DNA of 27,337 nt from a virus. The notes under the pieces are model-generated. The model saw only the letters and a program-made list of their open reading frames with translations, ran no database searches and was not told the origin of the DNA. The translations under genes and the position numbers were made by a program. Positions within the stretch are counted from its first letter, which is position 1. Each line of letters begins with the position of its first letter. Below, piece after piece: positions 1-27,337 of this stretch. The DNA is taken from positions 1-27,337 of IMG/VR virus record IMGVR_UViG_3300027763_000195. The stretch is one strand, 5' to 3'.

Positions 1-1571
1 TAGATAACTCTGATGTAAGAACAAATCTTGCATTCAATCTACGCAACTTTGGTCGTTACTATCGAGCAACTGAAGATTTTTGGAGACGTGCCCAAAGAAT
101 TGGTAAATATGAAAAGCGGGCAATTGTTCGCCTTGCTATTATTAACCAATCATTTGAACACTCAGGATTTATCCACAAAGATTCAAATGGAAGTATGTAC
201 TTTACATATCCAGGAGATGATTTACTTAACTGGGTAATGGGTAATACTTTGTTTAGGGCACTTGGTATACCTGGCGCACAACCTATGTCCGTAAACTTTG
301 GCGGAAAAGTAAAGATGCTTACCCCGTCCCTTGACCCTCAATCAAATGCATTTACGCTCAGTGGTCCATTTATTGGTCTTTCAATGTCTATTCTTGAAAA
401 TCTTCCTGGAATTGGTAGTTTCTTAAAAAAAGCAGAACCTTTTGTAACTGGTGGCATCCCCGACCAGGAATGGTGGAGAAAAATTACTCCAATAAATATC
501 CAACGTCTTATAGACCTTGGAATTAAAAACGATATGAAAAATGGAACGTCATATATGACTGAGCAAAAGTTTTCTGCAGCAGTTCAGGCAGCAAGACTTT
601 TAATTTCATTGGGTCAAGGACCGCAAAATGCTAGCGAACTTGATGGTTTCGGTAATAATATATTGATTCAATCTCAAAACATTATGTTTGGTAGACTTGT
701 TACTGGTCTTGGAGCACCTGCGTCAGTTCAAATGTTTGCAACCAAAGATGTTCCAAAAGAAATGATTGATGCTGGTTCTTTTACTTGGGATAGCGAATTT
801 GCTAAGTTAATATCTAAGTTTGCTGGAGACCCAAATGCGTATAGCAAAGCACTTGTTGTATTTGCAAAGTTGTTTCCAAGTAAAACCGTTTATACTATAC
901 CAAAAACCAGTAGCAAAACTCAGGCTTCTTTTCAAAAAACCTTTGAGGCTGCTCAGTTTGTTAAAAATAATAAGTCTTTTATTGAACAACACAAAGAAGC
1001 AGCATCGTTTTTTATTCCCATCAATGGAACAAATGACATTGCTTCATATACTTACTTAAAATCACAGGGTTTTATCAAGAACAAACAACTTGAAGACTAT
1101 CTACGTGAAGCATCAGTTGCTGGAGCACGTCAAGAATACAATCAACGTAGAGATTATTATGATGCAGAAATCCAGGCTACAAATAGCATTCAGGGAAGAC
1201 GCATACTTAAAGAACAATGGTCACAGGAGCAGGACTTCTTTAAGAAGACCACACCTATGCTTGCCCAAGCACTTGAAAACAATCCTGGATATAAATCACT
1301 TAAGATAGAAGCATTAGATGACTTGCGATTTGTTGTTCAGAGTGGAATCGCTCCAAACAAAAAACTTTCTGAATTGTTTAATGCAATGATTATTCAATAT
1401 GACAATATGAATAGTAAATTAGATGCAAATAAGGGAAGCGCAACTGCTGCCGAACAACGCAGAAAAGCAATTAAACAAGATACTGATGAATTGATTCGCA
1501 TCACGGCGGGCGACAATCCAAATGCAATATCACTTTATTGGAATATATTTAATCCTTTGATTGGAGCATAG
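1..1571 (+). CDS. Large phage structural protein, C-terminal part (5' truncated)
   Basis: This reading frame is open from the first bases of the window (first complete codon at 3) to a TAG at 1569-1571, so about 522 residues of a longer protein are present and the start lies upstream. An internal ATG at 195 should not be taken as the start, because the residues before it are fluent protein (for example NLRNFGRYYRATEDFWRRA). The N-terminal visible part resembles the C-terminal domains of giant polyvalent or internal virion proteins of phages, with the aromatic/basic motif RYYRATEDFWRR followed by a patch reading GDDLLNWVMG. The rest is mixed helical sequence with no catalytic motif that I recognise. 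It lies directly upstream of other structural genes and before the scaffold and capsid, so a portal-associated or internal virion role is inferred. Family assignment is tentative. Confidence 0.6.
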   Translation, partial: DNSDVRTNLAFNLRNFGRYYRATEDFWRRAQRIGKYEKRAIVRLAIINQSFEHSGFIHKDSNGSMYFTYPGDDLLNWVMGNTLFRALGIPGAQPMSVNFGGKVKMLTPSLDPQSNAFTLSGPFIGLSMSILENLPGIGSFLKKAEPFVTGGIPDQEWWRKITPINIQRLIDLGIKNDMKNGTSYMTEQKFSAAVQAARLLISLGQGPQNASELDGFGNNILIQSQNIMFGRLVTGLGAPASVQMFATKDVPKEMIDAGSFTWDSEFAKLISKFAGDPNAYSKALVVFAKLFPSKTVYTIPKTSSKTQASFQKTFEAAQFVKNNKSFIEQHKEAASFFIPINGTNDIASYTYLKSQGFIKNKQLEDYLREASVAGARQEYNQRRDYYDAEIQATNSIQGRRILKEQWSQEQDFFKKTTPMLAQALENNPGYKSLKIEALDDLRFVVQSGIAPNKKLSELFNAMIIQYDNMNSKLDANKGSATAAEQRRKAIKQDTDELIRITAGDNPNAISLYWNIFNPLIGA

Positions 1572-1572
1572 T

Positions 1573-2796
1573 GTGGCAATAGATAAAGATAAGGATGGGT
1601 TTAAAGTACCATCCACGCCTGGTGAAATTATTCCTGCCACTTTGCTTGATGCAGATGATAACGACCCAAAAGTTGGCGTTGCCAAATCTTTACCTGGTTC
1701 AAACTCTGGCAGTACTGGCGGCAACAATGCTGATTACAATGCCGATACTTCTGGCTATGTTGTTTATGATAAAGATGGAAAAGAAACTTTTTTAAACAAT
1801 GCAACAGCACTTGTTAAATATTTAAAGTCTTTACCACCCGCCACAATTAAATCACTTAAACAACAATATGCTAATGCTGGAATGTATAAAGCCCCAGTAA
1901 ATAGTATTGTTGGACCATCAGATTCTATTGTTAACCTTATTGGAAACGCTCTTCAATATCAAGAAGCACAGGGTGTTAAAACTACATTAAATCAATCAAT
2001 AACCTCAGCAATTAAAGATTACAAAGTTACCTCTGTAGGAAATGATTCTGCTACCCCAAATGTAACAGTTACATCTCAAGCATCTGCAACTGCTAATATC
2101 AATGATGCGTTTCGCAGTATGTTTGGAGATTCTGTTCCAAAAGATGTTAATGCGGCTTATTATAAAGAACTCAATGCTCTTGAAATGTCACGGACAAGTA
2201 AGCCTAAAACCGCAAAAGGCGTTGATATATATACTGCTGGGGTATCCGACCAGGAACGTCAAGATATATTAAATAAATATCTTGCTCAATATGCTACAGT
2301 TAAAATTAATAATGCAAATACTGGTGATGCTGCAGCAGTCGCTAGTTTAAATAAAGGCACCTTTGGTGTGACTTACACAACATTGCGTAATGCTTATGCA
2401 AATAATGGCATTCCTATTAATGCTAAGTCATTAGCCCAACAAGTGACCGAATCAGCATTTAGCAAAGATAAATTAGAGTCAAATTTAAATCTAGTTAATC
2501 TTCAAGCAGCAACATATTTTCCAGCATTGGCAGATAAAATTGGTCAAGGTTATTCAGTAAAACAATTATTAACCCCTTATTTAAATACTCGTGCAAATAT
2601 CCTTGAAGAAGACCCAGACACAATTGATATATCTAAACTTACAGGTGTGGCAAAAGATTCAAAGAGCCTTATGGGATTATACGACTATGAAGTTTCTTTA
2701 CGTAATGACCCTAAATGGAGATTTACTAAGAATGCCCAAGACTCAATGAGTAGTGTTGCTCAAGGACTTGCTAAAACATTTGGACTGGTGGGATAA
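1573..2796 (+). CDS. Uncharacterised structural-region protein (407 aa)
   Basis: The start is taken as GTG at 1573 because a good ribosome site (GGAG at 1563-1566) lies six bases upstream, inside the end of the previous gene; an in-frame TTG at 1561 is possible but has no such spacing. The protein starts MAIDKDKDGFKVPSTPGE, then has a Ser/Gly/Asn-rich low-complexity stretch around residues 40-60 and long helical Ala/Asn/Lys-rich segments. No signal peptide, transmembrane segment or enzyme motif is visible. It sits between the giant structural protein and another large unknown protein and is separated from the latter by two bases, so the three are almost certainly co-transcribed. A virion component (internal protein or ejection protein) is a reasonable guess from position only. 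Function unknown. Confidence 0.6.
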   Translation: MAIDKDKDGFKVPSTPGEIIPATLLDADDNDPKVGVAKSLPGSNSGSTGGNNADYNADTSGYVVYDKDGKETFLNNATALVKYLKSLPPATIKSLKQQYANAGMYKAPVNSIVGPSDSIVNLIGNALQYQEAQGVKTTLNQSITSAIKDYKVTSVGNDSATPNVTVTSQASATANINDAFRSMFGDSVPKDVNAAYYKELNALEMSRTSKPKTAKGVDIYTAGVSDQERQDILNKYLAQYATVKINNANTGDAAAVASLNKGTFGVTYTTLRNAYANNGIPINAKSLAQQVTESAFSKDKLESNLNLVNLQAATYFPALADKIGQGYSVKQLLTPYLNTRANILEEDPDTIDISKLTGVAKDSKSLMGLYDYEVSLRNDPKWRFTKNAQDSMSSVAQGLAKTFGLVG

Positions 2797-2798
2797 TT

Positions 2799-4289
2799 AT
2801 GGCTAAACAATACAGTCAATCGCAGTGGGCACAAATAATGAAAAGGTTGCCCGAGGAAGACCGTACGCCATACAGTACATCTCCCGATGCTGTTGATTAT
2901 GTGCAGAGTGCTGGTTCTGAAATGTCTGGTGGTCTTGTAACAACCGCACCAACCCCAAATGTAACAACTACGCCAACGACTAATAGTGGCACATACCTTA
3001 ATAATTATAACCCACTTACTGGAGTTATGAGTAATCAACAATTTGCACAGACTGGTGAAAGGGACGCTTCTCCTGTAACAACCAGCCCAATCTCAGGACC
3101 ACAAATGGCACAAACTGGTGAAAAATTTGTACCATCTGGTAAGCCAGTAACTCCAACTCAAGTTGCAGAAACTAATCAAGGAAATGCTGAAGGTTCTGGT
3201 GCTGGCGCTGGCGCAGGCACAGGTGCAGGCACTGGCGCAGGTACTGGCGGCGGAATTGGCACAGGTGCAGGTTTAGGAGACATACCAACTTCACCTGGAG
3301 CGGGTTGGCAATGGGATGCAGCAAATAAAAAATGGATTAAACCAGCAATGCCACAAGATGGCACTACTTATACTTGGAATGATGCTCAAGGTTGGGTTAA
3401 ATCACCTTTAAATACTGCTACAACTACCACAACACAAGTAGATTCAATTGCTGCTATCACTGCATTACTTTCTTCATATGGGATTGGCGACCTAGGACCT
3501 GCAATTACCGCAGCAGTTATGAAAGGTTATTCGACAGATACAATTAATTTGATTATGCAAGACCCTAATAGCAATGACCCATTAGCGGTTGCATTCCAAA
3601 CACGTTTTCCTGCTAATAAAGCACGATTAGCCGCTGGCAAATCAGTGTTATCTGCATCAGAATATCTTGCAGCGGAACGCACATATACACAAGTACTTCA
3701 ATCATATGGTGTGGGTAGTATGGCTAAAAGAGATACACTTAATTCCTTTATATCAAATGACATCTCTGCAGCAGAAGTTTCTGACCGAGTAAGTCTTGCA
3801 GTTAATCGTGTACAAAATGCAGATGCCGATACTAAGGCAGCATTAAAACAATTTTATCCTATGCTTAATCAATCTGATATTGTTTCAGCAATGCTTAGTC
3901 CAACAGAAGGTCTTCCAGCACTACAACGCAAAGTTCAAATTGGTGAAATAGGCGGAGCAGCGATGGCACAAAATCTTACAACTGGACTTGGTGCAACATC
4001 AACTTCATTAGGTGCTCAAGCCTTGGCTGACTTAGGAATAACTCAAGCCCAAGCCCGTCAAGGATTTTCTACAGTTGCAGAAATAACACCACGCGCTGAA
4101 GCCCTTTCTAATATTTCACCTGGAGAAGATTACGGAAGACTTCAGGCAGAACAAGAACAATTCCAAGGTTTAGCATCAGCAAAGAGAGCACGTTTAGGAC
4201 TTACGGCACAAGAGCAAGCGCGATTTGGTGGTTCGGCTGGCACTGGCAGAGGTTCATTAAATAACGCACAATCAGCAGGTCAGTACTAA
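2799..4289 (+). CDS. Uncharacterised structural-region protein with Gly/Ala linker and Trp-rich motifs (496 aa)
   Basis: The ATG at 2799 follows the previous stop by two bases. The N-terminal third (to about residue 130) is Thr/Pro/Gln-rich and includes two similar short segments, QFAQTGERD and QMAQTGEKF. Residues about 132-160 are an almost pure Gly/Ala/Thr linker. It is followed by a tryptophan-rich block of about 33 residues (WQWDAANKKWIKP, then YTWNDAQGWVK), which looks like two imperfect copies of one short motif. The remaining 290 residues are predicted helical, and the C-terminus is Ala/Gln/Arg-rich. The flexible-linker architecture fits a modular virion protein. No family is recognised. 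It is the last gene before the scaffold/capsid pair. Confidence 0.6.
   Translation: MAKQYSQSQWAQIMKRLPEEDRTPYSTSPDAVDYVQSAGSEMSGGLVTTAPTPNVTTTPTTNSGTYLNNYNPLTGVMSNQQFAQTGERDASPVTTSPISGPQMAQTGEKFVPSGKPVTPTQVAETNQGNAEGSGAGAGAGTGAGTGAGTGGGIGTGAGLGDIPTSPGAGWQWDAANKKWIKPAMPQDGTTYTWNDAQGWVKSPLNTATTTTTQVDSIAAITALLSSYGIGDLGPAITAAVMKGYSTDTINLIMQDPNSNDPLAVAFQTRFPANKARLAAGKSVLSASEYLAAERTYTQVLQSYGVGSMAKRDTLNSFISNDISAAEVSDRVSLAVNRVQNADADTKAALKQFYPMLNQSDIVSAMLSPTEGLPALQRKVQIGEIGGAAMAQNLTTGLGATSTSLGAQALADLGITQAQARQGFSTVAEITPRAEALSNISPGEDYGRLQAEQEQFQGLASAKRARLGLTAQEQARFGGSAGTGRGSLNNAQSAGQY
3192..3278 (+). repeat. Gly/Ala/Thr-coding low-complexity tract
   Basis: About 87 bases of degenerate GGN-GCN-GGN-ACN triplets encode an alternating Gly-Ala / Gly-Thr linker within the 2799-4289 protein. 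It is coding low complexity rather than a mobile or CRISPR-type repeat, and could vary in length by slippage. Confidence 0.8.
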
Positions 4290-4407
4290 ATAGAATCCTA
4301 TGTGACCCACCAGCCCACATAGCGTATAAGACTGGTAGCAAAAGCCGTACTGTTTCCCCGAACAGCCACGTGGTTTGCGATTCAAACGAATAGAAGGGTG
4401 GGTTGCT
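4290..4407 (+). promoter_or_regulatory. Structured leader upstream of the scaffold gene
   Basis: These 118 bases carry no gene that I can support. They contain an inverted repeat CTATGTG (4298-4304) / CACATAG (4316-4322) and a second small one CTGTT (4350-4354) / AACAG (4361-4365) with a TCCCCG loop. The tract GAAGGGTGGG (4392-4401) upstream of ATG 4408 is the likely ribosome site. A leader with hairpins before the scaffold-capsid operon could be a processing site, a weak terminator or a promoter region; no clear -35/-10 pair is visible. It does not fold into a convincing tRNA cloverleaf. Confidence 0.4.
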
Positions 4408-4884
4408 ATGAGCAACAACTACTGGGACGAAGACGAAGACGACCAAGATACCGACACTGATGTACAGATGGATGGAAGTGACTTACTTAAAAAGTTACGG
4501 AAAGCCAAACGTTCTGACGAAAAGCGTATCAAAGAACTCACTGAGCAACTTGAGGGATTTTCCAAGGCGCAGCGTGAGCGTGTAGTCAAAGACGTTCTAG
4601 ACAAGAAGGGTGTCAATCCAAAGGCACAACGCTTAATCCTTAAAGACTTGGAAGACGTTAACGAAGAGTCGGTTAATACCTGGCTTGAAGATAATGGCGA
4701 CCTCTTTGGATTAGTACAACCAGAGGATACACAAGAGAAAGAACTTAATCGTGCAGCCTTACGGCAACAAGATGTAGTTACTCAACTTGGTATGACCCCT
4801 GACCGAGCAGAAAACTTGTTAGACAGAATTAACTCTGCAGCCTCTGCAGAAGAACTGTCAGCACTTATCTACTCACAGCAATAA
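4408..4884 (+). CDS. Putative capsid scaffolding protein
   Basis: The protein has 158 residues from ATG 4408; an upstream in-frame extension to 4375 has no ribosome site, whereas GAAGGGTGGG precedes 4408. The first 20 residues are extremely acidic (WDEDEDDQDTDTDVQMDG). A highly charged coiled-coil-like helix follows (residues about 24-60, LLKKLRKAKRSDEKRIKELT), then a Glu/Asp-rich middle and a small helical C-terminus. Small size, an acidic N-terminus, long charged helices and a position immediately before the major capsid gene are all typical of phage scaffolding proteins, which line the procapsid and leave on maturation. No protease motif is present, so it is not a fused protease-scaffold. 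Assignment rests on composition and position. Confidence 0.7.
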   Translation: MSNNYWDEDEDDQDTDTDVQMDGSDLLKKLRKAKRSDEKRIKELTEQLEGFSKAQRERVVKDVLDKKGVNPKAQRLILKDLEDVNEESVNTWLEDNGDLFGLVQPEDTQEKELNRAALRQQDVVTQLGMTPDRAENLLDRINSAASAEELSALIYSQQ

Positions 4885-4902
4885 ATACATAGTAATTTCC
4901 TA

Positions 4903-4919
4903 TTCACCTTGGAGGTGAA
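4903..4919 (+). promoter_or_regulatory. Hairpin containing the capsid-gene ribosome site
   Basis: TTCACCT (4903-4909) can pair perfectly with AGGTGAA (4913-4919) across a three-base loop. The strong ribosome site GGAGGTGA (4911-4918) lies in the loop and 3' arm, with ATG 4926 a few bases downstream. Folding would hide the Shine-Dalgarno of the most highly expressed virion gene, so it could tune capsid translation relative to scaffold. Confidence 0.5.
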
Positions 4920-4925
4920 CACACA

Positions 4926-5870
4926 ATGGCTAATGCATATACCTCGTCAACTGGCAATCTTGCTGGTACCGCTGGTGGAGCAGGTCTCGTCCAAAAGGCG
5001 TACGACCGTCTACTAGACTTCGCGTTGCGTTCAGAACCCCTAATTCGTAGCGTCGCTGATAAAAAGCCTACCAAATTAGCAAACCCTGGCTCAACCGTAA
5101 TTCTACAATTATACGCAGATTTGTCTGAACAGACAACTGCATTGACAGAATCAACAGAGCGTGACTCTGTTCAGATTGCTGCTCCTACTTCAGTTACTAT
5201 TACTCTTGCAGAGTACGGTAACTCAGTCCTTGTTACACGCGCTTTGGAACTATTCAGCCTTGCTGACGTAGACCCAGCGATTGCTAACATTATCGCTTTC
5301 AACCTTGCAGGTTCGATTGATACAGTTGCACAGACTGAACTTCGTGGTGGTACTAACGTCATCTATGGTGGCACACGTACTAACACAGTAACAATTGCTG
5401 CTACAGATACAATCACTTCTGCCAACATCCGTAAGGCTGTTGCTAAGTTGCGTTCAGGTCTGTCAGTACCTCGCAAGGGTTCAATGTACTGGTGTGGTAT
5501 CCACCCAGAAATCTCACACGACCTTCGTGCTGAGACTGGTGCTGGTGGATGGCGTTTGCCTCACGAATACAACTCAAATGACAACATTTGGGCTGGAGAA
5601 ATTGGTTCATATGAAGGAGCCTACTTCGTAGAGTCTGCTCGTATGTACAACGATACCGATGGTGCTTCAAGTGCCAAGGTATACCGCACAATTCTTGCTG
5701 GTAAAGAAGCAATGGCTGAGGCTGTTGCTGAAGAGCCACATATTGTTATCGGTCCAGTAATTGACCAGTTAATGCGTTTCCGCCCAATGGGTTGGTACGG
5801 CGTTCTTGGCTTCAAGCGTTACCGCGAAGCAGCCTTGTATCGTATTCTTAACGGTTCATCAGTCGCTTAG
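4926..5870 (+). CDS. Major capsid protein, N4-gp56-like (HK97 fold)
   Basis: This 314-residue protein resembles the N4-gp56 family of major capsid proteins. Recognisable features are an N-terminal helix ending DFALRSEPLIRSVADKKP, the strand pair ending VTITLAEYGNSVLVTRA (a hallmark ALAEYG-type segment, residues about 92-108), the helical DPAIANIIAFNLA segment, and a C-terminal strand block reading GPVIDQLMRFRPMGWYGVLG followed by RYREAALYRI. It would form the icosahedral shell. A strong GGAGGTGA ribosome site fixes the start, and the scaffold-like gene lies 41 bases upstream. There is no sign of an N-terminal prohead-cleavage domain, in line with a separate scaffold. The next gene is preceded by a hairpin, so expression may be partly uncoupled from downstream genes. 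Confidence 0.88.
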   Translation: MANAYTSSTGNLAGTAGGAGLVQKAYDRLLDFALRSEPLIRSVADKKPTKLANPGSTVILQLYADLSEQTTALTESTERDSVQIAAPTSVTITLAEYGNSVLVTRALELFSLADVDPAIANIIAFNLAGSIDTVAQTELRGGTNVIYGGTRTNTVTIAATDTITSANIRKAVAKLRSGLSVPRKGSMYWCGIHPEISHDLRAETGAGGWRLPHEYNSNDNIWAGEIGSYEGAYFVESARMYNDTDGASSAKVYRTILAGKEAMAEAVAEEPHIVIGPVIDQLMRFRPMGWYGVLGFKRYREAALYRILNGSSVA

Positions 5871-5881
5871 TTGATTGACGG

Positions 5882-5912
5882 TAGGGCAGGGTGGATAAAA
5901 TCCCCTGCCTTA
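5882..5912 (+). terminator. Hairpin after the capsid gene (attenuator or weak terminator)
   Basis: TAGGGCAGGG (5882-5891) pairs with CCCTGCCTTA (5903-5912) over ten positions with one G-T pair and an 11-base loop. No U-run follows, so it is more likely a partial terminator or an mRNA-stabilising 3' structure that leaves capsid mRNA more abundant than that of the following small genes. Confidence 0.5.
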
Positions 5913-5935
5913 CAGTAAGTTCATTAGGGAGAACA

Positions 5936-6208
5936 ATGGCTACATATACACTTGTAACACCTACCTTAGAACAAGGTCCTATTGGTAGGCACCGACTGTT
6001 TACACACTTTAAACAACGGACTAAAAGTTACACTATTATCCTTAATAGTGGTACTTATTCTCTTATACAATATCCCACTCAAGAAGAACTAGAATCTTAT
6101 ACTGCTTATTATATGGGTGGTTGTAATCACACTGGCATTACTGAGGCAATTAGAACTGCAATGATTGCGTCTACTGTTGTAGATGCTACGAATTTTACGG
6201 TGGAATAA
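5936..6208 (+). CDS. Small conserved-looking virion-region protein (90 aa)
   Basis: The ATG at 5936 is preceded by AGGGAGA, a good ribosome site; an upstream in-frame extension would run through the hairpin and is rejected. The protein begins MATYTLVTPTLEQGPIGRHR and is a compact beta-rich sequence (HFKQRTKSYTIILNSGTYSL) with a His/Cys pair near residue 60 (GGCNHTG). It has no signal or membrane segment. The stop overlaps the next ATG (TAATG at 6206-6210), so it is translationally coupled to the next gene. A small head protein is possible from position right after the capsid; no family is recognised. Confidence 0.6.
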   Translation: MATYTLVTPTLEQGPIGRHRLFTHFKQRTKSYTIILNSGTYSLIQYPTQEELESYTAYYMGGCNHTGITEAIRTAMIASTVVDATNFTVE

Positions 6209-6543
6209 TGGCGCTACATAGGGAACGAACACATCCTGAATATGTAGAGGGTTGCTTTGGTTGCAAGATTTCAATGCTGCAACTATCAACAGGTGATGCT
6301 AGAGGCGATGTAATTGCCAGTGGTACCACTCAGAAAAAATGGAACAATGAACTTCAGGCATACCGTGATGCTAGAAAAGAAGGTATCCAACCTGGTGGCA
6401 CTTCTATGAAACATATACAAGATGCAAAGACTGCTTCTGACAATATGGGTAGTGCGTACAATGCTAATGATATGATGAAGGCAAGTAAGATAGATAAAAA
6501 AGCAGCAAACACATTCAGACAACTAAAGGAAGCAGGAGCATAA
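6208..6543 (+). CDS. Small protein with N-terminal HPEYVEGCFGCK motif (111 aa)
   Basis: The N-terminus carries a His plus CxxC arrangement (RTHPEYVEGCFGCKISMLQL, residues about 7-26) suggesting a single metal-binding knuckle. The rest is polar and helical, rich in Lys, Asp and Asn (DNMGSAYNANDMMKASKIDK). Short phage proteins with this HP...GCFGCK opening are common in actinobacteriophage-like genomes next to structural genes, but their role is not known to me. The start overlaps the previous stop by one base and the stop overlaps the next start by one base, so it belongs to one translationally coupled run. Confidence 0.6.
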   Translation: MALHRERTHPEYVEGCFGCKISMLQLSTGDARGDVIASGTTQKKWNNELQAYRDARKEGIQPGGTSMKHIQDAKTASDNMGSAYNANDMMKASKIDKKAANTFRQLKEAGA

Positions 6544-6698
6544 TGCCAAAAGTAGGAAAGATGACATTCCCGTACACAGCAGCAGGCAAAAAGGCAGCAA
6601 AGAAACAAGCCTATAAGACTGGTGAAAAAATGGAAACAAAATCTATGAAAGCAAAAGAAGTGAAAATGGGTATGAAGAAGATGGGCAAGAAGAAGTAA
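6543..6698 (+). CDS. Tiny lysine-rich basic protein (51 aa)
   Basis: From ATG 6543 the frame encodes 51 residues beginning MPKVGKMTFPYTAAGKKAAK and ending KMGMKKMGKKK. About one third of the residues are lysine, with several methionines, and it is strongly basic. Both ends overlap neighbouring genes by one base (TAATG), which is strong evidence that it is a real translated gene despite its size. The composition suggests a nucleic-acid-associated or virion core protein, such as a DNA-condensing basic peptide; this is inference only. No domain is recognised. Confidence 0.6.
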   Translation: MPKVGKMTFPYTAAGKKAAKKQAYKTGEKMETKSMKAKEVKMGMKKMGKKK

Positions 6699-6895
6699 TG
6701 GTATTAGCATACTCTGGAGGTAGCGCACCGCGCACCAAAGCATTAGACCATTCTAAAGTTGCACCTAGTCATAAACCATCTTTAAAGCCATCATCCGCAC
6801 CTGCTATGCCTACAAAACGTCCTATGGTTGGCAATGATGCAGCATTTAATAAAAAGTATGGTTCTAAATCTTGGAATAATGGATACACAAATTAA
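6698..6895 (+). CDS. Small basic Pro/Ser/Lys-rich protein (65 aa)
   Basis: This frame begins MVLAYSGGSAPRTKALDHSK and contains a flexible Pro/Ser/Lys stretch (KPSLKPSSAPAMPTKRPMVG) ending in an aromatic/Asn-rich tail (KKYGSKSWNNGYTN). It is predicted to be largely unstructured. It overlaps its neighbours by single bases at both ends, so it is part of the same coupled operon. No family is recognised; a minor head component is possible from position. Confidence 0.5.
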   Translation: MVLAYSGGSAPRTKALDHSKVAPSHKPSLKPSSAPAMPTKRPMVGNDAAFNKKYGSKSWNNGYTN

Positions 6896-7050
6896 TGAAA
6901 AAACATCCTGGTTTTAAGGCTGTTGCAGCAGGTATTGCTAAAAAACAAGGTATCTCTAAAGAAGGCGCTTCTGCAATTTTAGCAGCAAGCACTCGTAATG
7001 CAAGCAAGGCTGCTAAGAAAAAAAATCCTAATCTAAAAAAGGTAAAATAA
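6895..7050 (+). CDS. Tiny basic Ala/Lys-rich helical protein (51 aa)
   Basis: From ATG 6895 the frame encodes 51 residues beginning MKKHPGFKAVAAGIAKKQGI and ending with a lysine-rich tail AAKKKNPNLKKVK. The middle (SKEGASAILAASTRNASKAA) is a likely amphipathic helix, and the overall pattern recalls histone-tail-like or DNA-binding basic peptides. Its stop overlaps the next start by one base and its start overlaps the previous stop. Similar short KKHPGFKAV...IAKK...ASAILA peptides occur in phage genomes, but I know of no assigned role. It is the second strongly Lys-rich mini-gene in this run. Confidence 0.6.
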   Translation: MKKHPGFKAVAAGIAKKQGISKEGASAILAASTRNASKAAKKKNPNLKKVK

Positions 7051-7340
7051 TGACCGCAGCCTGGACTCGTAAAGAAGGTAAAAACCCTGCTGGCGGACTC
7101 AATGCCAAAGGCAGGGCATCTTACAAGGGTGGCACTCTTAGAGCGCCTGTAAAGGCTGGAGATAACCCTAGAAGGGCATCCTTCCTAGCCCGTATGGGTG
7201 GAATGCCAGGACCTGAGCGCAAGCCTGACGGTTCGCCAACAAGATTACTTCTATCTCTACAAGCGTGGGGTGCTAGTTCAAAGGCTGATGCTAAGGCTAA
7301 AGCCGCAGCAATATCTAAAAGAAACAAGGCTAAGAAGTAA
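7050..7340 (+). CDS. DUF6321-like small basic phage protein (96 aa)
   Basis: The protein opens with AWTRKEGKNPAGGLNAKGRA and continues with GGTLRAPVKAGDNPRRASFL and ARMGGMPGPERKPDG, the pattern I associate with the DUF6321 family found in phage genomes. It ends in an Ala/Lys-rich basic tail (SKADAKAKAAAISKRNKAKK). Function is not established; the conserved Arg/Gly/Pro residues and basic charge would suit binding to nucleic acid or assembly in the head. Its ATG overlaps the previous stop. A 15-base gap with a GGGGGG ribosome site separates it from the glycosyltransferase-like gene. Family name given from memory of the motif, not from a search. Confidence 0.7.
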   Translation: MTAAWTRKEGKNPAGGLNAKGRASYKGGTLRAPVKAGDNPRRASFLARMGGMPGPERKPDGSPTRLLLSLQAWGASSKADAKAKAAAISKRNKAKK

Positions 7341-7355
7341 AGTCTGGGGGGACAA

Positions 7356-8054
7356 ATGGGTAAACAGAAGAAAGAAACCTTAGCAGTTGCTTGGTGCGAC
7401 AATGGTATGGTCGATGGCAAGTTTATGGAAGGCGTAGTAGATACGCTGATAAACTCTGGTGTTGAATTCTGTGGCTCACTTAGAGCACACGGTAATCAGA
7501 TAGCACAACAGCGAGAGATGCTAGTCAATCGTTGGTATGATAATAACAAGTCTGACTGGTTGCTCTGGTTAGATTCAGATATAATGATTACTCCAGAGAA
7601 GTTCCTTAAACTTTGGAAGCGCAGAGATGCTGTAGATGTACCGCTACTAACTGGTGTGTACTTTACAAGTAATGAACCTGAACAACCATTGATGAAGCCA
7701 TTGGCTACAGTATATGAGTTTGCTGAGGCAGAGTTTGGTATAGGGATTAGACGATTAGACCCACTACCTAAAGATGCTTTTATAAAAGTAAGTGCGGCAG
7801 GAATGGGCTTTTGCCTAATGCACCGCAGCGTAATAACAAGAATTAAGAAAGCACTACCTGGAGTTCCATTCTTTACAGAGGTAGGTGCTAACAAGCAGTT
7901 CACTGGTGAGGACATCTACTTCTTTGCAGTAGTTAACAAAGCAGAGATTCCACTATGGTGTGATACAGGTGCAACTGTGGGACATATGAAACGATTTAAT
8001 ATGGACGAGAACTATTATGATGCTTTTAGCAGAGGTAAAGGTTATGCCAACTGA
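7356..8054 (+). CDS. Glycosyltransferase-like protein (GT-A fold, DxD)
   Basis: This 232-residue protein starts at ATG 7356 after a GGGGGG ribosome site. It begins with a strand (TLAVAWCDNGMVDGKFMEG) and has WLLWLDSDIMITPEKFLKLW near residues 68-87. The D-S-D within it is the metal- and nucleotide-sugar-binding DxD signature of GT-A glycosyltransferases. GAGMGF-type and FTGEDIYFF segments near residues 149 and 186 match the acceptor-side and catalytic Asp/Glu region of family-2-like enzymes; a late histidine (GATVGHMKRF) is a plausible metal ligand. It overlaps the methyltransferase-like gene by 11 bases. The pair may decorate virion proteins or host surface glycans; the substrate cannot be read from sequence. 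Confidence 0.75.
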   Translation: MGKQKKETLAVAWCDNGMVDGKFMEGVVDTLINSGVEFCGSLRAHGNQIAQQREMLVNRWYDNNKSDWLLWLDSDIMITPEKFLKLWKRRDAVDVPLLTGVYFTSNEPEQPLMKPLATVYEFAEAEFGIGIRRLDPLPKDAFIKVSAAGMGFCLMHRSVITRIKKALPGVPFFTEVGANKQFTGEDIYFFAVVNKAEIPLWCDTGATVGHMKRFNMDENYYDAFSRGKGYAN

Positions 8055-8619
8055 GTATCCTAATTGGTTTGAGATGACTGCAAAGGAAAACTTTGAGTCA
8101 CAATTACTACCGCTTGCTGGTAAATTTAATTTAAGATTCCTACAGATAGGTGCCTTTACTGGCGATGCTACTGTATGGCTAGTAGATAATGTACTAACTC
8201 AGGGCAACTCTGTTCTAGAAGATGTAGATATTTGGACTGGCTCAGATGAGCAAGAACATAAGGATATGGACTGGGAAGATGTTGAACGAGTCTATGACTC
8301 GCGGATTGCTTTTAGACCTAATGTAATTAAATACAAGATGACAAGTACAGAGTATTTAAAATCATTAGAAGAACCTACCTTTGACTTTATCTACATAGAT
8401 GGAGACCACACCGCAGAAGGTGTGCTAAGGGATGCAGTGCTTGCTTGGAGATTACTTAAACCAGGTGGGATTATTGCATTTGATGATTATCTATGGGAAG
8501 ACCCTAGAGGGATTGCTTATCAACCTAAATGGTCTATAGATACTTTTGTTGCAATAGTTAAAGATGATTCAGAAATTTTAATATCAAACTCTCAAGTATG
8601 GTTAAAGAAGAAGGAGTAA
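8044..8619 (+). CDS. Class I SAM-dependent methyltransferase-like protein
   Basis: I start the gene at ATG 8044 (MPTEYPNWFE), which overlaps the previous stop by 11 bases and follows AGAGGTAAAGG; an in-frame ATG at 8017 would only add nine unlikely residues. The 191-residue protein shows motif I as RFLQIGAFTGDATVWLVDNV (residues about 31-50), an acidic motif after strand 2 (DVDIW), and the YIDGDHTAEGVLRDAVLAW / LKPGGIIAFDDY pair, which is characteristic of the Methyltransf_24-type class I fold. These enzymes transfer methyl groups from S-adenosylmethionine, often to sugars. Its pairing with the glycosyltransferase-like gene suggests both act on one glycan. Substrate unknown. Confidence 0.75.
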   Translation: MPTEYPNWFEMTAKENFESQLLPLAGKFNLRFLQIGAFTGDATVWLVDNVLTQGNSVLEDVDIWTGSDEQEHKDMDWEDVERVYDSRIAFRPNVIKYKMTSTEYLKSLEEPTFDFIYIDGDHTAEGVLRDAVLAWRLLKPGGIIAFDDYLWEDPRGIAYQPKWSIDTFVAIVKDDSEILISNSQVWLKKKE

Positions 8620-8622
8620 CAA

Positions 8623-8868
8623 ATGGCAGGAACAGCGGGTAGTAGTTTAACTGCAGAACTTAATCGTCTTGCTAGTACAACTGGTAAGGCTGCGCAAGGC
8701 GCTGCCAATGTTTACGCTGGCACATCTGGCTTAGGAGTTGTTGCAGCCCTTAACGTTAAGGCTAGCGGTGTACGTCAACCTTCTGCATACAAAGGACTCA
8801 ACGCTATTTGCAATGAACTTGCTGGTACTACTGGTAAATCTGCGGCTGATGCATTAAGGACTATATAG
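8623..8868 (+). CDS. Small Ala/Gly/Thr-rich tail-region protein (81 aa)
   Basis: The ATG at 8623 follows the clear ribosome site AAGGAG. The protein has two similar halves: LNRLASTTGKAAQGAANVYA near the start and NELAGTTGKSAADALRTI at the end both carry an L..LA.TTGK.A.. pattern, suggesting an internal duplication. No membrane segment or enzyme motif is present. Its stop overlaps the GTG start of the adaptor-like gene. It lies at the head-to-tail gene boundary, so a small connector or tail component is possible; unidentified. Confidence 0.55.
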   Translation: MAGTAGSSLTAELNRLASTTGKAAQGAANVYAGTSGLGVVAALNVKASGVRQPSAYKGLNAICNELAGTTGKSAADALRTI

Positions 8869-9818
8869 TGACTACTCTTTCCAATATGATTGATGAAGTG
8901 TCAATGAACCTTTCAGGTTACACACTTCAGCAAGACCGTGCCACTTATATTACTGCTGCGGTAACTACTACTACCTCACCTAGTTCTGCACCTACTATTC
9001 TAACTCTTGCTTCTGCCGATAACTTAGGTAAGGGTGTTGTTGAAATTGATGAAGAATTACTTTGGATTGATAACTTTGACCGAGTTGGCAATACTGCAAC
9101 TATTGCTCCTTATGGTCGTGGCTATCTAGGTACTACTGCTGCTACTCACGCTGCCGATGCTAAGGTAACTATCTCTCCAACATTCCCGCGCTTTGCAATC
9201 AAGCGAGCAATCAACGATACCATTACCGCAATTGGTTCATCTATCTTTGCAGCCGATACAACTACAATTACATCTAATGCTGCAGTTGCAGCCTTTAGAT
9301 TACCTTCTGGCACTTCTACCACATTAAACATTCGTTCTATTCTTGCTGTTGCATATCAAGCATTAGGTGCAAGTAAAGAATGGATACCTATTCGTACTTT
9401 CCGTTTTGATGGTAATGCTAATACAACTGCATTTACTAGCGGTCAGACTATATCTATCTATGACAATATTCCTTCTGGTCGTACTATCCAAATTGCGTAT
9501 TCTACTTATCCAGTTGCGTTTGCTGATTTAGCAACAACTGCATTAACAAATGCTCAAGTTTTTGCAACAGTGACTAAACTACCAGATTCTTGCAAAGACC
9601 TAGTAATTCTTGGCGCTACCTATCGTTTGCTATCTAACTTAGACCCAGCACGTGCTTCTATGATTAGCCCACAAGCAGACGAAGTAGATGCTAAGCGTCC
9701 ATACGGTTCATCTCAATCAATTACTAAACAAATCTATGCACTCTTTAATCAACGCCTCAATGAAGAAATAAAGAAACAGCAAGACAAATATCCTATCCGT
9801 GTCCACTACTCCCTTTGA
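8868..9818 (+). CDS. Putative head-tail adaptor (neck) protein
   Basis: The start is GTG 8868, overlapping the previous TAG by one base; no better ATG exists nearby. The 316-residue protein has an N-terminal helix (TTLSNMIDEVSMNLSGYT), a beta-rich insert of a type common in phage tail/connector proteins (EIDEELLWIDNFD, APYGRGYLGTTAATHAADAK), a helix (FAIKRAINDTITAIGSS), then a region of strands. The C-terminal helical half (DSCKDLVILGATYRLLSNLD, KQIYALFNQRLNEEIKKQQD) looks like the helical core of phage adaptor or gateway proteins. Position between head genes and the fibre genes supports an adaptor role. Family not confirmed. Confidence 0.55.
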   Translation: MTTLSNMIDEVSMNLSGYTLQQDRATYITAAVTTTTSPSSAPTILTLASADNLGKGVVEIDEELLWIDNFDRVGNTATIAPYGRGYLGTTAATHAADAKVTISPTFPRFAIKRAINDTITAIGSSIFAADTTTITSNAAVAAFRLPSGTSTTLNIRSILAVAYQALGASKEWIPIRTFRFDGNANTTAFTSGQTISIYDNIPSGRTIQIAYSTYPVAFADLATTALTNAQVFATVTKLPDSCKDLVILGATYRLLSNLDPARASMISPQADEVDAKRPYGSSQSITKQIYALFNQRLNEEIKKQQDKYPIRVHYSL

Positions 9819-9829
9819 TAGGCAGATAA

Positions 9830-12499
9830 ATGACAACTAGAAAATACTCATCCCGCGCACAACAGACTACACTAGCCAGTGGTATCACCTCTGGTGATGT
9901 AACAATGACAGTAGTGTCGGGTTCAAACCTAATGGGTGGTAAGACACCTGCAGTAGGTGAAACCTATACAGTTGTCATTGACCCAGATACCTCTACTGAA
10001 GAGATAGTTGATGTCAGTAACTACGCAAGTGGTAACACACTCACTATCACTAGAGCCATTGATGGCTCAACTGGAGTAGCCCACTCTGCTGGTGCCATTG
10101 TCCGACATATGGTTATTGGTCGTGACTTAAGTGAAACTAATACACACATTGAAGCAACTACTGGACACGGTGCAACTGGTGCTGTAGTCGGTACAACTAA
10201 CACACAAACTTTAACTAACAAGACTTTAACTAGCCCTACCCTTACTACTCCAGCATTAGGCACACCTGCCTCTGGTGTACTCACAAACGCCACGGGATTG
10301 CCTCTAACGACTGGAGTTACAGGTACCCTACCTGTTGCTAACGGCGGTACTGGTATCACCTCTCTAGGCACAGGAGTGGCTACCTTCCTAGGTACACCAT
10401 CTAGTGCCAACCTTGCTGCAGCCTTAACTGATGAGACTGGTACAGGAGCAAATGTATTTGCTACTAGCCCTACTTTAGTTACTCCAGTTTTAGGAACTCC
10501 AACTTCTGCAACATTAACTAATGCTACAGGACTTCCAATATCAACTGGTGTATCTGGTCTTGGCACTGGTGTTGCCACGTTCCTTGCTACTCCTTCTAGT
10601 GCCAACTTAGCATCTGCTCTTACAGATGAAACAGGGTCTGGCGCAAATGTATTTGGTACAAGTCCTACAATTACTTCAGCAACTCTTACAACCCCTGCTA
10701 TTGGTTCTGCTGGTGGAACATTTGCTGGTTCAACTTCTGGTACAACAACCTTTAAAGCATCTGCTGTTGCTTCTGGAACTATTACCTTACCAGCCGTAAC
10801 TGGAACTGTAGTTACTACTGGTGATACTGGTTCAGTAACTGGCACAATGATTGCCAGCGATACAATTGTTAATGCTGATATAAATTCGGCAGCCGCTATT
10901 GCTTACAGTAAGTTAAACCTTAGCGGAACTATTACTTCTGCCGATTTAGTAGATGGCACTATTGTTAATGCTGATATCAACGCATCTGCTGCAATTGACT
11001 GGACTAAACTTGGTATATCTTCTACAGTATCATCTACTGAAATTGGATATGTTGATGGAGTAACATCAGCAATTCAAACACAATTAGACGCTAAACTACC
11101 TAAAACTGGTGGCACTATGTCTGGTGCTATTGCTATGGGTACTAGCAAAATTACTGGTATGGGCGACCCTACTCTTGCACAAGATGCTGCAACTAAAGCA
11201 TATGTAGATTTACAACGAGATAATCTTATTAACTCTGCTCCTGGTATTTACGATACTTTAGGTGAGATTGCCACAGCAATCCAATCTGGTGGAACATTCT
11301 ATGATTCGTTAGTACTTAAATCTGGTGCAACTATGACAGGTGCTTTAACCTTGTCAGGTGCTCCGACTGTTGACCTACACGCTGCTACTAAACTATATGT
11401 AGATGGTGTTGCTGGTTCCGCTACTGCTGCTGCAGCAAGTGCAACGGCTGCTGCTGCTTCATATGATTCATTTGATGATAGATACTTAGGTTCTAAGTCA
11501 TCTGCTCCAACACTAGACAATGACGGTAACTCTTTACTTACTGGTGCATTGTATTGGGATTCTGTCGGCAACACTATGAAAGTATGGAGTGGTTCTGCTT
11601 GGGGTTCTATATCTTCATCTGCCGCCATCTATCGCTATAAGTTTATAGCAGCAGGTGGAGAAACATCTCTATCTGGTGCTGATGCATCTTCTCAAACCCT
11701 TGCATATATCGCTGGATATGAGCAAGTATACCTTAACGGTGTACTCCTAGTTCGTACTACAGACTACACAGCAACTAACGGCACAAGCATTACAGCACTC
11801 TCAGCCCTTGTTTTAAATGACATAGTAGAGATTATTACCTTTACCGCACTTAGCGTAGTAACCGATATACCTCAATCTATAGTAGATGCTAAGGGTGATT
11901 TAATTGTAGGAACTGCTGCTGACACAGTAGGCAGACTTGCTGTTGGAACTAACGGACAAGTATTAACTGCAGACTCAACTGCTGGTACTGGTCTTGCTTA
12001 CACCACACCTATAAGTGCTTCTTCAACAACTACCTTTACTAACAAGACTGTAAGCCTTACTAGCAATACAGTTTCAGGAACTCTTGCTGAATTTAATACG
12101 GCACTATCTGGAGATGACTTTGTATCTCTTACTGGTAGCGAAACATTAACTAACAAAACTCTAACCGCACCTAAAGTTAACCTAGCCTTTAATGCACAAG
12201 CAAGTGCTTATACATTAGTAGCGGCTGACTCAGGCAAACTGGTGTCAATGTCATCTACTTCGGCAGTTGCCTTAACATTACCGCCGTCTGTCTTTGCAGC
12301 AGGTGAGCAAATAAATGTTATTGCTACAGGCGCAACCGCAGCAATGATTACAATAACTCAAGGCTCAGGTGTAACAATTCTTTCAACAGGTGCTACTGCT
12401 TCTGCTCCTAAACTTAGAGTTCAATACTCAGCAGCAACTATCATCTGTCAAACAGGTGGTGCTACTCCTACATTCTATGTGGTTGGTGATTTAGCGTAA
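9830..12499 (+). CDS. Tail fibre protein with repeated trimerising modules (889 aa)
   Basis: The protein is dominated by short Thr/Ala/Gly repeats characteristic of phage fibres. After an N-terminal domain (residues 1 to about 110, ending near [20 protein letters not shown]) come two TLTNKTLT motifs and two copies of a roughly 65-residue unit ([19 protein letters not shown], then a TDETG.GANVF.TSPT end). Next are a [19 protein letters not shown] segment near residue 403, a [19 protein letters not shown] / DAATKAYVD fibre repeat, an [15 protein letters not shown] coiled patch, a [18 protein letters not shown] strand domain, and a C-terminal beta domain ([20 protein letters not shown]). The N-terminus would attach to the tail and the distal domain face the host. 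The EIGYVDG segment recurs in the fibre at 14305. The start ATG has only a weak ribosome site (AGG). Confidence 0.85.
10232..10660 (+). repeat. Two tandem fibre repeat units
   Basis: The coding units starting at 10232 and 10466 are homologous, and a third boundary (same SPT motif) follows at 10661. The first unit is 234 bases and the second 195; the 39-base difference is a 13-residue [13 protein letters not shown]-type insertion present in the first only. Protein similarity is high while third codon positions differ, so the duplication is old rather than recent slippage. Confidence 0.75.
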
Positions 12500-13038
12500 T
12501 GACACCAATTCTAGGAATAATGGCAAGTCAGATTTCGGGGCATTTAACACCTGCCACAAACTACGAGTCTATTGCTACAACTACTTTGAGTAGCGGTTCT
12601 GGCACAATTACCTTTAGTTCGGTACCTGCCACATTCCAACATTTGCAGATACGAGGCATATATTTAGGTTCTGGAGAACCTTACATTAGATTTAATTCTG
12701 ATACAGGAAGCAATTACTCTTATCATATTCTAAGGGGCGATGGTTCTACTGTATATGCGCAAGGAGTTGCAAATTGGACATATATGCCTTTTGGTTATTA
12801 CGATACTGCCGTTACTAGCGTTCCTGCAAATTTTGTCATTGATATCTTAGATTACGCAAATACAAATAAATATAAAACTAATAGAAGTTTAAGTGGACTA
12901 GATACAAATGGCGCACAGTACGCAGATATAAGATTTAATTCAGGAAACTGGCGTAATACGGCTGCTGTATCAACAATTACAATTTCTGGAATGACATTTG
13001 GTACCTACTCATCCTTCGCACTTTACGGAGTAAAATAA
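12499..13038 (+). CDS. Putative receptor-binding / tail-tip protein, paralogue 1
   Basis: The ATG at 12499 overlaps the fibre stop (TAATG). A second ATG at 12520 is also possible. After about 20 residues the protein enters a beta domain that recurs in the next two proteins and in the C-terminus of 14305-15165. Shared elements are an opening YESIATTTLSSGSGTITFSS, then an IRFNSD strand, an ILDYANTNKYKT segment, a WRNTAAVSTITI strand and a final ALYGVK. This looks like a small jelly-roll-type domain as found in phage host-recognition proteins. No enzyme motif is seen. It probably sits at the tip of the fibre or is an alternative or accessory adhesin. Confidence 0.65.
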   Translation: MTPILGIMASQISGHLTPATNYESIATTTLSSGSGTITFSSVPATFQHLQIRGIYLGSGEPYIRFNSDTGSNYSYHILRGDGSTVYAQGVANWTYMPFGYYDTAVTSVPANFVIDILDYANTNKYKTNRSLSGLDTNGAQYADIRFNSGNWRNTAAVSTITISGMTFGTYSSFALYGVK

Positions 13039-13538
13039 TGGCTGCTGGCGCAACTTATGTATCCATAGCATCGCAAACACTTTCAAGTGCTGCATCGTCT
13101 GTGACCTTCTCTAGCATTAGCGGGGCTTATACAGATTTAATTTTAGTATTTGAAGGTGCAGCAAGCGCATCCGCTGCTAATGGATTTCAAATAAAAATAA
13201 ATGGTGCAAGTGGAAGCCTACAGTCTTATACAAGATTACAAGGCAATGGAACAACTGCAAGTTCGTCAGCAGTTACTAACGGCGACCCTGCCTGCGGAGT
13301 AATTGGTAATACAAATCGCTCAAATATAATTGTTCATATTATGAATTATTCAAATGCAACCACCTATAAGACTATGATTTCAAGATATAATTCATTAGAT
13401 TCTAGCGATGGCAGAACTGGTGCTTATGTGAATCTTACGAGGGCAACAACAGCGGTTACTTCCTTGTTGATTGATTTGACTGCAAATAATTTTATTAGCG
13501 GCTCAACCTTCTCACTCTACGGAATTGCGGCGGCGTAA
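13038..13538 (+). CDS. Putative receptor-binding / tail-tip protein, paralogue 2
   Basis: The ATG at 13038 overlaps the previous stop by one base. This 166-residue protein is a shorter paralogue of its neighbours. It opens with TYVSIASQTLSSAASSVTFS, then YTDLILVFEG in the position equivalent to FQHLQIRGIY of paralogue 1. A IVHIMNYSNATTYKTMISRY segment matches the D-Y-A-N...YKT element, and the protein ends FSLYGIAAA. The WRNTAA strand is weaker here (LTRATTAVTSLLIDL), and the middle loops differ most between copies, which is the pattern expected for loops contacting variable receptors. No membrane segment is present. Confidence 0.65.
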   Translation: MAAGATYVSIASQTLSSAASSVTFSSISGAYTDLILVFEGAASASAANGFQIKINGASGSLQSYTRLQGNGTTASSSAVTNGDPACGVIGNTNRSNIIVHIMNYSNATTYKTMISRYNSLDSSDGRTGAYVNLTRATTAVTSLLIDLTANNFISGSTFSLYGIAAA

Positions 13539-13540
13539 CT

Positions 13541-14059
13541 ATGGCAACGGCAAATACATTCGTTCAAATTGGTTCAACTGTAACGGTTGGCTCAGGCGGT
13601 GCGGCAACTATTGATTTTAATTCAATCCCTGCAACTTATACCGATTTAACTATTTTAATTTCTTCTCGGTGTGACCAAACAGGCGTTGCCCCAGTTTTAG
13701 GCAAAATTAATTTTAATGGTTCAAGCACAACTTATACTTATATGCGAGTTTATGGTGATGGTTCAAGCACTGCGTCATCTAGTGGCTCCGCAGCATATTT
13801 TGACAATGTAACGGGAAGCACAGCAACTGCAAGTACTTTTGGTAACGATGCAATTTATATTCCAAATTACGCTGGGTCAAATTACAAATCTTATTCTGTG
13901 GATACTGTTTTAGAAAATAATGGTTCAACCGCGCACACCGCTTTTTATTGTGGTTTATGGTCAAATACTGCTGCCATTACTTCAATCAGTTTATACCCAG
14001 GCACTGGTAATTATGTGCAATATACAACTGCATCACTTTACGGAATACTCAAATACTAA
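13541..14059 (+). CDS. Putative receptor-binding / tail-tip protein, paralogue 3
   Basis: The ATG at 13541 follows the previous stop by two bases. This 172-residue protein repeats the domain: TFVQIGSTVTVGSGGAATID opens it and IPATYTDLTILISSRCD is the second strand. The segment IPNYAGSNYKSYSVDT matches the Y-A-N/YK element, LWSNTAAITSISLY matches the NTAA strand, and ASLYGILKY ends it. It uses noticeably more AT-rich codons than the big fibre, as does its neighbour at 14305, hinting that the adhesin cassette has a different recent history. It ends ten bases before a chaperone-like gene with a strong AAGGAG ribosome site. Confidence 0.65.
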   Translation: MATANTFVQIGSTVTVGSGGAATIDFNSIPATYTDLTILISSRCDQTGVAPVLGKINFNGSSTTYTYMRVYGDGSSTASSSGSAAYFDNVTGSTATASTFGNDAIYIPNYAGSNYKSYSVDTVLENNGSTAHTAFYCGLWSNTAAITSISLYPGTGNYVQYTTASLYGILKY

Positions 14060-14068
14060 GGAGATATA

Positions 14069-14290
14069 ATGGTAAATAAAATAATCGTGGACTGCTCTAC
14101 TGGTATTGCTACCGAGGTGGAATTAACAGCCGAGGAAGTAGCACAACGCGAGGTAGATGCAGCCGCATACGCAATTGAACAAGCAGAACGAGAAGCAGCA
14201 GAGGCGGCTAAGGCAGATGCAAAACTCTCAGCACAAGCAAAACTTGCAGCACTCGGACTTTCAGCAGAAGAAATCGCAGCACTTAACTAA
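14069..14290 (+). CDS. Small tail-fibre-chaperone-like protein, copy 1 (73 aa)
   Basis: A strong AAGGAG precedes the ATG. The 73 residues start with a short beta-like N-terminus (NKIIVDCSTGIATEVELTAE), then a long Ala/Glu-rich helix, and end with SAQAKLAALGLSAEEIAALN. The C-terminal SAQAKLAALGL.(D/E)(D/E)E motif is shared with the protein at 15167, and the N-domain plus helix layout recalls small assembly or chaperone proteins that follow phage fibre genes. It could assist folding or trimerisation of the adjacent adhesins. Role inferred from position and form only. Confidence 0.55.
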   Translation: MVNKIIVDCSTGIATEVELTAEEVAQREVDAAAYAIEQAEREAAEAAKADAKLSAQAKLAALGLSAEEIAALN

Positions 14291-14304
14291 GCAAAGGATA
14301 ACAA

Positions 14305-15165
14305 ATGACTAAGGCAAGAGATTTAGCCAACAGCGCAGCAGCCTTCTCGGCTGTATCTGCAACAGAGTTGGGATATGTAGACGGTGTTACCTCTGCTATA
14401 CAGACACAGTTAGATGCTAAGGCAGCATCATCTACTGCAGTTACCCTTACTGGTACTCAGACGCTGACTAACAAGACACTAACCAATCCAGTAATTGCTT
14501 CGGTTGTTAACAATACATTAACTAGTACTACTGGCGATATGATTTATGCTAGTGCTGCTAATACTCCTGCTCGACTTGGTATTGGCTCATCTGCTCAGGT
14601 TCTTACTGTTGCAGGCGGTGTGCCATCGTGGGCAACGCCCGCGGGCGGCGGTGGAATGACCCAAATCCTTGCGCCAACTTCAATCGTGTCATCTCCAACG
14701 CAAAATACTTTTACAACTTCGTCAATTTCTGGTTCATATAATCAACTTGTAATTTATATTAAAGATTTTAAAGCAGATAATTATTTTGGTTTAAGCATTC
14801 GATTTAATTCAGACGCAACAGCAGATGCTTATCAATCAGCATCGCTTTATGCGAGCAATAGCGTTGCCGCTTATGGTGAATCTTATCGTGGCACTTATGG
14901 AATGATTTTTAATAATCTGTATGGAAACACCGATGATAATTTTGCAATGATTACAATTCCAAATTATGCCAACACCACTACAAGAAAAGTGGCTTATGGA
15001 AACGCCGCTTATGTTGCAGATGATACAAATTTTGCTAATCAAATTGGTGCGGTCAGTTGGAAAAATACCGCCGCAATCAGCACAATAACGCTTTACACCG
15101 TAGACAGCGGTTACTCATCGGGCAAATGGACTGGTGGCACAATTGAGATATATGGAGTGAATTAA
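14305..15165 (+). CDS. Short tail fibre with C-terminal receptor-binding-type domain, paralogue 4
   Basis: The 286-residue protein is a chimera of two known neighbours. Its first 125 residues copy fibre modules: [20 protein letters not shown] and [10 protein letters not shown] match the 889-residue fibre, then a Gly-rich hinge (ATPAGGGGM) follows. Residues 126-286 are a fourth copy of the adhesin domain found in 12499-14059, with LSIRFNSDAT, ITIPNYANTTTRKVAYG, SWKNTAAISTITLY and a final IEIYGVN. Thus the fibre stalk and the tip domain are fused here but separate upstream. This strongly supports the idea that the three preceding proteins are tip domains that act with a stalk. Confidence 0.75.
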   Translation: MTKARDLANSAAAFSAVSATELGYVDGVTSAIQTQLDAKAASSTAVTLTGTQTLTNKTLTNPVIASVVNNTLTSTTGDMIYASAANTPARLGIGSSAQVLTVAGGVPSWATPAGGGGMTQILAPTSIVSSPTQNTFTTSSISGSYNQLVIYIKDFKADNYFGLSIRFNSDATADAYQSASLYASNSVAAYGESYRGTYGMIFNNLYGNTDDNFAMITIPNYANTTTRKVAYGNAAYVADDTNFANQIGAVSWKNTAAISTITLYTVDSGYSSGKWTGGTIEIYGVN

Positions 15166-15166
15166 A

Positions 15167-15388
15167 ATGACAAAACAATATATTAACGGCATAAATGTTG
15201 AAACTGGCGAAACTTACTCGCGAGAATATACAGAAGCCGAGTACGCAGATTTTCAAGCAATTCAAGCATCCTGCGAAGTTAATGCACAAAAGAAAGCCGA
15301 CAAACTAGCCGCTAAGCAATCAGCACAGGCAAAACTTGCCGCGCTAGGATTAACAGATGATGAAGTTAAAGCAATCATCGGAGCCTGA
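15167..15388 (+). CDS. Small tail-fibre-chaperone-like protein, copy 2 (73 aa)
   Basis: The 73 residues start TKQYINGINVETGETYSREY, which forms a short N-terminal domain, then a helix, and end with SAQAKLAALGLTDDEVKAII, almost the same C-terminus as copy 1 at 14069. Like copy 1 it directly follows a receptor-binding-type gene, so each adhesin unit carries its own small partner. The ATG is one base after the previous stop. The start of a 44-residue frame overlaps its 3' end by 29 bases. Confidence 0.55.
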   Translation: MTKQYINGINVETGETYSREYTEAEYADFQAIQASCEVNAQKKADKLAAKQSAQAKLAALGLTDDEVKAIIGA

Positions 15389-15494
15389 GCAAGACAGTAC
15401 AGATATTGACTGGGCTGAACAAAATAAAATGCTTAGAGAATTAAGATGGAAGCAACGAGGAGAGCCAGTCAAGACTGTCTGGTGGTCTATTTAA
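15360..15494 (+). CDS. Possible 44-residue protein bridging to the nozzle gene
   Basis: An ATG at 15360 opens a frame of 44 codons (MKLKQSSEPEQDSTDIDWAE, ending ...GEPVKTVWWSI) that ends 13 bases before the next gene and fills the otherwise empty 119-base gap. It is charged, has three tryptophans near the end, and looks like protein rather than random translation. The first 29 bases overlap the previous gene in another frame and the ribosome site is weak (AGGA at 15348-15351). An internal ATG near 15430 is an alternative start. Unknown function; existence moderately likely. Confidence 0.45.
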   Translation: MKLKQSSEPEQDSTDIDWAEQNKMLRELRWKQRGEPVKTVWWSI

Positions 15495-15507
15495 TTAAGG
15501 AGCAGAT

Positions 15508-17463
15508 GTGACTGGTCGTGATATTACCGAAGGTAGAGGGTCTACAACTGCTGGTGTTGGTCGTGCTATTGCTGTCGACCTTGGTATTGTTTCTTCTACT
15601 TCTGTTTGGCAAAACACTAACGAGTCATATGATGTAGCAGTAGGTGGACTTCCCTTCTTCTATGCTATCAGTGATGCCCGTCCTTACATTAGACAGACCG
15701 CCCCATTCCGTAAGGAACAATCAGACATTGGCGCAGAACCTGGTGAGCAATCACTTACTGGATGGTGGCTTAGAAGCCAGTCTTCTTTTCATACTGGTAC
15801 AGGTATAAAATTCTATGACCCATCCGCAGGTGAAACAGTTAGTCATCGCTTTGCTGACTCAGACAATGTAGATGTTTGGACTAAGGGACAGGTAACTCTA
15901 CTCAAAGAGACTGCTGCTTTAACTGGTGTTACTACTGGTGTTTATAAACTTATCTCCGTAGTAGATGGTTCAACCGATAAAATTGTTGCTTGGACTCCAG
16001 CAAATACAACTATTAAAAACTACACTGCTAGTGGTACTGCTGTTACTTACTCACACGTAGTTACTGCTGGCTTAGATACTGCCACACTTGCTATTGCAAC
16101 TGATGGCGCACACTTATTCGTTGCTGACAACGACCATATTTATTCAGGTGAGATTGCAGTACCTGCTTCTGGTTACTCAGAGTATTACAATACTGGCAGT
16201 GAAAAAATAGTACTAGGCTGGGTTAAACAACGTCTTGTTGCAGGTATTGGTGCATCTATTTATGAGTTAACTAATGCTAAGGGTTCTTCTCACGCTTTAC
16301 CGACTGCTACATACACACACCCTAATGCTGACTGGACTTGGTCATCTATCTCAGAGGGTGGCTCTGCCATCTATGCTTCTGGTTATCTTGGTGGTAACTC
16401 TGCCATCTATAAGTTTGTTCTATCTACTGCTGGTGTAATGCCTACCCTGACATCAGGAATTGTTGCAGCACAACTACCAATTGGTGAGATAGTTTACAAA
16501 ATTGAATCATACCTTGGCTATCTAATGATAGGTACCAATAAAGGTATGCGTGTGGCTAGTATCTCAGATACAACTGGTGACTTGTCTTATGGTCCATTGA
16601 TATTTGAAGATACTAATGGTGTCCGTGACTTTGCTTTCCGTGATAGATTTGTATGGGCTGCAGGTACAATTGGTGGATATGCTGGTCTATATCGTGTTGA
16701 CTTAGGTTCTGAAATTGAAACCTTGCGCTTTGCTTATGCTAAAGATGCCTACCTAGATGGTGCTACTGGCTACGCAACTAGCGTAGACTTTGTAGGTAAT
16801 AGCAATCAAATAGCATTTACTACATCAGGTAGCAATGGCATAGCCATTCAATCAGCCACAGTTTTAGCAGCAACTGGTTCTATAACTACAGGTAAGATTA
16901 GATTCTCCACCTTAGAACCTAAGAACTTTAAACGGTTGATAGCCAGAGGTTCATTCCAAGTAGGTAACTTTACGTTATCATCTATTGCAACTAACACAGA
17001 TGGTAGTGATACTACCTACGACCATATTGATTACAACTCTGGAGTTCCTGCAGTTGAAGTTACCACCTCTAGTCCAGAGACAGCACAAGAATTCCTAGCA
17101 TATAAGTTTACCCTAGCAAGAGATGCTACAACCACTTCTAGTGGTCCAACATTCAAGGGGTATCAAGCAAAAGCAACTATCGCTACGCCACGCAACAGAG
17201 TTATTAAGTTCCCAGTATGGTGTTATGATGTTGAGACAGATAGATTTAATACTGTAGTTGGATATGAAGGGCGAGCCTTTGCTCGCATACAATTATTAGA
17301 AGAGATAGAAAAGACAGGCGATGTACTCACTTGGCAAGACCTTACAACTGGTGAGTCACGGCAAGCATTTATAGAGCAAGTTACATTCACCCGTATGACA
17401 CCACCTGATAAGAGATTTGACGGTTTTGGTGGCATCATAGAGATAACCGTGAGAACAGTATAA
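15508..17463 (+). CDS. Putative tail nozzle / minor tail protein, beta-propeller-like (651 aa)
   Basis: The start is GTG 15508 with AAGGAG seven bases upstream; the ATG two bases before is out of frame. The N-terminus (MTGRDITEGRGSTTAGVGRA) is followed by repeated beta-strand blocks typical of a propeller: YKLISVVDGSTDKIVAWTPA, ATLAIATDGAHLFVADNDHI, YNTGSEKIVLGWVKQRLVAG, GSAIYASGYLGGNSAIYKFV, and DFAFRDRFVWAAGTIGGYAG. The C-terminal 150 residues form another beta domain, with PRNRVIKFPVWCYDVETDRF and FGGIIEITVRT. Short-tailed phages use propeller-like nozzle proteins at the tail tip, downstream of an adaptor, which matches the gene order here. Tail-tip or minor tail role is likely, the exact class less so. 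Confidence 0.65.
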   Translation: MTGRDITEGRGSTTAGVGRAIAVDLGIVSSTSVWQNTNESYDVAVGGLPFFYAISDARPYIRQTAPFRKEQSDIGAEPGEQSLTGWWLRSQSSFHTGTGIKFYDPSAGETVSHRFADSDNVDVWTKGQVTLLKETAALTGVTTGVYKLISVVDGSTDKIVAWTPANTTIKNYTASGTAVTYSHVVTAGLDTATLAIATDGAHLFVADNDHIYSGEIAVPASGYSEYYNTGSEKIVLGWVKQRLVAGIGASIYELTNAKGSSHALPTATYTHPNADWTWSSISEGGSAIYASGYLGGNSAIYKFVLSTAGVMPTLTSGIVAAQLPIGEIVYKIESYLGYLMIGTNKGMRVASISDTTGDLSYGPLIFEDTNGVRDFAFRDRFVWAAGTIGGYAGLYRVDLGSEIETLRFAYAKDAYLDGATGYATSVDFVGNSNQIAFTTSGSNGIAIQSATVLAATGSITTGKIRFSTLEPKNFKRLIARGSFQVGNFTLSSIATNTDGSDTTYDHIDYNSGVPAVEVTTSSPETAQEFLAYKFTLARDATTTSSGPTFKGYQAKATIATPRNRVIKFPVWCYDVETDRFNTVVGYEGRAFARIQLLEEIEKTGDVLTWQDLTTGESRQAFIEQVTFTRMTPPDKRFDGFGGIIEITVRTV

Positions 17464-17657
17464 TGTTGTTAAAAGACTATCTAACCATAGCAGTTGCTAT
17501 TATAGCAATCTTCTCAGCAATGGCTGGCGGTATCAGGTGGATGGTCAAACATTATCTAAACGAACTCAAGCCCAACGGTGGTAGTTCAATGAAGGACTCT
17601 TTAGAAAGACTAGAGAAAAGAATAGATAGTTTATTTGAATTAATTGCTAACAAATAG
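17463..17657 (+). CDS. Single-span membrane protein with C-terminal coiled coil, lysis region (64 aa)
   Basis: The ATG overlaps the previous stop (TAATG at 17461). Residues 5-25 (DYLTIAVAIIAIFSAMAGG) form one hydrophobic segment, followed by RWMVKHYLNELK and a heptad-like helix (MKDSLERLEKRIDSLFELIA). This resembles small holin-accessory or spanin-like inner-membrane proteins. It opens the lysis block, eight bases before a secreted protein and upstream of two more membrane proteins and the endolysin. Holin function is plausible but cannot be assigned to one of the four membrane genes by sequence alone. Confidence 0.55.
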   Translation: MLLKDYLTIAVAIIAIFSAMAGGIRWMVKHYLNELKPNGGSSMKDSLERLEKRIDSLFELIANK

Positions 17658-17665
17658 GAGAGTAA

Positions 17666-19627
17666 TTGAAAGTATTACGTATTCCCGCCGTAATAATTTT
17701 AACTTTATCAGCAGCATTTTTCCCAGTACTTTTTACTGAGGATAGTTATGCCTCGTGTATTAATACACAACAAGCAGAAACAAACGCTACAACCAATCCA
17801 CCAGTAGCACCCATTGAAGGTGAAACTGTTGTAGTAACTACCCAAGTTACTTGTGGTGGCGATGATGTCTCTTATCGTGTTGCTATACCATCAAGCATAG
17901 TTTTTGCTAGTGAAACTTATACAGCAGTTTATGCAACGACCAATTCAGTTATTACATTTGGTCGTCCTGATGGAACCTATTGGACTTATCCGTCAACCCC
18001 ATCTATATCTATAGCCAGTCAAGATTGGGTAGCATACCCACCTCAACATCCTGATGAACACTTTATTATTAACACCAGTGCTTTGGGTTTTCAAATTGAT
18101 TTAGCAGCAAGACCTTATGCTAATCAAAACATTGAAACTTTAACTACAATAATTACAACTGCCGTCATTAATGCTGATACAACTTTAAGCATTACTTATG
18201 TTGTAAACAATGTGCCAAGTGGAACACGAACTGGTGCTGTATTACCTAATGGCACTATTGTTACTTTAGAACAAGCAGGAGTAATTCAAGTTCAAGTTGC
18301 TCCACCACCACCTGGTGAAACACCAACGGCAGTAGTAGTTCCAGATACCCCGACTGTTACTCCGAGTCCAATTCCTTCTCCAAGTCCGTCCGAGAGTTCC
18401 ACAGTAACTCCCTCCGATACGACCACTTCAACTTCACCCTCACCTCAGCCAACTCCAACTCCAACTGTTTCACCTTCTGAGAGTCCGACAGTACAAGCCT
18501 CTCCCGAACCCTCTCCAAGTCCAACTGTAGAGCCAACACCTTCGCCTTCTCCCACCCCAGTGCCGACTCCAGTTCCTTTACCTGCACCTGCAGTGGAACC
18601 GACCCCCACACCAACCCCAGCACCAGCCCCGTCACCAGTCCCAACCCAGCCCATAATTCCTCCAATTGTTATTCCTCCCCCACCTGCACCTGAACCTGTA
18701 GTGGTAATTGTTCCTGTTGCAATTCCTGACCCAGAACCTGTGATTGAGCCTGTTCCTGAGCCTGTTCCTGAGCCTGTTCCTGAGCCTGAGCCTGAGCCTG
18801 AGCCGCCTGTATTTGAAGAGTCATTATCTGAGCCTTCCATAGGGCAGCCCGTTCTTCCTGAAGAGCCACTACCGCTTGTGATAGAGCCACCTGTAGAGGT
18901 ACAACCCATTGAGGAACCGCCTCCGATTGAAGAACCCCCTGCTTCTGAAGAGAATAATCCTCCAGATAATCCAATTGATTCAACAAGTCCTGAGACTGCT
19001 CCAGAACCAAACGATAATCCCACCGAAGAACCACCAGTTGAACCTCCTGTTGTAATAAATGAACCAGTGGTAGAAGATACACCTAAACCAGAACCATTAC
19101 CTGAAACACCACCAGCAATTAAAGGTGTTGATTTAGTTCCTAATAGTCCTGAGCAATTACCAGTTGACATCCCAAAACCTGCACCAAAGGAAATATTAGT
19201 TCCTCACATTCAGGTAGACGTTGCTGGTATTGAAAATGGTGGCATTCAATTCTTTGGTACCCAATCACAACCTCAAGTAGTTCAAGAAGATGGAACCCTA
19301 ACACCAGCCGCACCCCCTCCAGGGTCAGGCGAAGAGATACCACCAGAGGCTATAACTACTGAAGATACATTCATTGGTCAAGTAGGTGGTACCACATTCA
19401 ACGCACCTGATATTGCGGTGCCTGTTGAATTAGTCCCAGTAGAAATTCCTGCAGCCCTTGATGCAATTCCAGGAGCAGGAGAAGCAGTACAGGCTATCAA
19501 TGAAGCCTATGTTGCACTTGCAAATATCGGTAACGATATGTCCCCTATCACCCGTAAAAAAGCAAAGAAGATACTTGTAATCACCGCCTTACTAGGGCAA
19601 GTATCAGCATTTAGAAGGAGAATGTAA
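17666..19627 (+). CDS. Secreted protein with long proline-rich linker, lysis region (653 aa)
   Basis: The start is TTG 17666, with GGAGAG seven bases before. Residues 2-24 are a classical signal peptide ([20 protein letters not shown]) with likely cleavage after SYA (residue 30). Residues 31-200 form a small beta domain with cysteines at about 31 and 63 that could form a disulphide ([18 protein letters not shown]-type segment). Residues about 212-540 are a very long Pro/Thr/Ser/Glu linker, including PSPSPS, PTPTPT and PEPVPEPV runs. The last 120 residues return to folded sequence ([20 protein letters not shown]) and finish with [20 protein letters not shown], a short hydrophobic stretch framed by basic residues. 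An extracellular wall-spanning role is likely; no catalytic motif is seen, and no LPXTG signal. Confidence 0.7.
18746..18804 (+). repeat. Short Glu-Pro coding repeat
   Basis: Twelve- and six-base units GAGCCTGTTCCT and GAGCCT repeat in tandem and encode [10 protein letters not shown] and PEPEPE. They lie inside the proline-rich linker and are likely to change copy number by slippage. Confidence 0.7.
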
Positions 19628-19815
19628 TGAAACTTATTAGAGAAATAATGTCAGATTTAGCCCAACAAATATGGACCTTCGTAGGTTTATTCTCAGCCTG
19701 GTTAGTATTAACTGGCTCAGCAAAAACTGTAGTCGGTTATGCAATTATGATATCTACATTTATGTGGGTAACTACATTTAAATTACGTAACCCTAAGGGT
19801 AAAGATGGTAAGTAA
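19627..19815 (+). CDS. Small two-span membrane protein, putative holin component (62 aa)
   Basis: The ATG overlaps the previous stop (TAATG). Hydrophobic segments are about residues 13-30 (IWTFVGLFSAWLVLTGS) and 33-50 (TVVGYAIMISTFMWVTTF), with a basic C-terminal tail (KLRNPKGKDGK). This length and two-span layout fit a class II holin. The next gene overlaps it by 11 bases and is also membrane-associated. It could form the lysis pore with the next protein or act as antiholin; the two cannot be distinguished by sequence. Confidence 0.6.
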   Translation: MKLIREIMSDLAQQIWTFVGLFSAWLVLTGSAKTVVGYAIMISTFMWVTTFKLRNPKGKDGK

Positions 19816-20050
19816 CATATGGAACATACTTGCACGGATAATTGCAGTCTTTGCGGCATCAGGTCTATCAGTGATAGGTGCGGGTGCAGTTGTGGGAATC
19901 TCAACAACGAAAGCAGTGATTCTTGCAGGGACTCTGGGTGTTGCAACTGTTGTTGAACGTTTAGCCAGAGGCTTTTTAGACGATGGTAAACTTACTGTGT
20001 CAGAAATCAACGAAGCCTTTAAAAAGGTAGATAAGAGAAACGATGACTGA
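19805..20050 (+). CDS. Small membrane protein, putative holin (81 aa)
   Basis: The ATG at 19805 lies inside the previous gene and overlaps it by 11 bases; AAGGGTAAAG is the likely ribosome site. The protein has two closely spaced hydrophobic segments (IIAVFAASGLSVIGAGAVVG and AVILAGTLGVATVVERLARG) and a charged C-terminal tail (LTVSEINEAFKKVDKRNDD). The tail's D-G-K-L-T..E-I-N.AF pattern is common among actinophage small holin-like proteins. Its stop region overlaps the endolysin start by eight bases, supporting a holin-endolysin pair. Best single holin candidate in the block. Confidence 0.65.
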   Translation: MVSNIWNILARIIAVFAASGLSVIGAGAVVGISTTKAVILAGTLGVATVVERLARGFLDDGKLTVSEINEAFKKVDKRNDD

Positions 20051-20504
20051 GAAAAGCGCAAATGGGTGGATAGCAAGTAAAGACCCAAATGAAATTCATA
20101 TCAAGCAATTCCTTGTAGCAGGAACAAATATAAAACTACGATGTAATCAAGTATGTGGTCCTGTGCTGGCTGCCTTTGCAGCAGAGTTCCACGAAAAAGT
20201 AGAACCTATTGATGAAGGTACCCTTGACGATTGGGGATACGCATACCGTCCCATCAGGGGGCAAACAGAAAACCTTTCCAACCATAGTTCGGGGTCTGCA
20301 ATTGATATTAATGCAAGCCAGCACCCACTTGGAAAAGAAAATACTTTTAAACCTGAACAGATTAAAGTAATTCAAGAACTTATTAAGAAATATCATCTGG
20401 TCTGGGGAGGAAATTACAAGCACCGCAAGGATGATATGCATTTTGAAATCAATGGGACACCTGAAGAAGTCAAGGCTTTGGCAACAAAGTTAGGACTTAA
20501 GTAG
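20043..20504 (+). CDS. Endolysin, peptidase M15 (VanY/D-Ala-D-Ala carboxypeptidase-like)
   Basis: The 153-residue protein has the zinc-binding signature of M15 peptidases: SNHSSGSAIDIN gives H81 and D88, and DDMHFEI gives the third ligand H133 with a catalytic acid two residues before it. The RPIRGQTENLSNHSSG loop and WGGNYKHRKDDMHFE end match family-typical segments. M15 endolysins cut the peptide stems of peptidoglycan. There is no signal peptide or wall-binding domain, so export needs a holin, two of which lie immediately upstream. It overlaps the holin-like gene by eight bases. It may work with the secreted proline-rich protein. Confidence 0.85.
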   Translation: MTEKSANGWIASKDPNEIHIKQFLVAGTNIKLRCNQVCGPVLAAFAAEFHEKVEPIDEGTLDDWGYAYRPIRGQTENLSNHSSGSAIDINASQHPLGKENTFKPEQIKVIQELIKKYHLVWGGNYKHRKDDMHFEINGTPEEVKALATKLGLK

Positions 20505-20507
20505 GAA

Positions 20508-20633
20508 ATGATGGACGAAGAGTTCCAGGAATCACACCCTTACATCTGTGAGTCGTGTGGTACTGTTGGAGCAAACCTATACAGGGGTTGGCTGTTCCTT
20601 TGCCTACCTTGTATGGAAAAACGAGAGGAATAA
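20508..20633 (+). CDS. Tiny zinc-ribbon-like protein (41 aa)
   Basis: The frame runs from ATG 20508, or more likely the adjacent ATG 20511, which has better spacing from AGGAAATG, to TAA 20631. The residues show two CxxC knuckles: YICESCGTVG and LCLPCMEKRE. That arrangement, about 16 residues apart, fits a single zinc ribbon. It lies three bases after the endolysin and three bases before the next gene, so it is embedded in the lysis operon. The function of such mini zinc proteins in phages is not known to me. Confidence 0.6.
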   Translation: MMDEEFQESHPYICESCGTVGANLYRGWLFLCLPCMEKREE

Positions 20634-20636
20634 TAA

Positions 20637-20822
20637 ATGGCACAGTTCAAACAAGTAGCACTATCTTGGTTCCGCGCTGCGGCGGCTGCAGTAGTTGCGC
20701 TGTATATGACAGGTAATACTGACCCTAAGCAGTTGGCATCAGCAGCACTTGCTGGTATCGCAGGACCAGTACTTAAGTACCTAGATGTATCAGCAACAGA
20801 GTTTGGAAGAGGCTCAAAGTAG
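20637..20822 (+). CDS. Small membrane protein at the end of the lysis block (61 aa)
   Basis: The ATG at 20637 follows GAGAGGAAT. The protein starts MAQFKQVALSWFRAAAAAVV and has a hydrophobic segment from about 9 to 26 (SWFRAAAAAVVALYMTG), then TDPKQLASAALAGIAGPVLK as a second weakly hydrophobic helix and a short polar tail. An Arg-Ala-Ala-rich first span with a TDPKQL linker is common in small holin-like proteins of aquatic phages. It could be another holin or antiholin. It is the last late gene before a strong terminator. Confidence 0.6.
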   Translation: MAQFKQVALSWFRAAAAAVVALYMTGNTDPKQLASAALAGIAGPVLKYLDVSATEFGRGSK

Positions 20823-20860
20823 CCCTTTAAAGGGGTCTAGAAGCCCCGTAGAACAACGAA

Positions 20861-20905
20861 ACCCCCCGACTTGGTAGAGATACCAGGAAGGGGGGTCTTT
20901 TGTTG
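20861..20905 (+). terminator. Strong intrinsic terminator after the late operon
   Basis: ACCCCCC (20861-20867) pairs with GGGGGGT (20890-20896). After a two-base mismatch, CTTGGTA (20870-20876) pairs with TACCAGG (20881-20887) around a GAGA tetraloop. A T-rich tail (CTTTTGTTGTTT) follows at once. Another palindrome, CCCTTTAAAGGG (20823-20834), lies just upstream. This ends the structural/lysis transcription unit. Confidence 0.88.
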
Positions 20906-21041
20906 TTTATTCTTGGCGTGTCGCGGATGATTGTTTTGGGATTGTCTGTGTATAATTGAATATATATATATATGATATATTAGATACGTTGGGCACGGGG
21001 TGGTTGAAGTGCCCGATATATTATACATATAAACAATAGAA
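20906..21041 (+). promoter_or_regulatory. AT-rich control region with TATAAT, direct repeats and hairpin
   Basis: No gene is seen here. A perfect TATAAT lies at 20951-20956, but no good -35 at 16-18 bases is present (TTGTTT at 20931 is only 14 bases away), so promoter status is uncertain. A TA-repeat tract follows (20961-20973). GATATATTA occurs twice in the same orientation, at 20974-20982 and 21015-21023, flanking a hairpin GGGCAC (20991-20996) / GTGCCC (21009-21014). Such a layout could be a promoter with operator sites or a replication origin. Confidence 0.5.
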
Positions 21042-21098
21042 TTACATAGTCCTCTTGTGTTAGAGTACTCTCCTGTCCTCCGCAGGGGGACTATGTAA
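21042..21098 (+). promoter_or_regulatory. Long stem-loop leader before the replication operon
   Basis: Bases 21042-21059 pair with 21081-21098 over 18 positions: 11 Watson-Crick pairs in a row (TTACATAGTCC / GGACTATGTAA), then seven more pairs with three G-U. The 21-base loop contains a second palindrome AGAGTACTCT (21062-21071). The stem ends 21 bases before ATG 21120, whose ribosome site GGGAG (21110-21114) is outside it. It is most likely a structured mRNA leader or a protein or replication initiator site. Confidence 0.6.
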
Positions 21099-21119
21099 CA
21101 ATGTTTGATGGGAGATTAA

Positions 21120-21308
21120 ATGATAAAACTTGATAATTATGAACTACCTGCTCACGTATCTTATTCAGCCTTTACTACATATCTAACCTGTGGGTATCAG
21201 TATTACTTAGGTAGATTACTTAAACTAGAAGAAGAACCATCCATCTGGTCTGCTGGAGGCAGGGCTTTCCATCACGCTGCAGAATTGTGGGACTTAGAAA
21301 ATGAGTAA
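21120..21308 (+). CDS. Cas4/RecB-like nuclease, N-terminal piece of a split gene
   Basis: The ATG at 21120 follows GGGAG. The 62 residues hold the N-terminal hallmarks of RecB-family/Cas4 nucleases: YSAFTTYLTCGYQYYLGRLL with a cysteine (C24), and SAGGRAFHHAAELWD with the His (H51) of the first active-site motif. It stops at TAA 21306-21308 just after that motif, while the remaining motifs are in the next gene in the +1 frame, overlapping by eight bases. Alone this piece has no catalytic Asp/Lys and could not cleave. The two parts might be joined by frameshifting, assemble as two subunits, or be one gene broken by a single-base error. Confidence 0.7.
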   Translation: MIKLDNYELPAHVSYSAFTTYLTCGYQYYLGRLLKLEEEPSIWSAGGRAFHHAAELWDLENE

Positions 21309-21900
21309 TGAATTCTGGGATAAGGCTTGGGTTAAAGAAACTGAAGGATTAGATTTTGCCACTGCTCGCAGGGCAGGGCGTGTCACAATCGCCAATCCAA
21401 ATAAAGAAGATGCTGCGTGGTGGAATGAAAAAGGTTCCCTATGGACAGACCAATATATCCAATGGCGTAAGGCTAATTCTAACTGGAAAATATGGCGCAC
21501 CAATGAAGGTGCCAGAGCCATTGAACTAGAACTCAATCCCATCATTGCTGACGTGCCAGTGAAGATGGTGATTGATAGAATTTTTGAGGTTAACGGACAA
21601 CTTGTGATTGTTGACCTTAAAACTTCTTCTCGCAGACCTACATCTGATTTACAACTTGGCTTTTACAAAGTTGGAGTTGAAATGATGTTAGGTGTTACCG
21701 TCAATCAAGGAAACTACTGGATGTCCAGAGAATCTGGGACAGGCGAAATGATTGACCTAAGTAGATATACTTTAGACACGCTTGAGTATTTCGTGTCTGG
21801 CTTTGATAAGGCTCGCAAGGCTGGTATATTTCTTCCTAACCTATCCAGTTGCAGTTTCTGTGGACTCACAGAACACTGCCAATTCACAAAGGAAAAATAA
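21301..21900 (+). CDS. Cas4/RecB-like nuclease, C-terminal piece of a split gene (PD-(D/E)XK core, Fe-S cysteines)
   Basis: This 199-residue piece carries the catalytic core: KMVIDRIFEVNGQ with D92, then VIVDLKTSSR with the D105-x-K107 pair, and a downstream Q118 (DLQLGFYKVG) typical of RecB nucleases. Its end has C184, C187 and C193 (SSCSFCGLTEHCQF). Together with C24 of the upstream piece these would make the four cysteine ligands of a Cas4/AddB-type iron-sulphur cluster. The ATG at 21301 lies in the upstream gene's last codons (ATGAGTAATG) and has a poor ribosome site, so translation may depend on coupling or frameshifting. Phage Cas4-like exonucleases are thought to process DNA ends for recombination. 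The next gene abuts directly. Confidence 0.8.
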   Translation: MSNEFWDKAWVKETEGLDFATARRAGRVTIANPNKEDAAWWNEKGSLWTDQYIQWRKANSNWKIWRTNEGARAIELELNPIIADVPVKMVIDRIFEVNGQLVIVDLKTSSRRPTSDLQLGFYKVGVEMMLGVTVNQGNYWMSRESGTGEMIDLSRYTLDTLEYFVSGFDKARKAGIFLPNLSSCSFCGLTEHCQFTKEK

Positions 21901-22287
21901 ATGGCATCAGAAGACTATAAATTACAAGTATCTATCCGTACTGATAAAGCATCAAATGCAGATATGATTAACATACGCGCTAATTCCGCAGAAGAACTTA
22001 GCGTATTGCTTGAAGGTGTTGCAGACTTTGCACATCAGATTGCTGCTACTGCAAAGGCGGTATCTGGAGCGTATGTTGTACTCCCTTTAGCGACATCTAC
22101 TTCAACAGTAGACACCGTGCAACAAACGTTCTCCGTTCCAGACCAGGCAAGGCTAGCGTCCCCTACTTGTATTCACGGGGCACGCCAACACCGAAGTGGA
22201 ATCAGCAAAAAGAGTGGTCAGCCGTACGCAATGTGGGTTTGCCCAGAACCAATGGGCGCAACTCAATGTAAACCAAGTAATGGCTAA
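21901..22287 (+). CDS. Zinc-ribbon-like replication-region protein (128 aa)
   Basis: The ATG follows the previous TAA directly. The N-terminal half (YKLQVSIRTDKASNADMINI, then RANSAEELSVLLEGVADFAH) is a small alpha/beta domain seen in many actinophage proteins of unknown role, with an N-M-I-N-I/V-R-type strand. The C-terminal part has a metal-binding set: SPTCIHGARQHRSGIS, VCPEPMGATQCKP (three cysteines and two histidines). The gap between is Thr/Ser/Val-rich and flexible. It sits between nuclease and helicase genes. A single-stranded-DNA-associated or replisome accessory role is plausible from position. No enzyme motif is visible. Confidence 0.6.
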   Translation: MASEDYKLQVSIRTDKASNADMINIRANSAEELSVLLEGVADFAHQIAATAKAVSGAYVVLPLATSTSTVDTVQQTFSVPDQARLASPTCIHGARQHRSGISKKSGQPYAMWVCPEPMGATQCKPSNG

Positions 22288-22297
22288 ATAGCGTTGA

Positions 22298-22356
22298 CGA
22301 GAGAGTTGTTGGTCATTGGGGAAGATGGCTAATAACTCTCTTGTCTTCTTAAGACA
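22298..22356 (+). promoter_or_regulatory. Two mutually overlapping hairpins before the helicase gene
   Basis: CGAGAGAGTTGTT (22298-22310) pairs with AATAACTCTCTTG (22331-22343) over 13 positions with two G-U pairs. TGTCTT (22342-22347) pairs with AAGACA (22351-22356) around CTT. The two stems share bases 22342-22343, and the second stem's 3' arm contacts the ribosome site AGGAG (22356-22360) of the gene at 22366. The arrangement could work as a translational or transcriptional attenuator. Confidence 0.5.
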
Positions 22357-22365
22357 GGAGTTTTA

Positions 22366-23148
22366 ATGAGAACCCTCACCCGCAGTATTGGCAGAGCAGA
22401 CATTGGTGGAGAACCATTGCCCTCTGTGTTTAAATCTTTAGAAAGCAATAAGATTATATTTCGTAGAGCAGAAGTATCTATGCTCGCAGGGACTCCAGGT
22501 GTTGGTAAATCCACACTGGCTTTAGCATTAGCACTTAAGATGAAAGTTCCAACCCTTTATATATCAGCAGATACCAATGCCCACACTATGGCTATGCGTC
22601 TAGCATCAATGATTTCAGGTAAGAACCAAACCGATGTTGAGGAATTACTTCAATCAGATATTGGCTGGACTAAAGCAACCATTTCAAAGAGCAGTCATAT
22701 AGTCTGGTCATTTGAATCTAGTCCTAGCCTTCAAGATATTGATGAGGAAGTTCAAGCCTTTGAAGAACTGTGGGGTTGTCCTCCCGTTGCTATCTTTGTA
22801 GATAACTTAATGGATATTGCTACCGATGGTGGCGAAGAGTTCTCTTCGATGAGGGCTATTATGAAAGAGTTAAAGTTTTTAGCACGTGCCACCAATGCTG
22901 CAGTTCTTGTTCTGCACCACACCAGCGAGGGCGTGATGGGCACACCTTGTCAGCCACGCTCTGCATTACAGGGCAAGGTCGCGCAATTACCAGCACTTAT
23001 ATGTACACTAGGTGTTGTGGGAACAGCAATGGCGGTAGCGCCAGTAAAGAACAGATACGGCAGGGCAGATGCCAATGCTAATTTATTAGCGTGGTTGGCT
23101 TTCAATCCTGAGTATATGTTTATGGACGACATTCCAGAGAACGCATAA
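22366..23148 (+). CDS. DnaB/RecA-like replicative helicase ATPase
   Basis: The ATG follows AGGAG with five bases' spacing. The 260-residue RecA-fold ATPase has a Walker A GTPGVGKST (residues 42-50), a Walker B hydrophobic-Asp segment VAIFVDNLMDIA (141-152), and an Arg-rich switch with the double-His sensor VLVLHHTSEG (182-191). C-terminal NRYGRADANANLL resembles the arginine-finger / DNA-loop region. It matches the C-terminal domain of phage DnaB-like helicases; no N-terminal primase-binding domain is present, consistent with short phage helicases. The primase encoded downstream would be its partner. Its stop overlaps the next ATG by one base. Confidence 0.8.
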   Translation: MRTLTRSIGRADIGGEPLPSVFKSLESNKIIFRRAEVSMLAGTPGVGKSTLALALALKMKVPTLYISADTNAHTMAMRLASMISGKNQTDVEELLQSDIGWTKATISKSSHIVWSFESSPSLQDIDEEVQAFEELWGCPPVAIFVDNLMDIATDGGEEFSSMRAIMKELKFLARATNAAVLVLHHTSEGVMGTPCQPRSALQGKVAQLPALICTLGVVGTAMAVAPVKNRYGRADANANLLAWLAFNPEYMFMDDIPENA

Positions 23149-23636
23149 TGATAGTTACGTTAACGCAAGAGGAAGTACGTGTATGTACTATGCTTGCGAC
23201 TGAACGTTGGCTTACTAAATTTGGTTCAATTGATAAACCAAATTATGCACAAGGTAAATTAGTTGGAAGATTAGAACACGAATTGTTAGCCAATATTAGA
23301 GCAAATATATCTGAATGGGCTACCGCAAAATGTTTTAATGAAACTTGGTCAGTTCCTTGGTATCCAAATGAACTACATCCAAGAAGAAAAGATTTACCAG
23401 ATGTTGGACGAATAACAGAAGTTAGAACAGTAAGGACACGAGATGCAATTCCATTTTGGAATAAAGATTTAAACAAAGTTCTTGTTGGGACTAAAATTCT
23501 TGATGAGGAATACTATACTAAAGTAGAAGTATATGGTTCAATAGCACCAATGCAATATGCAAAACCTATTTATAGAGATGAAAACATAGATGGTTGGCGA
23601 GTTCCAGTTTCGGAATTTGGCGAGAGGGAGAGATAA
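23148..23636 (+). CDS. Putative nuclease-like protein, PD-(D/E)XK-type pattern (162 aa)
   Basis: The ATG overlaps the helicase stop (TAATG). The protein has a helix (NYAQGKLVGRLEHELLANIR), then ISEWATAKCFNETWSVPW with a conserved-looking Glu/Trp, followed by LPDVGRITEVRTVRTRDAIP. The D-V-G...E-V-R/T-x-R arrangement is a plausible variant of the PD-(D/E)XK active site, and the end (DGWRVPVSEF) is a strand. Similar phage proteins occur in replication regions without known function. Its nucleolytic role is inferred from the pattern alone and the third residue is Arg rather than Lys, so it may be inactive or unrelated. Confidence 0.5.
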   Translation: MIVTLTQEEVRVCTMLATERWLTKFGSIDKPNYAQGKLVGRLEHELLANIRANISEWATAKCFNETWSVPWYPNELHPRRKDLPDVGRITEVRTVRTRDAIPFWNKDLNKVLVGTKILDEEYYTKVEVYGSIAPMQYAKPIYRDENIDGWRVPVSEFGERER

Positions 23637-23637
23637 G

Positions 23638-23826
23638 ATGGAAGACGAATACGCACAATATGTAGCCACAATGCTGGCTAATAAAGATTATGCAGAACAC
23701 TTAACTAAATGTATTCAAAAGATTGTTGATGCTAAACCACCAGCAAAAGATGACTACACTTCAGGTATATCAGATGGACTTGACTGGGCAGTACGCATTT
23801 TAGTTAAAGATAAGAGTGCTTATTAG
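23638..23826 (+). CDS. Small acidic hypothetical protein (62 aa)
   Basis: The ATG at 23638 follows GGGAGAGATAAG and the previous TAA by one base; an upstream in-frame extension to 23590 overlaps the previous gene without a ribosome site and is rejected. The protein is helical and acidic (MEDEYAQYVATMLANKDYAE, then SGISDGLDWAVRILVKDKS). Its stop overlaps the GTG start of the resolvase-like gene. No domain is recognised. It may be a small partner of one of the neighbouring nucleases. Confidence 0.55.
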   Translation: MEDEYAQYVATMLANKDYAEHLTKCIQKIVDAKPPAKDDYTSGISDGLDWAVRILVKDKSAY

Positions 23827-24188
23827 TGGCTAGCGTTAAGTACAACAAGGTCAAGGGAGCCACCTTTGAAACCGATGTGATGAGATGGCTACGCAAGATG
23901 GGTGTAATAGCAGAGCGATTAACTAAGGCTGGGGCTAAAGACGAAGGCGACATTATGGCTATAGTCGCAGGTCAGACCTACATTCTAGAGTTAAAGAATC
24001 GCAAAGCATTAGACTTGCCGACCTTCTGGAAAGAAGCAAAGGTTGAAGCAGCCAACTATGCCAAGGCTAGAGAGTTAGAGTTGATACCGCTTGCTTATGT
24101 AATAGTTAAGCGGCGTAATGCTGGCATAGAACAAGCGTGGGTAATTCAAGACTTAGACCAATGGCTGAAGGAAAGAAATGACCAATGA
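23826..24188 (+). CDS. Holliday-junction-resolvase-like nuclease (PD-(D/E)XK)
   Basis: The start is GTG 23826, overlapping the previous TAG. The 120-residue protein has the compact resolvase pattern: KGATFETDVMRWLRKMGV with E15 in helix 1, AKDEGDIMAI with D42, and YILELKNRKALDL with the E55-x-K57 pair, followed by a helix (FWKEAKVEAANYAKARELEL) and a final strand. This matches archaeal/phage Hjc-type junction resolvases, which cut branched DNA during replication and packaging. It overlaps the primase N-terminal gene by 11 bases. Related single-domain nucleases that act as endonucleases are the main alternative. Confidence 0.72.
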   Translation: MASVKYNKVKGATFETDVMRWLRKMGVIAERLTKAGAKDEGDIMAIVAGQTYILELKNRKALDLPTFWKEAKVEAANYAKARELELIPLAYVIVKRRNAGIEQAWVIQDLDQWLKERNDQ

Positions 24189-24546
24189 CCTACCGAGTAT
24201 CAAAGACATTCTCGTACACTATGGAGCAGACGTACGAAGAACACACGGACAAGTTAATCTCAAGTGCCCATTCCATAGTGATACGCACCAAAGTGGTAGT
24301 GCCAACTTGGACGACAACATCTTCATCTGCTTTGCCTGTGGAGTACAAGGAAATAGTATTCAAATAATTTGTCTTCAAGAGAGGGTAGGTATTAATGAAG
24401 CAGTCCGTTTCGCAGAAGGAATTACTGGGGAAAGCAGCCGAGAGGTACGCGGGAAGCATCTCTCTGGCGGAAGATTACCTAAGAAGCAGGGGGATACCTT
24501 TAGAAGTAGCACGAGTGGCGCGATTAGGCGTAGTAGAACATCCTGA
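24178..24546 (+). CDS. DNA primase, zinc-binding N-terminal piece of a split gene
   Basis: The ATG at 24178 follows GAAGGAAAG and overlaps the resolvase gene. The piece contains a CHC2-type zinc finger: KCPFHSDTH gives C30 and H33, and ICFACGVQGNS gives C51 and C54. Then comes a primase-like helix (LQERVGINEAVRFAEGITG). After residue about 84 the sequence turns into Arg/Ser-rich nonsense-like residues (RSSTSGAIRRSRTS) and ends at 24546, while the TOPRIM part continues in the +1 frame. The homologous protein probably crosses over near 24420-24445, at GGGG (24427-24430). It would read the template trinucleotide and recruit the TOPRIM half. Confidence 0.75.
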   Translation: MTNDLPSIKDILVHYGADVRRTHGQVNLKCPFHSDTHQSGSANLDDNIFICFACGVQGNSIQIICLQERVGINEAVRFAEGITGESSREVRGKHLSGGRLPKKQGDTFRSSTSGAIRRSRTS

Positions 24547-25012
24547 AGTTGGTCACGAATTATTTAGAGGGAGACTTTCAATACCTTACATAACTAAATC
24601 TGGTGTTGTTGACTTAAGATTTCGTTCACTTAACGCAGCAGTTGAACCAAAGTATATGGGTATGACTGGTGCCGAAACTAAAATGTATAATGTGTTAGAT
24701 GTTGATAAAGCAGGGGACTCAATCTGTGTATGTGAAGGTGAGTTGGATACATTAACCATCTCATCTATGGTTGGTTGGGCTTGTGTTGGCGTGCCTGGTG
24801 CTAACTCTTGGAAGAAACATTACACAAGATTGCTTGCTGACTTTGAAAGAGTATTTGTTTTTGCCGATGGAGACCAAGCAGGTACTGACTTTGCTCGCTC
24901 TCTGGCAAGAGAACTACCAGTTACCATCATTCAGATGCCCGATGGGGAAGATGTTAACTCTGCCTTCGTAAAGCACGGAGCCAACTACATAAAAGTGATG
25001 TTTCAACATTGA
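24395..25012 (+). CDS. DNA primase, TOPRIM catalytic piece of a split gene
   Basis: Residues about 15-60 resemble the RNA-polymerase-like helical segment of DnaG (SLAEDYLRSRGIPLEVARVA, RLGVVEHPEV, RLSIPYITKSG). The TOPRIM motifs follow: VCEGELDTLTISSM with E114, and VFVFADGDQAGTDFARSLAR with D158 and D160. These bind the metals for RNA primer synthesis. The frame also has its own ATG at 24395 with GGTAGGT upstream, so independent initiation inside the first gene is possible. However, residues 1-14 (MKQSVSQKELLGKA) are not obviously native. A natural fusion of both pieces would be a primase of about 280 residues. Downstream TTG start overlaps its TGA. Confidence 0.8.
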   Translation: MKQSVSQKELLGKAAERYAGSISLAEDYLRSRGIPLEVARVARLGVVEHPEVGHELFRGRLSIPYITKSGVVDLRFRSLNAAVEPKYMGMTGAETKMYNVLDVDKAGDSICVCEGELDTLTISSMVGWACVGVPGANSWKKHYTRLLADFERVFVFADGDQAGTDFARSLARELPVTIIQMPDGEDVNSAFVKHGANYIKVMFQH

Positions 25013-25374
25013 ACCTAGACGATGACGATAATTACTGTGATGAATGTGGCGAAGCATTTGAAGACCACTTTGATATGGTTGACCATTACATAGATGATGA
25101 TGATGAGTTCAATCCGATGTTAGTTTTGCCCAATGGATATAAATTAATGCTTGGTTCTTTACTTAGATTTTTAAATGAACACGCCGACAATCCAGGACAA
25201 ATCAGACAAATAACACAATCGGTATATGTTACCCTTTATGCGGCGAACAAAGGCTTAGATGTAGTAACCGAGATGGTTGAGGAAATGGTAGTCAATTCGG
25301 AGATGCTTCGATTTGATGACAGCCTTGAGAAGTTACTAACAGAGGATACATCCGATGAAGAATTTGGAGAATGA
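25009..25374 (+). CDS. C2H2-like zinc-finger protein, replication region (121 aa)
   Basis: The start is TTG 25009, overlapping the previous TGA; no ATG alternative precedes the finger. The N-terminus (NLDDDDNYCDECGEAFEDHF, then DMVDHYIDDDDEF) has a C-x2-C...H pattern of a single zinc finger in an acidic context, followed by YKLMLGSLLRFLNEHADNPG and a helical acidic C-terminus. Actinophages commonly carry such a C..C...H..H protein near their primase genes, without a known role. It may act as a transcription or replication accessory. The ribosome site is weak, so expression may depend on translational coupling to the primase. Confidence 0.6.
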   Translation: MNLDDDDNYCDECGEAFEDHFDMVDHYIDDDDEFNPMLVLPNGYKLMLGSLLRFLNEHADNPGQIRQITQSVYVTLYAANKGLDVVTEMVEEMVVNSEMLRFDDSLEKLLTEDTSDEEFGE

Positions 25375-25380
25375 AGAGAT

Positions 25381-25752
25381 ATGGTTGATAGTGAATCATC
25401 TAAAGAATCAGGGCTTCGTAATTACTACAGTGAAGGTGAGAGGCAATCACTTAGAGTTGACGTTGAGCATATCCCTTCTTTCTCAACAACAGTAAGGGAT
25501 ATAACAGTTGAACTTGGAACATTGCTCATCAAAAAACATTCTGATTACGGCTCCAAAAACATTTCACAATCACCAGGTGGTGCTCTTAATGGATTGCGAG
25601 TTCGTATGTGGGACAAACTGGCTCGCATTAATAACCTTGTTGATAAACAAAGAGAACCACACTACGAAAGTCTTGAAGACTCCTTCGTTGATATGGCGAA
25701 CTACGCCATTATCGGATTGATGGTTCTAAGAAAACAATGGGACAATGAATGA
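25381..25752 (+). CDS. DUF1599-like protein (nucleotide-modification-associated, Nmad1-type)
   Basis: The ATG at 25381 follows GAAGAGAT. The 123-residue protein has the family-like core KKHSDYGSKNIS, GLRVRMWDKLARINNLVD, and ESLEDSFVDMANYAIIGLMV. The K-x-DYG, DK..R...L and ES..D...Y pattern matches the DUF1599 domain, sometimes called nucleotide modification associated domain 1. It is an all-alpha fold related to MazG-type nucleotide pyrophosphatases in layout. It may bind or hydrolyse a nucleotide, or accompany a modified-base pathway, but no base-modifying enzyme is seen in the window. It overlaps the next gene start by four bases. Confidence 0.68.
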   Translation: MVDSESSKESGLRNYYSEGERQSLRVDVEHIPSFSTTVRDITVELGTLLIKKHSDYGSKNISQSPGGALNGLRVRMWDKLARINNLVDKQREPHYESLEDSFVDMANYAIIGLMVLRKQWDNE

Positions 25753-26135
25753 AAGAACAAGAACTCTTTGATTGGATAAAGGCGTATCATTTTAAAGACC
25801 TTGAACGTTCACCTAATGAGTACGATGGCTTTGATTGTATGACAAAAGAGTTTAAATTATTTATAGAACTTAAGTCACGAAATACGCATTACGATACGCT
25901 CCTACTTGAAAAGAAAAAGTATGACTTCTTGGTTGATACTGCCAAAGATTTAGGTATGTATGCGTGGTATATAAACTCTACTCCTGCTGGTATCTATGGC
26001 TTTGCTTTGCGCCCAGACTTAGAACTTAAGTGGGAAGAAAAATGGTTGCCATCTACCACAGAATTTGTTAATAAATCTAAGATGACTAAGACTGTTACGT
26101 TTCTTAAGGTAGAAGATGGAGTTAAACTATTGTGA
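25749..26135 (+). CDS. Putative PD-(D/E)XK endonuclease-like protein (128 aa)
   Basis: The ATG at 25749 overlaps the previous stop. The pattern DLERSPNEYDGFDCMTKEFK then LFIELKSRNTHYDTLLLEKK gives a candidate D26/D29 followed by E40-x-K42, the (D/E)xK pair of restriction-like nucleases. A conserved-looking strand (MYAWYINSTPAGIYGFALRP) and a basic tail follow. It may be a phage endonuclease working with the resolvase or degrading host DNA. The small size matches stand-alone cores. The next gene's GTG overlaps its TGA (GTGA). Confidence 0.6.
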   Translation: MKEQELFDWIKAYHFKDLERSPNEYDGFDCMTKEFKLFIELKSRNTHYDTLLLEKKKYDFLVDTAKDLGMYAWYINSTPAGIYGFALRPDLELKWEEKWLPSTTEFVNKSKMTKTVTFLKVEDGVKLL

Positions 26136-26806
26136 CTCTTGGCTGGGAACGCATTGAACCTTGGGATTATATTGTAGATAGTGTAGCCCTTGAATACTTT
26201 AAGATGTTTAAGACTGTTGAGATACAAGATATAAGGCAATCACTTTATGAATGGTTCCTTGAACATCCTAAAAAACTTGATGAGTGGGAAGCAATCGGTA
26301 ATAAGGACGCAAAGAATTTAATCTATCGTTCCCTTCGCAATCAGGCTTTAGATTATTGTCAGAGATGGAAGGCTAAGTCTTTAGGTTATGACATATCTGA
26401 TTTATATTATTACGAACCAGAAGTTGTTGAAGCCTTATTAACTCCTGTCTTAAGAAGTGAGATTGGTGTGACACATAGACTTAACTTAGGCAGAACTGGT
26501 CGCCCCTCGGCTCCTGCTGAAGGCGGAAACTTACAGGCTATGATGGTTGAGATTGATTATATTTATTGGAAGTTATCTAAAGATGATAGAAAGATTTTAT
26601 TCTACCGTCACGCTGAGTCATTAGACTTTAAAGAGATAGCCAACCTAATGTTGTTGGGTTCAGATGACGCTGCTCGTATGCGCCACAAGAGAGCAATTAA
26701 AAGATTAGTTCGTAAACTTGGTGGCTTTAAACCTTATCAAGACTATGACTTACCAGACAAGGAAGAAGAAACCGTAGTAGAAGAAGACGATAACCCAGTA
26801 TCCTGA
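26132..26806 (+). CDS. Sigma-factor-like / sigma-region-4 HTH protein (224 aa)
   Basis: The start is GTG 26132, overlapping the previous TGA. The N-terminal two thirds (LYEWFLEHPKKLDEWEAIGN, NLIYRSLRNQALDYCQRWKA, KSLGYDISDLYYYEPEVVEA) resemble the conserved family annotated as sigma factor in many actinophages. Residues about 155-195 (LSKDDRKILFYRHAESLDFK, then EIANLMLLGSDDAARMRHKR) read as a helix-turn-helix of the sigma-70 region 4 type. No canonical region 2 for -10 melting is visible, so it might be an activator or anti-sigma-type regulator rather than a full sigma factor. The gene is the last plus-strand gene and its 3' end overlaps a convergent minus-strand gene by 64 bases. It may switch on late genes. 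Confidence 0.65.
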   Translation: MTLGWERIEPWDYIVDSVALEYFKMFKTVEIQDIRQSLYEWFLEHPKKLDEWEAIGNKDAKNLIYRSLRNQALDYCQRWKAKSLGYDISDLYYYEPEVVEALLTPVLRSEIGVTHRLNLGRTGRPSAPAEGGNLQAMMVEIDYIYWKLSKDDRKILFYRHAESLDFKEIANLMLLGSDDAARMRHKRAIKRLVRKLGGFKPYQDYDLPDKEEETVVEEDDNPVS

Positions 26807-26901
26807 GTCCACATATCTTCTTGCTCGGCTGGGTCTACCCAAGTCTCCGCCAAGTACTCGTCCATATCTGCTTGTTCTAAAACTGTAGGTTGATAACTCA
26901 T
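26743..26901 (-). CDS. Small acidic hypothetical protein, minus strand (52 aa)
   Basis: On the minus strand an ATG at 26901-26899 opens 52 codons beginning MSYQPTVLEQADMDEYLAET and ending with a Ser/Thr-rich tail (GLSSSSTTVSSSLSGKS). The ATGA overlap with the upstream FmdB-like gene's stop (26898-26901) and the AGGACGGAC stretch before it support translation. It converges with and overlaps the 3' end of the sigma-like gene by 64 bases, so the Ser-rich tail is encoded opposite that gene's acidic C-terminus and may just be its mirror image. The first 35 residues look native. Function unknown. Confidence 0.55.
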   Translation of the reverse strand: MSYQPTVLEQADMDEYLAETWVDPAEQEDMWTQDTGLSSSSTTVSSSLSGKS

Positions 26902-27074
26902 TTGTTGTCCGTCCTGTAGAATCCGCTACCCTTAAACTGAATTGATGGCACATTGTAGATTCTATCAGAGTTGTTACCACAAACACAAGCAACTTCATCA
27001 TCTCGTTCATCTTGTTCACGTCTTAAGACTGTAAGACTTAGGCATTTGTTACATCTATACTCGTAAGTTGGCAT
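26898..27074 (-). CDS. FmdB-type zinc ribbon protein (58 aa)
   Basis: The minus-strand ATG (27074-27072) starts MPTYEYRCNKCLSLTVLRRE. This is the typical FmdB opening: MPTYEYxCxxC, then a spacer and a second cysteine pair (VACVCGN), then NVPSIQFKGSGFYRTDNK, which matches the family's usual ending with FKGSGFY.TD. It would bind one zinc ion. Such small ribbons are proposed transcription or regulatory proteins but their phage role is unknown. It overlaps the next gene by four bases (ATGA) and its own start overlaps the previous stop by one base, so it is the centre of a minus-strand operon. Confidence 0.85.
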   Translation of the reverse strand: MPTYEYRCNKCLSLTVLRREQDERDDEVACVCGNNSDRIYNVPSIQFKGSGFYRTDNK

Positions 27075-27211
27075 TAGAATTCAATCCCTATCCAAAAGAA
27101 TAAGAAGTCAATATCAAAATGATATTTGTCTAGGCTAAAGCCCAACGCTATCCGCCTAAAACTACAGCCAAAAGTTAAATAGAATTTACCTAGTTTTATT
27201 TCTTTACCCAT
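27074..27211 (-). CDS. Small aromatic/hydrophobic phage protein, minus strand (45 aa)
   Basis: The minus-strand frame starts at 27211 (ATG directly after the previous TAA) and encodes MGKEIKLGKFYLTFGCSFRR followed by IALGFSLDKYHFDIDFLFFW and IGIEF. It alternates charged and aromatic residues in a strand-like pattern, with an F-x-L-D-K-Y-H-x-D-I-D core that I believe recurs in short phage proteins. It lacks a clear transmembrane span. Stop and FmdB start overlap as TAATG. Function unknown. Confidence 0.6.
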   Translation of the reverse strand: MGKEIKLGKFYLTFGCSFRRIALGFSLDKYHFDIDFLFFWIGIEF

Positions 27212-27337
27212 TTAATCTCTCCAGTCTATTTCGGTTGGTGCGGTAGCAAGTGCCCCACACATTTTACATTCTTGCTGTAAGTCATACCAACTCACAGTTC
27301 TATCTTCTTCGTCCCACATTACAACAACTTTCCACAT
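27212..27337 (-). CDS. Small CxxC protein, minus strand, at the window edge (41 aa visible)
   Basis: The minus-strand frame ends at TAA 27214-27212, and the visible part starts with ATG exactly at the window end (27337), so it may extend beyond. The 41 residues (MWKVVVMWDEEDRTVSWYDL, then QQECKMCGALATAPTEIDWR) have one CxxC knuckle and many Trp/Asp. Small Cys-pair proteins of this type are frequent in phage accessory operons. Next gene starts immediately after the stop. A zinc-binding role is inferred from one CxxC only. Confidence 0.55.
   Translation of the reverse strand: MWKVVVMWDEEDRTVSWYDLQQECKMCGALATAPTEIDWRD

Follow-up and report, generated by a model that had tools for sequence, protein, structure and literature searches.

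The window (27,337 bases of an IMG/VR virus record, 41.5% G+C) encodes a phage PD-(D/E)XK nuclease in two overlapping open reading frames, pieces A and B. With a probability of roughly 0.8, the two pieces form a stable two-polypeptide enzyme in which translation of B is coupled to that of A and the catalytic site and a predicted Fe-S cluster are common to both chains. Neither an error nor a frameshift accounts for the break, which is a lasting evolutionary arrangement that recurs. The window nuclease belongs to a known family of phage nucleases and represents a widespread, apparently undescribed variant made of two polypeptides; no report of a two-gene or split Cas4-like nuclease was found in the literature, with subscription papers and preprints outside the coverage. 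The split gene contains the following elements.

21110–21114, plus strand: Shine–Dalgarno-like GGGAG, 5 nt upstream of the ATG of A
21120–21308, plus strand: piece A, ORF of 62 residues; N-terminal helices that bear the first cluster cysteine, Cys24, and the RecB-type His motif at His51
21189–21191, plus strand: Cys24 codon of A, invariant residue
21270–21272, plus strand: His51 codon of A, predicted metal-site histidine, invariant residue
21301–21308, plus strand: start/stop overlap ATGAGTAA, with the start of B within the last codons of A and including the TAA of A
21301–21900, plus strand: piece B, ORF of 199 residues; PD-(D/E)XK core and three C-terminal cysteines
21574–21621, plus strand: Asp92-to-Lys107 codons of B (D92 and D105-x-K107 catalytic motifs), invariant
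21850–21879, plus strand: Cys184-to-Cys193 codons of B (C184, C187 and C193, predicted cluster ligands), invariant

The two ORFs, their +1 relation, their overlap in ATGAGTAA and the positions of C24 and H51 in A and of D92, D105, K107, C184, C187 and C193 in B all agree with a preliminary description of this DNA. The same description proposed that removal of one A from the A-run at the junction would join the frames. The A-run and the +1 relation are present, but an exact ordinary family member would not be restored, as ∼20 profile positions of the loop that are present in uninterrupted relatives are missing at the junction of the window.

Pieces A and B match consecutive parts of one profile in both PF12705 and phrog_1870. 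In Pfam PF12705 (cut-off 22), A corresponds to positions 1–48 (30.4 bits) and B to positions 83–247 (33.1 bits), and the uninterrupted sister L102 scores 69.9 bits. In phrog_1870, annotated as 'exonuclease', A covers positions 11–63 and B covers positions 85–289. The profile of Cas4 proper (PF01930) gives 21.7 bits, just under its cut-off of 22.7, and B of the L150 lineage reaches 24.2 bits. By profile score, the window nuclease is assigned to the PF12705 'Cas4-like' group and not to Cas4 proper. The His, Asp and Asp/Glu-x-Lys catalytic residues of the PF12705 group are all present, with H51 in A and D92, D105 and K107 in B. Moreover, the four-cysteine 1 + 3 layout of a predicted Fe-S cluster is found in conserved form, with C24 in A and C184, C187 and C193 in B. 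The earlier proposal that the two pieces make up one Cas4/AddB-type nuclease, each contributing to the cluster cysteines, is supported. Members of the PF12705 group are single polypeptides, whereas two ORFs are observed in the window and in all near relatives, which makes the window nuclease a variant rather than a plain member of the group.

The closest known counterparts are the Cas4-like exonucleases of Mycobacterium, Rhodococcus and Propionibacterium/Cutibacterium phages (PF12705; PHROG 1870 and 69), which share the profile family and the motif order. In phages Jester, GaugeLDP and CA1NRNZ, the Cas4-like gene lies near a DnaB-like helicase gene, as in the window. However, the inspected actinophage enzymes consist of one uninterrupted ORF of ∼270–330 residues, and the window enzyme consists of two polypeptides with a shortened linking loop. 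The PF12705 proteins of Mycobacterium and Propionibacterium phages formed one clade in a 2017 Cas4 phylogeny from which short fragments were discarded (Hudaiberdiev et al. 2017, PMC5704561). Cas4 proper (PF01930), which functions in CRISPR adaptation, and ACE1, an Argonaute-associated Cas4 family (9iab), match the split nuclease in fold and in the four-cysteine 1 + 3 layout, but each is a single chain. The nuclease domains of AdnA/AddB/RecB and Dna2 exhibit the same nuclease-domain fold and motifs; they are parts of large helicase-nucleases, whereas the window nuclease stands alone and is split inside the domain. No CRISPR genes were recognized in the examined part of the window, and the adjoining genes are phage replication genes.

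A scan of IMG/VR with B yielded 229 relatives, the best 80 of which were compared. All 80 have the break; in each record that shows the two pieces, A and B are distinct ORFs in the same +1 relation. Two records from other metagenomes encode a B protein identical in sequence to that of the window, and the split also appears in two GenBank entries for the metagenomic phage ct2KA10. Both pieces are under purifying selection, with a median dN/dS of ∼0.08 for A and ∼0.10 for B.

Further searches and HMM classification of loci extended the split set to 234 loci, which comprise 187 distinct sequences over the A-to-B stretch (some contigs were entered twice). The position of the break is the same in all 187, and all three relative frames occur: frame 0 in 27 (5 abutting and 22 separated), +1 in 98 (69 overlapping and 29 other) and frame 2 in 62 (12 ATGA/GTGA, 22 TAATG and 28 separated). 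Sorted by junction type, the same 187 sequences comprise 69 overlaps of 8–20 nt, 12 ATGA/GTGA junctions, 22 TAATG junctions, 5 abutting TAG-TTG junctions and 79 separated pairs, in which the gap between A and B ranges from 75 to 1934 nt. Approximately 70 other compared loci and the inspected annotated isolate genes are uninterrupted. Several lineages contain complete ORFs between A and B, such as a 114-residue ORF in L151 and a 64-residue ORF in L204, and the inserted ORFs are often themselves joined by ATGA-type overlaps. The ORFs between the halves lie at the following locus positions.

L151: 2133–2477
L204: 1814–2008
L193: 1897–2004
L224: 1928–2008
L179: 1432–1974
L175: 1858–2010
L315: 2152–3962

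Each lineage has its own small ORFs here, as though gene gain were favoured at the junction. The inserted ORFs have no functional match, and one of them weakly matches a PHROG of unknown function. At one further locus (L233, 1418–1957), A is in frame with the C-terminal part of B, with ∼110 residues missing between them, as in a deletion variant or an assembly chimera.

A split copy also occurs in the genome of a cultured actinobacterium, Phytoactinopolyspora halophila YIM 96934 (L315), so the arrangement cannot be a product of metagenome assembly. In this locus, A (66 residues) and B (214 residues) are separated by five ORFs and lie a few kilobases upstream of a helicase-like ORF; the surrounding region looks like a prophage. 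A search of genome contigs with the window clade gave no matches, and a second genome-contig search retrieved L315 together with four large helicase-nuclease-type ORFs. Among 395 genomes of the class to which L315 belongs, the few strong matches include no further split copy, and the weaker matches are AdnA-like or host RecB-like ORFs, as judged by size. The next best match after L315 (L324) is uninterrupted.

To obtain a one-chain model, the L117 lineage was used as a surrogate: its A and B are in frame with one TAG between them, and the TAG was read as a residue. AlphaFold2 with the L117 surrogate and 33 other sequences produced a confident single-domain model (pLDDT 91, pTM 0.87). In this model, the junction forms a lower-confidence loop (block mean 68) between helices 43–65 and 71–89. 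Foldseek matches of the model include ACE1 (9iab), AdnA (6ppr), Dna2 (5ean) and Cas4 (8d3l), with TM-scores by query length of 0.60 for ACE1 and 0.52 for Cas4. The best PDB matches by sequence profile are AdnA-type nuclease domains (AdnA at the top, E 4e-14) and ACE1. Based on the one-chain model and the fold matches, the break is predicted to fall in a surface loop inside one domain, with A providing the N-terminal helices and B providing the core.

The preliminary description had left open whether the window encodes a two-part nuclease, uses a frameshift, or carries an error or mutation. The A-run at the junction might suggest that the sequencing or assembly is at fault, or that this genome has recently acquired an inactivating mutation. 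The probability of either is close to nil: the split recurs in all 80 close relatives from separate metagenome assemblies, two of them with a B identical to that of the window, so this genome is not alone in being split by one base. Moreover, purifying selection acts on both pieces, the A-run is missing in many lineages and a cultured bacterium carries a split copy. The residues also argue for a two-part enzyme. H51 of A and D92, D105, K107, Q118, Y122, C184, C187 and C193 of B are invariant in the 234 split loci, and C24 of A is a cysteine in 231 of them, with the position not covered in the other three. Together with the same break in 80 of the 80 closest relatives, this invariance is far beyond chance. 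A reading in which B works by itself, with or without a cluster, and A is a remnant or has another role is unlikely. Although A is just 62 residues long and the D, D-x-K and QxxxY motifs all lie in B together with three of the four cysteines, Cys24 and His51 are kept in A without exception and A is strongly constrained, with S14, S16, C24, L30, G47, A49 and H51 invariant over 14 split lineages. In addition, every B with enough upstream sequence is preceded by an A, even at a distance of ∼1.9 kb; the B pieces that lack one lie at contig ends or in shorter cuts of the L315 locus.

Programmed +1 ribosomal frameshifting that fuses A and B into one protein is less probable still. Within the clade of the window the relation is always +1, the short overlap would permit a shift, and the same genomes contain a two-ORF primase whose +1 relation is kept in every compared locus; a minor frameshift product in the window clade would be compatible with the frame variation elsewhere. 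However, the junction strings differ and contain no common slippery string (GAAAATGAG, GCAAATGAC, GCCAATGAC, GACAATTAA and GACAACGAATGA), and neither a conserved shift site nor a conserved frame relation is found across the split family. B keeps its own ATG, which moves: all 80 near relatives have an ATG in the B frame near the stop of A. Relative to that stop it mostly stands at position −5, but the L050 group has it at −8 and −14, L069 at −11 and L056 at −17. Between L056 and L069, two Tyr codons swap TAT and TAC, and one ATG survives in each. The Asn codon that carries the ATG of B is AAT in 64 of 64 sequences and, where the ATG lies elsewhere, AAC in 5 of 16, an indicative comparison among related sequences, from which the start-codon counts come as well. 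Close and distant split relatives exhibit other frame relations, in-frame stops and whole ORFs between A and B, and no frameshift can bridge a split that contains whole genes. For the family, the frameshift alternative is thus refuted. Most near relatives have an AGGAG/GGAG Shine–Dalgarno sequence 5–6 nt upstream of the start of A, and none at a working distance before the ATG of B, a pattern that would be expected for coupled translation.

For the two-polypeptide nuclease, a well-motivated mechanism can be proposed. A would be translated from its own Shine–Dalgarno site, and ribosomes that end A would restart at the overlapping ATG to produce B, such that translational coupling supplies both pieces from one message. 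The 62-residue A chain, with its two helices, one cysteine and active-site histidine, would dock onto the 199-residue B chain, which contains the putative nuclease core with its D, D-x-K and QxxxY motifs and three cysteines. Of the ligands of the predicted Fe-S cluster, A would supply one and B three, and the cluster would therefore hold the chains together. The metal site would likewise be completed by the histidine of A, and neither chain would be expected to be an active nuclease alone. The enzyme most likely serves DNA-end processing in phage replication or recombination, the role proposed for the uninterrupted actinophage relatives.

In trees calculated without the junction columns, the split rows form three groups (the window with L117; L150/L111/L143; and the L179 group) that lie between unsplit groups, or four groups with L315. 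The window group and a large uninterrupted group are sisters (support 96/95). In the AU test, placing all split rows in one clade gives a p value of 0.0385, and placing just groups I and II together gives 0.0699; a single origin is therefore disfavoured, although not firmly. A larger tree requires four changes, three of which are forced by well-supported branches, with L315 on a long weak branch. These trees favour three or four separate fissions, repeated at one loop, or a combination of fissions and re-fusions; one old fission with later re-fusions is possible.

A broader proposal has about even odds: a widespread class of phage nucleases would have arisen by repeated fission at one loop, with the catalytic metal site and the Fe-S cluster each composed across two chains. 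The cluster would serve as a cofactor-dependent staple, and a nuclease that may be toxic would become active only once it is assembled, while the gap would be an entry place for small phage genes. M. smegmatis grows more slowly when phage Cas4-family exonucleases are overexpressed (PMC11797047), and a need for controlled assembly may plausibly explain the splitting. If the two-polypeptide reading is correct, many uncultivated phages and one cultured actinobacterium contain a natural split nuclease with an active site and Fe-S cluster common to two chains. Such an enzyme would be a direct means of studying what phages gain from splitting enzymes, whether regulated assembly, protection from toxicity, cluster-based oxygen sensing or freedom to shuffle halves, and a natural template for split-nuclease tools. 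It would also be a warning about gene callers and family surveys in which short fragments are discarded, as in the 2017 Cas4 phylogeny: they overlook these systems or record the small half as an orphan ORF.

The genes around the split nuclease form an actinophage-type replication/recombination block, which also includes a sigma-factor-like gene and a primase in two ORFs.

21901–22287: gene like mycobacteriophage L5 gp49
22366–23148: DnaB-like helicase
23826–24188: RusA-like resolvase

The DNA primase is encoded by a zinc-finger ORF (24178–24546) and a Toprim ORF (24395–25012) that overlap by ∼150 nt, a second case in these phages of an enzyme divided between two ORFs, here one of replication. 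Its +1 relation is identical in every compared locus and in gp57/gp56 of Mycobacterium phage GaugeLDP, whereas that of the split nuclease varies; because the primase relation never changes, frameshifting or a dual-coding overlap is worth considering for the primase. Upstream of the nuclease gene, the window encodes a 653-residue protein (17666–19627) with a long Pro/Thr/Ser/Glu-rich repeat stretch behind a signal-like N-terminus, and a 153-residue ORF (20043–20504) that by eye resembles an M15/VanY-type peptidase and may be an endolysin.
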